Below are positions 1-64,000 of a stretch of 64,000 nucleotides of DNA, piece after piece. Under the pieces are notes generated by a model. It was not told where the DNA came from. It worked only from the letters and a program-made list of their open reading frames with translations, and searched no databases. The DNA is from Rhizobium sp. R634. GTDB taxonomy: Bacteria > Pseudomonadota > Alphaproteobacteria > Rhizobiales > Rhizobiaceae. The DNA is taken from contig NZ_LOKW01000005.1 in the NCBI RefSeq assembly GCF_002211305.1, forward strand, positions 124,001 through 188,000, given 5' to 3'. Position 1 is the first letter of the stretch, and each line of letters starts with the position of its first letter. The position numbers were made by a program, and so were the translations under genes.

Positions 1-452
1 ACGCCGGCGAAGACGCCTGAGGCCAGCATGGCAGGGGCAAAACGCGCGCCTTCCTCGTTCGTCCAGTTGGTGACGACGATGGGATGCTTGGTCTTGATGC
101 CGAGGTCGTTCATGGTGCGCACGACTTCGAGGGCTGAGAGTACGCCCAGCACGCCGTCATATTTGCCGCCGGTCGGCTGGGTGTCGAGATGCGAGCCGAC
201 ATAGACGGGCAGGGCATCGGGATCGGTGCCGGGCCGCGTGGCAAACATCGTGCCCATCTGGTCGACGCCCATGGTAAGGCCCGCTTCGTCGCACCATTTT
301 TGGAAAAGGCTGCGTCCCTCGGCATCCGAATCCGTCAGCGTCTGGCGGTTGTTGCCGCCGGCAACGCCGGGGCCGATCTTCGCCATGTCCATGAGACTGT
401 CCCAGAGACGGTCGCCATTGACGCGCATGTTCTCGCCTGGTGCTGCCACCAT
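1..452 (-). CDS. Zn-dependent hydrolase / N-carbamoyl amino acid amidase, C-terminus cut off by the window edge
   Basis: Reading the minus strand from ATG at 452 gives about 150 residues open to base 1. The segment SHLDTQPTGGKYDGVLG and the later NEEGARF carry the metal-binding His/Asp and catalytic Glu typical of the M20 allantoate / N-carbamoyl-amino-acid / beta-ureidopropionate amidase family. In reductive pyrimidine degradation such an enzyme hydrolyses N-carbamoyl-beta-alanine, the last step after PreTA and dihydropyrimidinase. It diverges from a RutR-like regulator, and a RutR-type dyad sits in the shared intergenic region. The pathway role is inferred from that context and from preTA further right. 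Other substrates in the family (hydantoin products, allantoate) remain possible. Confidence 0.85.
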   Translation of the reverse strand, partial: MVAAPGENMRVNGDRLWDSLMDMAKIGPGVAGGNNRQTLTDSDAEGRSLFQKWCDEAGLTMGVDQMGTMFATRPGTDPDALPVYVGSHLDTQPTGGKYDGVLGVLSALEVVRTMNDLGIKTKHPIVVTNWTNEEGARFAPAMLASGVFAG

Positions 453-591
453 TCTCTATGCCCTCACCTGTTTGCGGCAGCCATGCAAGGGGCATGCCCG
501 CCTGTTCCCGTGGTCTATTCCAGCGCCTCTTATTGGTTTTGTCGAGCGCCGGAAAATCGCCAGTTGCCTTTGTTTTTCATCTGGCGGATAT

Positions 592-607
592 TTGACCGAT
601 TGGTAAA
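592..607. promoter_or_regulatory. RutR-like operator dyad between the hydrolase and its TetR regulator
   Basis: The sequence TTGACCGATTGGTAAA is a 6-4-6 dyad (TTGACC / GGTAAA, five of six pairs). It resembles the E. coli RutR site (TTGACC-N4-GGTCAA). It lies about 140 bases from both divergent start codons. A near-identical dyad in the opposite orientation sits upstream of preT at 11978-11993. Confidence 0.6.
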
Positions 608-751
608 CATTACAACTTCCACCGCCGGGCTCAAGACGAAAATCACGAAAATTGCCGATAAAAATGCGGGCAGTTGCTCAAGAAAACGGCAGGGTCGCCC
701 TCAGCCGAAACCTGAGCGAAGAAGTTGAATTTCAAGGGGAAACAATAGCCG

Positions 752-1402
752 ATGGCTATTCCGAGAGCAGCGAAGACCTTGAGACGGACGCGGATCCAGG
801 AGGAGAAGGAAGAGCAGATTCTGGAGGCGGCGCTCGACGTGTTCTCGGCACGCGGTTTTCGCGGCTCGACCATCGACCAGATCGCCGAAGTGGCCGGCAT
901 GTCGAAACCCAACCTGCTCTATTATTTCCGCACCAAGGAGGCCATGCACCGGGCGCTGATCGACCGGGTGCTCTACACCTGGCTGGAGCCGCTGCGCGCC
1001 TTCGACGCCGAGGGCAATCCGGAGGAGGAAATCCGCAGCTATATCAGGCGCAAGCTGGAAATGGCGCGCGATTTTCCGCGCGAAAGCCGGCTTTTCGCCA
1101 ATGAGGTGCTGCAGGGCGCGCCGCATATCGAGGACGAGCTGAAGGGGCCGCTGAAGCAACTGGTCGACGAGAAGGCCGAAGTCATCCGCGCCTGGGCGAA
1201 ATCGGGCAAGATCGCCGAATGCGATCCGTACCACCTGATCTTCTCCATCTGGTCGACGACGCAGCATTACGCCGATTTCGACGTTCAGGTGCGGGCGGTG
1301 CTGGGTCAGGAGCATGCCGGCGACGGGCGCTTCGAGGATGCGGCGCGGTTCCTGGAGCAGCTCTTCATCGGCGGGCTGCGGCCGGACACTCCGGCGACCT
1401 GA
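752..1402 (+). CDS. TetR-family regulator, RutR-like
   Basis: This 216-residue protein has a TetR N-terminal helix-turn-helix at about residues 19-65 (ILEAALDVFSARGFRGSTID then AGMSKPNLLYYFRTKE). Its C-terminal half resembles the RutR/YcdC domain, including an acidic stretch with EVLQGAPHI. RutR senses uracil/thymine and controls pyrimidine catabolism. It is divergent from the hydrolase, with a RutR-type dyad between them. The start ATG at 752 follows an AAGGGGA ribosome site. It converges with the phytochrome gene, with 4 bases between the stops. It is probably the regulator of the hydrolase and preTA units; that assignment is inference. Confidence 0.85.
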   Translation: MAIPRAAKTLRRTRIQEEKEEQILEAALDVFSARGFRGSTIDQIAEVAGMSKPNLLYYFRTKEAMHRALIDRVLYTWLEPLRAFDAEGNPEEEIRSYIRRKLEMARDFPRESRLFANEVLQGAPHIEDELKGPLKQLVDEKAEVIRAWAKSGKIAECDPYHLIFSIWSTTQHYADFDVQVRAVLGQEHAGDGRFEDAARFLEQLFIGGLRPDTPAT

Positions 1403-1406
1403 TCGT

Positions 1407-3980
1407 TTAGCCTTTCTTCGGAAGCTGCACCCGGGCGAGGAGATCGGTGATGCCCTCGGTCGTATAGGGCTTCTGCAACACGGGCGCGCCGGAGTGGCTG
1501 TTTGCCTGGGCGATGCCTTCGCCGTAGCCCGTGGCAAAAACGAAGGGCACGCCTGCGGCCGCCAATCGGTCGGCAATCCCGAAACTCGTTTCGTCTCCGA
1601 GATTGACGTCGAGAAGCGCGAAATCGAAGGACCGGCCGTCGAGGATCTCCATCGCCTCGGCGACACTCGGCGCCGTCGTCACCTCCGCGCCGAGGCGGCG
1701 CAGGATATCCTCTCCGTCCATGGCGATGATCAGGTTGTTTTCGACCAGCAGGATCTTCAAGCCCGCGAGTTGCTCCTGATTGGCGGGTGTGGATTTGTGC
1801 TCCGCAACGCCGGCGGGAGCCGCCTGCGGCAATACGCTTGGGTCGACGGCGTCCACATAGCGGGCCGGAATGACGAAGTCCGCCTCCAGCCCCTGTTTGA
1901 CATAGCTGATTTCGGCCTTGCCGCCGAGGTCGTAGGGAATGGAGCGCCGGATGATCGTCGAGCCGAAACCGTGGCGCTTCGGCTCGGCCACCGGCGGGCC
2001 ATCCTTTTCACGCCAGCCGATCCGCAGATTGCCTTCATCGTCACGAATCCAGCCGAGTTCGACGGTGCCGCTGCCGGCGACGGAGAGGCTGCCGTATTTG
2101 GCGCTGTTGGTCATCAGCTCATGGAAAACCAGGGCGGCGGTGGAAAATGCCTGGGGATCCAGCAGAACATCTTCGCCATTCATCCGGAAACGTTGCGCGT
2201 TTTTGCCGAGATAGGCCGCGGTCTCGGCCAATAGCAGTTGCCGCAGCGAGGCGGGCGCCCAGTGATCCCGGGTGATCTGGTCATGGGCGCGGGCGAGCGA
2301 CTGAATGCGGCCCTCGAGCTGGCGGATATAGTCACCGAGGCTGACCGACGTCGTCTGCGACTGCCGGATGATGCCGGTGATCAGGCTCAATATGTTGCGG
2401 ACGCGGTGGTTGAGTTCGGCGATCAGCAGTTCCTGCCGTTCGTTCGCCATCTGACGCGCCATGCTGGCTTCATCGGTCAGGCGCAACACCACCTCGATCA
2501 GCGTCACGCGGATCGTTTCGGCCACCCGGCGCTCGGCCTCGGTAAAGGGGAGAGAGCGGCCGCGCACGAGTTCGGACCAGGCTTCGAAGCTTTTGCGCGG
2601 CGTCAGCCGCGGGCCGTTGGGGCCGTATTCCACCGGCTTATGGGGATCGCCGCCCCAGCGGACGGTGCGCACCAATTCCTGACGGAACAGCACGACGTAA
2701 TCGCGCGGCGAACGCGAAATCGGTATGGCAAGCATGCCCGCCACCGCATCGTCGATCTTGAGATCCGGATAGGTCTCCGCGAGCCTGTCTACCGCATAGA
2801 TGCGCCCGCCGGCATTGCGGTTGAGATGACGCACGAGTGCGGAAAAACCTCTCTCATCCGGCCCGATGCCGGCCAGCGCCATCCGGCCGTTGATCCAGAC
2901 GCCGATTCCGTCGGCGGGAACGGCATCGGCGAGCGCCTCGATCAGCCAGGCGGGGTCGTCGAGCAGGCTGGCATTATCCGCCACGGACGTGAGAAGCCGG
3001 TCGGCGATGCGGCGCGCCTTGGTCTCGTAGTCGAGCGCCAGCCGCCGCTCGCGACTTTCAAGCCGCGACGCGAACATCTGGCCGAAGAGTTCGGCGGTGG
3101 AGCGGCTCTGTGCCGAGGGCAGATGCGGGCCGTAGTGATGGCAGGCGAAGAGACCCCAGAGCTTGCCGTCCACGACGATCGATATGGAGAGCGAAGCGCC
3201 GACCCCCATATTCTTCAGATATTCGATGTGGATGGGCGAGACCGAGCGCAGCACCGACATGGAGAGATCGAGCGGCTGGCCGTATTCATCGACTTGCGGA
3301 AGAACCGGCACCGGCACCGCATCGACATCGGCGATGATGCGAAACAGGTTGCGCAGATAGAGGGCGCGCGCCTGGACCGGGATGTCGGAGGCCGGATAAT
3401 GCAGCCCGAGGAACGAGCCGATGCCGCTGCGGGCGGCTTCCGCCACCACCTCGCCGGAGCCGCCTTCGTCGAAACGATAGACCATGACCCGGTCAAAGCC
3501 GGTCAGAGCGCGTGCCTGCCTTGCGCCCTCGCGGAAGAATGCCTCCAGCGTCTCCGCCTGGTCGAGGCGGGACATCATGCTGCGCATAGAAAGCGAGGGG
3601 GCGTTGCGCCGGTCTTCCTGGCAGCGCTCGCCTTCGAGAATGACCTGATTTTCGTTGATGTGCACGGCAAGGTCGAAGCGGGACAGATCAGCCGTCAGGG
3701 TGATGTCGAAAATGCGTTCGACGACATCGGGACCGCGCAGCGTGGTCAGCTTGTTGCGGATCGTATGAAGCGCCTCCGGCGTGATCAGCGTCGAAATCGG
3801 GCGTCCGAGCGCATCGGCCTGCGGTATTCCGAGAAACTCGGCAAGATTTGCGGAAGCCCGCGTCACCATCCAGTCGAGCGAGATCGCCAACAGGAAACCG
3901 AAGGGCTGGATGGCGCCGAGCTGATGGATCGGTTCGCGGTCGCAATTGGTGAGATCGACAGGTTCGCGCGCCTCGCTCAT
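1407..3980 (-). CDS. bphP: Bacteriophytochrome hybrid kinase (PAS-GAF-PHY-HWE/HRXXN kinase-REC)
   Basis: This 857-residue red/far-red photoreceptor carries the N-terminal biliverdin-attachment Cys at residue 13 (LTNCDREPIH). It has the PASDIP motif at 196-201 in the GAF domain and the PHY tongue PRKSF at 461-465. Its HWE-type histidine kinase has phospho-acceptor His525 in the HRXXN signature (NHRVRN) and the N-box HELMTNSAKYG. The C-terminal receiver (about 742-855) has Asp791 and Lys837. In the receiver the usual acidic pair is E-N-N, so one acidic residue is missing. The start overlaps the haem oxygenase stop, so the two are translationally coupled, matching biliverdin supply to the apoprotein. 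HRXXN kinases in alphaproteobacteria often signal to PhyR. Confidence 0.95.
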   Translation of the reverse strand: MSEAREPVDLTNCDREPIHQLGAIQPFGFLLAISLDWMVTRASANLAEFLGIPQADALGRPISTLITPEALHTIRNKLTTLRGPDVVERIFDITLTADLSRFDLAVHINENQVILEGERCQEDRRNAPSLSMRSMMSRLDQAETLEAFFREGARQARALTGFDRVMVYRFDEGGSGEVVAEAARSGIGSFLGLHYPASDIPVQARALYLRNLFRIIADVDAVPVPVLPQVDEYGQPLDLSMSVLRSVSPIHIEYLKNMGVGASLSISIVVDGKLWGLFACHHYGPHLPSAQSRSTAELFGQMFASRLESRERRLALDYETKARRIADRLLTSVADNASLLDDPAWLIEALADAVPADGIGVWINGRMALAGIGPDERGFSALVRHLNRNAGGRIYAVDRLAETYPDLKIDDAVAGMLAIPISRSPRDYVVLFRQELVRTVRWGGDPHKPVEYGPNGPRLTPRKSFEAWSELVRGRSLPFTEAERRVAETIRVTLIEVVLRLTDEASMARQMANERQELLIAELNHRVRNILSLITGIIRQSQTTSVSLGDYIRQLEGRIQSLARAHDQITRDHWAPASLRQLLLAETAAYLGKNAQRFRMNGEDVLLDPQAFSTAALVFHELMTNSAKYGSLSVAGSGTVELGWIRDDEGNLRIGWREKDGPPVAEPKRHGFGSTIIRRSIPYDLGGKAEISYVKQGLEADFVIPARYVDAVDPSVLPQAAPAGVAEHKSTPANQEQLAGLKILLVENNLIIAMDGEDILRRLGAEVTTAPSVAEAMEILDGRSFDFALLDVNLGDETSFGIADRLAAAGVPFVFATGYGEGIAQANSHSGAPVLQKPYTTEGITDLLARVQLPKKG

Positions 3981-4513
3981 GGGACAGCTTCCAGTTCGAG
4001 CTGCCCGGCCTTGAGGAAAAGATCAAAGAGCGCGCGGGCTGCCGAAACGGCGGCGGCGGGATCGGCGACATCGCTCGCGTCGAGACGATCCATGAAGACC
4101 TTGATGGCGCCCTTGGGGCCTTGCGGCGTGAGATAGGCGCTGGGCAGAGAATCGCGCACGGATTTAGCGAGCAGCGCGCCGCCGAGCTTGGAGCCTTCCA
4201 GGACGTAAAGGACACCCCAGATTGCCGCTTCACCCTGCAATGCAGGTGGCGGAAGGCGCTCTGGCAACCGGTCGCCGAGTTCGCCGATATCGGCAGACAG
4301 CAGCTGCGCCCGCCTTCGTTCCGGCCAGTCGGGCAGCAGGCGGATGACGCCGGCTTCCTCGAGCGCATCTTCGGCGGCCGGTATGATGCGGGCATGCGCG
4401 CGCAGGAATGTCCTGTACTGCTCTTTGCGGGAGAGGTCGAAGGTGCCGAAGAGCTTGTCGACTTCGGCGTGGCAATCTGCTGTTTGTGCGCGAAGCACGC
4501 TGCGAAGTGACAT
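3977..4513 (-). CDS. bphO: Haem oxygenase supplying biliverdin to the phytochrome
   Basis: This 178-residue protein matches BphO-type haem oxygenases. It has an N-terminal His in ADCHAEVDKLFG as the likely haem-iron ligand, and the distal-helix motif YVLEGSKLGGALL. It would open haem to biliverdin IXa, the chromophore of the phytochrome encoded immediately downstream. The two genes overlap by four bases (ATGA), so they are co-transcribed and coupled. No regulator-like motif was evident in the 287 bases upstream. Confidence 0.92.
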   Translation of the reverse strand: MSLRSVLRAQTADCHAEVDKLFGTFDLSRKEQYRTFLRAHARIIPAAEDALEEAGVIRLLPDWPERRRAQLLSADIGELGDRLPERLPPPALQGEAAIWGVLYVLEGSKLGGALLAKSVRDSLPSAYLTPQGPKGAIKVFMDRLDASDVADPAAAVSAARALFDLFLKAGQLELEAVP

Positions 4514-4768
4514 GCGGACCGTGTTCTGAGCGATATGGCACAGGGTGCCGTTTATTCGGATGGCAGATTAGCGATATATTGCAGCCCCTCAGTATTTCCA
4601 GAGAAACCCATAGAAAAACATGGGCTTCCCCACTTCGCGAATCCGCTGCCTGGCCTATGCCGGTTTAACCGGCGGCACTTACGGCGCGAGCGCGCCCTTC
4701 AGCCCGCAGGCGCTCCATCATCGCTATCGCGGCCCATTCGGCAAGGTCGTCAACGAGTTTTGAAACAC

Positions 4769-4794
4769 GCTCCCCTCGCATCGCAGAGGGGAGC
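4769..4794 (-). terminator. Hairpin downstream of the rhodanese gene
   Basis: A perfect 9-bp stem (GCTCCCCTC / GAGGGGAGC) with an 8-base loop lies 6 bases after the rhodanese stop on the minus strand and is followed by a short GTGTTTC tract. The rest of the 4514-4800 gap shows no convincing gene. Confidence 0.55.
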
Positions 4795-4800
4795 TTGCTG

Positions 4801-5211
4801 CTATTCGGCGGCGACGGCCTCGCTTTCGAAGGCGAAGCCTTCGTCGGCCCAGCCGGTCATGCCGCCGATCATCAGCTTGGCTTGGAGGCCGAGCTTGGCA
4901 AGGCGAAAAGCGGCCTTGTCGGCGCCGTTGCAATGAGGGCCGGCGCAATAGACGACGAACAGCGTGTCCCTTGACCATTCCGACATGCGATGCGCGGTTA
5001 TCTTGCCGTGCGGCAGGTTGATCGCGCCCGGCAGATGGGATTGCGCAAACAGCGCCGGCGAGCGCACATCGAGAAGAACGAAATCGATTTTGCCGGAGGC
5101 GAAGGCGGCGCGGACATCCGAGCAATCGGTTTCGAAAGCGAGCTTGGCGGCATAATGGGCGGCGGCGAGATCGGGTGCGGCGGCGGGTATTTCGGAGACG
5201 GGGCTTGCCAT
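4801..5211 (-). CDS. Rhodanese-domain sulfurtransferase
   Basis: This 136-residue single-domain protein has the rhodanese fold. LLDVRSPALFAQSHLPGAINLPH forms the substrate-side motif, and the active-site loop is YCAGPHCNGADKAA with Cys as the persulfide acceptor. It ends in GGMTGWADEGF. It probably transfers sulfur from thiosulfate or a similar donor to a thiol acceptor in the cytoplasm. It diverges from an FtrA-type regulator with a 72-base intergenic region. Such pairs recur in proteobacteria and suggest the AraC protein controls it. The physiological substrate cannot be read from the sequence. Confidence 0.85.
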   Translation of the reverse strand: MASPVSEIPAAAPDLAAAHYAAKLAFETDCSDVRAAFASGKIDFVLLDVRSPALFAQSHLPGAINLPHGKITAHRMSEWSRDTLFVVYCAGPHCNGADKAAFRLAKLGLQAKLMIGGMTGWADEGFAFESEAVAAE

Positions 5212-5283
5212 GGAGTCTTTTCCTTCGGTGTTGGAATTGCGGCCTCGTATCGCCGATGCTAGAAATCTGCGAAACTGGCCATC

Positions 5284-6285
5284 ATGACTGACAGCGTAAA
5301 GATCATGCCAAACACATCGCCTTCACAGACCAAAGGGCCGCTGGTCGCAGTGCTTGCCTATGACGGGCTCTGCACCTTCGAATTCGGCATTGCCTATGAG
5401 GTCTTCGGCCTGCCGCGTCCGGAGATGGGCGAAGGCTGGTATCGCTTCTCGGTCTGCGGCATCGAGCCGGGCCCGCTTCGCGCCGCCGGTGGATTGACCG
5501 TCGCGGTCGACAAGGGGCTGGAGGTGCTCGGCGAGGCGGACCTGATCGTCGTGCCCGGCTGGCGGTCGATCGATGCGCCGGTGCCGGAGCCGCTCGCGGC
5601 CGCACTCAGGGCGGCGCATCAGCGCGGTGCGCGCATCATGTCGCTCTGCTCCGGCGTTGCGGTTCTCGCCGGCTCCGGGCTGCTCGCCAACCGCCGGGCG
5701 ACGACGCATTGGCGCTATGTCGCCTCGATCGCCGCGCGCTATCCCGATATCACTCTGGATGCCGACGTCCTCTATATCGATGAGGGCAGCCTACTGACGG
5801 CGGCCGGCAGTGCCGCCGGCATCGATCTCTGCCTGCATGTCGTGCGCGGCGACTTTGGCTCGGAGGCCGTCAACAGCGTCGCCCGCCGCCTCGTCGTGCC
5901 GCCGCACCGCGAAGGCGGGCAGGCGCAGTTCATCAGCGCACCGGTGCCGCAGGAGCGCGAGGGCATCCGCCTCGGACCGCTGATCGAATGGATGCGCGAA
6001 AGCCTCGCCGAGGAGCAGCCGATCAGCCTGCTCGCCAAGAGGGCGGGCATGAGCATGCGCACCTTCCAGCGCCGCTTCGAATCGACGACGGGCCTCAGCG
6101 TCGGCGAATGGCTGCTGAAGGAGCGGCTGCGCCATGCGCGCGATCTTCTTGAACGGGAGCTTGCCGTATCGCTCGACGACATCGCACTATCAAGCGGCTT
6201 CGGCACGCTGGCAACGATGCGGCACCATTTCCGCCGGCGGCTCGGAACGAGCCCGCATGCCTACCGGAAATCATTCGGCGGGTAG
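5284..6285 (+). CDS. ftrA: GlxA/FtrA-type transcriptional regulator (DJ-1/PfpI + AraC)
   Basis: This 333-residue protein has an N-terminal DJ-1/PfpI-like domain at about 20-190, with the nucleophile-elbow-like MSLCSGVAVLAGSG. Two AraC helix-turn-helix motifs follow at about 235-330 (ISLLAKRAGMSMRTFQRRF, and LDDIALSSGFGTLATMRHHF). This is the GlxA/FtrA architecture. It is divergent from the rhodanese gene, its likely target. The symbol is by family resemblance. An in-frame ATG at 5305 is an alternative start. Confidence 0.85.
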   Translation: MTDSVKIMPNTSPSQTKGPLVAVLAYDGLCTFEFGIAYEVFGLPRPEMGEGWYRFSVCGIEPGPLRAAGGLTVAVDKGLEVLGEADLIVVPGWRSIDAPVPEPLAAALRAAHQRGARIMSLCSGVAVLAGSGLLANRRATTHWRYVASIAARYPDITLDADVLYIDEGSLLTAAGSAAGIDLCLHVVRGDFGSEAVNSVARRLVVPPHREGGQAQFISAPVPQEREGIRLGPLIEWMRESLAEEQPISLLAKRAGMSMRTFQRRFESTTGLSVGEWLLKERLRHARDLLERELAVSLDDIALSSGFGTLATMRHHFRRRLGTSPHAYRKSFGG

Positions 6286-6399
6286 AGGGCCTTCCTCGGT
6301 ATCTTCAGTCCCGATCCCTCCCGCTTGATGCCGTCGTATCGGCCTGCTGCGCTTTGCCACCAATTCCTTTGACGCCCTGTGGACCCGGCCAAACTCCAA

Positions 6400-6424
6400 G
6401 GAACCTGATCCCTCCGGAACAGTT
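6400..6424 (+). promoter_or_regulatory. EcfG-type promoter (weaker match) before the GH13 gene
   Basis: GGAAC at 6400-6404, 16 bases, then AGTT at 6421-6424. This fits the minimal RpoE2/EcfG rule GGAAC-N18-TT but not the fuller CGTT. It would start transcription about 28 bases before the GTG at 6461. Trehalose-metabolism genes are known GSR targets in rhizobia. Confidence 0.45.
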
Positions 6425-6460
6425 AGTGTTTTCAACGGGGACTGGCAGGAGAGCGTCGCG

Positions 6461-8104
6461 GTGCCGAGCCGGAGCAGCAGCTGGTATGAAGAGGCTGTGA
6501 TCTACAGCATCGATGTCGAGAAATTCGCCGATGGCAATGGTGACGGCATCGGCGATTTCATCGGGCTGGCGGAAAGGCTGACATATCTTTCCGAGCTCGG
6601 GATCACCTGCATCTGGCTCCTGCCGTTTTATGGCAGTCCGGACCGCGACAACGGCTATGACGTCAGCGATTTTTATTCGATCAACCCAAAGGTCGGGACG
6701 CTCGACGACTTCCTGGCATTTCTGCACAGCGCCGGCGAGCACGGCATCCGGGTGATCATCGATCTCGTCGTCAACCACACCTCCGATCAGCATCCGTGGT
6801 TTCAGGCCGCCAGGCGGGACGATCAGACACGCTACCGCAGCTACTATGTCTGGAGCGCCGATCCTCCGCCTGTCGCTTCGGGGGCCAAATCCATCTTTCC
6901 GGGCGAAGTGAATAGTCTCTGGACCTATGACGAGGTGGCGAGAGCCTATTATTTCCATCATTTCTACGATTTTCAGCCTGAACTCAATGCTGCGAACCCC
7001 GAGGTGCGCGAGGAGATTTTGCGCATCGTCGATTACTGGATCGCTTTCGGCGTCAGCGGGTTCAGGCTCGACGCCGCCCCGCTGATCATTGCCGACAAAG
7101 GGCTCGAACATGCCAATCCCCGCGATCCCCATGGCATATTGCGGCAGATCGGCGGCTATCTGCAAAGCCGGCGGCCGGGAGGCGTGCTCCTCGGGGAAGT
7201 CAATCTTGCGCCTGAGGCTTCCGACGCCTTTTTCGGAGAGGGAGATCAGCTTCAGCTTCTGCTCAACTTCATGCTTGCCTGCTATCTCTTCGCAGGTTTC
7301 GCCCGAGAAGACGCGGCCTCCATCAATCAGGGGCTGAGCCTGCTTCCGGAGCCGCCGCCGGGCTGCGGCTGGGTCAATTTCCTGCGCAATCTCGACGAAC
7401 TCGATTTTTCCCGGGTGCCCGCGGATTTGAAGAAGGACGTCTTTGAGGTCTTCGCGCCGAAGGAAGAGATGCAGGTTTTCAACCGCGGCATCCGTCGCCG
7501 CGTCGCGCCGATGCTGCAATGCGACCAGCGGCGCATCGAACTCGCCTTCAGCATCATCTTTTCCCTGAGCGGGCCGCCCCTTATCGTTTACGGAGACGAG
7601 ATCGGCATCGGCGAGGATCTTTCCCAGGCCGGACGCAACACGGTGCGGGTGCCGATGCAGTGGTCGGCGGAGAAGAACGCCGGCTTCTCCGGCGCCAGCA
7701 GCGGAAAGCTGTGCCAGCCGCTCGTCGCCGACGGGCCGTTTTCCTATAAGAAGGTGAATGCCGCCGATCAGTCGAAAGATCCTCATTCCCTGCTGAACAG
7801 GATCAAGCGCTTTATTTCTCTGCGCCGGAAACAGCCGATTTTCACGAAAGGCCGGATGGTGAGGCTGAGCGCCGACGATCCAGCGGTCTTGGTCCACGGG
7901 TTCGAGGACGCCGGCGCCCTCCTGTTGCTCGTCCACAATCTTGCGGATCGGCGTATCAAGACGAAAATCAATTTTGGCGGCATGCAGCCCAAAAGCTTTC
8001 GCGATCTGATCGACGATGTTGAATTTGAAGGGCTCAGCGAACCGCGCCTTGAGCTCGAACCTTATGCCTACCGCTGGTTTATTTCCGAGGGCAACGGATC
8101 ATGA
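6461..8104 (+). CDS. GH13 alpha-amylase-family protein, trehalose-synthase-like
   Basis: This 547-residue protein starts at GTG 6461 behind CAGGAGAG. The GH13 signature regions are DLVVNH (101-106), GFRLDAAP with nucleophile Asp204, and LLGEVN with acid/base Glu246. The fourth is FLRNLDEL with Asp312. The overall look (YYFHHFYDFQPELN, GRNTVRVPMQW) is that of trehalose synthase / maltose glucosylmutase. The fourth region normally reads NHD; here His is Leu311, which may change substrate binding. The protein lacks a fused maltokinase. It overlaps the downstream oxidoreductase by ATGA. The exact reaction (maltose-trehalose interconversion or another alpha-glucoside reaction) cannot be fixed from sequence. 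Confidence 0.8.
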   Translation: MPSRSSSWYEEAVIYSIDVEKFADGNGDGIGDFIGLAERLTYLSELGITCIWLLPFYGSPDRDNGYDVSDFYSINPKVGTLDDFLAFLHSAGEHGIRVIIDLVVNHTSDQHPWFQAARRDDQTRYRSYYVWSADPPPVASGAKSIFPGEVNSLWTYDEVARAYYFHHFYDFQPELNAANPEVREEILRIVDYWIAFGVSGFRLDAAPLIIADKGLEHANPRDPHGILRQIGGYLQSRRPGGVLLGEVNLAPEASDAFFGEGDQLQLLLNFMLACYLFAGFAREDAASINQGLSLLPEPPPGCGWVNFLRNLDELDFSRVPADLKKDVFEVFAPKEEMQVFNRGIRRRVAPMLQCDQRRIELAFSIIFSLSGPPLIVYGDEIGIGEDLSQAGRNTVRVPMQWSAEKNAGFSGASSGKLCQPLVADGPFSYKKVNAADQSKDPHSLLNRIKRFISLRRKQPIFTKGRMVRLSADDPAVLVHGFEDAGALLLLVHNLADRRIKTKINFGGMQPKSFRDLIDDVEFEGLSEPRLELEPYAYRWFISEGNGS

Positions 8105-9096
8105 CGCTGATCGGTTATCACGCTTCCCATGAACAATTTTCGCCGGCCGAGCTTCTTGGACATGCGCAGGCTGCGGAGGCTGCCGGGTTCGGGGCGGTGA
8201 TGTCGTCCGACCACCTGACGCCGTGGAGCGAGAGGCAGGGGCAGTCGGGATTTGCCTGGGCCTGGCTGGGGGCGGCGCTTCAGGCGACGCGGTCCATTCC
8301 GTTCGGCATCATCACCGTGCCGATGGGATGGCGTTATCACCCGGCGATCACGGCTCAGGCTGGAGCGACGGTCGCGCAGATGTTTCCGGGACGGCTGCCG
8401 TGGATCGCCGTCGGCACCGGGCAGGCGATGAACGAGCACGTCATCGGCGAACGCTGGCCTCCCAAGCCTGAAAGAAACGAACGGCTGCGGGCGGCGGTCG
8501 AGATCATGCGCGAGCTGTGGGAAGGCAAGCTTGTCAGCCGGACGGAGCCGATCAAAGTCGATCAGGCACGCGTTCATACGCTTCCCGGTGAGATTCCTCG
8601 GATCGTCGCCGGGGCGCTGTCGCCGAATACGGCGGAGTTCGCAGGAGGCTGGGCGGATGCGCTCATCACCATCAATCAGCCGCGGGACAAGCTCGGTGAA
8701 ATCATCGATGCTTTCCGGCGCGGCGGCGGGAAGGGGAAGCCGCTCTATCTACAGACACATGTTTCCTTTGCCGGTTCCGACGAGGAGGCGAGGGCGAACG
8801 CCTTCGACCAGTGGCGCAGCAACGCAATTCCCGCTGCGATCTCGGAAACGCTGCGATTGCCGGAGGAGTTCGATGAGGCCTGCCTCAAGGTGCGGCCGGA
8901 AGATATGGACGAGCATGTGCGCATCTCGGCCGATCCGCGACGGCATGTCGAATGGCTGAAGGCCGATGCGGCAATGGGATTCGAGGAGATCTACATTCAC
9001 AATGTCGGGCGCAATCAGCGCGAGTTCATCGAAGTCTTTGGGCGCGAGGTGCTGCCCTCTTTCAAGGCTGACGCGTCGGGGCCGACGTCCGTTTGA
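8101..9096 (+). CDS. LLM-class flavin-dependent oxidoreductase (non-F420, TIGR03885-like)
   Basis: This 331-residue protein of the luciferase-like monooxygenase superfamily opens with LIGYHASHEQFSPAELLGHA. It has a TIM-barrel pattern and the conserved PGRLPWIAVGTGQAMNEHV segment. It looks like the group called probable non-F420 flavinoid oxidoreductases. The ATG overlaps the stop of the GH13 gene, so both form a two-gene coupled operon, possibly under EcfG control. Its substrate is unknown. Confidence 0.8.
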   Translation: MTLIGYHASHEQFSPAELLGHAQAAEAAGFGAVMSSDHLTPWSERQGQSGFAWAWLGAALQATRSIPFGIITVPMGWRYHPAITAQAGATVAQMFPGRLPWIAVGTGQAMNEHVIGERWPPKPERNERLRAAVEIMRELWEGKLVSRTEPIKVDQARVHTLPGEIPRIVAGALSPNTAEFAGGWADALITINQPRDKLGEIIDAFRRGGGKGKPLYLQTHVSFAGSDEEARANAFDQWRSNAIPAAISETLRLPEEFDEACLKVRPEDMDEHVRISADPRRHVEWLKADAAMGFEEIYIHNVGRNQREFIEVFGREVLPSFKADASGPTSV

Positions 9097-9183
9097 ACTG
9101 GCGGACCCTGGTGCCGATTGAGGGTTCCAAGCGCCATTTGCCCCTTTCGAAGTTGCCTTCGCTGAGCAGGGTTCGCCGGCTCA

Positions 9184-9220
9184 GCGCAACGCCGCGGATC
9201 GAATGTCTCCGCGGCGTCGC
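9184..9220. terminator. GC-rich hairpin between convergent units
   Basis: An inverted repeat built on ACGCCGCGGA / TCCGCGGCGT with one bulge lies between the oxidoreductase stop (9096) and the preA stop (9228). There is no clear T tract on either strand, so its strength as an intrinsic terminator is uncertain. Confidence 0.5.
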
Positions 9221-9227
9221 AAAACCG

Positions 9228-10541
9228 TTACTCCGCCGCCTGGCGGGCCATCGGATTGTTCGGGTGCGTCGTCCAGTTGGCGTAATTCGGATCGACGACG
9301 CGGCCGGTGCGCTTGTCGAGGCTGCCGGCGGGGAGTTGCTCCATAGTGATGCAGTTCTCGACCGGGCAGACGCTGACGCAGAGATTGCAGCCGACGCATT
9401 CCTCGTCCAACACCTCGAAGTGGCGCAAGCCATTGACGACGTTGGTGATCGCCTGATGCGAAGTGTCCTCGCAGGCGATGTAGCAGCGGCCGCATTTGAT
9501 GCAGGCATCCTGGTCGATCTTCGCCTTGGCAATGTAGTTGAGGTTCAGATACTGCCAGTCGGTGACGTTGGGCACGGCGCGACCGGTGATGTCGTCGAGG
9601 GTTTTGTGACCCTTTTCATCCATCCAGTCGCTAAGGCCAGTGATCATTTCTTGCACGATCTTGAAGCCGTAGGTCATGGCGGCGGTGCAGACCTGGACGT
9701 TGCCGGCGCCGAGAACGAGGAATTCGGCTGCGTCCCGCCAGGTGGTGATGCCGCCGATGCCTGAGATCGGCAGGCCGTAGGTTTCGGGATCGCGGGCGAT
9801 CTCGGCCACCATATTGAGGGCGATCGGCTTGACCGCCGGGCCGCAATAACCGCCATGGCTGCCCTTGCCGCCGACCGTCGGGTTGGGGGCGAAGTTGTCG
9901 AGATCGACGGAGACGATCGAATTGATCGTGTTGATCAGCGAGACGGCGTCGGTGCCGCCGGCCTTGGCGGCGCGGGCGGGGCGGCGGATATCGGTGATGT
10001 TGGGCGTGAGCTTGGTGATGACGGGCATGCGGGTATACTGCTTGCACCAGCGCACGACCATTTCGATATATTCCGGCACCTGGCCGACGGCCGAGCCCAT
10101 GCCGCGCTCCGACATACCATGCGGACAGCCGAAATTGAGCTCGATGCCATCGGCGCCGGTCTCTTCGACGAGCGGCAGGATCGACTTCCAGGCCTGCTCC
10201 TCGCAGGGCACCATGATCGAGGCGATCAGCGCCCGGTCCGGCCAGTTCATCTTCACCTGCTTCATCTCGCGCAGGTTGGTGTAGAGGTCGCGGTCGGTGA
10301 TGAGTTCGATATTGTTCAGGCCAAGCAGGCGGCGGTCCGCACCCCAGATAGCGCCGTAGCGCGGGCCGTTGACGTTGACGACGGGCGGGCCTTCCTCGCC
10401 GAGCGTCTTCCAGACCACGCCGCCCCAGCCGGCCCTGAAGGCGCGCTCGACATTGTAGGCCTTGTCGGTCGGCGGCGCGGAAGCCAGCCAGAACGGGTTC
10501 GGGGATTTGATGCCGACGAAATTATTGCGGAGATCAGCCAT
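9228..10541 (-). CDS. preA: NAD-dependent dihydropyrimidine dehydrogenase subunit PreA
   Basis: This 437-residue protein has an FMN-binding dihydroorotate-dehydrogenase-like barrel (residues about 5-310, with ELNFGCPHGMSERGMG at the catalytic region). A C-terminal ferredoxin-like domain carries two [4Fe-4S] motifs, CIKCGRCYIAC and CVGCNLCVSVCP. With PreT it reduces uracil/thymine to the dihydro forms. I chose ATG 10541, which follows GAGGGGAGAG; an ATG at 10559 lacks such a site and overlaps the preT stop. It lies downstream of preT in the same operon. Confidence 0.95.
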   Translation of the reverse strand: MADLRNNFVGIKSPNPFWLASAPPTDKAYNVERAFRAGWGGVVWKTLGEEGPPVVNVNGPRYGAIWGADRRLLGLNNIELITDRDLYTNLREMKQVKMNWPDRALIASIMVPCEEQAWKSILPLVEETGADGIELNFGCPHGMSERGMGSAVGQVPEYIEMVVRWCKQYTRMPVITKLTPNITDIRRPARAAKAGGTDAVSLINTINSIVSVDLDNFAPNPTVGGKGSHGGYCGPAVKPIALNMVAEIARDPETYGLPISGIGGITTWRDAAEFLVLGAGNVQVCTAAMTYGFKIVQEMITGLSDWMDEKGHKTLDDITGRAVPNVTDWQYLNLNYIAKAKIDQDACIKCGRCYIACEDTSHQAITNVVNGLRHFEVLDEECVGCNLCVSVCPVENCITMEQLPAGSLDKRTGRVVDPNYANWTTHPNNPMARQAAE

Positions 10542-10555
10542 TGTTCTCTCTCCCC

Positions 10556-11917
10556 TCAAGCAACCGCGACAGCCGGAGCGGCTGCGGCGGAAAGGGTGCG
10601 ATGGATGGATTCGGCCGCGTCGCGGCCATGGGCAACGGCGGAAACCGTGAGATCCTCGCCGCCGAAGACGCAGTCGCCGCCGGCCCAGATGCCGTCGAGC
10701 GAGGTGCGGCCTTCGACATCGACCGCGATTCGGCCGGATTCCATGCGCAGGGAGCCGAGCCCTGAGGCTTCAAAGGTCTGGCCGATCGCCTTGAAGATCT
10801 GGTCGGCGGCGATCACGCCAGTTTCGCCTGTGCCGACGAGGCGGCCGTCCAGGATTTTGGTATATTCCACTTCGATGGCGGCGACCTTGCCGTCCTGCGA
10901 CAGGATTGACTTCGGCGCCAGCCAGTGACGGATGATGACACCCTTGGAGCTTGCCAGATCCTGCTCATATTCCGAAGCGTTCATGTGCTCCTTGCCGCGG
11001 CGGTAGCAGATCGTCACCTCCTCGGCGCCGAGGAGCTTTGCCTGCACGGCGGCGTCGATCGCCGTCATGCCGCCGCCGAGAACGACGACGCGGCGGCCGA
11101 TGGCGATATCGCTCTTGTTTTCAGCCTGGCGGAGTGCGGCGATGAAATCGACGGCATCGTCGACGCCGGCAAGATTCTCGCCCTCGATGCGCAGGGCGTT
11201 GACGCCGGCAAGGCCGATGCCGAGGAAGACGGCGTCATATTGCGCCTGCAGATCGGCAAGCGAAAAGTCGCGGCCGAGAAGGGCGCCGTGGCGCACATCG
11301 ATGCCGCCGATGGACATGATGTAATCGACTTCCTGCTGGGCGAAGTCGTCGACCGTCTTATAGGTGGCGATGCCGTATTCGTTGAGGCCGCCGGATTTTT
11401 CCCTGGCGTCGTAAATCGTCACGGAATGGCCTTTCACCGCCAGGCGATGGGCTGCGGCAAGACCAGCCGGGCCGGCGCCGACGACGGCGATCCTCTTTCC
11501 TGATGCTTCGGCCCTGACATAGAACTGCTTGCCGGCCTGCATGGCGGTGTCGGTGGCGTAACGCTGCAGGCGGCCGATCTCGACAGGCCGTTCTTCGGCG
11601 GTGTTGCGCACGCAGGCCTGTTCGCAGAGCTCTTCGGTGGGACAGACGCGGGCGCACATGCCGCCGAGAATGTTCTGATCGAAGATCGTCTTTGCCGAAC
11701 CGAGCGGATTGCCGGTCGAAATCTGGCGAATGAAGAGCGGGATGTCGATCGAGGTGGGACAGGCCGTCATGCACGGCGCGTCATAGCAGAAATAACAGCG
11801 ATCGGCGGCGACCAGCGCCTCATGATTGTCGAGGCGCGGATGCAGATCGGAAAAATTAGCTTCATACTCGGCGGGGGTAAGCCGGCCGGCATGAATCCCA
11901 GTTTCCAGTCGTTCCAT
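10556..11917 (-). CDS. preT: Dihydropyrimidine dehydrogenase subunit PreT (NAD/FAD, Fe-S)
   Basis: This 453-residue glutamate-synthase-small-chain-like flavoprotein has N-terminal Fe-S cysteines (CYFCYDAPCMTACP, then CARVCPTEELCEQAC). It has an FAD-binding GAGPAG motif and a second dinucleotide fold (VVLGGGMTAIDAA). It passes electrons from NAD(P)H to PreA. It is first in a preT-preA operon, and a RutR-like dyad lies 60 bases upstream of the start. The genes for the later pathway steps are not adjacent; the likely amidase is at the left window edge. Confidence 0.95.
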   Translation of the reverse strand: MERLETGIHAGRLTPAEYEANFSDLHPRLDNHEALVAADRCYFCYDAPCMTACPTSIDIPLFIRQISTGNPLGSAKTIFDQNILGGMCARVCPTEELCEQACVRNTAEERPVEIGRLQRYATDTAMQAGKQFYVRAEASGKRIAVVGAGPAGLAAAHRLAVKGHSVTIYDAREKSGGLNEYGIATYKTVDDFAQQEVDYIMSIGGIDVRHGALLGRDFSLADLQAQYDAVFLGIGLAGVNALRIEGENLAGVDDAVDFIAALRQAENKSDIAIGRRVVVLGGGMTAIDAAVQAKLLGAEEVTICYRRGKEHMNASEYEQDLASSKGVIIRHWLAPKSILSQDGKVAAIEVEYTKILDGRLVGTGETGVIAADQIFKAIGQTFEASGLGSLRMESGRIAVDVEGRTSLDGIWAGGDCVFGGEDLTVSAVAHGRDAAESIHRTLSAAAAPAVAVA

Positions 11918-11977
11918 TGAAGTTCCCTCATTATTGGTAAACGGCCTGTGGGGAAAGCGTAACTCAGGTTTAAAAAT

Positions 11978-11993
11978 TTATCAAACGGTAAAA
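11978..11993. promoter_or_regulatory. Second RutR-like operator dyad, upstream of preT
   Basis: On the minus strand this reads TTTACC-GTTT-GATAAA, a 6-4-6 dyad (five of six pairs). The surrounding 17 bases agree at 14 positions with the reverse complement of the dyad near 592-607. It sits about 60 bases before the preT start codon, where a repressor would act. Confidence 0.6.
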
Positions 11994-12146
11994 TTTTGAG
12001 GATTCGCCGTTGATTTCCATCCGGCAAGTCTTTGTTTTTAAAGGGTGGAATTTGCCTTCTTCGAATCCGAGATTCACGCTGGAACGCGGGAAGGACAGAG
12101 CCTCAGAAAAAAGATTTAAAAAAAGTCGATTTTTTTCGAATGCCCG

Positions 12147-12171
12147 GGAACCAATCCTGAGCTTCCTCGTT
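12147..12171 (+). promoter_or_regulatory. EcfG (GSR sigma factor) promoter of a candidate small RNA
   Basis: GGAAC at 12147-12151, a 16-base spacer, then CGTT at 12168-12171: a full match to the rhizobial RpoE2/EcfG consensus. It points into a gene-free region that ends in a strong plus-strand terminator at 12268-12300. The predicted start point is about 12178. Confidence 0.65.
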
Positions 12172-12177
12172 ATTGCG

Positions 12178-12300
12178 ATATCCGGATGGTGATCGCATCG
12201 ACCCAACATGCGCGCCCCCAACCCACTATCCGGACGTACTCACGGTCCCCTCCCGGTGAGTGAAGACAGCCGGTGCGCCGCCCTCGCACCGGCTGTTTTT
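12178..12300 (+). ncRNA. Candidate EcfG-dependent small RNA, about 120 nt
   Basis: No plausible protein gene runs from the promoter at 12147-12171 to the intrinsic terminator. The transcript would fold into a hairpin at 12239-12260 (CTCACGG / CCGGTGAG) whose loop reads TCCCCTC. The terminator hairpin (stem AGCCGGTGCG / CGCACCGGCT at 12268-12294, followed by GTTTTT) also has a C-rich loop. C-rich loops can pair with Shine-Dalgarno sequences. In promoter type and layout it recalls Caulobacter GsrN, and in loop content the rhizobial alpha-r sRNAs such as alpha-r14/NfeR1. I cannot tell whether it belongs to one of these families. The 5' end is estimated. Confidence 0.55.
12268..12300 (+). terminator. 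Rho-independent terminator of the candidate sRNA
   Basis: A perfect 10-bp GC-rich stem with a 7-base loop is followed by GTTTTT on the plus strand. It lies just beyond the stop of the minus-strand kinase (12326). The minus side lacks a T run, so the plus-strand reading is favoured; it may act in both directions. Confidence 0.75.
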
Positions 12301-12325
12301 CCGTTCCCGGCCTTCTGTTTGGGCT

Positions 12326-13339
12326 TCACACCCGCTTGAGGATTTCAAATTCGGTTTCGGGAATGGTCAGGCGATATTCGATGCGGCCCGGCACGAGGTT
12401 CAGCTCCGCCTTGCCGTTGACCGAGGAGGGCACGACCCGCTCGAGCACGGTGCGGCCGAAGCTGTTGTCGCTGAATTCATGAACTTCCAGCTGATCCTGC
12501 AGCACCTCAGCCCAGGCGATCTCGATCGCCCTTCTTTCGCCGATCATCGCTTCGCGGCAGTTGAGTGTGATGGAGGCGGCGCCGCCCGATATGGCGCCAT
12601 AGGAAGCGGAATTGACGATCAGTTCATGGAGAGCAAGGCCGAGATGCACCGCGGCATTCGGCGTCAGATGGGCGTTGATGCCGTAGATCGGCATGGAGCC
12701 GGCCGTTTCCGGCCAATAGGGAGCGAACTGCTTTTCGGCGAGTTCGAAAAGGAAAGCGCCGCGCCAGCTCGAATCGGTGATCAGATCCTGCGAGTTGGAA
12801 AGCGACTGCAGCCGTCCGCGGAATTTGCCGAGGAAGCTGTCGAGGGAGAGTGTGTTGCGCGCCGTCTGCGTGGCAATGCCCTGAATGATGGCGAGAAGGT
12901 TCTTCGAGCGGTGCGAGAGTTCGCGCAGCAGCGATTTCAGCACTTTTTCGCGATGCCGGCTCTCGGTGACTTCGGCCATGACCGACAGAAGCCCATAAGT
13001 GCCGCGTTCGCCGGTGCGCTGGATCTTCAGCTCGTAGGTGCGCATTTCGCCGTCGACGTCGATCTCGACCTCGGCATTGTTGGGAATGCCGGTTTCCAGC
13101 ACCTTGTGTTTCAGCGCCGTCAGATATTGCCCATGGGCATCGCCGAAAAGCGCGGCGTCGCTGCCGCCGGGCGCAAAGAGCGCGGCGAAATACGGCGGCA
13201 GATTTTCGGCGTAGAAGATCGAAAGCCGGGCGTCCTGGCAGAGGACGGAAATCCCGGCGCTGCCGAGCGCGCGTTCCATCATTGCGGCCTTGCCTTCGAA
13301 TGCGAGAGGCATGCCGGACAACGGTTCAGTCGTATTCAC
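12326..13339 (-). CDS. HRXXN-type sensor histidine kinase of the general stress response
   Basis: This 337-residue soluble protein has a PAS-like N-terminal domain (about 20-130 of the chosen start). A HisKA_2-type dimerisation domain carries His143 in SHRSKNLLAII (HRXXN signature), and the ATPase domain has the N-box HELIVNSASYG. It resembles the RsiC/PhyK kinases that phosphorylate PhyR. The chosen start is GTG 13339, preceded by AAGGAAAGG; an upstream ATG at 13429 would add 30 unconserved-looking residues. It lies next to phyR on the same strand and has its own EcfG-type promoter. Confidence 0.85.
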   Translation of the reverse strand: MNTTEPLSGMPLAFEGKAAMMERALGSAGISVLCQDARLSIFYAENLPPYFAALFAPGGSDAALFGDAHGQYLTALKHKVLETGIPNNAEVEIDVDGEMRTYELKIQRTGERGTYGLLSVMAEVTESRHREKVLKSLLRELSHRSKNLLAIIQGIATQTARNTLSLDSFLGKFRGRLQSLSNSQDLITDSSWRGAFLFELAEKQFAPYWPETAGSMPIYGINAHLTPNAAVHLGLALHELIVNSASYGAISGGAASITLNCREAMIGERRAIEIAWAEVLQDQLEVHEFSDNSFGRTVLERVVPSSVNGKAELNLVPGRIEYRLTIPETEFEILKRV

Positions 13340-13467
13340 TCGGCCGCCTTTCCTTGTGACATCTCGAACGCCGCTAGAGAGAGCGCACTTCCAGAAATCG
13401 CCTGCCAACTCTAGAACAAAGCGCTGCAAAAACCGTTAAAGCCGCCGGGGCGTCCCGGCAGCACCGG

Positions 13468-13493
13468 AACGCTTGCTTTGACGATTTGGTTCC
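13468..13493 (-). promoter_or_regulatory. EcfG-type promoter of the kinase gene
   Basis: On the minus strand GGAAC (13493-13489), a 17-base spacer, then CGTT (13471-13468). This fits the RpoE2/EcfG consensus with 17 spacing. Transcription would begin near 13460, about 120 bases before the kinase start, suggesting feedback on the sensor. Confidence 0.6.
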
Positions 13494-13513
13494 GAGGGCC
13501 GGAAAATTGCGCC

Positions 13514-14308
13514 TCAGGCGGCTACTCTGGTCGATTCATTGAAGAAAAGAGCCTGACTGATCAGGGCTTTGACCATGTCGGGATTGAAGGGCTTGGTGAC
13601 GAGGAAAGTCGGTTCCGGGCGCTCGCCGGTCAGCAGCCTTTCCGGGAAAGCGGTGATGAAAATGACCGGCACGCTCGCCGTCTTGAGGATGTCGTTGACC
13701 GCGTCGATACCGGAACTGCCGTCGGCAAGCTGGATGTCGGCCAGCACCATGCTCGGCTTGGTCTTGTTGTAGAGCGCCACGGCCTCGGCATGGGTGCGGG
13801 CAATGCCGGTGACGCGGTGACCGAGGCTTTCGACCATCTGCTCGATATCCATGGCGATCAGCGGCTCGTCCTCGATGATCATGATATCGGTCGCAACTTG
13901 GCGGGAGATTTCCTGCGAGGCCTTGTCGAGCAGACGCATGACGTCCTGTTCGTCGAGCTCCAGGATTTCCGCGATTTCGGCGACGCGGAAATTCTCCACG
14001 GCGGCGAGCAGGAAGGCCTGGCGGGCGCCCGCCGAAACCTTGGAAAGATTGAGGGTGGCACGTTGCTCCCAGGCGTAGGGAGAGGTCGGCTCTGGAATCT
14101 GGATCGCGGTGGAACCAAACAGTTGAGTAAACAGTTTGTAGAGTGCAACCCGGTCATTCGCCGTATCCGGGAAAATCGAAAGATCGGCGATAATGGCTTC
14201 AAGAACGGCGGCGACATAAGCGTCGCCCGATGTCTGAGTGCCGGTAAGGGCGCGGGAATAGCGACGCAGATAAGGAAGGTGCGGCGCAATTCGAGTAGAA
14301 AGTGTCAT
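13514..14308 (-). CDS. phyR: PhyR anti-anti-sigma response regulator
   Basis: This 264-residue protein has an N-terminal sigma-like domain (about 1-130; SRALTGTQTSGDAYV, VAEIAEILELDEQDV). The C-terminal receiver has the acidic pair in IIEDEP, phospho-acceptor Asp in MVLADIQLADG, and Lys in TKPF. When phosphorylated it binds NepR and releases EcfG. The start ATG 14308 follows CGGGAG; an ATG at 14344 is unlikely. It is divergent from nepR-ecfG and has a full EcfG promoter on its own strand. Confidence 0.97.
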   Translation of the reverse strand: MTLSTRIAPHLPYLRRYSRALTGTQTSGDAYVAAVLEAIIADLSIFPDTANDRVALYKLFTQLFGSTAIQIPEPTSPYAWEQRATLNLSKVSAGARQAFLLAAVENFRVAEIAEILELDEQDVMRLLDKASQEISRQVATDIMIIEDEPLIAMDIEQMVESLGHRVTGIARTHAEAVALYNKTKPSMVLADIQLADGSSGIDAVNDILKTASVPVIFITAFPERLLTGERPEPTFLVTKPFNPDMVKALISQALFFNESTRVAA

Positions 14309-14353
14309 AAAGGGCTCCCGTATGCAGGCCGGTCTTGGCTTCAATGAGCGGTT

Positions 14354-14378
14354 AACGCCGCCTTGATAAAAAAGTTCC
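14354..14378 (-). promoter_or_regulatory. EcfG promoter of phyR
   Basis: On the minus strand GGAAC (14378-14374), a 16-base spacer, then CGTT (14357-14354): a full consensus match 46 bases before the phyR start codon. It implies positive autoregulation. Confidence 0.75.
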
Positions 14379-14398
14379 GGAACGGCAGGAACTTTTTT
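14368..14398. repeat. 11-bp perfect inverted repeat carrying the -35 boxes of two divergent promoters
   Basis: AAAAAAGTTCC (14368-14378) and GGAACTTTTTT (14388-14398) flank a 9-base centre. The GGAAC of the phyR promoter lies in one arm and the GGAAC of a nepR-ecfG promoter candidate in the other. As RNA this would look like a terminator on either strand, but no gene reads into it. Confidence 0.8.
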
Positions 14399-14412
14399 TG
14401 TCGCGCCGCATT
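14388..14412 (+). promoter_or_regulatory. EcfG-type promoter candidate of nepR-ecfG
   Basis: GGAAC (14388-14392), a 16-base spacer, then CATT (14409-14412). It meets GGAAC-N18-TT with one departure from CGTT. It would give a leader of about 155 bases before nepR. EcfG autoregulation is known in rhizobia. Confidence 0.5.
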
Positions 14413-14574
14413 ATCCAAGCCGACATGAAAGGGCGTAACATTTTGACCCACGCAGCAGCAGATGCCCGCGACATTGATAGTAGAACACTCAATATCGACG
14501 GCATTGGCGGCTGCTGAAATCATGGTTATTCCACACTGCGCCCCTGGAACAGATAACGGCGAGAAGACGAGTTG

Positions 14575-14781
14575 ATGACTACACGCAATAAAGAAGCAGC
14601 GGAGCAGCGGAAGCTCGAGCTGCGGGCAAGCGACATCCTGGACCCGAACAATCAGATCGGCGTCAAGCTGCGGTCTCTCTATGCTGCCGCGCAGGATGAG
14701 GCGATTCCCGATCGTTTTCTCGACCTTCTCGAAAAGCTCGACCATGCCGAAATGATGGCTTCTGCCAAGATGGCCGAATAG
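14575..14781 (+). CDS. nepR: NepR anti-sigma factor
   Basis: This 68-residue protein has the NepR core IGVKLRSLYAAAQDEAIPDR followed by FLDLLEKLD, two amphipathic helices that clamp EcfG. It holds the sigma factor until PhyR-P takes it away. I chose ATG 14575; the TTG three bases earlier is a possible start. It sits 10 bases before ecfG as an operon and diverges from phyR. Confidence 0.95.
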   Translation: MTTRNKEAAEQRKLELRASDILDPNNQIGVKLRSLYAAAQDEAIPDRFLDLLEKLDHAEMMASAKMAE

Positions 14782-14791
14782 GATCGCCCGC

Positions 14792-15349
14792 ATGGAAGAC
14801 AAAGTGCAACCCAGCTTTAAGCGGGAATTGCTGGCGGCCCTCCCTAGCCTTCGCGCATTCGCAATCTCCCTCATCGGCCGGCATGACCGGGCAGACGATC
14901 TCGTTCAAGACACCATCATGAAGGCCTGGGCCAAGCAGGACCATTTCGAGATGGGCACCAATATGAAGGCCTGGCTCTTCACGATCCTGCGCAACGAGCT
15001 TTACAGCCAGATGCGCAAGAGCGGCCGCGAGGTGCAGGACAGCGACGGGCTGTTCACCGAATCGATGGCGATGCACCCCTCGCAATATGGCGCGCTCGAC
15101 CTGCAGGATTTCAAGAAGGCGCTCGACCAGTTGCCGCCCGACCAGCGCGAAGCGATCATCCTCGTCGGCGCCTCGGGCTTCTCCTACGAAGAGGCAGCCG
15201 AAATCTGCGGCTGCGCCGTCGGCACCATCAAGAGCCGCGTGAACCGCGCGCGTCAGCGCCTGCAGGAACTGCTGCAGATTTCAGGCGAGGCCGATTTCGG
15301 CCCGGACGCGACCTCTGCGCCGCTGACGTCGAAGGCATTTGCGTTTTGA
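14792..15349 (+). CDS. ecfG: ECF sigma factor EcfG (RpoE2), general stress response
   Basis: This 185-residue ECF sigma factor has region 2 at about 10-75 (DRADDLVQDTIMKAWAKQD, with NMKAWLFTILRNELYSQMRK). Region 4 is at about 107-165 (LDQLPPDQREAIILVGASGF, with YEEAAEICGCAVGTIKSRVN). It directs RNA polymerase to GGAAC-N16/17-CGTT promoters, several of which occur in this window. It is co-transcribed with nepR and followed by a strong terminator. Confidence 0.96.
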   Translation: MEDKVQPSFKRELLAALPSLRAFAISLIGRHDRADDLVQDTIMKAWAKQDHFEMGTNMKAWLFTILRNELYSQMRKSGREVQDSDGLFTESMAMHPSQYGALDLQDFKKALDQLPPDQREAIILVGASGFSYEEAAEICGCAVGTIKSRVNRARQRLQELLQISGEADFGPDATSAPLTSKAFAF

Positions 15350-15363
15350 TGATGGGTTAGGGG

Positions 15364-15394
15364 AGCCGGCCGCCTGTTGCGGCGCCGGCTTTTT
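15364..15394 (+). terminator. Rho-independent terminator of nepR-ecfG
   Basis: A GC-rich stem (AGCCGGC-CGC / GCG-GC-GCCGGCT) with a CTGTT loop runs into TTTTTG, 14 bases after the ecfG stop. Confidence 0.8.
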
Positions 15395-15433
15395 GTATCG
15401 TATTAAGGGGTGGTCGCGACCTCTCCCCGCCCT

Positions 15434-15565
15434 CATTCCTGTGCTTGTCACAGGAATCCAGCGCGCACAAGTCCTTGGGCGCAAAAGACTCTTTCCGTTT
15501 AAGATGGTAGTTCACTCACGGCGCGGACGCGCCGTGGCTGGATTCCTGTGACAGGCACAGGAATG
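15434..15565. repeat. Palindromic repeat element with 29-base inverted arms
   Basis: The arms at 15434-15462 and 15537-15565 are inverse complements at 28 of 29 bases. Each arm contains its own smaller dyad (TTCCTGTG / CACAGGAA). A GC-rich hairpin (GGCGCG-GAC-CGCGCC-like) lies just before the right arm. It sits between the ecfG terminator and the holin-like gene, with no open gene. It resembles the dispersed palindromic intergenic elements common in Rhizobiaceae. The remainder of 15395-15669 shows nothing else. Confidence 0.75.
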
Positions 15566-15669
15566 AAGGTGGGTGGGGTCGGCGTCCCACCCTAATCTTC
15601 GCCGGTACGGAGGGCATAACCCACGTCTCCTCATTCTCTGTGGCAGGCGAGCAGAAGATCGACCGCCCT

Positions 15670-16071
15670 TCAATCCTCCCGCTTCGACCCCACCAGATTG
15701 GCCGCGACGATGGCTGCCAGCACGCCGGCGGTGAGCAGCGGCTGGGCGCGGACGAGGCCGAGGCCTACCGTTGCCATGGATTCCAGCGCGGCGCGGCGGT
15801 CGCGGGCGCGGCGGGCCTCGCGGGCGTTCATGATCGACATCACCACCAGCACGATGATTGCGAGCAGCAGCGCGCAGGCGGCGAGGAAGAGGGCGGCGCC
15901 GACCGGGCCGTAAATGCCGGCGAGCCAGATGGCGCCGGCGGTGACCGCCAGCGCGTAGGCGGTGAGGAGGAAGAGCACGGCAAGCGCGATGAAGATGCCG
16001 TTGCGCTTCGTGCGTGCGATGGTCCGCTGCACGCTTGCGCCCGTCAGCAGGCTGAGGATCGAAAAGAGCAT
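15670..16071 (-). CDS. Small membrane protein of the holin-X / phage-holin-like superfamily
   Basis: This 133-residue protein has two long hydrophobic helices close together (about 27-50 and 55-80) and a third near the C-terminus (about 108-128). A basic, Arg-rich linker (NAREARRARDRR) separates them. This fits the putative actinobacterial holin-X/holin III-like family often found beside DUF883 proteins. There is no evidence of phage context, so a membrane-stress role is more likely than lysis. It follows the DUF883 gene by 9 bases and would share its EcfG promoter. Confidence 0.7.
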   Translation of the reverse strand: MLFSILSLLTGASVQRTIARTKRNGIFIALAVLFLLTAYALAVTAGAIWLAGIYGPVGAALFLAACALLLAIIVLVVMSIMNAREARRARDRRAALESMATVGLGLVRAQPLLTAGVLAAIVAANLVGSKRED

Positions 16072-16080
16072 CGCGCTTCC

Positions 16081-16425
16081 TCAGCGGCGGGCGAGGAAGG
16101 CGATGGCCAGGCCGACAGCGGCTGCGGCGCCGATGGTTGCGAGCGGATGCTTGCGCACGGTCTCGCGCATTTCAGTCGCGCCGCGCTCATAGCCGTGCTG
16201 CAGTTCGCGCAACAGGTCCTCGCTGCGGCTCAGCAGTTCGTCATAGCCGGCGCTCGCCTGGCTGTGGATCTTGTCGCCCTGGTGGCGCGATCCCTTGCCG
16301 ACGAGGCGCGTCAGTTCGGCAAGTTCGTCGCGCAGGGCTTCGATCTGCTCTTCGATGCCGGATTCGATATTGTGGAAGGTGCCGTTGCGGCGGCTGCGGC
16401 CGGAGTGGAAAATGGAATAGGTCAT
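16081..16425 (-). CDS. DUF883 / ElaB-YqjD-like membrane-anchored protein
   Basis: This 114-residue protein has a long coiled-coil-prone helical body (about 20-85, EEQIEALRDELAELTRLVG). A short C-terminal membrane anchor follows, RKHPLATIGAAAAVGLAIAF plus LARR, typical of the ElaB/YqjD/DUF883 family, which in E. coli is stationary-phase induced and ribosome-associated. The start ATG 16425 follows GGAGACAG; the longer upstream ATGs are disfavoured. A full EcfG promoter lies about 105 bases upstream. Confidence 0.8.
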   Translation of the reverse strand: MTYSIFHSGRSRRNGTFHNIESGIEEQIEALRDELAELTRLVGKGSRHQGDKIHSQASAGYDELLSRSEDLLRELQHGYERGATEMRETVRKHPLATIGAAAAVGLAIAFLARR

Positions 16426-16536
16426 GGCTGTCTCCATTGGCTGGGGCGCGCGCAAGCCCGCCTGTTCTGCACCGGGGGTCATGACAGTTGGTTGCATGCA
16501 TGAGACCGCCCGGCATTGACCCAAATCACTGCCGAA

Positions 16537-16561
16537 AACGTGCCGGACGCCGAAAAGTTCC
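16537..16561 (-). promoter_or_regulatory. EcfG promoter of the DUF883-holin-like operon
   Basis: On the minus strand GGAAC (16561-16557), a 16-base spacer, then CGTT (16540-16537): a full consensus match. Transcription from near 16530 would cover both small envelope genes. Confidence 0.75.
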
Positions 16562-16575
16562 GCCAGACAGGGCGG

Positions 16576-17385
16576 TTAGCGCCGGGAGATGGCGCTGTGG
16601 GCGAGCACGAAGGGCGTGCCGTCGGCCGGCACCTGGTTGATCCGCAGCGGGCAACCGAACACGGAGAGCATGGTTTCGTCGTTCAGGACGTCGCCGACGC
16701 TGCCGGCGGCGGCGAGCCGGCCGGATTTCATCAGCACGATGCGGTCGGCAAAGAGGGCGGTCAGGTTGAGGTCGTGCATGACCGCGATGACGCCGCCGCC
16801 GCGTTCGCAGAAATTGCGGGCGAGCGTCATGATGGTCAGCTGGTGGCTGATGTCGAGGCTCGAGACCGGCTCGTCGAGCAGCAGCCAGCAGGGCTTGCCG
16901 TCGACGACGGGCTCGGAGATCTGGCAGAGCACGCGGGCAAGCTGCACACGCTGCTGCTCGCCGCCCGACAGTTCCTGGTAGAAGCGGCCTTCGAAGCCGG
17001 TCAGGTCGACGGAGGCAAGTGCCGCCGCCGCCGTCTGATCGGCCTTGTCGGGATTGAGGTTCAGGCCCGAGGTCAGGCCCATGCGGACGATCTCGCGCAC
17101 GGTGAAGGGAAAGGAGATGGTGCTGGCCTGCGGCAGCACGCCGCGAACGGCGGCAAGCTGCCAGGGTTTCAGCCCTTTCACCTCGCCGCCGCCGATGCGC
17201 ACCGAGCCGTCATAGCCGAGTTCGCCCGAGATCGCTTTCATCGTCGTCGTCTTGCCAGAGCCGTTCGGCCCGGCGATCGCCGTCAGCTCGCCGGCCTTTG
17301 CCGTGAAGGCGACGTCGCTGATGATTGATTTGCCGGAAAGGCGCACGGAAAGGCCGGACACTTCGATCATCTGCACGTCACTCAT
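16576..17385 (-). CDS. hmuV: Haemin ABC transporter ATPase HmuV
   Basis: This 269-residue ATPase has Walker A GPNGSGKTT, signature LSGGEQQRV, Walker B WLLLDEPVSSLD and the switch His in AVMHDLN. It is the ATPase for the HmuTU haemin importer. The ATG at 17385 was chosen (MSDVQMIEVSG); the open frame continues upstream through hmuU only as an out-of-frame shadow. It is the last gene of hmuPSTUV. Confidence 0.95.
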   Translation of the reverse strand: MSDVQMIEVSGLSVRLSGKSIISDVAFTAKAGELTAIAGPNGSGKTTTMKAISGELGYDGSVRIGGGEVKGLKPWQLAAVRGVLPQASTISFPFTVREIVRMGLTSGLNLNPDKADQTAAAALASVDLTGFEGRFYQELSGGEQQRVQLARVLCQISEPVVDGKPCWLLLDEPVSSLDISHQLTIMTLARNFCERGGGVIAVMHDLNLTALFADRIVLMKSGRLAAAGSVGDVLNDETMLSVFGCPLRINQVPADGTPFVLAHSAISRR

Positions 17386-17393
17386 AAGGTCGC

Positions 17394-18503
17394 TTAGAGG
17401 GCAAGGCGCGAACGCTGCTTCAGCAGGATCCACAGGAAGAAGGGACCGCCGACCGTTGCGGTGATGATGCCGATCGGCAGCTCGGCCGGGGCGACCAGGG
17501 TGCGGGCGAGCACGTCTGCGAAGATCAGCAGCGAGCCGCCGAGAAGGGCTGCGGCCGGCAGCAGGAAACGATGATCCGGCCCGATCGCCATGCGCAGGAT
17601 ATGCGGCACGACGATGCCGACGAAACCAATGCCGCCGCTGGCGGCGACGGATGCGCCGGTCGCCGCGGCGACGCCGACGATCGCGACATTCTTCAGCCGC
17701 TGGACGGGAACGCCCATATGAAAGGCGGCGGCTTCGCCAAGCGTGATGGCATTGAGGCCGCGGGCCATCAAGGGAAGGGCGGTAAAGGACAGAAGCACGA
17801 TCGGGCCGGCGGCGGCGATCTTCGTCCATGTGGCACCGGCAAGCGAGCCCATGCTCCAGAATGTCAGGTCGCGCAGCTGCTGGTCGTTGGCCATGTAGAT
17901 CAGCAGGCCGGTGAGGGCGAGCGCAAGCGCGCCGAGCGCGATGCCGGCGAGCAGCATCGTCGCCACCGAGGTCTGGCCGTGGCGGGTGGCGATCCTGTAG
18001 AGCAGCAGCGTCGTGGCGAGGCCGCCGCCGAAGGCAGCCGCGGGCAGTGCGTAGATGCCGAGAAGCGCTTCGAGCGGGGCTGCGAGACCGCCGCCGAGCA
18101 CGATCATGGCGACCGCGCCGAAGCTTGCGCCGGAGGAGACGCCGACGAGGCCGGGATCGGCCAGCGGATTGCGGAACAGGCCCTGCATCACCGTGCCCGA
18201 AACGGCGAGAGAGGCGCCGATCAGGAAGCCGAGGATCGTTCGGGGCAGGCGGATGTCGAAGATGATGATCCGGTCGCGGGCGGTAAGCGCCGTCTCGGAG
18301 CCGGCCATGTTGGCGATGACGTCGACGATCGAGGCATCCGAGGCGCCCGTCGTCACCGAAAACAGTATCGAGAAGACCGAGCCGGCAATGAGCAGGGCGA
18401 TCGCCAGCAGGGCGAGGCGCGTCCTGTCGCCCGCCTGCCTGACTTCGCGCATCTCCATCGGGACCAGTCGCCTTCGTTCCGTCATGGCTTGCGGCAGGGC
18501 CAT
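17394..18503 (-). CDS. hmuU: Haemin ABC transporter permease HmuU
   Basis: This 369-residue FecCD/BtuC-type permease has about ten predicted membrane helices. It carries the family motifs GLFRNPLADPGLVGVSSGAS and GGIGFVGIVVPHILR. It moves haemin across the inner membrane together with HmuT and HmuV. It lies between hmuT and hmuV with spacings of 2 and 8 bases. An internal ATG (MTERRRL) could be the actual start. Confidence 0.95.
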   Translation of the reverse strand: MALPQAMTERRRLVPMEMREVRQAGDRTRLALLAIALLIAGSVFSILFSVTTGASDASIVDVIANMAGSETALTARDRIIIFDIRLPRTILGFLIGASLAVSGTVMQGLFRNPLADPGLVGVSSGASFGAVAMIVLGGGLAAPLEALLGIYALPAAAFGGGLATTLLLYRIATRHGQTSVATMLLAGIALGALALALTGLLIYMANDQQLRDLTFWSMGSLAGATWTKIAAAGPIVLLSFTALPLMARGLNAITLGEAAAFHMGVPVQRLKNVAIVGVAAATGASVAASGGIGFVGIVVPHILRMAIGPDHRFLLPAAALLGGSLLIFADVLARTLVAPAELPIGIITATVGGPFFLWILLKQRSRLAL

Positions 18504-18505
18504 GA

Positions 18506-19435
18506 TCAGCCCCCGTAGATCGCCGCGTTGAGGTCCCGCACCGCGGCTGCCGTGCGCGGGCCGAAACCGAGCAGGTAGACGCCGTCCATCCGGATGATCG
18601 CTTTCTTCTCGCCGGCCGGCGTCAGCGCGATCGCCGGCTGGGCCAGCAGATCCTCGTTCTTGGTGCCGGCGCCATCGCCGCGATTCATCATCAGGATGAT
18701 GTCGGGCTTGGCTTCGATGATCGCCTCGTCCGTCAGCGGCTTGTAGCCCGGGAATGCGCCGACGGCGTTGACGGCGCCGGCAAGCTTGATGACGCCATCG
18801 GCTGCCGTGCCGGTGCCCGATGCCATGATCCGGCCGTTCTGGGCGCTGAGGATGAAGAGAACGCGCTTGCGCTCGGCCTCCGGGCGCTTTCCGGTATCGG
18901 CGATCGCTGCGTCGAGATCGGCGGCGACCTTTTCTTCCAGCGTCTTCGCCTTGTCGGGCACGCCGAGCAGGGTGCCGACCCGGTCGATCTTGGCGATGAT
19001 GCCGTCTCGGGTAAAGGTGTTCGGTACGGTCTCGAAGGGCACGCTGGCGTTCTTCAGCACGGTCAGCGCTTCCGGCGGACCGGAACCCTCGACGGCGATG
19101 ATCGCCGTCGGGTTCATGGCAAGGATGCCTTCCGGCGAGAGGGCGCGCATGTAGCCGACATTGGGCAATTTCAGCGCGGCTTCCGGATAGAGGCTCGTCG
19201 TGTCGCGGGCGATCAGCCGGCCTTCCTCGCCGAGCGCATAGACGATCTCGGTGACGTCGCCGCCGACCGACACCAGGCGCGACGTATCGAGCTTCCTGTC
19301 CTCGGCATGGGCGGCACGGACGAAGGCGAAGCTCTCGCCGGCCGGCGCGTTCGGGATCAGCGGCAGCGCCATGACGGCGGCCGTGAGGGCCAGTTGCCAG
19401 GGGCGGATCCCTCGCAGATTGTTACGCATCGTCAT
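18506..19435 (-). CDS. hmuT: Haemin-binding periplasmic protein HmuT
   Basis: This 309-residue protein of the type III (helical) substrate-binding family has a signal peptide ending near HAED. The core includes RLVSVGGDVTEIVYALGEE, PNVGYMRALSPEGILAMNPT and MMNRGDGAGTKNE. The start ATG 19435 lies 11 bases after the hmuS stop; the longer reading into hmuS is a shadow. It delivers haemin to HmuUV. Confidence 0.94.
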   Translation of the reverse strand: MTMRNNLRGIRPWQLALTAAVMALPLIPNAPAGESFAFVRAAHAEDRKLDTSRLVSVGGDVTEIVYALGEEGRLIARDTTSLYPEAALKLPNVGYMRALSPEGILAMNPTAIIAVEGSGPPEALTVLKNASVPFETVPNTFTRDGIIAKIDRVGTLLGVPDKAKTLEEKVAADLDAAIADTGKRPEAERKRVLFILSAQNGRIMASGTGTAADGVIKLAGAVNAVGAFPGYKPLTDEAIIEAKPDIILMMNRGDGAGTKNEDLLAQPAIALTPAGEKKAIIRMDGVYLLGFGPRTAAAVRDLNAAIYGG

Positions 19436-19446
19436 CGCTGTGATCC

Positions 19447-20496
19447 TCAAGCGGCCACGCTTGCTGCCCGCGGCAGGTTTTCCATGATCTCGCGCCATTC
19501 GGCGCGCTCGTCGAAACCTTCCTGCCGCTTGCCGAAGAACTGGATGATCATCTCGCCCTCGGCATTGTAGGCCTCCAGCGAGGTCACGTGGCCATCCTTG
19601 GTCGGCTTGCGCACCGCCCAGGTCTCGGCGATGTGATCCTGGCGAAGATGCAGGTGGAAGGTCGGGTCCATGATGTTGATCCACGGACCCATGGCCTGCA
19701 CGTTGAAGATCGGGCCGGAATGGATCTGGACGATGCCGTTATTGGCGACGAAGCACATGATCGGCAGGCCCGACTTCACCGAAGCATGCATCATCTCCGC
19801 CGTCGCTGTGTTGTCGAGCTTCCAGGCATAGTCGTCGCCAACCGTGCGGATGGCGGCCTGGCGGCCGATCTTCAGGCGCTTCAGCATGCCGAAGAACTCG
19901 TGGGTGTCGGTAAGCTTGCTCCAGTTGTCGCGCAGCTCGTCGCGGCTGACATCGGCGGCGTCATCGGCGGCATTCGAGATCTCGGCCTCAACGAATTCCT
20001 GCGACTGCTCTTCGAGCTTCAGCTCGGCGACGATCGCATGATAGGCTTCGACATTCGAATTCGGGCGCAGATGCACCTTGTGCACGGCGTTGCCCGCCTT
20101 GTCGAAATATTGCAGGCTGAGGCGCTCTTGATCGCCATCCTTCTTGGAGACGGCGAAGCCATGCTCCCAGCGGCTCGGGAAGATGCGCAGGTCGATATTC
20201 TCGCCGAGCACGATCGCGCTCTGCATGCCGGCCTTGATGTTTTCGAAGACGCCGATCTTTTCGTGCACGGCACTTTCGTTGCGCGACAGAGCCATCACTT
20301 CGCCGAGGCGTTCCACCCGTTCGAGAAGCTTCGTCGCGCTGCCGTCGATGCGGGTGACGCTGATGCCGGTTTCGGCGGCGACGAGGGCTGCCTCGGAAAT
20401 CTTCAGCTGGGCGGCGATGTCGCGCTCGCGCATTTTCGGGTTTTCGGCGCGAAACGCACGGATTTCGGCTGGCGCCGGTCTTTTCTGCTCAGTCAT
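19447..20496 (-). CDS. hmuS: Haemin-degrading / haem chaperone factor HmuS
   Basis: This 349-residue protein has the duplicated HemS/HmuS/ChuX fold. The two halves begin near FENIKAGMQSAIVLGENIDL and MHASVKSGLPIMCFVANNGI. The conserved haem-ligand His region is IFPSRWEHGFAV in the first half. It handles or degrades cytoplasmic haemin after import. It is second in the hmu operon, 20 bases after hmuP. Confidence 0.94.
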   Translation of the reverse strand: MTEQKRPAPAEIRAFRAENPKMRERDIAAQLKISEAALVAAETGISVTRIDGSATKLLERVERLGEVMALSRNESAVHEKIGVFENIKAGMQSAIVLGENIDLRIFPSRWEHGFAVSKKDGDQERLSLQYFDKAGNAVHKVHLRPNSNVEAYHAIVAELKLEEQSQEFVEAEISNAADDAADVSRDELRDNWSKLTDTHEFFGMLKRLKIGRQAAIRTVGDDYAWKLDNTATAEMMHASVKSGLPIMCFVANNGIVQIHSGPIFNVQAMGPWINIMDPTFHLHLRQDHIAETWAVRKPTKDGHVTSLEAYNAEGEMIIQFFGKRQEGFDERAEWREIMENLPRAASVAA

Positions 20497-20516
20497 GTCT
20501 TACCTACTTATTGGCC

Positions 20517-20777
20517 CTATTTATTGAGAATGAGCTTGCCCTGGCGGGTGATCTTCAGGCGGTAAACCAGCCCGTCGTGTCTGATCATGATCTCGTTCGT
20601 GCCGCGGAAAAGATCCGCGCTTTCGACGATCCGGTGTTGCGCCGCCGGCTCGCTGGGCAGTGGCGCATGCTTAAAGCTATCTGGTTTTTCAACCATCATT
20701 TCGGCTGGCAATTCCATGAGACCGGGGATCGGGAGGTCTCCGGCTGCGTTTACAATTATCTTGACTTTCATACTCAT
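20517..20777 (-). CDS. hmuP: Haemin uptake protein HmuP (HemP family)
   Basis: This protein has up to 86 residues. Its C-terminal half, RIVESADLFRGTNEIMIRHD then GLVYRLKITRQGKLIL, is the HemP domain. In rhizobia HmuP is a co-activator of haem-uptake gene expression. ATGs at 20777 and 20771 are both possible and neither has a clear ribosome site. It heads the hmuPSTUV operon, divergent from the orf-tonB unit. A TGA-N9-TCA sequence overlaps the start. Confidence 0.88.
   Translation of the reverse strand: MSMKVKIIVNAAGDLPIPGLMELPAEMMVEKPDSFKHAPLPSEPAAQHRIVESADLFRGTNEIMIRHDGLVYRLKITRQGKLILNK
20762..20776. promoter_or_regulatory. TGA-N9-TCA (RirA box-like) at the hmuP start
   Basis: TGA (20762-20764), nine bases, TCA (20774-20776) fits the iron-responsive operator of the rhizobial repressor RirA. 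The motif is loose and it overlaps the start codons, so it may be chance. Confidence 0.3.
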
Positions 20778-20876
20778 AGTTTTTTAAAGACGCAATAGGA
20801 GACTAACGCAGTCAAGTTTTTGAGATTGCTGATATGAAGCCGTCCGCCGACGGCTCGCGACAATGCGGAGAAGATT

Positions 20877-21302
20877 ATGACGGGTAGGTTTGCGGCCGTT
20901 GCGGCCGGCATCGTGATGGCGGTTTCAAGCGTATGCCAGGCACAGGAGGCGGCGCCCGCCGCTTCTCTCGATGTCGAGCTCAATGCGCTGGCGCCTTCGC
21001 AGAAGGGCTGCATGATGACCTTCGTGGCGCTCAACAAGCTGCCTGCCGCCATCAACAAGGTCTCCTTCGAGCTCGCCTTCTTCAACGACAAGAATGCCGT
21101 CGACCGCATCACCGTTCTCGACTTCCGCGATCTGCCGCAAGGCAAGAAGCGCGTGCGCCAGTTCGACATGCCGAATGTCAAATGCGAGAGCGTGACCCGC
21201 ATCCTCATCAACGACACGCCTGTTTGCGACGGGCCGGCCGCCGGCGAATGCATGAAGGGTATCGTCACCCGCTCGCAGATTTCCGTTCCCTTCGAGGGAT
21301 AA
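20877..21302 (+). CDS. Conserved periplasmic protein between hmu and tonB
   Basis: This 141-residue protein has a signal peptide (about 1-23, ending CQAQ) and a small beta-rich body with four cysteines (QKGCMMTF, NVKCES, PVCDG, GECMKG) that could form disulfides. I know no function. It corresponds in position to the small orf described between hmuPSTUV and tonB in R. leguminosarum. A role in the periplasm alongside TonB-dependent uptake is inference from context only. Confidence 0.8.
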   Translation: MTGRFAAVAAGIVMAVSSVCQAQEAAPAASLDVELNALAPSQKGCMMTFVALNKLPAAINKVSFELAFFNDKNAVDRITVLDFRDLPQGKKRVRQFDMPNVKCESVTRILINDTPVCDGPAAGECMKGIVTRSQISVPFEG

Positions 21303-21307
21303 GAACA

Positions 21308-21328
21308 CGCCGGGGATGAACCCCGGCG
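21308..21328 (+). other. Hairpin between the periplasmic gene and tonB
   Basis: CGCCGGGG / CCCCGGCG with a 5-base loop lies just after the upstream stop. There is no T tract, so it may tune read-through or mRNA stability rather than terminate. Confidence 0.6.
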
Positions 21329-21358
21329 GGCATGTTTCAGGCTGTCCGAGGCGTAACA

Positions 21359-22681
21359 ATGGCGATTTCAGCGAAGTCCAGATCGAGACACGCGCTCATC
21401 GAAGAGGCGGACGCCGGCGACAGCCTGAACGACAATACGCCCGGCATGCATCCCGGCCACGAGCTTCCGGAACTGCGCAACGCGCAGCGCCAGCCGGCCG
21501 GCGAAACGGTGATCCACTACACGCGTTTCGCCCAGATATCTTCCTTTCCCGACCATCCGGAAACCGCGCCTGCGGCTCCGGCCCCAGCGCCGCCGATGGA
21601 TGCGGCAGTGGAGAAGCAGGAAGACGAGCAGACGCCGGTGCGGCGGCGGGTGGCGCTGAGTTGTGTTTGCTCGCTGATTTTCCATGCGACGCTGGCCGCC
21701 ACGCTGTTTGTCGTGATGCCCGCGCCCTCGGATGAGACGCTGATGGAGGCGGGCGAGGCGATCAGCGTGGTCATGCTCGGCAGTTCCGACGCCGATCAGA
21801 GCGCAGCCGGCGACACCGAGGTGACGATACAGGAAGAAGTGGTCCCAGAGGCTGTTGAACCCGATACGGTTAAGCCAGTCGAAACAGCCGAGGTGCAGCC
21901 GGAGGTCGTCCAGCCGGAAACCGTGCAGCCGGCTGACGCAGAGCCGGTCGAGACCGTTCAGCCTATACAGGACGTTACGCGTCAGTCAGCCGAGACGATC
22001 GCGACTGTAGAACCGGAAGTTCTCGTCTCGGAAACCCCTGCCGAAACATCCGTCGCACAGCCAATGTCGACGGTGGTGCCGGAGCAGCCGGTGATTTCTA
22101 CTGAACCGCCGACAGTAGCCGCGATGCAGTCCGAGCCGGAAGAGATCAAGCCTGTCGAGGTGGCTCCCGTTTCTCCCGAGCCGGAACCGCCCACGGAAGT
22201 GGCTACTCCGCAACCGAAGCCGAAGCTGGAGAAGCCTGTAGAAAAGAAGGTGGTGGAAAGAAAACAGCCGCCGAAGAAAGCACAGGGCTCGGAAGGCGAT
22301 GCCAAGCAGGAATCTCGCAGAGGAGCTGCCGACGGTCAAGCTAACGCCAACTCCGATAACAATTCGCGGACATCCGGGGGCAGGGTAGGCGCTGGCGGTG
22401 CTTCTCAGGCAAATTACACGGGTAAGGTTTTTTCACGCCTATCTCGTTGTATTGACCGGCTGAAGTCGCAGTATCGGGATACTGCGGTATCCCTAAGAGT
22501 TCGCGTTATGGTCAATAGCGACGGAAATGTCACCTTATCGCGCATCACTAGAGGCTCCGGTATGGCCGACGTGGATAACGCGGTTCTAGGCAGCCTGAAT
22601 TCCTGCAGTCTTCCCGCTTTGCCTGATGGATGGGGGGCGTCGCACATATTCGACTTTCCGGTCCAAGTCACAGCCCGATAA
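21359..22681 (+). CDS. tonB: TonB energy transducer
   Basis: This protein has 440 residues from ATG 21359, chosen for its GAGG site; an ATG at 21332 abuts the hairpin. The unusually long cytoplasmic N-terminus (about 115 residues) is followed by one membrane helix (ALSCVCSLIFHATLAATLFV). A long Pro/Glu/Val-rich periplasm-spanning segment follows, then a C-terminal TonB domain (SRLSRCIDRLKSQYRDTAV and later VRVMVNSDGNVTLSRI). It powers outer-membrane haem and siderophore receptors. No receptor gene (hmuR) is in the window. Confidence 0.93.
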   Translation: MAISAKSRSRHALIEEADAGDSLNDNTPGMHPGHELPELRNAQRQPAGETVIHYTRFAQISSFPDHPETAPAAPAPAPPMDAAVEKQEDEQTPVRRRVALSCVCSLIFHATLAATLFVVMPAPSDETLMEAGEAISVVMLGSSDADQSAAGDTEVTIQEEVVPEAVEPDTVKPVETAEVQPEVVQPETVQPADAEPVETVQPIQDVTRQSAETIATVEPEVLVSETPAETSVAQPMSTVVPEQPVISTEPPTVAAMQSEPEEIKPVEVAPVSPEPEPPTEVATPQPKPKLEKPVEKKVVERKQPPKKAQGSEGDAKQESRRGAADGQANANSDNNSRTSGGRVGAGGASQANYTGKVFSRLSRCIDRLKSQYRDTAVSLRVRVMVNSDGNVTLSRITRGSGMADVDNAVLGSLNSCSLPALPDGWGASHIFDFPVQVTAR

Positions 22682-22685
22682 AATA

Positions 22686-22700
22686 TGATAAAAATAATCA
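22686..22700. promoter_or_regulatory. RirA-box-like element upstream of the DUF2325 operon
   Basis: TGATAAAAATAATCA fits TGA-N9-TCA with an A/T-rich centre, as in rhizobial iron-responsive operators, and lies in an AT-rich promoter-like stretch 5 bases after tonB. It would place the following operon under iron control. Confidence 0.4.
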
Positions 22701-22738
22701 ACTTTATACTTTACTGTAAAAATCAAGTTTAATAAGGT

Positions 22739-22783
22739 CCGTTCGCACACGCAGGAATCGTGTGACGATCAACGAGCGAACGG
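22739..22783 (+). promoter_or_regulatory. Nested leader hairpin before the DUF2325 gene
   Basis: CCGTTCGC (22739-22746) pairs with GCGAACGG (22776-22783). Inside it CACACG (22746-22751) pairs with CGTGTG (22759-22764). The structure ends 7 bases before the ATG at 22791 and could affect ribosome access. Confidence 0.45.
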
Positions 22784-22790
22784 GTGGTAT

Positions 22791-23198
22791 ATGGCTCGCA
22801 AGGGCAAGAAGGGGTCGAACCGGGAGGTCCGCGAGAGCGCGGGCGAGGAGGCCGGCTTGGCATCCCATGGCCGATCGAAACTCGATGGCCGGAGTTTCCT
22901 CTATGTCGGCGGGCGTGACTGCCAGGTGGCGCATCTTCGCCAGATCTGCAGCAATTTCGGCGCCGAGCTCATTCATCACGACGGGGGCTTGCGCGAAGCG
23001 GTTTCGCGCATCGATACCGTGCTTCCCTCGGTCGACTGCGTGTTCTGCCCGATCGACTGTATCAGCCACGATGCCTGCCTGCGCGTAAAGACCGGCTGCA
23101 AGAAGTTCGGCAAGGCCTTCATCCCGCTTCGCAACGGCAGCAAGTCCAGCCTGGAGCGTGCGCTGCAGACGATGAACGAACGAGACAATTCCCGATGA
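22791..23198 (+). CDS. DUF2325 cysteine-rich protein
   Basis: This 135-residue protein has a basic, probably disordered N-terminus (about 1-33). The DUF2325 core starts SFLYVGGRDCQVAHLRQICS and includes a cysteine cluster CVFCPIDCISHDACLRVKTGC. These cysteines could bind metal or haem or sense redox state; the function of the family is not established. It is first in a tightly spaced operon with a small unknown, a haem mono-oxygenase-like protein and a VOC protein, so a haem/iron role is suggested. Its stop overlaps the next start. Confidence 0.8.
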   Translation: MARKGKKGSNREVRESAGEEAGLASHGRSKLDGRSFLYVGGRDCQVAHLRQICSNFGAELIHHDGGLREAVSRIDTVLPSVDCVFCPIDCISHDACLRVKTGCKKFGKAFIPLRNGSKSSLERALQTMNERDNSR

Positions 23199-23467
23199 AC
23201 GACCACCGCCCCGACGGCTTCACCATGATCGGCCTGCACAAGCTCGCCGCCCAGAGCGGCGACGGCCTCGTGCCCGAGCTCTACGAACTTTTTCAGCAGC
23301 ATGCCGAACGCCAGCAGATCTATCAGAACGTGACGCTGTTCCCGACCTGGGAGGCGCGCATGCCCGGAGAAGCGACGACGAGACCGCTTGGCGCGGCGGC
23401 GGCAAACGGCAATAATATTCTCGCCTTTCCCTCTCGTGCGGCAAGGGTGGCCAAGAGGAAGGCGTAA
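23195..23467 (+). CDS. Small hypothetical protein in the DUF2325 operon
   Basis: This 90-residue protein overlaps the DUF2325 stop by ATGA. It opens with a helical segment (MIGLHKLAAQSGDGLVPELY then ELFQQHAERQQ) and has a low-complexity basic tail. I recognise no domain. Its translational coupling to the DUF2325 gene and its position before hmuQ-like make it probably real and functionally linked. Confidence 0.65.
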   Translation: MNDHRPDGFTMIGLHKLAAQSGDGLVPELYELFQQHAERQQIYQNVTLFPTWEARMPGEATTRPLGAAAANGNNILAFPSRAARVAKRKA

Positions 23468-23476
23468 GGAGATTTC

Positions 23477-23791
23477 ATGTACATCGCAATGAACCGCTTC
23501 AAGGTCGTCACCGGGACCGAGGGCGATTTCGAGACCGTCTGGCGCAACCGTGATTCCAGCCTGGTCGAGGTGCCCGGTTTCGTCGAATTCCGCCTGCTGC
23601 GCGGCAAGCTCAACGAAGAGGAGGGCTATACGCTCTATTCCTCGCACACGGTCTGGAAGAGCGAAGAGGATTTTCTGAACTGGACGAAGTCCGAGAATTT
23701 CCGCGCCGCGCACCGCAATGCCGGCGACCGCAAGGCGATGTATAAGGGGCCGCCGGTCTTCGAAGGCTTCAACGTGGTCGATGGCATATGA
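23477..23791 (+). CDS. hmuQ: IsdG/HmuQ-type haem-degrading mono-oxygenase
   Basis: This 104-residue ABM-fold protein shows the IsdG-family catalytic triad: Asn6 (MYIAMNRF), Trp69 (FLNWTKSE) and His79 (FRAAHRN). In Bradyrhizobium the similar HmuQ/HmuD open haem and release iron. The symbol is by family resemblance. It has an AAGGAG-like site and overlaps the VOC gene by ATGA. Together with HmuS it would give the cell two different haem-handling proteins. Confidence 0.85.
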   Translation: MYIAMNRFKVVTGTEGDFETVWRNRDSSLVEVPGFVEFRLLRGKLNEEEGYTLYSSHTVWKSEEDFLNWTKSENFRAAHRNAGDRKAMYKGPPVFEGFNVVDGI

Positions 23792-24159
23792 ACCAGGGGC
23801 CTGATCGCATCGAGGTCCTGCCGGTTCTTCCGTCGCTCGATATCGATGCGACGCTTGCCTTCTATCGAGACAAGCTCGGCTTTGCCAATGTCGTCTATCA
23901 GGCGGAGGATTATCTCATCCTGCGGCGTGACGACATGGAACTGCATTTCTGGCGCACCGAAGATGCCGGGCTCTGCGAGAAGACCTCCGTCTATCTCCGG
24001 GGCGGCGGTATCGGCGCCCTTCATGCGGAATATCGCGAAAAGGGCATCGAACGCCTGACCGAGATGGAAGTGCGGCCGTGGAACATGGAGGAATTCTATA
24101 TCCACGATCCGCACGGTAACCTCTTGCGCTTCGGTCGCGTACCGCAGCAGCGCGACTAA
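23788..24159 (+). CDS. VOC-family (glyoxalase/bleomycin-resistance-like) protein
   Basis: This 123-residue protein has the paired beta-alpha-beta VOC pattern (VLPSLDIDATLAFYRDKLGF; later EFYIHDPHGNLLRFGR). It resembles small bleomycin-resistance-like proteins, which bind drugs or act on small electrophiles. It is last in the DUF2325-hmuQ operon and converges with the DUF423 gene with a 4-base overlap. The substrate is unknown. Confidence 0.8.
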   Translation: MNQGPDRIEVLPVLPSLDIDATLAFYRDKLGFANVVYQAEDYLILRRDDMELHFWRTEDAGLCEKTSVYLRGGGIGALHAEYREKGIERLTEMEVRPWNMEEFYIHDPHGNLLRFGRVPQQRD

Positions 24160-24527
24160 GCTCTGACGCGGAAGACAGCACCTGCCGCAACGGCCAGCCA
24201 GCCGAGCATCATCGCCCAGCCGCCGGTCGGTGCGGCATAGGGGAAGAGGCCGGCGCCGGTGAAGCGCAGGGTGACGAGGTCGCCCGCAAAGAGCAACGTT
24301 CCGACAATCATGAGAAAACCGGCCAGCCAGGCGGTTTTGAGCCTTGCGGTGCCGAGAGCCAATGCCAAGAGGGCAGGGGCGTGGGCGAGGCACATGGCGG
24401 ATGCGGATGCCGCAAGGTTGGCTTGCCCGCCGCCGTGGGCGGCAAGGGCGGCGAGCGCCACGCCTGATACACCGAACAGGCCGGCAAAGAGATAGAGCAC
24501 CGGCTCCATACGCGCGTTCAGGCTCAT
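24156..24527 (-). CDS. DUF423 membrane protein
   Basis: This 123-residue protein has four predicted membrane helices and the DUF423 patterns LFGVSGVALAALAAHGG and LFAGDLVTLRFTGAGLFPYA. Its function is unknown. It overlaps the haemoglobin gene by ATGA and is therefore co-translated with it. An ATG six codons in (MEPVLYLFAG) is an alternative start. Confidence 0.82.
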   Translation of the reverse strand: MSLNARMEPVLYLFAGLFGVSGVALAALAAHGGGQANLAASASAMCLAHAPALLALALGTARLKTAWLAGFLMIVGTLLFAGDLVTLRFTGAGLFPYAAPTGGWAMMLGWLAVAAGAVFRVRA

Positions 24528-24934
24528 GGCTGTTCCTCGGTGTCAGGGGCCTTGTTCTGCATGTGATAGGCAAGGCGTTCGACCGGCGCCCAGATCAGGT
24601 CGCGCAGCGCCTGGCTGGCGATCGTCTCGTCGAGCGCGCGGCGGAAGCAGAGCAACCATTCGTCGCGCTCGACCGGGCCGATCTCGGCGACGAAATGGCG
24701 GCTGCGCAGGCGCGGATGGCCGCGCTTGTCGGTATAGAGCGGCGGGCCGCCGAGATAGCCGCTCATATATTCGTAGAATTTCTCTTCGCTGCCCTCAAGG
24801 CTCGGCGGATGAACGGCGCGCACGTTGCTTGCCTCCGGCAGTTCGTCCATCAGCGCGTAGAAGCGATGCGTCAGCGCCCGCACGGCCGAATCGCCGCCGA
24901 TCGCTTCATATAGAGTGGTGACTTTTTCCGTCAC
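24524..24934 (-). CDS. Group II truncated haemoglobin
   Basis: It has 136 residues from a GTG at 24934 behind GGGGATGG; ATGs at 24976 and 25000 would lengthen it. It has the truncated-globin two-over-two pattern: YEAIGGDSAVRALTHRFYAL, then YMSGYLGGPPLYTDKRGHPR, with proximal His in RSRHFVAEIG, and Trp in DEWLLCF. Group II members bind oxygen or NO and are linked to NO or peroxide handling. It is coupled to the DUF423 gene. Confidence 0.88.
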   Translation of the reverse strand: MTEKVTTLYEAIGGDSAVRALTHRFYALMDELPEASNVRAVHPPSLEGSEEKFYEYMSGYLGGPPLYTDKRGHPRLRSRHFVAEIGPVERDEWLLCFRRALDETIASQALRDLIWAPVERLAYHMQNKAPDTEEQP

Positions 24935-25067
24935 GAAACCATCCCCGATATCATTGCCATCCGCCCGCTCCTTCATGCACCGGGCGGAAAACGATCGCAA
25001 CTGTCATCAAAGTGCCGCGGCATTTCGCCCATAATGCCTATGGCGCAAGCTGTTCAGTCGATTCTTC

Positions 25068-25098
25068 TTGACAAAACCGTCCGGACGGTATCTTTATA
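25068..25098 (+). promoter_or_regulatory. Promoter with perfect palindromic operator before tetR-SMR
   Basis: TTGACA (25068-25073) and a CTTTATA-like -10 near 25092-25098 flank a perfect 14-base palindrome, ACCGTCCGGACGGT (25076-25089). A repressor bound there would block RNA polymerase, so the TetR protein immediately downstream probably controls itself and the efflux gene. Confidence 0.7.
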
Positions 25099-25103
25099 TT
25101 TTC

Positions 25104-25667
25104 ATGTCGAACGCTCATCATCGCAAGAAACAACCGGCTCTCGTGCGCCAGCAGTTGCTGGAGGTCGCCGCGCGCCTTGCTGCCAGCGATGGAATGGCGG
25201 CCGTCACGCTCGATGCGGTCTCTGCCGCCTGCAGCGTCAGCAAGGGCGGGCTGCTGCACCATTTCCCGACGAAGAATGCGCTGCTCGATGCGCTGTTCGA
25301 GAGCCTGCTCGACAAGTTCGACGCCGATATCGAGGAATTGATGCGCGGCGATCCGCAGCCGCAGGGCCGTTTCACCCGCGCCTATGTCAGGGCGGTGTCC
25401 GGTCTCAAGGATCGCCCCGACGATTCCAAAAGCTGGACGCAGGTGACGATCGCGCTTCTTGCCGAACCCCGGTTGCGCCTGCGCTGGCGACAATGGGTGC
25501 AGGCGCGGGCCGAGGAATATGTCGGCACCGACTCCTCGCTCGACGCGCAGATCGTGCGCTTTGCGGCCGACGGCCTGTGGTTCTCCGATACGTTGGAGAG
25601 CCATGACATCAGCGATGCTCTGAGGCGGGATCTCATCAGCCGCCTTGTCGAGCTGACCGGAAAGTAA
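25104..25667 (+). CDS. TetR-family repressor of the adjacent SMR efflux gene
   Basis: It has 187 residues from ATG 25104. The N-terminal helix-turn-helix (LLEVAARLAASDGMAAVTLD then VSKGGLLHHFPTKNALLDAL) is followed by a helical ligand-binding region. The ATG lies just after a palindromic operator, and an SMR transporter follows 19 bases downstream. This arrangement is typical of drug- or quaternary-amine-responsive efflux control. The inducer is unknown. Confidence 0.85.
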   Translation: MSNAHHRKKQPALVRQQLLEVAARLAASDGMAAVTLDAVSAACSVSKGGLLHHFPTKNALLDALFESLLDKFDADIEELMRGDPQPQGRFTRAYVRAVSGLKDRPDDSKSWTQVTIALLAEPRLRLRWRQWVQARAEEYVGTDSSLDAQIVRFAADGLWFSDTLESHDISDALRRDLISRLVELTGK

Positions 25668-25686
25668 TTCGAAAAGGAATGCCGCC

Positions 25687-26028
25687 ATGAGCCAGGCCGC
25701 CATTTACGGGCTGCTCTTTGCAGCCATCGTGCTCGAAGTCATCGGCACGACCGCGCTGCAATTGTCGCAGCAGTTCACCCGCATCGGGCCGACGGCACTT
25801 GTCGTCGCCTGCTATGCGGCGGCCTTCTATTGCCTGTCGCTGACGCTGAAAAGCATTCCCGTCGGCATCGCCTATGCGATTTGGAGCGCTTTGGGAATCG
25901 TGCTGATTTCCTCGGTCGGCCTCGTCTTCTTCAAGCAGCGCCTCGACCTGCCGGCGATCATCGGCCTCGGCCTGATCATATCGGGCGTGGTCGTCGTCAA
26001 CCTGTTCTCGAAATCCGTTTCGCATTGA
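25687..26028 (+). CDS. Small multidrug resistance (SMR/EmrE-like) transporter
   Basis: This 113-residue protein has four membrane helices, the essential Glu in helix 1 (IVLEVIGTTALQLS) and the helix 3 GIAYAIWSALGIVLIS motif. It exports cationic compounds by proton antiport as a dimer. It follows its TetR repressor in one operon. Guanidinium or polyamine export is also possible in this family. Confidence 0.9.
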   Translation: MSQAAIYGLLFAAIVLEVIGTTALQLSQQFTRIGPTALVVACYAAAFYCLSLTLKSIPVGIAYAIWSALGIVLISSVGLVFFKQRLDLPAIIGLGLIISGVVVVNLFSKSVSH

Positions 26029-26080
26029 TTTCACTGTAATATTCTCGAATCTTTCTTCGAGCTTCGCGCGACAAATTTTC

Positions 26081-26106
26081 CCCTTTGTCAAATTCCTGAC
26101 AAAGGG
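26081..26106. repeat. Perfect 9-bp inverted repeat upstream of thuA
   Basis: CCCTTTGTC and GACAAAGGG are separated by 8 bases in the gap between the SMR and thuA genes. It has no T run. It could be an operator or part of the SMR transcript end. Confidence 0.45.
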
Positions 26107-26158
26107 CTATGTGTTGCTTGGACGTGGAGGAGATCGGGGCGCACCCAGCGCCCGTTTC

Positions 26159-26170
26159 CAAAGCGCTTTG
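26159..26170. promoter_or_regulatory. LacI-family operator-like palindrome before thuA
   Basis: CAAAGCGCTTTG is a perfect 12-base palindrome with a central CG, the hallmark of LacI-family sites, about 55 bases before thuA. ThuR, the known regulator of trehalose/maltose use in rhizobia, is of this family, but no such gene lies nearby. Confidence 0.5.
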
Positions 26171-26222
26171 AATTCTGCTTTTCCCGCCTGCTCGATACTT
26201 CCAGCTTCCAGAGGAGCACATC

Positions 26223-27008
26223 ATGGCCATACGCACCGTCGTCTGGGGAGAGAATATTCACGAGACCACCAATGAGATCGTCCGGGGCATCTATCCCGAG
26301 GGCATGCACACGACGATCGCCAATGCCCTGAATGCCGACCCCGCCATCTCGGCGACGACCGCGACGCTGCAGGAGCCGGAGCATGGTCTGAGCGAGGCCC
26401 GCCTTGCCGAAACCGACGTGCTGACCTGGTGGGGCCACAAGGATCATGGCGCGGTCTCCGACGTCGTCGTCGAGCGTGTCGCCAGGCGCGTCTGGGAGGG
26501 CATGGGCCTGTTGGTGCTGCATTCCGGCCATTTCTCCAAGATCTTCAAACGGCTGATGGGCACGCCCTGCGCGCTGAAATGGCGCGAGGCCGGCGAACGC
26601 GAGCGGCTGTGGACGATCAACCAGCGCCACCCGATCGCCGCCGGCATCGGCGAGCATTTCGAGCTCGAGAACGAGGAAATGTACGGCGAGCAGTTTTCTG
26701 TGCCGGAGCCGCTGGAAACGGTGTTCATCTCCTGGTTCCAGGGCGGCGAAGTGTTCCGCTCGGGCCTGACCTGGCGGCGCGGGGCCGGCAACATCTTCTA
26801 TTTCCGCCCCGGCCACGAGACCTATCCGACCTATCACGACGCCACCGTCCAGAAGGTGCTGATCAACGGCGTGAAGTGGGCCTATAACCCTGAAGCGGCG
26901 TTGACTGCCATTACCGACGCTCCAAATGTGCCGGTAGAAAAGGCACTGGAGCCGATCGTCGAACGCGGCCTGAGACTGCACCAGGCCGGCGAAGCCGGTT
27001 ACCGCTGA
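26223..27008 (+). CDS. thuA: ThuA-family protein, trehalose utilisation
   Basis: This 261-residue protein closely follows the ThuA fold (class I glutamine-amidotransferase-like): [42 protein letters not shown] near the end. ThuA/ThuB oxidise trehalose (3-keto pathway) in Sinorhizobium. Here it pairs with a ThuB-like dehydrogenase 9 bases downstream, but the thuEFGK transporter genes are not adjacent, so the substrate may differ. Confidence 0.85.
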
Positions 27009-27017
27009 GGAGCATCC

Positions 27018-28061
27018 ATGCGACTACTCGTTCTTGGCACGGGCGTGATGGCGAAAAACCAACTCACCCACTTCAGCAAAATCGACGGCGTGACCGTGGT
27101 CGGCGCCGTCGATACCGATCCCGACCGGCTTTCCGCCTTCGCCGACAAGTTCGGCATCGAAAAGCGGTTTCTTTCGCTTGATGAGGCGATCGCCTGGGGC
27201 GAATTCGATGCGGCGACCAACATCACGCCGGACCGCATTCACCACCCGACGACGATGGCGCTGATCGCCGCCGGCAAACATGTACTCTGCGAAAAGCCGC
27301 TGGCGGAAAACTATCCGAAGGCGCTGGAAATGACCGAGGCGGCCGAAAAGGCCGGCGTCATCAACATGGTGAACCTCACCTATCGCAATGTCGCGCCGTT
27401 GCAGCGCGCCCGCGAGATGGTGCTGTCAGGTGAGCTCGGCACGATCAAGCATGTCGAGGCCTCCTATCTCCAGAGCTGGCTCGTCTCGCGCGCCTGGGGC
27501 GACTGGCGCACGGAATCGACCTGGCTGTGGCGGCTTTCCACCGGCCACGGCTCGAACGGCGTGCTCGGCGACGTCGGCATCCATATTCTCGATTTCGCCG
27601 CCTATGGCGCGGCCACCGACATCGACAATGTCTTTGCCCGGCTGAAGACCTTCAACAAGGCGCCGGGCGGCCAGATCGGCGAATATATGCTCGATGCCAA
27701 TGACAGCTTCACCATGGCGGTCGATTTCGCCAACGGCGCGCTCGGCGTCATCCATGCCAGCCGCTGGGCGACCGGGCATCTGAACGAGTTGAAGCTGCGC
27801 ATCTACGGCGAAAAGGGCAGCCTCGAGGTCATCCACCGGCCGGCCGGCTCCGAGCTGCGCGGCTGCCTCGGCGAGGATGCCGAGACCGCCACCTGGAAGG
27901 AGATCGAGGTGGCGCCGGTGCCGACCAACTACCAGCGTTTCGCCGAGGCGGTCGCAAGCGGCATCCAGCCCGACCCGAACTTCCGCCACGCCGCCAACCT
28001 GCAGAAGGTGCTCGACCTCGCCATGGTGACCGAGCGCGAGCGGCGCGAGCTGAAGGTCTGA
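27018..28061 (+). CDS. thuB: ThuB-like Gfo/Idh/MocA-family dehydrogenase
   Basis: This 347-residue protein has an N-terminal Rossmann fold (LVLGTGVMAKNQLTHFSK), the family motif HVLCEKPLAENYPKAL and the C-terminal substrate domain with GDVGIHILDFAAYG. NAD(P)-dependent oxidation of a sugar is expected. It is co-transcribed with thuA. The name follows the pairing; other sugar oxidations are possible. Confidence 0.85.
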   Translation: MRLLVLGTGVMAKNQLTHFSKIDGVTVVGAVDTDPDRLSAFADKFGIEKRFLSLDEAIAWGEFDAATNITPDRIHHPTTMALIAAGKHVLCEKPLAENYPKALEMTEAAEKAGVINMVNLTYRNVAPLQRAREMVLSGELGTIKHVEASYLQSWLVSRAWGDWRTESTWLWRLSTGHGSNGVLGDVGIHILDFAAYGAATDIDNVFARLKTFNKAPGGQIGEYMLDANDSFTMAVDFANGALGVIHASRWATGHLNELKLRIYGEKGSLEVIHRPAGSELRGCLGEDAETATWKEIEVAPVPTNYQRFAEAVASGIQPDPNFRHAANLQKVLDLAMVTERERRELKV

Positions 28062-28080
28062 TCAGCGGTTCGAGCCATGA

Positions 28081-28138
28081 CGCCAACGGCCGGCCGTTGG
28101 CGCAGCCGGATGAAAAGGGGCCCCGCCGAAGCGGGGCC
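28081..28138 (+). terminator. Two hairpins after thuB, the second a likely terminator
   Basis: 28081-28102 is a perfect 22-base palindrome built on CGCCAACGGCC. 28119-28138 is GGCCCCGC-CGAA-GCGGGGCC. No T run follows on either strand, but a stable tetraloop hairpin between convergent genes probably ends both transcripts. Confidence 0.5.
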
Positions 28139-28186
28139 TGAGGTAGCCGAGCCGCAGCAGGCGGTCTCGAGCTTTTGATTATCTGC

Positions 28187-28582
28187 TTATTCGATCACCT
28201 GCACGACGCGATGCGTGCGGGGTTCGACGATCACACGGCGATCGTTGACGACAGTGTAAGCATATTTCGGGTTGTCGGGCACCGGCGTCACGACGACATC
28301 GGCCGGAAGCGGCTTGCCAACGACGATCGGCTGTTCGACGACCACGCGGGAGGTCGGGGCGGGCTGCTGCTCGACATAGGTGACGACCTCACGCGGCGGC
28401 GGATCGACCACGGCACCGGCGACACCGCCGGCGACGCCGCCAATGGCAGCACCTACAGGGCCACCGACGATCGCGCCGGTGATGGCGCCGCTGGCCGCGC
28501 CGGTGACAGCGCCGTCAGCAAGCGCGTTGGTGGCGAAAGACGAAAGCGCAAGGGCGCCGGAGACAAGTAGAATCTTGTACAT
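28187..28582 (-). CDS. DUF1236 exported protein with glycine-zipper segment
   Basis: It has 131 residues from ATG 28582, which follows AAGGAGAAG. A signal peptide (ending near NALA) precedes a glycine-zipper stretch (SGAITGAIVGGPVGAAIGG, continuing in the same style). The C-terminal DUF1236-like segment is PKYAYTVVNDRRVIVEPRTH. It is probably an envelope stress protein. A full EcfG promoter lies 34 bases upstream of the start, placing it in the general stress regulon. Confidence 0.82.
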   Translation of the reverse strand: MYKILLVSGALALSSFATNALADGAVTGAASGAITGAIVGGPVGAAIGGVAGGVAGAVVDPPPREVVTYVEQQPAPTSRVVVEQPIVVGKPLPADVVVTPVPDNPKYAYTVVNDRRVIVEPRTHRVVQVIE

Positions 28583-28615
28583 TTTGCTTCTCCTTTGCTG
28601 GGGTTGCGTCTGGGT

Positions 28616-28640
28616 AACGACGCCGCCTGGCCGATGTTCC
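28616..28640 (-). promoter_or_regulatory. EcfG promoter of the DUF1236 gene
   Basis: On the minus strand GGAAC (28640-28636), a 16-base spacer, then CGTT (28619-28616): a full consensus match at a suitable distance from the start at 28582. Confidence 0.75.
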
Positions 28641-28699
28641 GGCAGGAGATTCACGCTTTGGAAGCCCGGTTTACATTCTGTGAGGCAGCTCAAATCGCC

Positions 28700-29812
28700 T
28701 CATTCCAGGCGACGGCGGAAGAGCCAGGCGGCGGCGCTGAGGGTGACGGCGGCGATCAGCGCCAGCGGAATCGTCTGGTGCACCACCTCGCTCAAAGGGA
28801 TGTCCTTCAAGAAAACACCTTTGACGATCACCAGGAAGTAGCGCAGCGGGTTGATGAAGGTTATCGGCTGCAGCCAGCCGGGCATGTTTTCGATCGGCGT
28901 CGCAAAGCCCGAGAGCAGCATGGCCGGGACCATGAACAGGAAAGCGCCGAGGATCGCCTGCTGCTGCGTCATCGACAGCGCCGAGATGAAGAGGCCGAGG
29001 CCGGCGACCGAGCCGAGATAGAAGATCGCGCTGCCGTAGAGCAGGAAGAGCGAACCGCGCAGCGGCACCTCGAAGAGGAAGACGGCGGCGATGATATAGA
29101 CGGTGATGTGGAAGAGGCCGATCATCATCGGCGGGATCAGCTTGCCGATCAGGATCTCGTGCATGCGCAGCGGCGAGACCATCAGCTGGTCGAAGGTGCC
29201 GAGCTCGCGCTCGCGGGCGATCGACAGGGCCGTGACGATCAGGCCGATCAGAAGCGCGATGCTGGCGATCAGGTTCGGCACCATGAACCATTGGAAGGTG
29301 AGGTTCGGGTTGAACCAGTTGCGGGGCACGGTCGAGACCATCTCGCTGCCGGCGCGCTTGCCTGCCGGCGTCTCGGCGGCAAGGGCCGCGCCGATCTGCG
29401 AGAGGTAGCCTGCGACGATCTGCGAGGCATTGGAGCGGCGGCCGTCGAGCACGACCTGCAGATCGGCAGGTGTTCCCGCCTCGATGCTGCGCGAAAAATC
29501 CGGGCCGATCTCGACGGCGGCGATCACCGTCTGGTTGTCGATCGCCACCCGGACTTCACCCTGGTCGGCGGCGAATGCGATGTCGCGAAAGGTCGGCGAA
29601 CCGTCGATGCGCTCGATCAGTTCCTGGCCCCAATGGCCGCTGTCGCGGTTGAGGATCATGACGTCGACATTGCGCACTTCGAGCGTGGCGGCATAGGAAA
29701 AGACGAGGAGCTGGACGATCGGCGGGCCGATCAGGATGGCGCGGCCCTTGGGGTCGCGCAGCACGGCGAGCAATTCCTTGACGATGAGGGCGTAAAGCCT
29801 TGTCCATCCCAT
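28700..29812 (-). CDS. ABC-2 exporter permease (YbhR-like)
   Basis: This 370-residue permease has one N-terminal and about five C-terminal membrane helices with a large extracytoplasmic domain between. It has the ABC-2 features ARERELGTFDQLMVSPLRMH and FLFMVPAMLLSGFATPIENM. It is last in a five-gene minus-strand operon (regulator, HlyD-like, double ATPase, two permeases) equivalent to E. coli cecR-ybhGFSR, which exports drugs such as cefoperazone/chloramphenicol and possibly Na/Li ions. Confidence 0.88.
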   Translation of the reverse strand: MGWTRLYALIVKELLAVLRDPKGRAILIGPPIVQLLVFSYAATLEVRNVDVMILNRDSGHWGQELIERIDGSPTFRDIAFAADQGEVRVAIDNQTVIAAVEIGPDFSRSIEAGTPADLQVVLDGRRSNASQIVAGYLSQIGAALAAETPAGKRAGSEMVSTVPRNWFNPNLTFQWFMVPNLIASIALLIGLIVTALSIARERELGTFDQLMVSPLRMHEILIGKLIPPMMIGLFHITVYIIAAVFLFEVPLRGSLFLLYGSAIFYLGSVAGLGLFISALSMTQQQAILGAFLFMVPAMLLSGFATPIENMPGWLQPITFINPLRYFLVIVKGVFLKDIPLSEVVHQTIPLALIAAVTLSAAAWLFRRRLE

Positions 29813-29813
29813 C

Positions 29814-30941
29814 TCAGCCGATCCTCTTTCTGGTGCTGCGCGCCGCCAGCATGAACATCACGGTGCCGATCGTCAGCATGACGGAGATCGCCTTGGCGAA
29901 CATCGGCCAGATGTCGCCGGCGAGGAACACGGTCTGCAGGCTGGGGATGAGGTAGCGTGCCGGCACGATGAAGGTGATCCACTGGATGATCTGCGGCATC
30001 GAGTTGATCTCGAACAGGAAGCCCGACAGCAGGAAGGCCGGCAGGAAGGCAGTGATCAGCGCCAGCTGCGAGGCGAGGAACTGGTTCTTGGTCGCCGTCG
30101 AGATCAGCAGGCCCTGGCCGAGGGCCGGGATCAGGAAGGCGGCCGAAAGCGCGTAAAGGGCCGCGACCGAGCCGCGAAACGGCACGCCGAAGAGAAAGAC
30201 CGCCAGCAGCACGCAGAGCGTCATCGAGGTGAGGCCGAGCAGGAAATAGGGCAGAATCTTGCCGGCGAGCAGTTCCACCGCCGTCACCGGCGTCGCCATC
30301 ATCGCCTCCATCGTGCCGCGCTCCCATTCGCGGGCAACGACGAGCGAGGTCAAAAGCGTGCCGACCAGCGTCATGACGATGGCGATCGAACCCGGCACGA
30401 GGAAATTGCGGCTGGTGAGTTCCGGATTGAACCAGAAGCGCTGCTCGACCGAAATGGCGGGACTGCGGGAGGCGACGTCCGCCTGGCGCTGCTCCTCCCA
30501 GTTGGCAACAGCGCCCTGCGCATAATTCTGGACGAAATTGGCGGTGTTCGGGTCCGAGCCATCGACGATCACCTGGATGGAGGGATGGTTGCCGGCGGTA
30601 TAGCGCGTGGTGAAATCGGCGGGGATGACGACGATGCCGCGCACCTTGCCGAGCACGAGATCCTCCTCGAACAGGCGCCGGTCGCGGCCGATCACCACAT
30701 CGAAATAGCGCGAGGCCTGGAAACCGGCCGCCAGATCCTGCGTCAGCGGCGTCATCTCCTCGGTCGCCAGCCCGATGCGGGTGCGGCTGGTATCGAGCGA
30801 GACGCCGTAGCCGAAGAGAAAGAGCAGGATCAGCGGCAGCACGAAGGCGATGAGAATGCTGCTCGGATCGCGCACCGCCTGGTAGCTTTCCTTGCGCACC
30901 AGGGCAAATAGACGCCGAAGCCGGCCGGACGAGGCGCTCAT
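29814..30941 (-). CDS. ABC-2 exporter permease (YbhS-like)
   Basis: This 375-residue protein has the same architecture as the next gene: an N-terminal helix, a large external domain, then the ABC-2 core with VAREWERGTMEAMMATPVTA and LPAFLLSGFLFEINSMPQII. It pairs with the downstream permease to form the transmembrane part of the exporter. Its ATG overlaps the ATPase stop by four bases. Confidence 0.88.
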   Translation of the reverse strand: MSASSGRLRRLFALVRKESYQAVRDPSSILIAFVLPLILLFLFGYGVSLDTSRTRIGLATEEMTPLTQDLAAGFQASRYFDVVIGRDRRLFEEDLVLGKVRGIVVIPADFTTRYTAGNHPSIQVIVDGSDPNTANFVQNYAQGAVANWEEQRQADVASRSPAISVEQRFWFNPELTSRNFLVPGSIAIVMTLVGTLLTSLVVAREWERGTMEAMMATPVTAVELLAGKILPYFLLGLTSMTLCVLLAVFLFGVPFRGSVAALYALSAAFLIPALGQGLLISTATKNQFLASQLALITAFLPAFLLSGFLFEINSMPQIIQWITFIVPARYLIPSLQTVFLAGDIWPMFAKAISVMLTIGTVMFMLAARSTRKRIG

Positions 30942-32683
30942 GCCGCATCCTCCGCTTCCGATTGCTGCACCAGCGCGATGAAGGCATCCTCCATCGTCGG
31001 GTCCGGCTCATCCTTGGTCGCGACGCGGGCCTTCAACTCGTCGGGCGAGCCGAGCGCGATCGAGCGGCCGCGATAGATCAGCGAGATGCGGTCGCAATAT
31101 TCGGCCTCGTCCATGAAATGGGTGGTGACGAGGACGGTGACGCCTTTTTCCACAAGCGCATTGATGTGGGTCCAGAATTCGCGCCGGGTGATCGGATCGA
31201 CGCCGGAGGTCGGCTCGTCCAGGAAGAGGGCGCGGGGTTCGTGCATGACGGCGCAGGCGAGCGCCAGGCGCTGCTTGAGGCCGAGCGGCAGGTCCTTGGC
31301 GGCCTCGCGGGCATGGCGGCCGAAATCGAAGATATCGGCCATCAGCGCGATGCGCTCGCGCCGATGCTGTCCGCGCAGGCCATAGACGCCGGCGAAGAAT
31401 TCGAGGTTCTGCATGATCGTGAGATCGCCGTAGAGCGAGAATTTCTGCGCCATGTAGCCGAGCTGGTTGCGGGCTTCTGCGGCGTCGCGGCGAAGATCGA
31501 AGCCGGCGACGCGGCCTTCGCCGCCGGTCGGCTTCAAGAGGCCGCAGAGCATCTTGAAGGTGGTGGATTTGCCGGCGCCGTTCGGGCCGAGCAGGCCGAA
31601 GATCTCGCCGCGGCGGATATCGAAGCTGATGTCGTCGGCGGCGGTGAAATCGCCGAAGCGTTTGGTCAGGCCCCTGGCTTCGATGACCGGCCGGTCGCCC
31701 TCGGCCTTCAACGGTTCCTGCGCCTCCGCCAGTCTGGAACGGCCGCCGGGACCGCCGCCCAGCATATCGACGAAGGCATCCTCGAATCGGGGCGGGGCAG
31801 GGGCAAGCGACGCGCCGTCGCCGGCCTTGCCGATATCGGGCGTCTTGTCCTTGGCCGCCACCAGACGGATCGCCTCGCCCTGGATCACGCCGTCGATGAC
31901 GCCGTCGGCCTGCAGGAGCTCGGCAAGCACCTGCCGGCGGCGTCCCGTGACACCGGAAACCCTGAAGACCCGATCGCCGACGCGTTCGGTCAGCTCCATG
32001 GGTTTTCCCGAGAAGAGCAGCTTGCCCTGGTTCAGGAGCAGCACATGGTCGCAGGCTTCCGCCTCGTCCAGATAGGCGGTCGACCAGAGCACGCCGATGC
32101 CCTCCTTCGTCAGGTTCTCGACCATCTTCCAGAGATCGCGGCGCGAGATCGGGTCGACGCCGACGCCCGGCTCGTCGAGCAGCAGCAGGCGCGGCTTTTT
32201 CAGCAGCGCGCAGGCAAGGCCGAGCTTCTGTTTCATGCCGCCGGAAAGTTTGCCGGCGAGCCGGCCGGTGAAGCGCTTGAGGTCGGTGAAGGAGAGCAAC
32301 TCATCGAAGGCGCCAGCGCGTTCGCTTTTCGGCAGGCCGCGCAGATCGGCGTAAAGATTGAGGTTTTCCAGCACCGAAAGATCCTCATAGAGGCCGAAGC
32401 GCTGCGGCATGTAGCCGATCGCCGCCTGAATACCGGCGGCATTCTTTCGCGTATCGAAGCCGAGAACCTCCACTGTCCCCGCATCCGGCAGCATCAGTCC
32501 GGTCATCAGACGGATCAGCGTCGTCTTGCCGGCGCCATCGGGGCCGACGAGGCCGGTGATCGCGCCGCCGCCGATCACGCCGGAGACGGCGTCAAGCGCC
32601 GACGGCGCGTCGGCGAAGCGCTTGGTGACGCCGTCGATCCGGACGAGCGGCCTGTCGTCCTGCCCTGTCTCGGCGGCGGTCAT
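30938..32683 (-). CDS. Double-ATPase subunit of ABC-2 exporter (YbhF-like)
   Basis: This 581-residue protein has two ATP-binding domains. NBD1 has Walker [10 protein letters not shown], signature LSGGMKQKL and [16 protein letters not shown]2 has GPNGAGKST, a degenerate signature LPLGLKQRL and [13 protein letters not shown]. The pair would power the two ABC-2 permeases. It overlaps both neighbours by four bases. Confidence 0.92.
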
Positions 32684-33693
32684 TGCTTGGCCGCCGGAGG
32701 CTCGGAAAGCCGCACCGTGACCGGCATGCCCTGGCGCAGATCCGGGCCGGGCCTGTCGATGACGATCCTCAGGCGATAGACGAGATCGGTCCGGAGTTCC
32801 GGCGTCTCCACCGATTTCGGGGTGAATTCGGCGACCGGCGAGATGAAGCCGATCGTGCCTTCATAGGGCTTGTCCGGCGCCGTATCGGAGGCGACCGATA
32901 CCTTCATGCCGGGGTGGATGCGGCCGAGATCGGGCTCGGCGACGTAGCTGCGCACCCAGACAGGCTCGGTCAGGGACAGCACGAAGACGGTATCGGCCGG
33001 CGAGACGATCGCGCCGTTCTCGCGCACCCGCGAGAGGATGATGCCGTCGTTCGGTGCGCGCAGCTCCGTATCGGCGAGCGAGGTGCGGGCCGAGGCGAGC
33101 GTCGCCTCGGCGGCCTTCAGCTGAGCGTCGGCGGCGGCGATATCCTCGACGCGCGAGCCCTCCTCAAGCAGCTTCAGCGCTTCGCTGGCGGACTGGGAGC
33201 GAGCGGTGGCCATCGCCTTTGCGGCGGTCGCCTGGTCGAGGCTCGCCTCGGAGATCGTGCCCTGCGGGCGCAGCTGGCGGGCACGCTCATAGGCGAGGTT
33301 GGCGTTTTCGAGATCGGCGAGGCTCTCGTCATAGGCGGCGCGCGCCTGGGCGATCTCGGTCGGCCGCGGGCCGGCCTTCAGCTTGTCGAGCGTTGCGCGA
33401 AGGGCTGCGGCATTGGCCTCGCCGGAGCGGACGGCGAATTCATAGGGCGCGGCGTCGAGCTTCGCCAGGACCGCGTCCCTCTTGACGACATCGCCCTCGT
33501 CGACGCGGAGCTCGGAGAGGCGCCCGCTGACGCGAAAACCGAGCGAGACCTGGCGGATATCGACATTGCCGTAAAGGACGAATTCGCGGCGGGCCTCGGG
33601 CAGCCAGCCGAGCTTCTCGGGCAGGCCGTACCACCATGCGGCGGCCCCGCCGGCGGCGAGGAGAAGAATGGCGAGGGGAAGGATGCGTTTCAT
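32680..33693 (-). CDS. HlyD-family periplasmic adaptor (YbhG-like)
   Basis: It has 337 residues from ATG 33693, which overlaps the regulator stop; a longer reading is a shadow. A signal/anchor helix ([20 protein letters not shown]) precedes a lipoyl-like beta domain and a long coiled-coil hairpin (about 90-205). A barrel domain follows with [20 protein letters not shown]. It links the inner-membrane ABC exporter to the outer membrane, as YbhG does. Confidence 0.88.
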
Positions 33694-34394
33694 GCTGCAC
33701 CGCCTTTCGGCTGGCCGATGACTTCGGCCAGCTCGGCCGCCAGGCGCCGCAGGATTTCCACCTGCTCGGGGCCGAAGGTCTCCCATTCCATCTGGGCGAG
33801 CACGGAGGCATGGGCGAAACGGAAGATGAGGATGCTGCCGACGAGATTGAAGGTGCGCAGGCGCACATGTTCGGATGCCGGATCCTCGCGCAGAATGGCG
33901 CCGACGAGCCGGCGGCCCATCTCGATCATCGGCCGCATGATGCCCTGATAGACCCGCCTGAAGGCTTCGGTCGGCTCCATCTGCTCGCGGATCAGGAAGC
34001 GGGCCCAGGGTTCGGATTCCTTGGCGACGAAGAGCGTCACCATGGTCTGGAGGACTTCGGTGAGGAAGGCGCGCGCCTCGGCTTCTCCGAGCGGTTCGCC
34101 GGCTGCGTCGAGCGCCATCAGATGCGCGCCGATGCGCGCCCGCATGCCGCTGACATGGGCGTCGATCCGCATCATCAGATATTCGGCGGTGGCGATGTAG
34201 AGGCCTTCCTTACTGCCGAAATAATAGGGGATTGCCTGCAGGTTGACGCCGGCGGCTTCGGTCAGCTGACGGGTCGAGGCGCCGTCGAAACCGTAGCGCC
34301 CGAAAACGTCGAGCGCGGCCGTCAGCATCTTCTGGCGCGCGATCTCTGCGCGGGCGGAGGCAGGTGGGTTTTGGGTGTCGTTGTTCTGGGTCAT
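33690..34394 (-). CDS. CecR-like TetR regulator of the ABC exporter operon
   Basis: It has 234 residues from ATG 34394. The TetR helix-turn-helix ([20 protein letters not shown] then [18 protein letters not shown]) precedes a CecR/YbiH-type C-terminal domain ([20 protein letters not shown]). It is first in the operon and probably represses it. A near-perfect housekeeping promoter precedes it. Confidence 0.87.
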
Positions 34395-34400
34395 GACGGA

Positions 34401-34429
34401 TTTATAACACCAACACTCAAATAAGTCAA
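34401..34429 (-). promoter_or_regulatory. Housekeeping promoter of the exporter operon
   Basis: On the minus strand TTGACT (34429-34424), a 17-base spacer, then TATAAA (34406-34401), ending 7 bases before the ATG at 34394. The transcript would have a very short leader or start at a later codon. Confidence 0.65.
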
Positions 34430-34472
34430 TCGAATGATATATTATGGGCAAGCAGGTATTCGTGAATGCGAA

Positions 34473-34502
34473 AAAGGGCACCTTGCCGCCGGGGTGCCCT
34501 TT
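34473..34502 (-). terminator. Rho-independent terminator of the phospholipase-D-like gene
   Basis: The stem AAAGGGCACC / GGTGCCCTTT, reading on the minus strand into TTTTTCG, lies 22 bases after the stop at 34524. Confidence 0.8.
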
Positions 34503-34523
34503 CCAATCGTCGACGTTATCGTT

Positions 34524-36614
34524 TCAAAGGCCGAGGAAATAATTCCGGCTCGACGGCGCCTTGGCAGGGGCGAACCACTTGCCCTGCCAGCTCGCCTTGG
34601 TGTTGAGGAAGCCGCCGCCGGTATCCGCTTTCGGCGGCCGGCCCGTGGCAATCAGCGACTGGCGGAGCTCCTCCTGCAGCTTGGCACGCAGGACGTAGTG
34701 ATCGTAGATATCGAGAATATGGATCGCGTAGGCGATGGCGAGCGACTGGTTGCCGCGGATGACCAGCAGGTTCTCGTCGTTCTGGTAGGAGGCCTTGTAA
34801 CCGAGATTGTGGCTGCCTGTTATGACGGTGCAATTGTCGGGATGGAGCGGGTCGATGACGACGATCTTGTCGTGGATGATCGCATGGCCGGCGCTCAGCA
34901 ATTCGGGCCTGAGATCGCCGAACTGGGCGGAGATCGCCGCCGCCCGCACCATCACGACGCGGCCGGCATCGCCGCCCGGCCACCAGATCGCCCGCTGCGG
35001 CAGATCCCGGACCGTGCCGTCCGGCCTGGTATAGGTCGTCGGCTCGCCGGGTTTTGCCGGCGGCAGCGCCGCCGGATTGCTGATCGCGCCCTGAACGAGC
35101 AGATCCGGCCGCTTGGCGGCAGCCTCCGCCGCCTGGCCGATGACGTTCTGTTCGCCGCGCACTCCCGGATAGAAGGTGAGGAAGAGGATCGCGTCGTCGG
35201 CATGCTCCATCAGCGAATAGACGCGGCTCAGATCGACGGGCGTCGGCGATGTCTTGTTCTTGGTCGGCGCCTTGGTGTTGGGTGAAAACAGGATTTCGAC
35301 GGTGGTCTTGCCGTCCGCCAGCTTTATCGGCGTAACCGGTTCGGCATTGGCTTGGCGCAGCGCCGTGCCCTGCACGCCCTTGCTCGGCGCAAATCCCACG
35401 GCGGTTTCGCCGTGTTTGGTGACGGTCAAGGGCACGCCAGCGGGCTGCGGATCATCCCGCAAGAGCTTCCAATAGGCGAGGAACCGTGCCGCGACCTTCT
35501 TGTCGTCGATCAGGATGACGTTGTTCGACTGGGTGCAGAGGCCGGTTTCGGTCCAGTTGGTGCTGCCGGTCATGACGGTGCGGGCGACGCCGCCTTCGAC
35601 ATAGACGGCGAATTTATTGTGACCGATGTGGCTGTTGTTGTTGAAGAGGCGATCCTGCACGCGATCGGCCGCAGGGGCGGCGGCATGAAGGCCGGCGCGG
35701 GATTTATTGTTGCCCGTATCCCAGACGACCGGTTTCCTCGGCGGTGCGTCGCCCTTCTTGTTGAGATCGGTCGATCCCGAAGTGGAGAGGATGACATGCG
35801 CCTTGCCCGCCTCGACGAGCGCTGTCAGCCTTCTCACCAATTCCGGATCGTGCAGTTCGTAAAGCGCCAGATAGAGTTCGCCGTTTCCGTTCTCGGCACG
35901 GTCGATCAGCAGCGTCAGGAAGCTCAGCACATCGGCCGTCAGGAACAGGCGGATCGGATCGTTCTCCTTGGGAATATGCTCCTTCAGCGTCTTCAGCAGG
36001 CCTTCGGTGACGCGCATCGCCGGGCCGGGCGCGATATTCTCAGGCTTGACGCCCTGCACCTTTTCCAGCTGGCGCAGCAGGTTCTGCGTCGAAAGAATGC
36101 CGTTGGTATAGGTCGCCTTGATGGAACCGCCGCCCGGAAAATCGTGGGTGACGTCGATGCTCTCGGTCTTGAAGGGCTCGTCGAGAATGAAGAGCGGCCG
36201 TTGCGGCCCCTCGTAGCGCGGCTTGCCGTTCTCGTCGCGATAGGGCGCGGTGTCGGAGGTGGGAACCTCCGCCCGGCCGGGACCGGCGAGGCCGATCGGC
36301 GTGATCTCGTAATGGATCCTGAAATCGATCGGCCTGACGGTGGCCTCGTCGCGGGAGCGGCGCAGCGTCAGGTCGCGCCACTGATATTGCTGGATCGGCC
36401 AGACCGAGCTGTCCTGCTCCAGCCAGTCGCGATTCGATTGATCGTTGAAAGCGATCCAGGTCGGCAGGATGCGCCTCGCGCCGGCGTCCGGCCCGGTCTC
36501 ATGCACGCGGGTGATCATGAAGCCGAGGCAATCCTCGATCGGGCCGTCCGCCGTCCAGGCGAGATAGGCGACCTCGCCATTGCACCATGCACCTGCCTTG
36601 GTAATCCCGCCCAT
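34524..36614 (-). CDS. Phospholipase-D-superfamily protein
   Basis: This 696-residue protein has two HKD-like segments. The C-terminal one is classic (HDKIVVID then TGSHNLGYKAS). The first reads HNKFAVYV followed by GSTNWTETG and lacks the Asp of HxKx4D. It has no obvious signal peptide. It could hydrolyse or transfer phosphodiesters (phospholipid or nucleic acid). It stands alone between its own terminator and a 350-base upstream gap. Confidence 0.75.
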   Translation of the reverse strand: MGGITKAGAWCNGEVAYLAWTADGPIEDCLGFMITRVHETGPDAGARRILPTWIAFNDQSNRDWLEQDSSVWPIQQYQWRDLTLRRSRDEATVRPIDFRIHYEITPIGLAGPGRAEVPTSDTAPYRDENGKPRYEGPQRPLFILDEPFKTESIDVTHDFPGGGSIKATYTNGILSTQNLLRQLEKVQGVKPENIAPGPAMRVTEGLLKTLKEHIPKENDPIRLFLTADVLSFLTLLIDRAENGNGELYLALYELHDPELVRRLTALVEAGKAHVILSTSGSTDLNKKGDAPPRKPVVWDTGNNKSRAGLHAAAPAADRVQDRLFNNNSHIGHNKFAVYVEGGVARTVMTGSTNWTETGLCTQSNNVILIDDKKVAARFLAYWKLLRDDPQPAGVPLTVTKHGETAVGFAPSKGVQGTALRQANAEPVTPIKLADGKTTVEILFSPNTKAPTKNKTSPTPVDLSRVYSLMEHADDAILFLTFYPGVRGEQNVIGQAAEAAAKRPDLLVQGAISNPAALPPAKPGEPTTYTRPDGTVRDLPQRAIWWPGGDAGRVVMVRAAAISAQFGDLRPELLSAGHAIIHDKIVVIDPLHPDNCTVITGSHNLGYKASYQNDENLLVIRGNQSLAIAYAIHILDIYDHYVLRAKLQEELRQSLIATGRPPKADTGGGFLNTKASWQGKWFAPAKAPSSRNYFLGL

Positions 36615-36966
36615 GCACGCCTCCCCTTGTTGATGCTGAAATCACGATTGCAGCCGCGGCGGCGATGAGCCCTCCACCCATGCCGCCTCTATCGTCGGTT
36701 GCGCCTGCCTCTATACATATAGGCAGGCGATACTAAAGTAACGTGACATCCGTCACGCCGGCAGCGGAAAAGCAAAGAGGCCCCGGGGGGAACGGACCTC
36801 GCAGGGTTCGGGGTGGCTGCTAACAGTGGCAAAGCACCATCGCTAATTTTGACGACACTGATATGTCCAGCGCCGGTCATCGCGGAACGGAAAGCCGGCT
36901 GTTTTTCTCGTTATGCGCTCATTTTTTGACACAAAACTGCCTTGCTCCTTCCGTATCGCCAATGCG
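36615..36966. other. Gene-free stretch upstream of the PLD-like gene
   Basis: I see no convincing gene here. It holds G/C-rich patches and TTGACA at about 36927, a possible -35 for the small open frame at 36967. A GGAAC near 36892 is followed by CGTT only after 20 bases, too far for an EcfG promoter. Confidence 0.5.
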
Positions 36967-37119
36967 ATGCGTATCCAAATCTATATTATCGCGCTCCTGC
37001 TCAGCGCCATCATGTGGTCGATCTCGTTCGATGCGGCGCGGGAATCCTATCACGCTGCGCAGAGCGCCGGTCTGATGCCGAACCTGCATATCAACAAGAG
37101 GCTGGATCGCATCCTCTAA
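36967..37119 (+). CDS. Possible small membrane or exported peptide (50 aa)
   Basis: From ATG 36967 the frame gives 50 residues with one hydrophobic helix (IYIIALLLSAIMWSISFDAA) and a polar tail ending NKRLDRIL. There is no strong ribosome site, so it may be spurious. A hairpin (GCCAGCC / GGCTGGC, 37148-37168) lies 28 bases after the stop. I recognise no family. Confidence 0.4.
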   Translation: MRIQIYIIALLLSAIMWSISFDAARESYHAAQSAGLMPNLHINKRLDRIL

Positions 37120-37360
37120 ACTGCGATCCGCGCCATGCCTGATCGCTGCCAGCCGTGGTTTGGCTGGCGTTATCAGGTATCTGGACGGTCCTCCGGACAG
37201 AAAGTCAAATTTCGTAAAATTTGACCGATCTGCTTAAAAGCCCTGCAAATACTGGTGTGTAGAGTGTTCTCATGAAGGCGGCCGAAGCGTGGACAGACGC
37301 ATCGACCGCTTGGATCAGGGCAAAACGAAAGCCCGGCGATCCGAAAACGGGGACTTCGAC

Positions 37361-37675
37361 ATGCAGAAAACTCTTGCCGCCATCGCCTTGACCTTGAGCA
37401 TCACCGCGGCTGCCGGTCCGGCCTTCGCCATCGGGCCCGCCGGTCTTGCCCAAGACCTGATGTACACGTCCGCCATCGGCCATTCGCCCGAGGTTCCGCT
37501 GACGACACGAGTGGGTTTCGTCAGGCCCAGCGTTCCCTTCGTTCTGCGCAGCCCGGCCGCCGTCGAAGGCGAGGGCCATCAGCTCAAGGCCTATTCGCAG
37601 AGCCTGACCTTTGCCATCGACTATGTGTTTTCGAAGACGGTCGCCGCCGTGGAAGCGGTCACGTTTCTGCTCTGA
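37361..37675 (+). CDS. Exported hypothetical protein, possibly degenerate relative of the transglutaminase-like protease
   Basis: It has 104 residues from ATG 37361 with a clear signal peptide (MQKTLAAIALTLSITAAAGP, cleavage after AFA). The mature start IGPAGLAQDL resembles the BTLCP protease at 49364-49963 (AGPAGLARGL), and a later GEGH recalls its GEGHAVL. The catalytic Cys segment is missing. It may be a truncated paralogue or an unrelated small exported protein. Confidence 0.55.
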   Translation: MQKTLAAIALTLSITAAAGPAFAIGPAGLAQDLMYTSAIGHSPEVPLTTRVGFVRPSVPFVLRSPAAVEGEGHQLKAYSQSLTFAIDYVFSKTVAAVEAVTFLL

Positions 37676-37695
37676 AGCGCGGAAACGTTCGGAGT

Positions 37696-38712
37696 CTAGG
37701 CGTTCAATTCGCGACGAACGTCGAGATACCACTCGACGAAGGCTTTGACGCCGACATCCAGTGTCGTGCTCGGCTTGTAGCCCGTCAGCGCGACGAGCAG
37801 ATCGGGAGCGGCGAAGGTGCGCGGCACGTCGCCTTTCTGCATGGCCAGCATCTTGCGGATGGCAGGACGGCCGAGCGCCTTTTCCACCGTTTCGACGAAA
37901 TCCATCAGGCTGACCGGCTGGCCGCCGCCGATGTTGACGACACGGAAAGGCGCCTGGCGCGAGAGCGTTTCGATGCTTGCATCGGCCAAACGATTTTCCT
38001 CGTTCGGGGCAATGGCCGACAGCCGGACGATCGCTTCGATGAGATCGTCGATGTAGGTGAAGTCACGGCTCATATTGCCTTCGCCGTAGATCTCGATCGG
38101 CTGGCCTTCGAGCATGTTCTTGGCGAATTTGAACAGCGCCATGTCGGGCCGGCCCCACGGACCGTAAACGGTAAAGAAGCGAAAGGCCGTGGTCGGAATC
38201 TTGTGGAGGTGCGCATAGCTGTGCGCCATCAGCTCCATCGATTTCTTCGTCGCGGCATAGATGGTGAGCGGCTCGTCGGCGCGATCGGTCTCGTGGAAGG
38301 GAACGGTCGCGTTGGCGCCGTAGATCGACGAGGTCGAGGCGAGCATCAGATGGCGGATTTCGACGCGCCGCGCGATTTCCATGATGTTCCATGAGCCTTC
38401 GACATTCGAATGAATATAGGCCTCGGGATTTTCCAGGCTGTAGCGCACGCCGGCCTGTGCGGCGAGGTGGATCAGGATGTCAGGCCTGGCCGCGACGACC
38501 GCCGCCTCGAGCGCCTTGCGATCCTCGAGCATTGATATGACGGGTGTGAAGGCCGGAAACTGGGAGAGCGCGGCGTGACGCATCTCCTTGAGCTTGACGT
38601 TGTAATAGGTTGTCAGGCCGTCGAAGCCCGTCACCTCGTGCCCTTCCTGCAGCAGGCGCCTGGCCAGATGAAAACCGATGAAGCCGGCAGTGCCCGTAAT
38701 GAAGTAGCGCAT
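37696..38712 (-). CDS. lpsL: UDP-glucuronate 4-epimerase (NAD-dependent epimerase)
   Basis: It has 338 residues from ATG 38712, which follows AAGGTGGGA. It is an extended SDR with the NAD motif GTAGFIG, the catalytic YxxxK in [11 protein letters not shown] and the substrate segment [20 protein letters not shown]. It would convert UDP-glucuronate to UDP-galacturonate for LPS core or other polysaccharides. It fits with the ugd gene at 47-49 kb, which makes UDP-glucuronate. It diverges from the EEP gene. Confidence 0.88.
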
Positions 38713-38929
38713 TCCCACCTTCTCTCGGCTCCCTGCCGACGGCAAAAAAGCCGATTCCGTATAAAAGTGGACCTCACTTACAAGATAAAAACAGGGCGAG
38801 TCGATAGGCCTTTGACAGATAAGGCTTGAGCGCCGCCGCTGCCGTCGTTCGTCCAAATCATGCTGCGTTGCACCATGCGGAATGACGTGTTATGGCCGGC
38901 TGGTCGTCTGCGATCGGAACCAGGGATCG

Positions 38930-39874
38930 ATGAGAAACATAATTTATTGGATTCTCTCGGCATTTCTCACCCTGGCCATAGCGCTCGTGTCGCTGCGCTA
39001 TGTCACGAACTTCTGGCTGCTGTCCTTCATCTACAGTTTCCAGATCCATCTCGGCGTCCTATTCATCGCCGCCAGCCTGGTGATCCTCGCCATCAGGCGG
39101 CACGCCTACGGCTTCGTGCTTCTGCTTGCCTCGCTGCTTCTCACCGCGCATGGCGTCGTCATGCTGCGCGAATTTGCCGACGAGGACAGGGGGGCGGGAA
39201 CGGCGCCGCTTTTCCGTCTGATGTCGTTCAACGTCGCGATCGACAACTGGAAAAACTCGACCGCCATTGCCGATATGGTGATCGCCTCGAATGCCGATGT
39301 CGTCAATCTGATGGAAGCCAAGCCGCTGACGTTTCATCTGCAGCGATTGTTCAAGGTCTATCCCTACCATATCGGCTGCGACCACGGCAAAGACAGCTGT
39401 GACACGCTGCTCTTGTCCAAACGCCCGTTCGTCACACGGCAGGTCGCGAGCATCGGCAGTCTCAGGAAAGACAGGCTGGTCGTCGCAGGCGTCGAGTTCG
39501 GCGGGCAAACCTTCAATTTCGTCTCGGCGCACCTGACCAAGCCCTATTTCGACGATTACCAGGCGGAAGAATTGGGAGATCTCGGCAAGGCGCTCGGTGC
39601 GATCTCAGGTCCGCTGGTGCTGTCGGGCGATTTCAACTCGTCGTCGATTGCCCCCGGCATCCAGGCTTTCCTGCGCAAACAGAAACTGAAGACCGTGGCG
39701 CCCGAACCGGCTACATGGCCGATCGCCGCCGGACGGTTCGGCATCGCCATCGACCACATATTCGCGCGCGCCCCGCTTCATCTGACGTCGTTGAAACGCC
39801 TCGACGACAATCTCGGTTCGAACCATTCGGGCCTGATCGCCGAGTTCGTTCTCGACAAGGACGGTGAACCTTAA
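38930..39874 (+). CDS. Membrane-anchored endonuclease/exonuclease/phosphatase-family protein
   Basis: It has 314 residues from ATG 38930, behind CAGGGA. Three N-terminal membrane helices (about 3-92) precede a periplasmic EEP domain with MSFNVAIDN, Glu in NLMEAKP, the LSGDFNSS motif and the closing SNHSG. Substrates in this family range from nucleic acids to phospholipids. It stands next to lpsL, divergently transcribed; a role at the envelope is inference. Confidence 0.82.
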   Translation: MRNIIYWILSAFLTLAIALVSLRYVTNFWLLSFIYSFQIHLGVLFIAASLVILAIRRHAYGFVLLLASLLLTAHGVVMLREFADEDRGAGTAPLFRLMSFNVAIDNWKNSTAIADMVIASNADVVNLMEAKPLTFHLQRLFKVYPYHIGCDHGKDSCDTLLLSKRPFVTRQVASIGSLRKDRLVVAGVEFGGQTFNFVSAHLTKPYFDDYQAEELGDLGKALGAISGPLVLSGDFNSSSIAPGIQAFLRKQKLKTVAPEPATWPIAAGRFGIAIDHIFARAPLHLTSLKRLDDNLGSNHSGLIAEFVLDKDGEP

Positions 39875-39897
39875 CTGCTGCGATAGCCGGTCCGAAA

Positions 39898-40203
39898 TCA
39901 GAATCTGGTCCGGCCGCCCTTTCGGTCGATCATCTGAAACTTCTTTCCATCGGTCTTCACGCTGACGCAATCGGTCGATTTGTCGGGAAACCGGACGCAC
40001 ACCTGGCCATTGCTGATCTTGTAGCCATTCTTGTTGCCCTCACGATATTCGTAGCCGTTCTTGGCTTCTTTCAGCTCCGACGTGCCGGGCAGGTGCTGGC
40101 GAATTTCCGCTTCGCTTGCGGCTCGCATGTTCGCCGTCTGGGCAACGGCCATTGCAGGCAGCACGAGTGAAAGCAAACCGGCGAGGGCGGGCAGGCTACG
40201 CAT
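39898..40203 (-). CDS. Small exported hypothetical protein
   Basis: It has 101 residues from ATG 40203 with a signal peptide (LPALAGLLSLVLPAMAVAQ). The mature part is basic and includes a repeated glycine-tyrosine motif (NGYEYREGNKNGYKISNGQV) and two cysteines (VCVRF, TDCVSV) that may pair. No known function. It lies convergent to the EEP gene and upstream of nothing on its own strand. Confidence 0.7.
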   Translation of the reverse strand: MRSLPALAGLLSLVLPAMAVAQTANMRAASEAEIRQHLPGTSELKEAKNGYEYREGNKNGYKISNGQVCVRFPDKSTDCVSVKTDGKKFQMIDRKGGRTRF

Positions 40204-40319
40204 TGTGGACATCTCCTGTCAGGTCTGTCGGCGCATTCATTCTACGAGAATCCCCGCAGGGGAATTCAACAGGCATGGCGGCCATGCCGGCGGACGATCT
40301 CGGCCCGCCGGCCATTGCC

Positions 40320-41747
40320 TCAGGTTCTTCCGAATTCGTCGACGATGCGGATGATGTCGTCCTCGCCGAGATAGGAACCCGTCTGGACCTCGATGAGTTC
40401 GAGGACGATCTTGCCGGGATTGGCCAGGCGGTGGACTTCGCCGAGCGGAATATAGACGCTTTCGTTTTCGCGCAGCATCCGCACGGTCTCGCCGACCGTT
40501 ACCTCGGCGGTGCCCTTGACGACGACCCAGTGTTCGGAGCGATGGTGATGCTTCTGCAGCGAAAGCTTCTTGCCCGGCGTGACGAAGATGCGCTTCACCT
40601 GGAAGCGGTCGCCGTTGAAGATCGAGGTGTAGCCGCCCCAGGGACGATAGGACGTCGGATGGGTTTCGGTGAGTTTGGCCGTGGCGGAGGTGGTGGCCAG
40701 CATCTTCACCAGTTGCCCGACATTCTGGCTGTCCTTGAGGGGGCCTACGTAGACGGCATCCTCGCTGGCGATGACCGCGACATCTTCCATCCCCTGGACG
40801 GCAAGATGCACGCCATGCGTCATGACGAGCGAGTTGCGGGTATTGACGACGGTCGTATTGGCGGCGGCGACGTTGCCATTGTCGTCGCGGGCGCCGGACT
40901 TCCAGACGGCATCCCAGCTTCCCATGTCCGACCACCTGAAGGGCGAAGGGACAACGGCGGCCTTGGCGGTCTTTTCCATGATCGCATAGTCGATCGATAT
41001 ATCGGGGCTCTTGGCGAAGTGGTCGGCATCGAGGCGCGTGAAGTCGAGGTCGCGGCTTGCCTTGGAAACAGCCTTGCTTGCCGCCTTCAGCACGTCAGGC
41101 GCATATTCCTCCAGTTCCGCCAGCAGTTCCGTCACCGGGAACATGAAGATGCCGGAATTCCAGTAGAAGCCGCCGTCGGCGAGCATCTGCTCGGCCTTTT
41201 CCAAAGCCGGCTTCTCAACGAAGCGGCTGACCTTGTGGGCACCGTTTCCGAGCGCCTCGCCGATCTCGATATAGCCGTAGCCGGTCGCCGGCTCGGTCGG
41301 GTTGATGCCGAAGGTGACGAGCTTGCCTTCAGCGGCGGCATCGCGGGCGATGCGGATGCAATCGAAATAGCTGTCGTCGGCAAGGATCTCGTGATCCGAG
41401 GCGAGCATCTGGATGATGGTGTCCTTGCCGAAAAGCTCGCTGGCCAGCGTTGCGGCTGCCGCCACCGCTGCAGCGGTGTTGCGGGCAACCGGTTCGAGCA
41501 GCACGGCGGCGAGCGGGATGGCAAGTGAGCGCGCCTGCTCGGCCACCAGGAAGCGGAATTCTTCGTTGGTAACGACGATCGGCGCTTCATAGAGCGCTGG
41601 ATTGGAAACGCGTTCGAGGGTTGCCTGAAACAGCGTCTTGTCGCCGACGAACTGGATGAACTGCTTCGGGGCGGTGGCACGGGAGAGCGGCCAGAGCCGC
41701 GTGCCTTTGCCACCGGCCATGATCACGGGAACGATTTTCTGCGTCAT
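40320..41747 (-). CDS. manC: Mannose-1-phosphate guanylyltransferase / mannose-6-phosphate isomerase
   Basis: It has 475 residues from ATG 41747, which follows AAGGAAACC. The nucleotidyltransferase signature is VIMAGGKGTRLWPLSR, with FVEKPALEKA. The C-terminal cupin isomerase domain (about 350-470) has QKHHHRSEHWVVVKGTAEVT and the metal ligands of type II PMI. It makes GDP-mannose from mannose-1-phosphate. It is downstream of manB in a two-gene operon; rhizobial equivalents are called noeJ. Confidence 0.93.
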   Translation of the reverse strand: MTQKIVPVIMAGGKGTRLWPLSRATAPKQFIQFVGDKTLFQATLERVSNPALYEAPIVVTNEEFRFLVAEQARSLAIPLAAVLLEPVARNTAAAVAAAATLASELFGKDTIIQMLASDHEILADDSYFDCIRIARDAAAEGKLVTFGINPTEPATGYGYIEIGEALGNGAHKVSRFVEKPALEKAEQMLADGGFYWNSGIFMFPVTELLAELEEYAPDVLKAASKAVSKASRDLDFTRLDADHFAKSPDISIDYAIMEKTAKAAVVPSPFRWSDMGSWDAVWKSGARDDNGNVAAANTTVVNTRNSLVMTHGVHLAVQGMEDVAVIASEDAVYVGPLKDSQNVGQLVKMLATTSATAKLTETHPTSYRPWGGYTSIFNGDRFQVKRIFVTPGKKLSLQKHHHRSEHWVVVKGTAEVTVGETVRMLRENESVYIPLGEVHRLANPGKIVLELIEVQTGSYLGEDDIIRIVDEFGRT

Positions 41748-41787
41748 TGGCGGTTTCCTTGAAATAGACGACTTTTTCGTCGCATGC

Positions 41788-43212
41788 TTACCGGGCATTT
41801 GCCCAGCCCCTTATTCGATTGAGCCCTGCATCCAAAAGGTGAAGAGCCGCGGCTTCGCTCTCGGCCTCCACATAGCAGCGCATTTCTGGCGCATTGCCGG
41901 ACGGGCGAAAATGGATGATCCTGCCATCCCCAAGTGTGACCCGGAGTCCATCGATATCGGATTTCGCCGCGACCTTGCCGATCGGCTGCAAAAAGGCGGA
42001 AAGATTTTCGTCCGAGGCGCGCAGATGCTCCATCAGCGCCGCGCTCGTCTCCACCGGAAAATTCTCCAGACGGTCGGCCGCGGCGAAGGGCAGGCGGTAG
42101 GAGGCGGCAATGGCGGAAAGCGGCTCCCTGCGAATGGCGGCGAGCGACAGGATCGCCAGCATCGGGATGAAGCAATCGCGTGTCGGCAAGGCGCGCACGG
42201 TTTTGCCGTTGATGTCGAAGGGGGTTGCCGTCAGCAGCCCGCCATTTGCCTCGAAGCCCATGACGTGGTCTCGCCCGGCAGCAACGGCCCCTTCCATCCC
42301 TGATATGACGAAAGGCGAGCCGACGCGGGTGCGTGTGACGGCGAAAGAGCCCGCGGCCTCGATGCCGGAATTGGAGGTAACGGGTGTCACCACCGTGCCG
42401 GCTCCCAGGAAACCGGCGGCCACCAGCCCTAGAAGGTCGCCGCGCAGCGGTGTGCCCGTTTCATCGGCGACCAGCGGGCGGTCGCCGTCGCCGTCGGTCG
42501 AAACGATCGCATCGAACTTGTGATCGGTCGCCCAACGCTTCATCAGCGCGATCGTCTCGTCGGACACGGCTTCGGTGTCGACCGGGATGAAGCTTTCCGA
42601 ACGGCCGAGAGCAACGATCTCGGCGCCGTAATGGGCGAGGACGTCGACAAGGAGATCGCGGGCGACGGTGCTGTGCTGGTAGACGCCGATCTTCAACCCC
42701 GACAGCGCCCCTGCCGGAAGCAGGGATGCATTGCGTTCGAAAAAGAGCTGGCGGCAGACCGCCTCACGCTCCGCCGTATCGGCCGGCGCCTCGGCCACCG
42801 CTTCGCCGCTCGCCTCGATCTCGGCCGCCAGCGCGGTAATCGCTGCCTCGTCGGATTTATCGATTTCGCCGTCAGGGCGGTAGAATTTGATGCCGTTGCG
42901 ATCGGCCGGGATATGCGAGCCGGTGATCATCAGGCACGCGGCCCCGCTTTCGAGGCCATAGAGAGCAAGGGCAGGCGTCGGCACATTGCCGCAGTCGAAG
43001 ACCCGGAAGCCGAGCGCTGTAAGCGCCCCGGCACAATTTGAAGAGATCTCAGGGCTGGAATCACGAAAATCGCGGCCGAGCAGAACGACATCGCCAGCCT
43101 GCGCCTTGCCGGTCCGCAGCAGATATTTGCCGAACGCGGTGGCGTAAAGGGCGGAAGCGCGTCCCTTGAGATCGACTGAAAGTCCGCGAAGGCCGCTCGT
43201 GCCGAATTTCAT
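41788..43212 (-). CDS. manB: Phosphomannomutase
   Basis: This 474-residue alpha-D-phosphohexomutase has the phosphoserine loop TGSHIPADRNGIKFY, the metal loop DGDGDRP and the phosphate-binding RPSGNAPEMRCY. It converts mannose-6-phosphate to mannose-1-phosphate for the following ManC. The active loop has Ile where many relatives have Asn (TGSHN). It heads the manB-manC (noeK-noeJ) operon for GDP-mannose. Confidence 0.92.
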   Translation of the reverse strand: MKFGTSGLRGLSVDLKGRASALYATAFGKYLLRTGKAQAGDVVLLGRDFRDSSPEISSNCAGALTALGFRVFDCGNVPTPALALYGLESGAACLMITGSHIPADRNGIKFYRPDGEIDKSDEAAITALAAEIEASGEAVAEAPADTAEREAVCRQLFFERNASLLPAGALSGLKIGVYQHSTVARDLLVDVLAHYGAEIVALGRSESFIPVDTEAVSDETIALMKRWATDHKFDAIVSTDGDGDRPLVADETGTPLRGDLLGLVAAGFLGAGTVVTPVTSNSGIEAAGSFAVTRTRVGSPFVISGMEGAVAAGRDHVMGFEANGGLLTATPFDINGKTVRALPTRDCFIPMLAILSLAAIRREPLSAIAASYRLPFAAADRLENFPVETSAALMEHLRASDENLSAFLQPIGKVAAKSDIDGLRVTLGDGRIIHFRPSGNAPEMRCYVEAESEAAALHLLDAGLNRIRGWANAR

Positions 43213-43416
43213 ATGAACACATGGCTCCGATTGTCACCATCAAGGTTCTACTCAGGCCGACTGTCGGCGTAAATACCGAAGCGGGCATATAGTTAAACAC
43301 GGGCGAAATGTTCCGGCAGGCTTTGGCAAGTCTGCCCTGCCGGCAGGCATTGCGACATCAGGCTATTTTGCTAGAACGTTGTGTAACTTGTTTTGTCATG
43401 TCCTGAAGGTTTCCTG

Positions 43417-44118
43417 ATGAGCGATACATCCGTCAGTCTCGAAGAGAGCTGGAAGGCCGCGCTGGCGGGCGAGTTTTCCAGCCCCTACATGCAACAGCTC
43501 AAATCCTTCCTCGTCGCGCAGAAGCAGGTCGGCAAGCGGATTTTCCCCAAGGGCAGCGAATATTTCCGCGCCCTCGACCTGACCCCGGTCGCCAAGGTCA
43601 AGGTCGTCATTCTCGGCCAGGACCCGTATCACGGCCTGGGGCAGGCGCATGGCCTCTGCTTCAGCGTCCGGCCGGGCGTGCGAATCCCGCCCTCTCTCGT
43701 CAATATCTACAAGGAGATGGAGGCCGATCTCGGCATCTCGCCGGCGCGCCACGGCTTTCTCGAACATTGGGCAAGGCAGGGCGTGCTGCTGCTGAACAGC
43801 GTCCTGACCGTCGAGGAGGGCCAGGCGGCCGCCCATCAGGGCAAAGGGTGGGAGCGCTTCACCGACGCCGTCATCCGCAAGGTCAACGACGAATGCGAAG
43901 CCGTCGTCTTCATGCTCTGGGGTTCCTATGCGCAGCGCAAGGCCGCCTTTGTCGACACGGCGCGGCATCTGGTGCTCAAGGCGCCGCATCCTTCGCCGCT
44001 TTCGGCTCATAACGGCTTTTTCGGCTGCAAGCATTTTTCGAAGGCGAACGCCTTTCTGCAATCGCGCGGACGCGAGCCGATCGATTGGCAATTGCCGGCC
44101 GATCCTCATGGCGCATGA
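43417..44118 (+). CDS. ung: Uracil-DNA glycosylase (family 1)
   Basis: It has 233 residues from ATG 43417. The water-activating loop is GQDPYHG and the uracil-binding loop is [18 protein letters not shown]. It removes uracil from DNA in base-excision repair. It stands alone; the long opposite-strand frame across it is a shadow. Confidence 0.95.
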
Positions 44119-44146
44119 AGTGAACGTAGTCTGATCTTCGTTCACT
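44119..44146. promoter_or_regulatory. 8-bp inverted repeat, candidate operator of the mhqO/mhqD-like genes
   Basis: AGTGAACG (44119-44126) and CGTTCACT (44139-44146) form a perfect dyad with a 12-base spacer just after ung. A second hairpin (GCCCGC / GCGGGC, 44221-44237) lies next to the ribosome site of the dioxygenase gene. Confidence 0.45.
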
Positions 44147-44253
44147 AAAAGAAGACAATGCGTTTTGGTCTGCGGCTCTATCCGCAGGGCCTCGGGGCGC
44201 GCATTTATGATCCATCGAAAGCCCGCGAGAGGCGGGCAAGAAAGGGGTCTCAC

Positions 44254-45186
44254 ATGCTCGATCAGATCAAGGGTCTGCACCACGTCACGTCGATGGCGGA
44301 GGACGCCCGCACCAACAACCAGTTTTTCACCAATGCGCTTGGCCTGCGCCGCGTCAAGAAGACCGTGAACTTTGATGCGCCTGATGTCTATCACCTCTAC
44401 TACGGTGACGAGACCGGTGCGCCCGGCACAATCATGACCTATTTCCCGTTTCCGAAGATGGCACAGGGCCGTCCGGGCACCGGTGAGGTCGGCACCACGG
44501 TGTTTTCCGTTCCGCAGGGCTCGCTCGGCTTTTGGAGCGACCGCTTCGCCACGCTCGGTCTCGGCGGCCTGAAGGCCGAGGAGAGCTTCGGCGAAAAGCG
44601 TCTGAACTTCTCCGGCCCGGATGGCGACGGCTTTGCGCTCGTCGAGGTCAGGGATGACGCCCGCCAGCCCTGGACGCATGGCGGCATCAGCGAGGACCAT
44701 GCCGTTCGTGGCTTCCACTCCGTCGCCCTGCGGTTGAGAGACGAAGGCGCGACAGCCGAACTGCTGAAGTTCATGGGTTATGAGGTGGCCGAGGAAAGGG
44801 ATGGCGTCAAACGGCTGATCAAGCCCGATGGCAACGGCGCGCATCTCATCGATCTCGAAACGATGCCGAACATCGCCCGGGCGCTTCCCGGCGCCGGCTC
44901 CGTCCACCATGTCGCTTTCGCCGTCGAGAACCGCGAAAAGCAGCTCGAAGTGCGCAAGGCGCTGATGGATACGGGCTATCAGGTGACGCCGGTGATCGAC
45001 CGCGATTATTTCTGGGCGATCTATTTCCGCACGCCGGGCGGTGTGCTGTTCGAGGTCGCGACGAATGAACCTGGCTTCAATCGCGACGAGGATACGGCGC
45101 ATCTCGGCGAAGCGCTGAAGCTGCCGCAGCAGCACGCCCATCTTCGCAATCTGCTCGAGCAGCATCTGCAGCCGCTCGAAGGTTAA
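44254..45186 (+). CDS. Ring-cleaving dioxygenase, MhqO-like (double VOC)
   Basis: It has 310 residues from ATG 44254, which follows AAGGGG. It has two tandem VOC modules (LDQIKGLHHVTSMAEDAR; RGFHSVALRLRDEGATAELL) with metal-ligand His/Glu residues (GLHHVT, SVHHVAFAV, GVLFEVAT). It resembles the hydroquinone-specific MhqO of Bacillus. The MhqD-like hydrolase follows 10 bases downstream, so the pair probably detoxifies quinones or chlorinated hydroquinones. Confidence 0.85.
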   Translation: MLDQIKGLHHVTSMAEDARTNNQFFTNALGLRRVKKTVNFDAPDVYHLYYGDETGAPGTIMTYFPFPKMAQGRPGTGEVGTTVFSVPQGSLGFWSDRFATLGLGGLKAEESFGEKRLNFSGPDGDGFALVEVRDDARQPWTHGGISEDHAVRGFHSVALRLRDEGATAELLKFMGYEVAEERDGVKRLIKPDGNGAHLIDLETMPNIARALPGAGSVHHVAFAVENREKQLEVRKALMDTGYQVTPVIDRDYFWAIYFRTPGGVLFEVATNEPGFNRDEDTAHLGEALKLPQQHAHLRNLLEQHLQPLEG

Positions 45187-45196
45187 GGAGAAGGAT

Positions 45197-45802
45197 ATGA
45201 CCGAAACAGGATATGTGCACCGGCTACACGCCGGTGCGCCCGATAAGCCCATTCTGGTCGTTCTGCACGGCACCGGCGGCGATGAGAACCAGTTCTTCGA
45301 CTTCGGCCAGCGCCTGCTGCCCGACGCGACGATTCTCTCTCCGCGCGGCGATGTTTCCGAATATGGCGCGGCGCGATTCTTCCGCCGGACCGGGGAGGGG
45401 GTCTACGATATGGCCGACCTTTCTCGCGCGACGGAAAAGATGGCAGCTTACGTCAAGGCGTTCGCTGAGGAGTATCAGGCCTCAGCCATTCTCGGCCTCG
45501 GCTTTTCGAACGGCGCGAATATCCTTGCCAATGTGCTGATCGAGAAAGGCATTTTCGATGCCGCGGTTCTGATGCATCCGCTTATTCCGTTTCAGCCCGA
45601 GGCCCGGTCGATCCTTGCGGGAAGAAAGGTGCTGATTACGGCAGGGCAGCGGGATCAGATCGCGCCCGTACCGATGACCGAGGCGCTGTCTGAACATTTG
45701 AAAGACCGGGGGGCGGAGGTCAGGACGGTCTGGCATCCCGGCGGCCACGAGATCGCGCCACTTGAAGTCGATGCCGTTCGCGACTTTCTTGGCGGCTATT
45801 GA
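45197..45802 (+). CDS. Carboxylesterase / phospholipase-like alpha-beta hydrolase, MhqD-like
   Basis: This 201-residue protein has the nucleophile elbow GLGFSNGAN (Ser), Asp in TAGQRDQIAP and His in HPGGHEIAP. The N-terminal oxyanion region is VVLHGTGGDENQFF. This is the small YpfH/MhqD group. It is in one operon with the dioxygenase and probably hydrolyses ring-cleavage or thiol-adduct products. The exact ester is not known. Confidence 0.85.
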   Translation: MTETGYVHRLHAGAPDKPILVVLHGTGGDENQFFDFGQRLLPDATILSPRGDVSEYGAARFFRRTGEGVYDMADLSRATEKMAAYVKAFAEEYQASAILGLGFSNGANILANVLIEKGIFDAAVLMHPLIPFQPEARSILAGRKVLITAGQRDQIAPVPMTEALSEHLKDRGAEVRTVWHPGGHEIAPLEVDAVRDFLGGY

Positions 45803-45826
45803 TGGCCGATCGGCTGTAAACCGATT

Positions 45827-45854
45827 TGCGGGACCGGCTGGCGCCGGCCCCGCA
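45827..45854 (+). terminator. Terminator after the MhqD-like gene
   Basis: The stem TGCGGG-A-CCGGC / GCCGG-CCCGCA with a TGGC loop is followed by TCTTTA, 24 bases after the stop. Confidence 0.65.
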
Positions 45855-45953
45855 TCTTTACCGGAACGATGATCCCGTCGTCATTGACCGATAGAATGAT
45901 TATTATTGATATCCATCTTATTCGAAAACCGATTCCGATTTTCGGGCCGATGG

Positions 45954-46211
45954 CTAGGGGCGAGGAGGATATTTGCCCCGGATTGCCTTCATGTAAAAAT
46001 TCCCCGGAGATTCCGCCATCGTCAAACCGACGACGACTCCCTTGGGAACGCCTTCATATTCTCGTCTCTGACCATTTGTCAGATAGACCCGTAGATGCCG
46101 GCTGTCTTCGTCGTAGGTAATCGCCTCGATAAGTTTCGAATCAACCGCAGTTTCCACTTTGCACCCCGCGATTTTTGGATCTGAGATTACTGAGTCGAGA
46201 ACGTCGTTCAC
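45954..46211 (-). CDS. KTSC-domain small protein
   Basis: This 85-residue protein has a C-terminal KTSC-like domain (SKLIEAITYDEDSRHLRVYL, YEGVPKGVVVGLTMAESPG, then NFYMKAIRGKYP). Such domains occur alone or at the end of larger proteins, with possible RNA- or protein-binding roles. The family is small and uncharacterised. It has no partner gene here. Confidence 0.7.
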   Translation of the reverse strand: MNDVLDSVISDPKIAGCKVETAVDSKLIEAITYDEDSRHLRVYLTNGQRREYEGVPKGVVVGLTMAESPGNFYMKAIRGKYPPRP

Positions 46212-46809
46212 GTTCGCAACGCGCCATCATCATGCGCCGCCGCGAGGGCGTCAAGCACGATAAGCTTAAGCGTTCATTTTTTTCCAATCGCTCTCGCCAT
46301 GGTTGATTTATACAGCTTTTTCGGAGACCTCGATCTGTGGAAATCCGCTTGCCGGCAGTTCTCCAGCGCGCGGACCGAGTAGCCGGCACAGATGCTGATC
46401 GGGCGAACAGTATGGCTTAACGCTGGATTAACCATCATATACCAAAATACAGCGCAACATTGACCGCGAATCCTTTCCAAAAATGGTCGAAGACATGGGC
46501 CGTTTCTCGTAACAGCAGTGTCGCCGTCATTGGCGGGTTGCATGAGGGCCTTGCACTTTCTGGCAGGAGCTACAAGGATGGACGATCATCGTTTGCCGTT
46601 GTGCCGACTCCGCCGTACTCGGCGGCGACGGTCTGACGCAGGCGGTGCAGCAGGTGGCGAGGGATAACGTCGTTTTAAATGGGGAAGCAGTTCCGGTTCC
46701 CTCTCGACGAGGCCGTGATCAGGTCAACTTCTTCGTGAACACTGACCACATGCCGCAATGAATCAGCAATGGACCGCACCCGAACCTTATGTTCGGTCGG
46801 ATCCCGTAA
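46212..46809. other. 600-base region without a clear gene; possible gene remnant at 46540-46761
   Basis: No full gene with start and ribosome site is visible. One plus-strand frame reads WTIIVCRCADSAVLGGDGLT and on to NFFVNTDHMPQ before TGA at 46759-46761; it looks coding-like but lacks an ATG and begins just after an in-frame TGA. This may be a decayed gene 3' end. A small hairpin (CCGAAC / GTTCGG) lies near 46779-46795, just before the phosphatase gene. Confidence 0.3.
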
Positions 46810-47601
46810 ATGGGTTACATGTTTAACTATCTAGGGCCGTGGCGAGAACAGATACCGATACTGGCCGGTAACCGCAAAGGACGCGCTCGGCTGAAATTTG
46901 CCGAGGGGGAATTCGCTGCGGTCTACGCAATGACCGATATTCACGGCTGCTACAGCGAACTCGTCGAAGTGCATCGTCGCATCGAAGAGGATGCCGCGCG
47001 CATACCGGGACCAAAACTGATCGTCATGCTCGGCGATTATGTCGACCGGGGACCGGATTCGAGCGCGGTGCTGGAGTTCCTGAGCAAGGGGCCGCCGGCG
47101 GGATTTCAGCGTTTGGTCCTTTGCGGCAATCATGATGCTGAACTGGCAAAGCTCTATCGCAAGCCGGCGCGCATCATCGAATGGCTCAATTTTGCCGGAC
47201 CGGAGACGCTGCATTCATACGGCATCGATATCGAGCATCTGCTGCAGTCGTCGGCCGGAAACGAGGCGATCGCCCGCGTCATTCACAACATGATACCCGA
47301 ACGGCATATCCAGTTTCTGGAATCGCTGCCGATCATGCTGCGGATGGGACGGGTCGTCTTCGTTCATGCCGGCGTCAAGCCGGGCATCGATCTCAAGAAG
47401 CAGAAGGACAGCGACCTCATGTGGATCCGCCAGCCCTTCCTGGATCTGGGGCCGCAGCTTCCTGTGCTGGTGATTCACGGGCATACGCCGGCGCGAACCC
47501 CGACATTCGGGCCGCAGCGCATCGGTATCGACACTGCGGTGTCGGCAACGGGCCGCCTGACGGTGCTGACGATCAAGGGAACGCGCGTCGGCCTTCTTTG
47601 A
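46810..47601 (+). CDS. Metallophosphoesterase (PPP-type serine/threonine phosphatase)
   Basis: This 263-residue protein carries the PPP motifs: TDIHGCYSEL (usual GDxHG with Thr for Gly), GDYVDRGPDS and CGNHD. The second-half histidines are in VFVHAGVKPG and VIHGHTP. It is a cytosolic bis-metal phosphatase like bacterial PrpA/PrpB or ApaH-related enzymes. The start may be the ATG at 46810 or 46819. Its protein or dinucleotide substrates are unknown. Confidence 0.85.
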   Translation: MGYMFNYLGPWREQIPILAGNRKGRARLKFAEGEFAAVYAMTDIHGCYSELVEVHRRIEEDAARIPGPKLIVMLGDYVDRGPDSSAVLEFLSKGPPAGFQRLVLCGNHDAELAKLYRKPARIIEWLNFAGPETLHSYGIDIEHLLQSSAGNEAIARVIHNMIPERHIQFLESLPIMLRMGRVVFVHAGVKPGIDLKKQKDSDLMWIRQPFLDLGPQLPVLVIHGHTPARTPTFGPQRIGIDTAVSATGRLTVLTIKGTRVGLL

Positions 47602-47655
47602 ACGAAGGTGACGAAATGCGAAGGCGGTTCCGTTTCTCCGACCGCTCAAAAGCAA

Positions 47656-47681
47656 ACGCCGCGGATTATGCCCCGCGGCGT
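47656..47681. terminator. Hairpin between the phosphatase gene and ugd
   Basis: ACGCCGCGG / CCGCGGCGT with an 8-base loop lies between the convergent stops at 47601 and 47710. No long T run; probably bidirectional. Confidence 0.6.
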
Positions 47682-47709
47682 CAGAAAGGTTCAGATATGA
47701 CCAGGCCGA

Positions 47710-49029
47710 TCAGGCGTCATGATAGAGATTGGTGCCGATACCGGCATAGGTAAAGCCGTGTTTGCGGATCTCGTCGCTGCGGTAGATATTGCGCAGATCG
47801 ACAAGGATCGGAGAGCGCATCGACTGCTTCAGGCGGTTGAAATCGAGCGCCCGGAACTGGTTCCACTCGGTGACGATGACAATAGCATCGGCGCCGGCGG
47901 CGGCTTCGTAAGGGCCGTTCGCATATTCGATGTTGTCGATGACCTTGCGGGCATTCTCCATGCCTTCCGGATCGTAGCCGACGACCTGGGCGCCGTTGTC
48001 CTGCAGGGTCTGGATGATGGCGATCGCCGGGCTGTCGCGCATGTCGTCGGTGTTCGGCTTGAAGGTCAGACCGAGGATGGCGATCTTCTTGCCGCGAATG
48101 TCTCCGCCGACGGCCGAAATGACCTTGCGGCCCATTGCGCGCTTGCGGTTGTCGTTGATCGAGATCGTCGTCTCGATGAGACGGACCGGCGCATCGTAAT
48201 CCTGCGCCGTCTTGGCAAGGGCAAGCGTGTCCTTGGGGAAGCACGAACCGCCGTAACCCGGGCCGGCATGCAGGAATTTGGAGCCGATACGGCCGTCGAG
48301 ACCGATGCCGCGCGAAACGTCCTGGACGTTGGCGTCGACCCTTTCGCAGAGATCGGCGATCTCGTTGATGAAGGTGATCTTCATCGCCAGGAAGGCGTTG
48401 GCGGCATATTTGATGAGCTCGGAGGTGCGGCGGCTCGTGAAGACCAGGGGAGCCTGGTTCAGATAGAGCGGGCGATAGACCTCGGTCATGGTTTCCCGTG
48501 CGCGGTCGTCATTCAGTCCGACGACGATACGGTCGGGACGCTTGAAATCCTCGATCGCAGCGCCTTCGCGCAGGAACTCGGGATTGGAGACGACGGCGAC
48601 ATCGGCCGAAGGATTGGTTTCCCGCACGATGCGCTCGACCTCGTCCCCGGTGCCGACCGGAACCGTCGACTTGGTGACGATGACGGTGAAGCCTTCGACA
48701 TAGGTGGCAATCTCGCGTGCAGCCGCGTAGACATAGGACAGGTCCGCATGGCCGTCGCCGCGCCGGGACGGCGTGCCGACCGCGATGAAGACGACGTCGG
48801 CGCCACGCACGCTTTCGCCCACGTCCGTGGAAAAGGACAGCCGGCCAGTGCTGGTATTTTCGGCGACGAGTTGATCGAGACCCGGCTCGTAGATCGGAAT
48901 GCGGCCTTCGCGAAGGGCTTCGATCTTACTCAGATCCTTATCCACGCAGATGACGTCGTGGCCGAAATCCGCAAAGCAAACGCCTGAAACGAGGCCGACA
49001 TAGCCTGATCCAATCATCGTGATGCGCAT
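47710..49029 (-). CDS. ugd: UDP-glucose 6-dehydrogenase
   Basis: This 439-residue protein has the NAD motif GSGYVGLVSGVCFADFGH and the catalytic Cys in GPGYGGSCFPKDT. LGLTFKPNTDDMRDSPA marks the C-terminal domain. It makes UDP-glucuronate, a precursor of rhizobial exopolysaccharide (which contains glucuronic acid) and, through lpsL, of UDP-galacturonate. Rhizobial homologues are called rkpK or exo5. A 12-bp palindrome sits directly upstream. Confidence 0.95.
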   Translation of the reverse strand: MRITMIGSGYVGLVSGVCFADFGHDVICVDKDLSKIEALREGRIPIYEPGLDQLVAENTSTGRLSFSTDVGESVRGADVVFIAVGTPSRRGDGHADLSYVYAAAREIATYVEGFTVIVTKSTVPVGTGDEVERIVRETNPSADVAVVSNPEFLREGAAIEDFKRPDRIVVGLNDDRARETMTEVYRPLYLNQAPLVFTSRRTSELIKYAANAFLAMKITFINEIADLCERVDANVQDVSRGIGLDGRIGSKFLHAGPGYGGSCFPKDTLALAKTAQDYDAPVRLIETTISINDNRKRAMGRKVISAVGGDIRGKKIAILGLTFKPNTDDMRDSPAIAIIQTLQDNGAQVVGYDPEGMENARKVIDNIEYANGPYEAAAGADAIVIVTEWNQFRALDFNRLKQSMRSPILVDLRNIYRSDEIRKHGFTYAGIGTNLYHDA

Positions 49030-49363
49030 ATTTCCCTCAAATCATTAGAGTAGAACGTCATGCTGCGTCGCAGCATGACGCTCGTCATACTGAATCTGGG
49101 CCAAAAGACAATATCGAAGATCGCTTGATACCCATATCGGAAGTCGTAGTCGGGGTGCCACTGCTCGTTGCCGGCGGCCCCATCGACAGCCAAAACATAG
49201 ATTTGTGTGCGCGATATGACAAGCCGAGCCGTTCACCAGAGCCGGCTCGGCTTCAATCCCGCAGAGGGTGGATCGGTCTGTACACTGCGGAAAGCGCGCC
49301 CGCGAATTTACGGATTCGCTCGTCGCGCCTTAGCTTTTTCGGCTGTCGTTGTAGCTCCAGCTG
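49030..49363. other. Intergenic region upstream of ugd with a 25-base palindrome
   Basis: 49056-49080 holds CGTCATGCTGCG and CGCAGCATGACG around one base, 26 bases before the ugd ATG. This is a candidate operator or mRNA leader hairpin of ugd. The rest of the gap (49081-49363) shows no clear gene. Confidence 0.55.
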
Positions 49364-49963
49364 TTACAGCCGGTACCAGACGTAGGGGTCGGTTCCCGAC
49401 TGAATCTTGTCCCAGCGAAGATCGGTATCGCGCCAGTTCTTGATGCTGCTTTGCCTGTTGTCGAGCACCAGGTCGCCCTTGTCGGTTCTGACGACAAGGA
49501 CTGCGTGGCCTTCACCGGAGGGTGTATAGGCCGTGGCGATGCGCAAAGCGCGCGACGACCAGCCCATTGCCATCAGCCGGCTGCGCTTGGTCAACGCGAA
49601 ATCCTCGCAGTCGCCGCTGCGCACATTCACCTTCCAGACGTCGCCGTTCAATTCGCTGCGGGAGTCGTTCCGGCCGATTATCGTGCGGTTGACACTGCTG
49701 TTCACATTCTTCAGCTGCAGCATGTCCTTGTCCGTCAGCGCGAGAACCTCAGAACCGTTATTGTCGCGGCATTCGGCCGGATTCTGGGCGCAGAACAGCA
49801 CTTGGGCGAAGGGCGGAATGATCTTGCCTTTTTCAGAGATATAGCTGACCGCCGAATTGTTGTTCAGGCCGCGAGCAAGACCTGCGGGGCCGGCGGCCAA
49901 TGCCGAGCTAACATTGCCTGCCGCGAAGGTGAGTGCCAGAAGTGTAACAAATGTTTTCTTCAT
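49364..49963 (-). CDS. Transglutaminase-like cysteine protease (BTLCP/DUF920)
   Basis: This 199-residue protein has a signal peptide (MKKTFVTLLALTFAAGNVSS, cleavage after ALA). The catalytic Cys is in SGDCEDFALTKRSRLM, His in GEGHAVLVVRTDKGD and Asp in LVLDNRQ. The family resembles LapG-like periplasmic proteases. Relatives are common in Rhizobium, often near surface polysaccharide genes. It diverges from the pss cluster. Its target is unknown; a secreted adhesin such as the Rap proteins is a speculative idea. Confidence 0.85.
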   Translation of the reverse strand: MKKTFVTLLALTFAAGNVSSALAAGPAGLARGLNNNSAVSYISEKGKIIPPFAQVLFCAQNPAECRDNNGSEVLALTDKDMLQLKNVNSSVNRTIIGRNDSRSELNGDVWKVNVRSGDCEDFALTKRSRLMAMGWSSRALRIATAYTPSGEGHAVLVVRTDKGDLVLDNRQSSIKNWRDTDLRWDKIQSGTDPYVWYRL

Positions 49964-50271
49964 GTCGTAATCCCCGTTCAGGACAACCGATTGAGATCAG
50001 GCTTGCCTTTTTTCCCAGTCAATGGCATGGCGATTGAGTGATCTGCCAAGTATTGGCTGTAGAACGTCTGTCCCGTTCTTGCTGCTTTGACAGGAGCATA
50101 GCCGGGGCTTGTCTCGATTGGTTTAAACCTTTCGCGACAATTTTATACGATGTGGAATTCTGTTACGATTTAGCACGCAAGCGCTTGATATGCAACTTAT
50201 GTTAGTGCGTGTAGATTAAACGCTTTGGTTGCATGACTTCGATTGCTGCCTGCCTTGGTAAACGAAATCGA

Positions 50272-51681
50272 ATGTTATCCAGCTTCATCAACAGGCAGGT
50301 TTTACGAGAGGTTCTCCTCTTCGCCTTCATCGGCCTCGTTATACTGACACTTATTCCTTTTGGCAGCGTCACGCCCTTTCCCTTCGCCTTTGCTGCGATT
50401 GCGATGTTTGGCCTCGCCATTGTTTCCGCGCTGATCTTCGGGGAGCCGCGGCAGAGCAGATGGGTTTTCAGCAGCGCCTTGCTTGTGCTGGTCGTGGTGA
50501 CGGGCTGGACCTTCGTGCAGACCATCGACATGCGCTCCGATTGGCTGACAAACCCCGCCTGGCGTGCTGCGCGTGAGCTGGCAGGCGTGCAATATGCTGC
50601 GATCTCGGTCGAGCCGGCCGACACGCTCGCTTCGATGCTCTGGGTCGCGCTGCCTTTCGTCACCTTCCTGACCGGCCTTCTTCTGTGCGATACCGACCAG
50701 CGTGCGAGAAAAGTGTTGAGCGCGCTTGGGCTTTCGGCCGGTGCGATTGCGGTTTTCAGTCTGCTGCAGTTTTCGATGTTTCCCAAAATCCTGATCGTCA
50801 TCGAAAAACACGCCTACCTCGACAGCCTGACGGCTGTCTTCGTCAACCGCAACACTGCCGCGACCTTCCTTGGGCTCGGCACGCTGCTCATGCTGACCCT
50901 GATCAGGGATATTACCCGCGCGCTTGCGAAGTATCCGCCGGACGAACCGGGCCGGAACATGCTGCTCGTGAGATCCTGGATTTACATCCTGCTCCTATGC
51001 GCATGCTTCACCGCCTTGATGCTGAGCCGCTCGCGCGCCGGGATCTTCGCGACATTCGTTGCCGCTCTCATCTATTTTCCTTGGCTTGTCATCCACTGGA
51101 ACGGCTCGACGCGTCATCTGACGGCGGCGCCGAGATGGCGCTCGATGCTGAAGCTTTTCTCGGCGATCGCTTTCGTCGTCGTGTTGCTGGCAGTATTTGC
51201 AGGCCAGGCGATCCTGCGTGCAAAGGAACGGCGGCTCGAAGACGACCAGCGGTTCTGCATGCTGCCGGGCATATGGCGTGCCATTTCGGATCACTGGCTG
51301 ACAGGCACGGGCCTTGGAACCTTCCGCACCGTCTTTCCCGCCTATCGCGATCCGGCCTGCGGAATTCTCGGGGTTTTCGATCGCGCGCACAATTTCTACC
51401 TCGAAGGATTTCTGGGCCTCGGGATCGTGTTTCCCATCGCGGCCCTTGCTGTCTTCGGGGTGCTTGCCGTGGTGTTCCGGCGCGGGCTCACTCAGAGGCG
51501 GCGCCTGCGGCATTATGTTCTTCTGGGCGTCGCGGCGACGGTTCTGGTCGCCCTCCATGCGGCGGTTGATTTCTCGCTGCAGATACCGGGTTTCGCCGTA
51601 TTTTTCGCCGCCTTCCTCAGCGCAATCGTCGCCATAAGTCTGGGCCGCAGCCAGCCGGAGACGGATCGGCAATATGCGTGA
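50272..51681 (+). CDS. pssT: O-antigen ligase / Wzy-like membrane protein PssT
   Basis: This 469-residue protein (ATG 50272 chosen; one at 50233 is upstream) has about 10-12 membrane helices. The Wzy/ligase-type periplasmic loop includes FVNRNTAATFLG, GLGTFRTVFPAYRD, DRAHNFYLEGFLGLG and DFSLQIPGFAVFFA. Its position before pssN-pssO-pssP matches pssT of R. leguminosarum, proposed as the exopolysaccharide polymerase. The name relies on gene order and topology. The 308 bases upstream (49964-50271) are AT-rich and promoter-like, with no gene seen. Confidence 0.8.
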   Translation: MLSSFINRQVLREVLLFAFIGLVILTLIPFGSVTPFPFAFAAIAMFGLAIVSALIFGEPRQSRWVFSSALLVLVVVTGWTFVQTIDMRSDWLTNPAWRAARELAGVQYAAISVEPADTLASMLWVALPFVTFLTGLLLCDTDQRARKVLSALGLSAGAIAVFSLLQFSMFPKILIVIEKHAYLDSLTAVFVNRNTAATFLGLGTLLMLTLIRDITRALAKYPPDEPGRNMLLVRSWIYILLLCACFTALMLSRSRAGIFATFVAALIYFPWLVIHWNGSTRHLTAAPRWRSMLKLFSAIAFVVVLLAVFAGQAILRAKERRLEDDQRFCMLPGIWRAISDHWLTGTGLGTFRTVFPAYRDPACGILGVFDRAHNFYLEGFLGLGIVFPIAALAVFGVLAVVFRRGLTQRRRLRHYVLLGVAATVLVALHAAVDFSLQIPGFAVFFAAFLSAIVAISLGRSQPETDRQYA

Positions 51682-51759
51682 TTGCTAAGTAACAAAAAGC
51701 TAAATGAATGGTTTTTATGAAGGTTTTTCGAAAACGGTAATTGTTGCAGTGCCGCAGTG

Positions 51760-51788
51760 TTGACTCTCAAATGCAAGAGATTTTATAG
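51760..51788 (+). promoter_or_regulatory. Housekeeping promoter of pssNOP
   Basis: TTGACT (51760-51765), a 17-base spacer, then TTATAG (51783-51788). The leader to pssN (51988) would be about 190 bases and includes a short hairpin (CCGAC / AGTCGG, about 51812-51831). No gene lies in 51682-51987. Confidence 0.55.
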
Positions 51789-51987
51789 CGGGGGGAGCCT
51801 TCAGATTATTGCCGACGCCAGAAGAGTCGGATTGGGGCCGTTTTCGTTTGCTGGGGGTCCGGACGTTGCCGGGCTGCCACAGTTAGAGAAATGTTAATCG
51901 GCTTTCAGTGATGATGGATCGGGGATTGTCTTGTATTTTGGCAGATTGCGGGGCAGTAGCTTCAAGGGCGTTAACACGGGATATTCT

Positions 51988-53199
51988 ATGAGTTGTTTTC
52001 CTGTAGCTAGTACACGCGTCGCCATTGTTGTTGCGCTAACCACTATATTGGCAAGCTGCACGTCCTTGCCAAGATCCGGTCCTGATCATAAAGACGTTGA
52101 TCGAGATGCAGCGGTAAAGGTCACCACAGAGAAGCGGCGTGTCGGCATTGACTACGCTCTCGTCGACCTCAGCAAGAACGTTCTGCCGCATTTTACCTCC
52201 GTCCAGCCGACGTCCTTCAAGGGGTTCGGCGGCGGTCGTGGCGGGGCGCCCGAGATTCCGCTTGGTTACGGCGACGTCGTCCAGGTTGCCATCTTCGAAG
52301 CTCAGTCCGGCGGGTTGTTCATTCCCTCGGATGCCGGAAGCCGACCCGGCAATTACATTTCTCTGCCAGAGCAGACCATCGATAGAAACGGTACGATCAC
52401 GATTCCCTACGCCGGTCGCGTTCCGGCCGCCGGTCGCCTGAAGGAGACCGTGGAGCAGGACGTCGAAGATCGGCTGGCAAGCCGCGCGATCGAGCCGCAG
52501 GTGGTTATTACGACGACGACCAACCGCTCCAGTCAGGTGGCCGTGCTCGGTGACGTCAACAATCCTCAGCGCATCACGATCAGCCCGGCCGGCGAGCGCA
52601 TTCTCGATGTCATTTCCGCCGCCGGCGGTTTGACGACCAACAATATCGAAACGAACGTAACGCTGCAGCGTCGCGGCAAGACGGCAACCGTCGCCTACAA
52701 CACGCTGTTGAAGAATCCAGCGGAGAATATCTATGTCGCGCCGAATGATACGGTCTCGGTCGATCATGAGCGCCGTACCTATCTTGCGCTCGGCGCCGCA
52801 GGCGTCAGCGGCCGTTTCGATTTCGAAGAATCCGACCTGACCCTCGGCGAGGCCATCGCCAAGGCGGGCGGCCTGCGTGATGACCGCGCGGATCCGGCTC
52901 AGGTCCTGCTCTATCGCCTTGTCCCGAAGAAGACGCTTGCGGCCATGCATGTCGACACGACGAAGTTTGCAGGCGACACGATTCCGGTGATTATCCGCGC
53001 CAACCTTCGCGATCCTGCCACCTTGTTCGCCGCCCAGCAGTTCAAGATGGAAGACAAGGATATTATCTATATTTCCAATTCGGACTCTGTTGAACTGGTC
53101 AAGTTCCTTGACATCGTAAACTCGGTATCGTCCACTGTGTCAGGTGTAACGGATGACGCCAACGATACCCGTAATGCGATACAGGATCTTGGCAATTGA
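51988..53199 (+). CDS. pssN: Outer-membrane auxiliary lipoprotein PssN (polysaccharide export)
   Basis: It has 403 residues from ATG 51988. The signal with lipobox LASC gives a lipid-anchored mature protein. A Wza/OMA-type polysaccharide export domain (IPLGYGDVVQVAIFEAQSGG) precedes two SLBB-like modules (QVAVLGDVNNPQRITISPAG; YLALGAAGVSGRFDFEESDL). It forms or supports the outer-membrane part of exopolysaccharide export with PssP. It is followed 81 bases later by pssO. Confidence 0.9.
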   Translation: MSCFPVASTRVAIVVALTTILASCTSLPRSGPDHKDVDRDAAVKVTTEKRRVGIDYALVDLSKNVLPHFTSVQPTSFKGFGGGRGGAPEIPLGYGDVVQVAIFEAQSGGLFIPSDAGSRPGNYISLPEQTIDRNGTITIPYAGRVPAAGRLKETVEQDVEDRLASRAIEPQVVITTTTNRSSQVAVLGDVNNPQRITISPAGERILDVISAAGGLTTNNIETNVTLQRRGKTATVAYNTLLKNPAENIYVAPNDTVSVDHERRTYLALGAAGVSGRFDFEESDLTLGEAIAKAGGLRDDRADPAQVLLYRLVPKKTLAAMHVDTTKFAGDTIPVIIRANLRDPATLFAAQQFKMEDKDIIYISNSDSVELVKFLDIVNSVSSTVSGVTDDANDTRNAIQDLGN

Positions 53200-53280
53200 T
53201 TGAAATAGCCGGCGTTGGTCGCAAACGATCAACGCCGCGCGCTGTTTTCATTAGCGGTTTTGATGAAGGAAACCACTGAC

Positions 53281-53976
53281 ATGGCAAGGTTTGGTGTTTC
53301 TCGTAAGCTTGCATATGGCGGAATTGCTGTTGCGATGTTTGCCGGCATGAATTCAAGCGCCTTCGCGGCCGCTTGCTTGGGACCGGCTAATCTCACTCCT
53401 GTCGACGTTAGTGGATTTACGGCCAATCCTGCCGCTCTGCTCGATATGTCTGACCCGCTGGTTCTATCATCGCGTGTCCGTGCACTGGTCGGAAGCAGCA
53501 ATGATGCGCTGGCGCCGGTGATCGAGCAGGCCAAGAAGGCCGATGCCGCGCAGATGGCGGCGATCGGCTCCGGTCTCGGCCGGGCGGCAAACAGCTGCCA
53601 GGTGAGCGATCCGCAGTTCAAGCTGGCGATCGAAAAGGCGGTCGCCGAGGCGGCGAGCGCCGATCCGAATCTCGCGCCGCTGCTTGCCGCCTTTGCAAAG
53701 GTCCTCGCCGAAGGCGGGACCGCGGCGCTCGGCCCGGGTGCGAGTGCAGCCGCTGCCGCAGCCGGTATCGGTAATGATGGGTCGATCGGCCGGACAGGCC
53801 CCGGCTCTGACGACGGCACGCCGTTTGATGGCGCAGAGACCACTGCCGGAACGCTGAAGGTTTCGAACGCCGACTCGTCTTCGACCACCACGACTATCGT
53901 CAGTACGAATGGGGGAGGCCAGTCGTCCACTGACACGACGGAGTCGACGAGCCAGAGTGTCCCGGTCACACAATAG
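53281..53976 (+). CDS. pssO: Exported protein PssO, exopolysaccharide-associated
   Basis: It has 231 residues from ATG 53281, with a signal peptide (LAYGGIAVAMFAGMNSSAFA). The helical body (ALAPVIEQAKKADAAQMAAI) has two cysteines, and a Gly/Ser/Thr-rich C-terminal tail begins near 165. By position between pssN and pssP it is PssO, an outer-surface protein needed for exopolysaccharide production in R. leguminosarum. The domain is not known outside rhizobia-like relatives. The name is inferred from gene order. Confidence 0.75.
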   Translation: MARFGVSRKLAYGGIAVAMFAGMNSSAFAAACLGPANLTPVDVSGFTANPAALLDMSDPLVLSSRVRALVGSSNDALAPVIEQAKKADAAQMAAIGSGLGRAANSCQVSDPQFKLAIEKAVAEAASADPNLAPLLAAFAKVLAEGGTAALGPGASAAAAAAGIGNDGSIGRTGPGSDDGTPFDGAETTAGTLKVSNADSSSTTTTIVSTNGGGQSSTDTTESTSQSVPVTQ

Positions 53977-54027
53977 CTGGAATTGCCTGTAGATCTTGGC
54001 GCTTGACGCCTTTGTTGGAGATCGAAA

Positions 54028-56304
54028 TTGCTATCGCCAGATAAACTTACGCCGCGTATCGACCCCTCCCGCGATACCGGAAACGATGCTGATTTCATCG
54101 ATTTCGACAAGCTCATCGCAATTGCCCGCCGTCAGTGGCGGGTTGTCGCGGCTTGTGCTTTTGCCTTCGCCATACTTGGCGTAGTCTATGTGCTGACATC
54201 GGTGCCGGTCTATACCGCCGACACGAGTGTGCTGATCGATCGCAGCGACAATCAGGTGATCAACCAACTTGCGGCTTTCGGCCAGCTGGACGACGACGAG
54301 GGCACTGTCCTCAGTCAAGTGGAGCTGTTGAAGTCCGACACGATCGCCTATGCCGTCGTCGATAAACTGAAGCTCGTCGACGATCCGGTGTTCAATGCGC
54401 AGCAGAATTCGCTGTTTTCGATCGCGACATTCAAATCTCTGTTGAATTTCAAATCGTGGTTTGCCGATGACGCCGTCGTCGCGCCCGATCCGGAAATGAA
54501 GCGGCGCAACGCTGCGCAAACCGTGGCTGGCAACATCGATGTCGAGCGCGTTGGACGTTCCTACGTCCTAGATGTCAGCTATACCTCGCAGTCACCCGAT
54601 CTGGCCCGCGACATTGCGGCGGCCATTGCCGACGTTTACCTGGTCGATAAGCTCAATTCGAAATATGAGGCGACACGCCGGGCCGGCGAATGGCTGCAGC
54701 AGCGTATCGAGGAACTCCGTCAGCAGGCGCTGGACACCGACCTTGCCGTCCAGAAATTCCGCAGCGAGCATGGACTTGTCGAGGCGGGATCCGGCACGCT
54801 GCTCAGCGAGCAGCAGCTTTCCGAACTGAACACCCAGCTGATCAAAGCTCAGGCCGACACGGCACAGGCCGAAGCGAAGTACGCCCGCATCAAGTCGATC
54901 ATCGACGCCAAGCAGACCGACGCGATCGTCACCGACGTGCTCGACAGCTCGATTTCCAACGACCTTCGCAAGAAATATCTGGAAGCGTCGAAGCTCGAGA
55001 CGGAGATCGAGGCGCGGCTTGGTCCCGACCACGTCCAGGCGGTTCGTCTTCGCGCTGAAATGGCGGAATATCGCCGCCTCATGTTCGATGAACTGAACCG
55101 TATCGCCGAGAGCTATCAGAGCGAGCTGCAGGTCGCGAAATCCCGTGAAGTGTCCCTGCGCACGAGCGTCGATGAGGCGACGGGCATAGCCGCGAGTGCC
55201 GGTGAAACGCAGGTGCAGCTTCGCGAACTCGAGCGGACGCGTGATACCTATAAGAACCTCTATCAAAGCTTCCTGACGCGCTACCAGGAGGCAATTCAGC
55301 AGCAGAGCTTCCCGATCACCGCTGCGCGCATCATCACGAAAGCGGAGACCCCGACGAAACCCAGCGCTCCCAAGCGCAGCCTCGTCGTCGCCATCGCGAT
55401 GTTCTTCGGATGTGCTTTCGGAAGCGGTATTGCTGCTTTCCGAGAATTCCGGGATCGGTTCTTCCGCACTGGCGATGATGTCAGAGAGGTACTCGATATC
55501 GAGTCTCTCGGTGTCATGCCGCTGGTCGAAAACAACGTGGATGATCCGACGCTGGTCGATCCGAATAACCCACGCAGCATCGCCAAGGGCGGTAAGACCA
55601 CCGTCTATGTCGAGGAGCATCCGCTATCGGCATTCGCGGAATCGCTGCGAAGCGCTAAGATTGCCATCGATATCAGTGCGTCGGATCAGCGCTGCAAAGT
55701 CATCGGCGTCGTGTCGAGCCTGCCAGGCGAGGGCAAATCGACGACTGCAATCAATTTCGCCAAGCTTCTGGCGATGCAGGGTGCGCGCTGCCTGCTCATC
55801 GACGGCGATATGCGAAATCCTGGCGCAACTCGGGCGATCGGTCGCCATGCGGAAGCCGGGCTGCTCGAAGCGATTGTCGATAACCGTCCGCTGAAGGACT
55901 TGATCCTCCTCGATCCCAAAACGAAGCTCGCGTTCCTGCCGGCGGTTGCGCGTTATCGTGTTCCGCATTCCTCCGAACTGCTCGCCTCGCATGGGATGGA
56001 GCAGCTTCTGGAAGTTGCGCGCCAGAACTTCGATTATGTTGTCGTCGATCTACCGCCTCTGGCTCCCGTGGTGGATGCGCGCGCCATCAACTCGAAGCTC
56101 GATGCGATGGTATTCGTCATCGAGTGGGGGAAGACGTCGCGTAAGGTGGTGCAATCGACCCTGTTGTCCGAACCGGAAATCTACACCAAGTGCGTCGGTG
56201 CGATTCTGACTAAGGTTGACCCGTCGCAGATGAAACTTTACCGGACGTTCGGCTCCAGCGAATATTACTATAAGCGCTATTCTCGGTACTATACCGAAAG
56301 CTGA
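54028..56304 (+). CDS. pssP: Polysaccharide co-polymerase / tyrosine autokinase PssP (Wzc-like)
   Basis: It has 758 residues from TTG 54028, behind TTGGAGA. Two membrane helices (about 38-60 and 450-470) bracket a long periplasmic coiled-coil Wzz domain. A cytoplasmic BY-kinase domain follows with Walker A SSLPGEGKSTT, Walker A' LLIDGDMRNP and Walker B YVVVDLPPL. The C-terminus has a tyrosine cluster (EYYYKRYSRYYTES). It sets chain length and couples polymerisation to PssN. Phosphorylation of the tail is expected from Wzc. Confidence 0.9.
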   Translation: MLSPDKLTPRIDPSRDTGNDADFIDFDKLIAIARRQWRVVAACAFAFAILGVVYVLTSVPVYTADTSVLIDRSDNQVINQLAAFGQLDDDEGTVLSQVELLKSDTIAYAVVDKLKLVDDPVFNAQQNSLFSIATFKSLLNFKSWFADDAVVAPDPEMKRRNAAQTVAGNIDVERVGRSYVLDVSYTSQSPDLARDIAAAIADVYLVDKLNSKYEATRRAGEWLQQRIEELRQQALDTDLAVQKFRSEHGLVEAGSGTLLSEQQLSELNTQLIKAQADTAQAEAKYARIKSIIDAKQTDAIVTDVLDSSISNDLRKKYLEASKLETEIEARLGPDHVQAVRLRAEMAEYRRLMFDELNRIAESYQSELQVAKSREVSLRTSVDEATGIAASAGETQVQLRELERTRDTYKNLYQSFLTRYQEAIQQQSFPITAARIITKAETPTKPSAPKRSLVVAIAMFFGCAFGSGIAAFREFRDRFFRTGDDVREVLDIESLGVMPLVENNVDDPTLVDPNNPRSIAKGGKTTVYVEEHPLSAFAESLRSAKIAIDISASDQRCKVIGVVSSLPGEGKSTTAINFAKLLAMQGARCLLIDGDMRNPGATRAIGRHAEAGLLEAIVDNRPLKDLILLDPKTKLAFLPAVARYRVPHSSELLASHGMEQLLEVARQNFDYVVVDLPPLAPVVDARAINSKLDAMVFVIEWGKTSRKVVQSTLLSEPEIYTKCVGAILTKVDPSQMKLYRTFGSSEYYYKRYSRYYTES

Positions 56305-57008
56305 TGTTTCGCCGTCAGTCCTTCTCGGTCTCGAGAATCGCTTTTCTTGCCGTCGCCGTCGTTTTTTCGATGCTGGCTGCCCGAGAGCTATACGCCTCGA
56401 TCAGGGCGGCCAGCATCTCGATCATTGCGGAAAGAATTGAGCGCGGCCAAGTCGTATCGAATGATGTCGCAGCAAGATATGCCTCGCAGATCGCCGGCAT
56501 GACTGGCGGAAGCTATTGTCGATCCGACATTGTCGCAGCTGGTGCGACGCTCGTTTTGTCGCAGCTTGACCGGCAGAATGCCAATGTAAATTACGAGGCT
56601 TGGGCTGCTGCTGCTGCGGAAGCCCGCGATTATCTGCGCTATGCCGTTTCCTGCATGCCGACGAACAGCAATTTTTGGCTTCGCCTTGCAGCCATACAGT
56701 CGACGATTGCAGAGGAGTCGCATTCGATAGCCGGTATGATGGAGCGGTCAGTTGCTCTCGCGCCCTACGACCAGTCGATGGTTCTGACGCGGTTCTATTT
56801 TTGGAACGAATTTACCGAGGCAACGCTTTCGGCTTCAAAACGCGAGCTCGATAGGGATCTCGTGACAATGCTGAAACTTGGAGATCGCTGCTCGGTCAAT
56901 GCGGCCATGAAAGCGATCAGCCCGCAGCTTCGTCCGATTTTCGATCAAACCTGGACGAGCGTAGGTGTCGGAGCAACGGCACGGTTCCGACAGCGGTGCA
57001 GCCGGTGA
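56304..57008 (+). CDS. Unrecognised membrane-anchored protein after pssP
   Basis: This 234-residue protein has an N-terminal membrane helix (RIAFLAVAVVFSMLAARELY) and a helical, Ala-rich periplasmic domain with four cysteines (GSYCRSD, AVSCMPT, GDRCSV, and RQRCSR at the end). It may be TPR-like. The ATG shares its A with the pssP stop, so it is translated with it. I know no function; an accessory role in exopolysaccharide assembly is inferred from coupling. Confidence 0.75.
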   Translation: MFRRQSFSVSRIAFLAVAVVFSMLAARELYASIRAASISIIAERIERGQVVSNDVAARYASQIAGMTGGSYCRSDIVAAGATLVLSQLDRQNANVNYEAWAAAAAEARDYLRYAVSCMPTNSNFWLRLAAIQSTIAEESHSIAGMMERSVALAPYDQSMVLTRFYFWNEFTEATLSASKRELDRDLVTMLKLGDRCSVNAAMKAISPQLRPIFDQTWTSVGVGATARFRQRCSR

Positions 57009-57229
57009 TCGCTAAGCGCCTCGCGATCTTTCAGATGCGCTCCCTACGCTTTAGCTCTTTGTTTTTACGCATGTTGTTGCCGCAAACCGCTGCACACTTT
57101 TACGCGACATGCTGTAGAGGCTTCCATGAAAGCGATCTGGAGTAGTTAAGCCACGCACCAGGCCTTGGTGATTGCAAGGTTTTGCAAGGGTGAGCTGGAA
57201 TTCCTCACGAAATCCCCGCTTATAAAAGC

Positions 57230-57257
57230 AGTGCCCGCCACGTGAGTGGCGGGCACT
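57230..57257 (-). terminator. Terminator of the rapA-like gene
   Basis: A perfect 12-bp stem (AGTGCCCGCCAC / GTGGCGGGCACT, GTGA loop) reads on the minus strand into CTTTTATAA, 24 bases after the stop at 57281. The gap 57009-57229 shows no gene. Confidence 0.8.
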
Positions 57258-57280
57258 GTCCCTTGACGGGCTCTTGATGA

Positions 57281-57976
57281 TCAGACCTCTGCGCCTGCGC
57301 CCGTGATGTTGAGCGTTAGAATGCCGGCATCCGTGTGGCCTTCGCCATCGGAGATCTTGTAGTATTCGACGGTTTCCTTGACCTGCTCGCCCGGAGCGAG
57401 GTCCGACGTCAGCTCGTAGGTGAACTCGCCATTCGCCTGGACGTGGAAGGTGCCGTAGGTGCCGGCGATGTCGGTCACGGCGCCATTGGCGCCCGCAACG
57501 GCCGTGCCGTCGAACTGACGGAGGAAGAGGTGACCGTTGTCGCCGGGGATGTCGTTGTCGAGAACGTTGCCGCCGATCGGGCTGCCTTCGGTGAAGCTGT
57601 AGGAATCGTCGACTGCGATCGGCTTGACCTGGCTTACGCCCTGGATGTTCAGGGTGAAGAGGCCGACGTCGGTGTGGCCAGCGCCGTCGGAAATCTTGTA
57701 AGAGACCTTCTCCTGGAGAATTTCGCCATTGGTGAAGCCCACCTTGGCAGCATCGCTCAGAACATAGGTGTAACTACCGTCAGGCTTGACGAAGAACGTG
57801 CCGTAATCGCCCTGGATTTCGGTGATCTGGCTGTTGCCCTGCTTGGCTCCGACGCTCTGCTGGTCGAAGAAACGAAGGAACAGATTGCCGTCGGATGTGT
57901 CATTCGCAAGCAGATTTCCAGAAATTACATCAGTTTCCAGAAATGTTGCTGTATCGTCTGTTGCGTGAATAGCCAT
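57281..57976 (-). CDS. rapA: RapA-like secreted protein with two cadherin-like (Ra/CHDL) domains
   Basis: It has 231 residues from ATG 57976, which follows GGAGAGAG. Two repeats of about 105 residues share NLFLRFFD / HLFLRQFD, YGTFFV / YGTFHV and YKISDGAGHTD / YKISDGEGHTD. There is no N-terminal signal, as expected for type I secretion. It matches the Rap proteins of R. leguminosarum, calcium-binding lectin-like proteins that bind exopolysaccharide and are exported by PrsDE, encoded nearby. It diverges from the beta-helix gene. Confidence 0.85.
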   Translation of the reverse strand: MAIHATDDTATFLETDVISGNLLANDTSDGNLFLRFFDQQSVGAKQGNSQITEIQGDYGTFFVKPDGSYTYVLSDAAKVGFTNGEILQEKVSYKISDGAGHTDVGLFTLNIQGVSQVKPIAVDDSYSFTEGSPIGGNVLDNDIPGDNGHLFLRQFDGTAVAGANGAVTDIAGTYGTFHVQANGEFTYELTSDLAPGEQVKETVEYYKISDGEGHTDAGILTLNITGAGAEV

Positions 57977-58632
57977 TGTTCTCTCTCCGTGAATTGTTAT
58001 TCGCTGGTCAATACTGGCACAGGCGAGCTGGCCGATTAAGGATGTGTTAATACATGGAGTCAAGAACATAATTAACACGGAGTGAACATTTCTGGGTATG
58101 TATTGTAATAATCACGCACCCTAAATATGTATAGGATGGTCAAGCGCCTGAATATTATAGCGTTAGTAAAAATTGGTGGCGCAAGGGTTTAGGCAGAAAA
58201 CGATATTTATTCGGATGAAACATTTTTTTATTTATGTGACATTTATGCGAATAGGAATGTTCTCTTTTGGGGTGAGCCGGATATCCATCTAACCACTTTG
58301 GGTTATTGAGGTCGGGCGAGCCCCGCATATAACCGTCCGTCGTGGACTGATATCCCCCAAACGATCGTCCCCCTCTCCGACAGTGATAAAATATAGGGTA
58401 AACGCTTCCTCTTTCGGCAACCAGCGCTAGTAGAAGATCGAAAGATTCTCAGTTTAGTATGCGTGTTCTTCTTCAGATTTAATTGCTGCACCGCGAAATA
58501 TGCCGCTTTCGTCAATTATTATGCTGACGACTGAAGAATTACGGCCAGATGCAATGCATTTTAGTGTTTCATTTTAGCAGGTAGAGAGAGGTCCGCGGTT
58601 AGAAGCTTTTCCATAACTCTGGGGAGCGCCGC
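57977..58632. other. AT-rich 650-base divergent promoter region of rapA and the beta-helix gene
   Basis: No gene is evident. The region is clearly more AT-rich than its surroundings and probably carries both promoters and regulator sites. Stretches such as TTTATTTATGTGACATTTAT (58228-58247) look site-like, but I cannot assign a factor. Confidence 0.45.
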
Positions 58633-60201
58633 ATGACCGTCTACTATGTAAACTCAGCAATAGGTTCCAACTCCAACAGCGGAACCAGCGAGAGTTCACC
58701 TTTTGCGACATTATCAGCTGTCGAATCCCTGAGGCTGAAGCCGGGCGACAGCGTTCTGCTTGCGGCCGGAAGCGTGTTCAACGAGCAATTCGACTTGAAA
58801 TACTCCGGCACTGTCGCCGCTCCGATCACGATTGGCAGTTACGGAGTCGGCGAGGCGCCGGTTATTCACAGCGGCAATGACGGCATTCACGGATCAAAGG
58901 CATCCAACATCGTCGTCGAGAATATCAAGATCGCTGATACCGGCGGTGCGGCGATTTATGCAGGGAACGTCTCGAATTGGACCGTGCGCAACGTCGAGGT
59001 AGAAAATACCGGTCTTGCCGGCAAGCCGGGTTCGGTCAACTTCCAGAGCAGCCAGAATATTACCATCGAGAACAGCAAGATCGTCGGCGTAAATGGTGAC
59101 GGCATCTGGATGGAGAAAGTCAACGGCGTTACCATTGCCAACAATGTGGTCCTCAACAGCCAGGGTGCAGCGGCTGACGCCATCCAATTGAACGACAGCA
59201 GCAACATCCTGATCAAGGACAACCACCTGGAGCAGACGGAGACCAACAGCGCGAAGGGGGTCCTGGTGCTGGTTCGAGCTGTAAATGCCCTGGTCGAGGA
59301 CAACACCGTGGTCGGCGGCGGGTTCGGCATCGGTGCCAACGCAGGCACGAATATCGCCATCCACGACAATGACATCTCGGGATATGGCGGTTACAACTGG
59401 TCTTTCGGCATCGGCCTTGGAGACCAAGGCAATGCAACGAATTATGACATCAGCGGGAATTATATTCATGATGGCGCCTGGGGCGTCTCGATCAGCGCCG
59501 CGGGTTACCCAAACTATGTCCGTACGGATATCAACGTCCACAACAACGTCTTTGACGACCTGTCCTCGTCGGCTTTGAAGGTCGACAGGCCGGCAACAGG
59601 CTCCTTCTATGACAATATCATCGACAGCGATATACCGACGCTGACGATGCCTACGGCAATTGCCGTCCAGAACACTTTCTCGATAGGCGAGAACAAGACG
59701 CTCGAACAGGCGCAAGCCGAAATCGACGCTTCGACTGGCAGTGAGCCTACCCCTGTAACGCCGACCGAGCCTGTCGAAGTGCCGGCGCCCACGCCTGAAG
59801 TCCAGACACCGATCGTATCCGCTGGCGTCGTTCAAAAGATTCTCGCCGTCCATGACAGCCTGAAGATCTCGACCGACACGGGCGGCGCCTATCATGGCAA
59901 TCTTCTCGACAATGACAGTGCGGCCAATGGAACGGTTCTGCTTCGCCGCTTCGGCGACAGTGCGGTGGAGAAGAACGGCCTGACGCTGACCGGGAAATAC
60001 GGCGTCATCCACATCGAGAAGGATGGCGACTATACCTACACGGTCGATGAAGCGAAAATCGCTGGCCTCAGCGGCAAAGTCAATGAGTCCTTCCAGTATA
60101 AGATCTCCGATGGCGCTTCGCACATCGATACGGATAGCCTGAGTGTGTTCATCAACGTGGATTCGTTCCATAGCAGCCAGGCTTCGCACCTGCTGGTGTG
60201 A
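58633..60201 (+). CDS. Parallel beta-helix protein with C-terminal Ra (cadherin-like) domain
   Basis: This 522-residue protein has no signal peptide. Residues about 1-365 read as right-handed beta-helix repeats (VYYVNSAIGSNSNSGTSESS start; NITIENSKIVGVNGDGIWME; GVTIANNVVLNSQ), as in pectate lyases and mannuronan epimerases. A Pro/Thr/Glu-rich linker (about 374-400) leads to one Ra-like domain (TVLLRRFGD, GKYGVIHIEK, YKISDGASHID). It is probably a PrsDE-secreted polysaccharide lyase, epimerase or binding protein. The catalytic residues cannot be assigned. Confidence 0.8.
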   Translation: MTVYYVNSAIGSNSNSGTSESSPFATLSAVESLRLKPGDSVLLAAGSVFNEQFDLKYSGTVAAPITIGSYGVGEAPVIHSGNDGIHGSKASNIVVENIKIADTGGAAIYAGNVSNWTVRNVEVENTGLAGKPGSVNFQSSQNITIENSKIVGVNGDGIWMEKVNGVTIANNVVLNSQGAAADAIQLNDSSNILIKDNHLEQTETNSAKGVLVLVRAVNALVEDNTVVGGGFGIGANAGTNIAIHDNDISGYGGYNWSFGIGLGDQGNATNYDISGNYIHDGAWGVSISAAGYPNYVRTDINVHNNVFDDLSSSALKVDRPATGSFYDNIIDSDIPTLTMPTAIAVQNTFSIGENKTLEQAQAEIDASTGSEPTPVTPTEPVEVPAPTPEVQTPIVSAGVVQKILAVHDSLKISTDTGGAYHGNLLDNDSAANGTVLLRRFGDSAVEKNGLTLTGKYGVIHIEKDGDYTYTVDEAKIAGLSGKVNESFQYKISDGASHIDTDSLSVFINVDSFHSSQASHLLV

Positions 60202-60673
60202 CCGCCCGTGCCACGCGGATGCCTTATTCTCGACGCTCCATGACCGGGCAGCCGCCCGGTTGCGGAGGGGAAAAGCGGAGGACGGATCTCGGGGCGAAAT
60301 GTTCCGCCGATCACAGGCGGAAAACTATAGATTGAAACTATAGTTAACATCCCAGTAAATATCGAGTCTCTGCACGTGATGCGTTCATATGTCTGAGCCG
60401 TTATTGGGCGATTTTGCGATTTTCACTTGCTTGCGCTGGTCTGTTTAGCGTAGCGTTAAGCTTGAGCCCCCCTGAAATCGCTCGTTATAAATTTGTATTT
60501 TTGGTCACTTTTCAGTGGGATTCATATAATAAGCTATCGGCTGCAATCGGAAGTTCGGCGCCGGCGTCGGACTTCTAAAGCAGGTGTGTCAATGTTCGGG
60601 CCTGATGAACCCGTAGCTGCAATGTGTGCAGGCCTATTTGCTTGCGTGCGATGTGGTAGGAGAGGATTAATTG
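60202..60673. other. Intergenic region between the beta-helix gene and prsD
   Basis: No gene is seen in these 470 bases. It contains a short repeat, AACTATAG, twice near 60323-60345 (spaced by ATTGA) and AT-rich promoter-like sequence before prsD. Confidence 0.4.
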
Positions 60674-62440
60674 GTGTTTCAGAATTCAGCAGCTGATATC
60701 AGCGAGCCATCCAAAGCCTTGCGCAAATGCAAGGGGGGCCTTGTCTTCATCGGAATAGCAAGTGCGCTCGTCAACATCCTTTATCTCACAAGTTCCTTTT
60801 TTATGCTTGAGGTCTATGATCGGGTCATCCCGAGTAAAAGCATACCCACGCTTGCGGCCTTGGCTATACTTGCGTTAACTCTTTACGCCTTTCAGGGGGC
60901 GTTCGAAGTTCTTCGCAGCAGGATGCTCGTTCGCGTGGCAGGTGCGCTCGACGAGATGATGAACGGGCGGGTGTTCCGCGCGTTGATCAAGGCGCCGATG
61001 AAGGTCAAGATCGGCGGGGACGGACTTCAGCCGCTGCGCGACTTCGATCAGATCAGAACCTTCCTGTCCGGCATGGGCCCGACCGCGATGTTCGATCTGC
61101 CGTGGCTGCCTTTCTATATCGTGATCTGCTTCCTGTTCCATCCGGCGATCGGCTACATCGCGATCGGCGGCGCGCTCATTCTCGCCATCCTGACGTTCCT
61201 GACCAACCAGGGAACGCGGACGCTTTCGAAAAAACAGTCCGAAGCCGCCAATATGCGCAATGCCTTCGCGCAGACCTCGATCCGCAACTCGGAGGTCATC
61301 CACGCGATGGGCATGGCTGGCACCATGGGTGAAATCTGGAACCGCAAGAACGACGAATACCGGACCATCAACCGGCAGGCATCGGATGTCGGCAACGGCT
61401 ATGCGACGCTCTCGAAGATTTTCCGTATCGCGCTGCAGTCCGCAACGCTGGCAACCGGCGCCATCCTGGTCATTCAAGGCCAGGCATCCTCGGGCATCAT
61501 CATTGCCGGTTCTATCCTGACCTCCCGCGCTCTGGCGCCCGTGGAAGCGGCGATCGGCAATTGGCGCGGCTTCGTGTCCGCGCAGCAGAGCTGGGCACGG
61601 CTGTCGAACCTTCTGAAAACCATCCCCGAGGTTGCGGCCCCGCTTGCGCTTGCAGCGCCTTCCAAGCAGGTCACGGTCGAGGGACTGGCGAGCGGACCCC
61701 CGGCAGGCCAGCGTCTCGTCATCTCTGATGTCAGCTTCGGCCTGAGGGCAGGGAGCGCACTCGGGATCATCGGTTACAGCGCTTCGGGCAAATCGTCTTT
61801 GGCGCGGGCAATGATGGGCGTTTGGCCGACCGTCAGAGGATCCATCCGTCTCGATGGCGCTGCACTCGATCAGTGGGACGGCGATGCGCTCGGCCGCCAT
61901 ATCGGTTATCTCCCGCAGGATGTGGAGCTTTTCTCCGGCACGGTCGCGCAGAATATCTGCCGCTTCGCCAAGGATATGTCGCCGGAGGCAGTCGTTGCCG
62001 CGGCGCGGGCGGCGCGGGTCCACGATCTCATTCTGCGTCTGCCGAACGGTTACGAAACCGAAATCGGCGAAGGCGGGGCAGCGCTTTCGGCTGGCCAGAG
62101 ACAGCGCGTCGCACTTGCGAGAGCGCTTTACGGCGACCCCTTCCTCGTCGTTCTCGACGAACCGAACTCCAATCTCGATGAAGAAGGCGAACGGGCGCTG
62201 AGTGCCGCGATCATGAGCGTGCGTGCACGCGGCGGCATCGTCGTCGTCATCGCGCATCGCTCCGGCGTTCTGGCCGTGTGCGACTTCGTGCTGATGATGC
62301 AGGAAGGCCGGATGATCGCTTTCGGCCCGAAGGAAGAAGTACTGGCGCGGGTCAGCCGGCCGGAACCGGCGCGTACGCCGATTGCCGACCGCGTCGCGCA
62401 GCTTAAGGTCGTCGTTGACGGCATGAACGCGGCCGAATAG
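60674..62440 (+). CDS. prsD: Type I secretion ABC transporter PrsD
   Basis: It has 588 residues from GTG 60674 (seven bases after AGGAGAGGA; a TTG at 60671 is possible). The membrane domain (about 25-300) has SSFFMLEVYDRVIPSKSIPT. The ATPase has Walker A GYSASGKSS, signature LSAGQRQRV and Walker B LVVLDEPNSNLD. It matches the PrtD/PrsD family exporting RTX-like and Rap/Ply proteins. It is coupled with prsE 15 bases downstream. Confidence 0.92.
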   Translation: MFQNSAADISEPSKALRKCKGGLVFIGIASALVNILYLTSSFFMLEVYDRVIPSKSIPTLAALAILALTLYAFQGAFEVLRSRMLVRVAGALDEMMNGRVFRALIKAPMKVKIGGDGLQPLRDFDQIRTFLSGMGPTAMFDLPWLPFYIVICFLFHPAIGYIAIGGALILAILTFLTNQGTRTLSKKQSEAANMRNAFAQTSIRNSEVIHAMGMAGTMGEIWNRKNDEYRTINRQASDVGNGYATLSKIFRIALQSATLATGAILVIQGQASSGIIIAGSILTSRALAPVEAAIGNWRGFVSAQQSWARLSNLLKTIPEVAAPLALAAPSKQVTVEGLASGPPAGQRLVISDVSFGLRAGSALGIIGYSASGKSSLARAMMGVWPTVRGSIRLDGAALDQWDGDALGRHIGYLPQDVELFSGTVAQNICRFAKDMSPEAVVAAARAARVHDLILRLPNGYETEIGEGGAALSAGQRQRVALARALYGDPFLVVLDEPNSNLDEEGERALSAAIMSVRARGGIVVVIAHRSGVLAVCDFVLMMQEGRMIAFGPKEEVLARVSRPEPARTPIADRVAQLKVVVDGMNAAE

Positions 62441-62455
62441 GCCGGAGGGACTATC

Positions 62456-63763
62456 GTGAATAAGCTTATCAGTGAATCGAAACGCTCCCTCAATCGCCAT
62501 GTGGCGGTTGTCGGCGCCCTGTCCATTGCTCTCGTGTGCGGCATCGGCGGCTGGGCGGCAACGACAGAGCTTTCGAGCGCCGTCATCGGCGAAGGCGTGG
62601 TCGTCGTCGACGGCGACGTCAAGAAGGTCCAGCATCTGACCGGCGGTATCGTCTCGGAACTGCTCGTTGCCGAGAATGATCATGTGTCGGCCGGACAGGT
62701 TCTAATACGGCTCGATGGGACGAAGACGAAGGCGGAGCTTTCGATCGTCGAGAGCACGCTCGCCCAGCTCTATGCGCGCCGTGCGCGGCTGAAAGCGGAG
62801 CGGATCGGCGCCGAGTCTTTCCAGGTTCAGGAAAACATCAGCGATCTGACATCCAGCACCACCGCACGGGATCTGCTCGACGGCGAGACGAAACTGTTCG
62901 ACAGCCGCAGATCGGCGCTGATCGGCATGAAGAGCCAGCTGGCATCACGCAAGGATCAGTTGGCCGAGCAGATCAAAGGCTTGGTCGTTCAGATCAACGC
63001 GACGAATGACTCGCTTGCCCTGATCGAGCAGGAACTTGAAGGCATCGACGTCCTCTACAAGAAGGGGCTGGTCACGCTGCAGCGTTTGAACACCCTGAAG
63101 CGAGCGCGCGCCGACCTGCAGGGCAATAGCGGCCAGGAAATCGCCGCAAAGGCGGAGGCCGAGGGCAAGGCGATCGAGATCGATCGCCAATCGATCCAGC
63201 TCGATGAGGATCGCCGTTCGGAGATCGCGAAAGACCTCACCGACGTCGAGGCGCAGATCGCCGAATATGAAGAGCGGCGCGGAACCGCCCTCGACCAGCT
63301 TCGCCGTCTCGACATTACCGCCCCGCTCAGCGGGCGCGTTCACGAGCTTGCAATTCACACGATCAACGGCGTCATCAATCCTGGCGAGACGCTGATGCTC
63401 GTCGTTCCCGAGAACGAGGATCTGACCGTCCAGGCGAAAGTCGCCACCCGCGACATCGACCAGGTTCATGTCGGCCAGTCCGTCGATGTGCGCTTCAGTG
63501 CTTTCGATCAGCGCACGACGCCGGATGTTCAGGGCGAGATCACGTCCATCGCGCCCGATATCGTCAAGGATGAGCGGACCGGCATCAGCTATTATCCTCT
63601 CCGGGTGAAGCCGAGGGCGGACAGCATTGCGAAGCTGAAGTCGATAAAGCTCTATCCCGGCATGCCGGCCGAAGTCTTCATCAAGATCGCCGACCGGACC
63701 GTGATTTCCTATCTCACGAAGCCGCTGACCGATCAGATGCAGCATGTGTTCCGCGAGGAGTGA
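62456..63763 (+). CDS. prsE: Type I secretion membrane-fusion protein PrsE
   Basis: It has 435 residues from GTG 62456 behind GGAGGG. The N-terminal anchor helix (about 15-35) is followed by a lipoyl-like half, a long coiled coil (about 85-265) and the HlyD-family C-terminal segment (LDITAPLSGRVHELAIHTIN). It bridges PrsD to an outer-membrane TolC-like protein. The secreted Rap proteins encoded just upstream are its likely cargo. The glycanase genes usually found nearby would be outside the window. Confidence 0.92.
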   Translation: MNKLISESKRSLNRHVAVVGALSIALVCGIGGWAATTELSSAVIGEGVVVVDGDVKKVQHLTGGIVSELLVAENDHVSAGQVLIRLDGTKTKAELSIVESTLAQLYARRARLKAERIGAESFQVQENISDLTSSTTARDLLDGETKLFDSRRSALIGMKSQLASRKDQLAEQIKGLVVQINATNDSLALIEQELEGIDVLYKKGLVTLQRLNTLKRARADLQGNSGQEIAAKAEAEGKAIEIDRQSIQLDEDRRSEIAKDLTDVEAQIAEYEERRGTALDQLRRLDITAPLSGRVHELAIHTINGVINPGETLMLVVPENEDLTVQAKVATRDIDQVHVGQSVDVRFSAFDQRTTPDVQGEITSIAPDIVKDERTGISYYPLRVKPRADSIAKLKSIKLYPGMPAEVFIKIADRTVISYLTKPLTDQMQHVFREE

Positions 63764-64000
63764 TCGGCAGCCGTGTCGGGCTGCGTAAGCGAGCCAACGG
63801 CACGGCAGCACAGTGTGCATCCTGACGGATGCGAGCTTCTTCTCGCGTTGAAGAGGCGCGGCCATCTCCATGATATTGTCTCAAGCCTGCTGTAAGCGGG
63901 CTTGGTCAGGGATGCGCGGCACGTCCTTGCTGGTCGCGTGACGTATCGTTTCCGCCGGGATATGGTCTCTCCATGATAGGTTTGCGGTTCAGGCGTGCGG
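63764..64000. other. Sequence after prsE to the window end
   Basis: Nothing firm is visible. An ATG at 63976 opens a frame running off the edge (MIGLRFRRA) without a clear ribosome site, so the next gene cannot be called. Confidence 0.3.

Follow-up and report, generated by a model that had tools for sequence, protein, structure and literature searches.

The 64,000-nt stretch of Rhizobium sp. R634 DNA analysed here (the window) carries, at 12177-12300 on the plus strand, a small RNA (sRNA) gene that, judged by its sequence and gene order, is the ortholog of ReC64, an sRNA already known from R. etli CFN42. What appears from genome comparison to be new is that other genera of the Rhizobiaceae have relatives of it, preceded by an EcfG-like promoter, together with their range, predicted structure and loop conservation.

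Locus, promoter and identity with ReC64

The sRNA gene is preceded by an EcfG promoter (GGAAC-N16-CGTT) at 12147-12171 (+), with GGAAC at 12147-12151 and CGTT at 12168-12171. As a preliminary description of this DNA had said, the promoter points into a gene-free stretch; its match to the motif is exact and is also conserved. The start of the sRNA, around 12177, is approximate and inferred from promoter spacing, and the predicted transcript runs for about 124 nt to 12300. The nearness to a kinase-phyR-nepR-ecfG cluster, likewise claimed before, is confirmed by Pfam, which places all four genes on one side: a convergent HWE histidine kinase (tcrY ortholog; 12326-13429, -; PF07536, 2.4e-22), the PhyR response regulator (13514-14344, -; PF22029, PF22233, PF00072), the NepR anti-sigma factor (14572-14781, +; PF18557, 5.8e-15), and the EcfG sigma factor (EcfG1/RpoE4 ortholog; 14792-15349, +), which is assigned by Pfam and shares 99% identity with its R. 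etli CFN42 counterpart. The other flank is occupied by a two-subunit dihydropyrimidine dehydrogenase-like pair, recognized by Pfam and here named preT and preA. Upstream of preT, at about 11960-12000, there is an AT-rich element (TAACTCAGGTTTAAAAATTTATCAAACGGTAAAATTTT) that recurs almost unchanged at several other Rhizobium loci and is likely a regulator or promoter site for this pyrimidine-degradation pair.

A single EcfG motif is weak evidence because five GGAAC-N15-17-CGTT sites occur in the window against 1.19 expected; it is conservation that makes the evidence strong. GGAAC-N16-nGTT stands in the same position at all 37 Rhizobium loci (36 by pattern, the 37th by reading), and the -10 element is CGTT in 32 of them and AGTT in 5. 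Other EcfG-type promoter matches in the window are found at 13468-13493, 14354-14378, 16537-16561, and 28616-28640, all on the minus strand, the first three lying upstream of the kinase gene, phyR, and the gene for a DUF883 protein, respectively.

By DNA search, the sRNA is present in 37/37 Rhizobium genomes and in none of 24 genomes from other families in the order. The same kind of search finds one copy in the genome of R634, where a model search returned the locus plus three weak matches, one of them the palindromic terminator read on the opposite strand; such opposite-strand terminator matches also make up the tail of a further model-search list. A search of plasmids for the sRNA gave no match. 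A core of 58 bases recurs exactly in 28 named stretches, including those of R. johnstonii 3841 and R. phaseoli ATCC 14482, though the records closest to the window could be absent from this count.

In R. etli CFN42 (G009; NC_004041.2), the sRNA is 92% identical over 185 nt, and the order of ecfG, nepR, phyR, kinase, preT, and preA is that of the window, with proteins 92-99% identical. ReC64 is defined by the intergenic region beyond tcrY-phyR and by an EcfG1 promoter, and both are found here. The two are identified with each other because CFN42 has the sRNA in the same intergenic region beside tcrY-phyR, with the same neighbours. The difference lies in length, published as 88 nt for ReC64 versus about 124 nt predicted here for the full form; otherwise, nothing of note separates them.

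ReC64 has been detected in R. etli on tiling arrays and Northern blots (Vercruysse 2010; Jans 2013), and its start mapped by 5' RACE agrees with the EcfG motif (Jans 2013). Its promoter fusion was abolished in ecfG1 and double mutants and stood at 82% in the ecfG2 mutant, and in E. coli each of the two sigma factors activated it (Jans 2013). The earlier proposal that the locus, next to the core of the general stress response (GSR), encodes an sRNA induced by stress from an EcfG promoter is borne out, through the R. etli ortholog, by Northern blots, 5' RACE, and promoter fusions. ReC64 is reported as over-expressed under saline shock, with SigA and RpoH promoters, not EcfG, predicted for it in the same paper (PMC4167512), and the RNA is described as present in exponential phase too (Vercruysse 2010). 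On Northern blots, the 88 nt expected from the array were accompanied by an extra, larger, unexplained band (Vercruysse 2010; Jans 2013), a published length that is not clearly 124 nt; possibly the full transcript gives the larger band and a processed form the 88-nt one. Among open-licence PubMed Central papers, no function assigned to ReC64 was found in print.

Predicted fold and C-rich loops

The segment 12176-12303 folds at -55.3 kcal/mol with a z score of -4.7, a value equalled by none of 200 shuffles, and the predicted fold consists of three hairpins. Hairpin 1 (12181-12234, +) is built of an outer stem (12181-12191/12224-12234) and an inner stem (12194-12198/12208-12212), with a C-rich internal loop that includes CCCCC at 12215-12219. 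Hairpin 2 (12238-12261, +) presents the loop TCCCCTC at 12246-12252, which is complementary to GAGGGGA. The intrinsic terminator (12267-12300, +) pairs 12267-12277 with 12285-12295 around the loop CCGCCCT and ends in TTTTT at 12296-12300. The preliminary description was right about a perfect hairpin followed by TTTTT, but the stem has 11 pairs and not the 10 bp given there; the hairpin at 12267-12300 is absent from the list produced by a terminator scan of the window. Its two C-rich loops need a similar adjustment: TCCCCTC does form a predicted hairpin loop, whereas the second C run sits in an internal loop in this species.

An alignment of the Rhizobium loci (37 rows, 32 distinct) lends support from covariation to a three-hairpin structure that exposes C-rich runs. 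Standard pairs fill 99.5% of the cells in the 29 predicted pairs, and 7 of the 29 have two-sided changes; none of 500 shuffles attains either value, and pairing is much lower when the structure is slid. These changes fall in the outer stem of hairpin 1 (2 of 4 pairs counted), in its inner stem (1 of 4), and in the terminator (4 of 13). The paired bases of hairpin 2 are invariant within Rhizobium, and its stem is therefore without covariation there. Another covariation measure, that of further pair types, is reached in 11 of 500 shuffles. In the loop of hairpin 2, TCCCCTC stays unchanged in 36 of the 37 genomes and gains an extra C in the 37th. A small protein was also considered and rejected: a 25-codon frame is present in the closest relatives (e.g., L001-L010), and the frame or its length is lost in others.

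The hairpin end lies 30 nt from the stop codon of the kinase gene on the facing strand, and A runs precede the hairpin in several relatives, such that it could work both ways. The whole feature could accordingly be taken as no more than the 3' UTR or terminator belonging to the convergent kinase gene, its promoter being a chance match. We regard this as scarcely credible, given that the promoter and two further hairpins are conserved, that the interval from phyR to the sRNA holds no kinase match in the Sinorhizobium loci examined for neighbours, and that a transcript was shown in R. etli (Jans 2013; Vercruysse 2010).

Relatives across the Rhizobiaceae

A covariance model without the promoter gave matches in 61 of 394 family genomes, spread over 17 of 109 genera, Rhizobium included. 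Of the models used, R1 excludes the promoter; a few rows of R2 hold the last bases of the -10, and R2 leans on sequence as it has only 16 base pairs. The count of 61 is likely a lower bound because a second model found the sRNA in 32 of 33 genomes of a further genus, Sinorhizobium, the missed genome being 70% complete. Sinorhizobium terangae (L099/L347), S. fredii NGR234, and Shinella zoogloeoides are among the bearers.

Neighbours were examined in 35 of the 53 non-Rhizobium matching genomes, and in 33 of these 35 the sRNA adjoins ecfG-nepR-phyR; the two loci away from these genes are among the weakest matches. The looser pattern GGAAC-N16-NNTT occurs just upstream at 46 of 47 other-genus loci, the 47th having N17 before CGTT, and at 30/30 Sinorhizobium loci; among control windows, it was found in 1 of 235 for the first set and in 4 of 150 for the second. 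Left out of the 47 were G073 and G155 (L148, L149; no GSR genes), G354 (terminator only), G315, G365, and G370; G315 is L322 in the Sinorhizobium set, and some genomes (e.g., G429) belong to both sets.

In the clade of Shinella and its relatives (L059, L123, L124, L131, L133-L135, L137-L141, L143-L146), both main stems are of other sequence, yet loop 1 keeps runs of the CCCCC type and hairpin 2 keeps UCCCC(C)U. The minimum free energy (MFE) folds of two of its members, L124 and L144, are without hairpin 2. PhyR of this clade is only about 54-58% identical to the PhyR of the window. In the MFE folds computed for 45 diverse members, every one shows a CCCC-bearing hairpin loop, 43 have at least two loops with CCC, and 35 have at least three. 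In the family-wide comparison, suggested earlier as a check on promoter, loops, and terminator, the promoter recurs, as do the GSR neighbours where flanks were examined, the C-rich loops are kept, and the stems are replaced. This comparison shows that selection preserves the C-rich loops more than the stems.

The extreme constancy of the loops in the 37 Rhizobium genomes would fit a protein-binding site as well as a pairing site, and the RNA might bind a protein or sponge another RNA rather than pair with ribosome-binding sites. That other genera swap the stems and still keep the C runs fits pairing, and we know of no such partner; binding or sponging is in our judgement an unlikely explanation.

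Membership in alpha-r14/NfeR1, which the preliminary description had entertained, is not supported by the Rfam covariance search, in which no model reached its gathering threshold anywhere in the window. The eight sub-threshold matches at the locus include no alpha-r family, as far as the library holds those models. Lacking an Rfam match, alpha-r14/NfeR1 and other Rfam families were rejected. The alpha-r14/NfeR1 RNAs also have several hairpins with loops able to pair with Shine-Dalgarno sites, but they occur in several copies per genome, versus the single copy of ReC64 found here by DNA search. We take RFMSmelA075/A099 of PMC3927594 to be their like. Another possible parallel is SmelC601 of Sinorhizobium meliloti, which is about 127 nt long and has an RpoE2 promoter; microsynteny with its relatives in S. 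fredii and S. medicae is extensive. The Sinorhizobium relative, as seen in S. terangae (L099/L347), may be SmelC601, to which it is likened by this description, by the same strand, and by a similar chromosomal coordinate.

GsrN, proposed mechanism and candidate targets

The sRNA had been suggested as a possible rhizobial counterpart of GsrN of Caulobacter crescentus, with which it shares a stress sigma factor promoter and a C-rich 5' loop. According to passages of Tien 2018, GsrN homologs usually lie at the GSR locus, though not in C. crescentus itself. An EcfG/SigT promoter and a place at the GSR locus are both found here, and the C-rich 5' loop is a hairpin loop such as CGCCCCCA in many other-genus members and an internal loop in Rhizobium. 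With reference to Jans 2013, the same passages use promoter, expression, and position to predict that R. etli has a counterpart of GsrN (Tien 2018); although they name no ReC64, position and citation suggest that ReC64 is meant. The ReC64 RNA differs in having three hairpins with C-rich loops, and no homology with GsrN or conserved katG pairing was found.

True homology would imply a 5' processed form whose 5' C-rich loop pairs with the katG leader and activates katG. GsrN is also marked by the stability of its processed 5' form and by an effect of Hfq; for ReC64, two bands are reported (Vercruysse 2010). In its favour are the promoter class, the place at the GSR locus, and the 5' C-rich region held in common (passages of Tien 2018), together with a 7-8 nt match to loop 1 that lies around -60 in four of the 22 Rhizobium katG leaders compared (the 23rd genome was excluded because its katG is cut off) and single 7-nt matches in the katG leaders of L203 (loops 1 and 2; near -85 to -89) and L180 (loop 2, -62). 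The -60 match is missing from the other 18 leaders, however, and katG was rejected as a conserved target. Moreover, katG of R. etli is controlled by EcfG2 and ReC64 mainly by EcfG1 (Jans 2013), and BLASTn matches to GsrN are reported only in Caulobacteraceae (Tien 2018). Searches of the order and class with models of this RNA gave only weak, terminator-like matches outside the family (L151-L156), none with a GSR protein match within 1.5 kb, and under strict filters 289 class genomes yielded no credible match. Homology with GsrN is improbable. A NepR search of 142 class genomes, meant to reach diverged relatives at other GSR loci, had a match in 19. Position, promoter, and C-rich loop fit the suggested counterpart, whereas homology and a conserved katG target are unsupported. 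A species-level katG link is possible, given that the four matching leaders include those of R634 and R. etli. Whole-RNA duplexfold of the sRNA with katG was uninformative because internal structure is ignored.

ReC64 is instead probably a trans-acting antisense RNA on G-rich ribosome-binding sites, forming a post-transcriptional stress arm with targets that are as yet putative. Under stress, PhyR would bring about the release of EcfG1 from NepR, and EcfG1 would transcribe an RNA of about 124 nt to the intrinsic terminator, where the EcfG1 dependence and the start come from R. etli and the full length is predicted. The RNA would fold into three hairpins exposing C-rich runs. The most likely partners of these runs, above all of UCCCCUC, are ribosome-binding sites rich in G, for instance GAGGGGA. 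Such pairing would alter how a set of mRNAs is translated, in most cases repressing it, and would act as a post-transcriptional arm of the general stress response.

GAGGGGA located 3-9 nt before an ATG has 84, 89, and 79 matches in three Rhizobium genomes, where the reversed pattern has 17, 9, and 10, all of these being pattern matches and not genes. Twenty of the 84 sites in R634 were examined, chosen for the same string in the R. etli list (15 exact, 5 near), and a frame of at least 138 codons follows only 10 of them. By their look, the genes at these 10 sites presumably include those for an ABC transporter binding protein, gamma-glutamyltransferase, metK, propionyl-CoA carboxylase, urtA, and an ABC ATPase. 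The AGAGGGG ribosome-binding site of urtA is kept in 19/19 Rhizobium genomes (L288-L306) with varying spacers; rows L307-L312, from other families, are uncounted as their matches begin inside the gene. Similarly, TTCTTTGAGGGGAATCCC is invariant before metK in 19/19 Rhizobium genomes (L258-L276), while the upstream DNA differs. It should be noted that the abundance and conservation of GAGGGG are only suggestive because the same bases serve the ribosome, with no need for an sRNA. Two candidates were rejected. A similar GAGGGG...CCC precedes metK in a genome of another family with no sRNA match found (G046; L279), so a separate cis cause is likely at metK, whose leader motif is possibly a cis-acting element. 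As for preA, GAGGGGA is present at 10551-10557 (-) in the window and in only 1 of 21 relatives with a readable start, the other 20 having GAAGGGGAG or similar.

We hold an extension of this antisense reading to a Rhizobiaceae-wide sRNA family headed by ReC64 as quite possible while stopping short of calling it probable: the family would travel with ecfG-nepR-phyR, carry up to three separate C-rich antisense loops on interchangeable stems, serve the stress response as its general arm for silencing translation, and, having arisen independently, resemble GsrN by convergence and not by homology. An sRNA is kept under a stress promoter in several Rhizobiaceae genera, and its conserved C-rich loops name the nucleotides to mutate; whether rhizobia possess a post-transcriptional stress arm thereby becomes a testable question.
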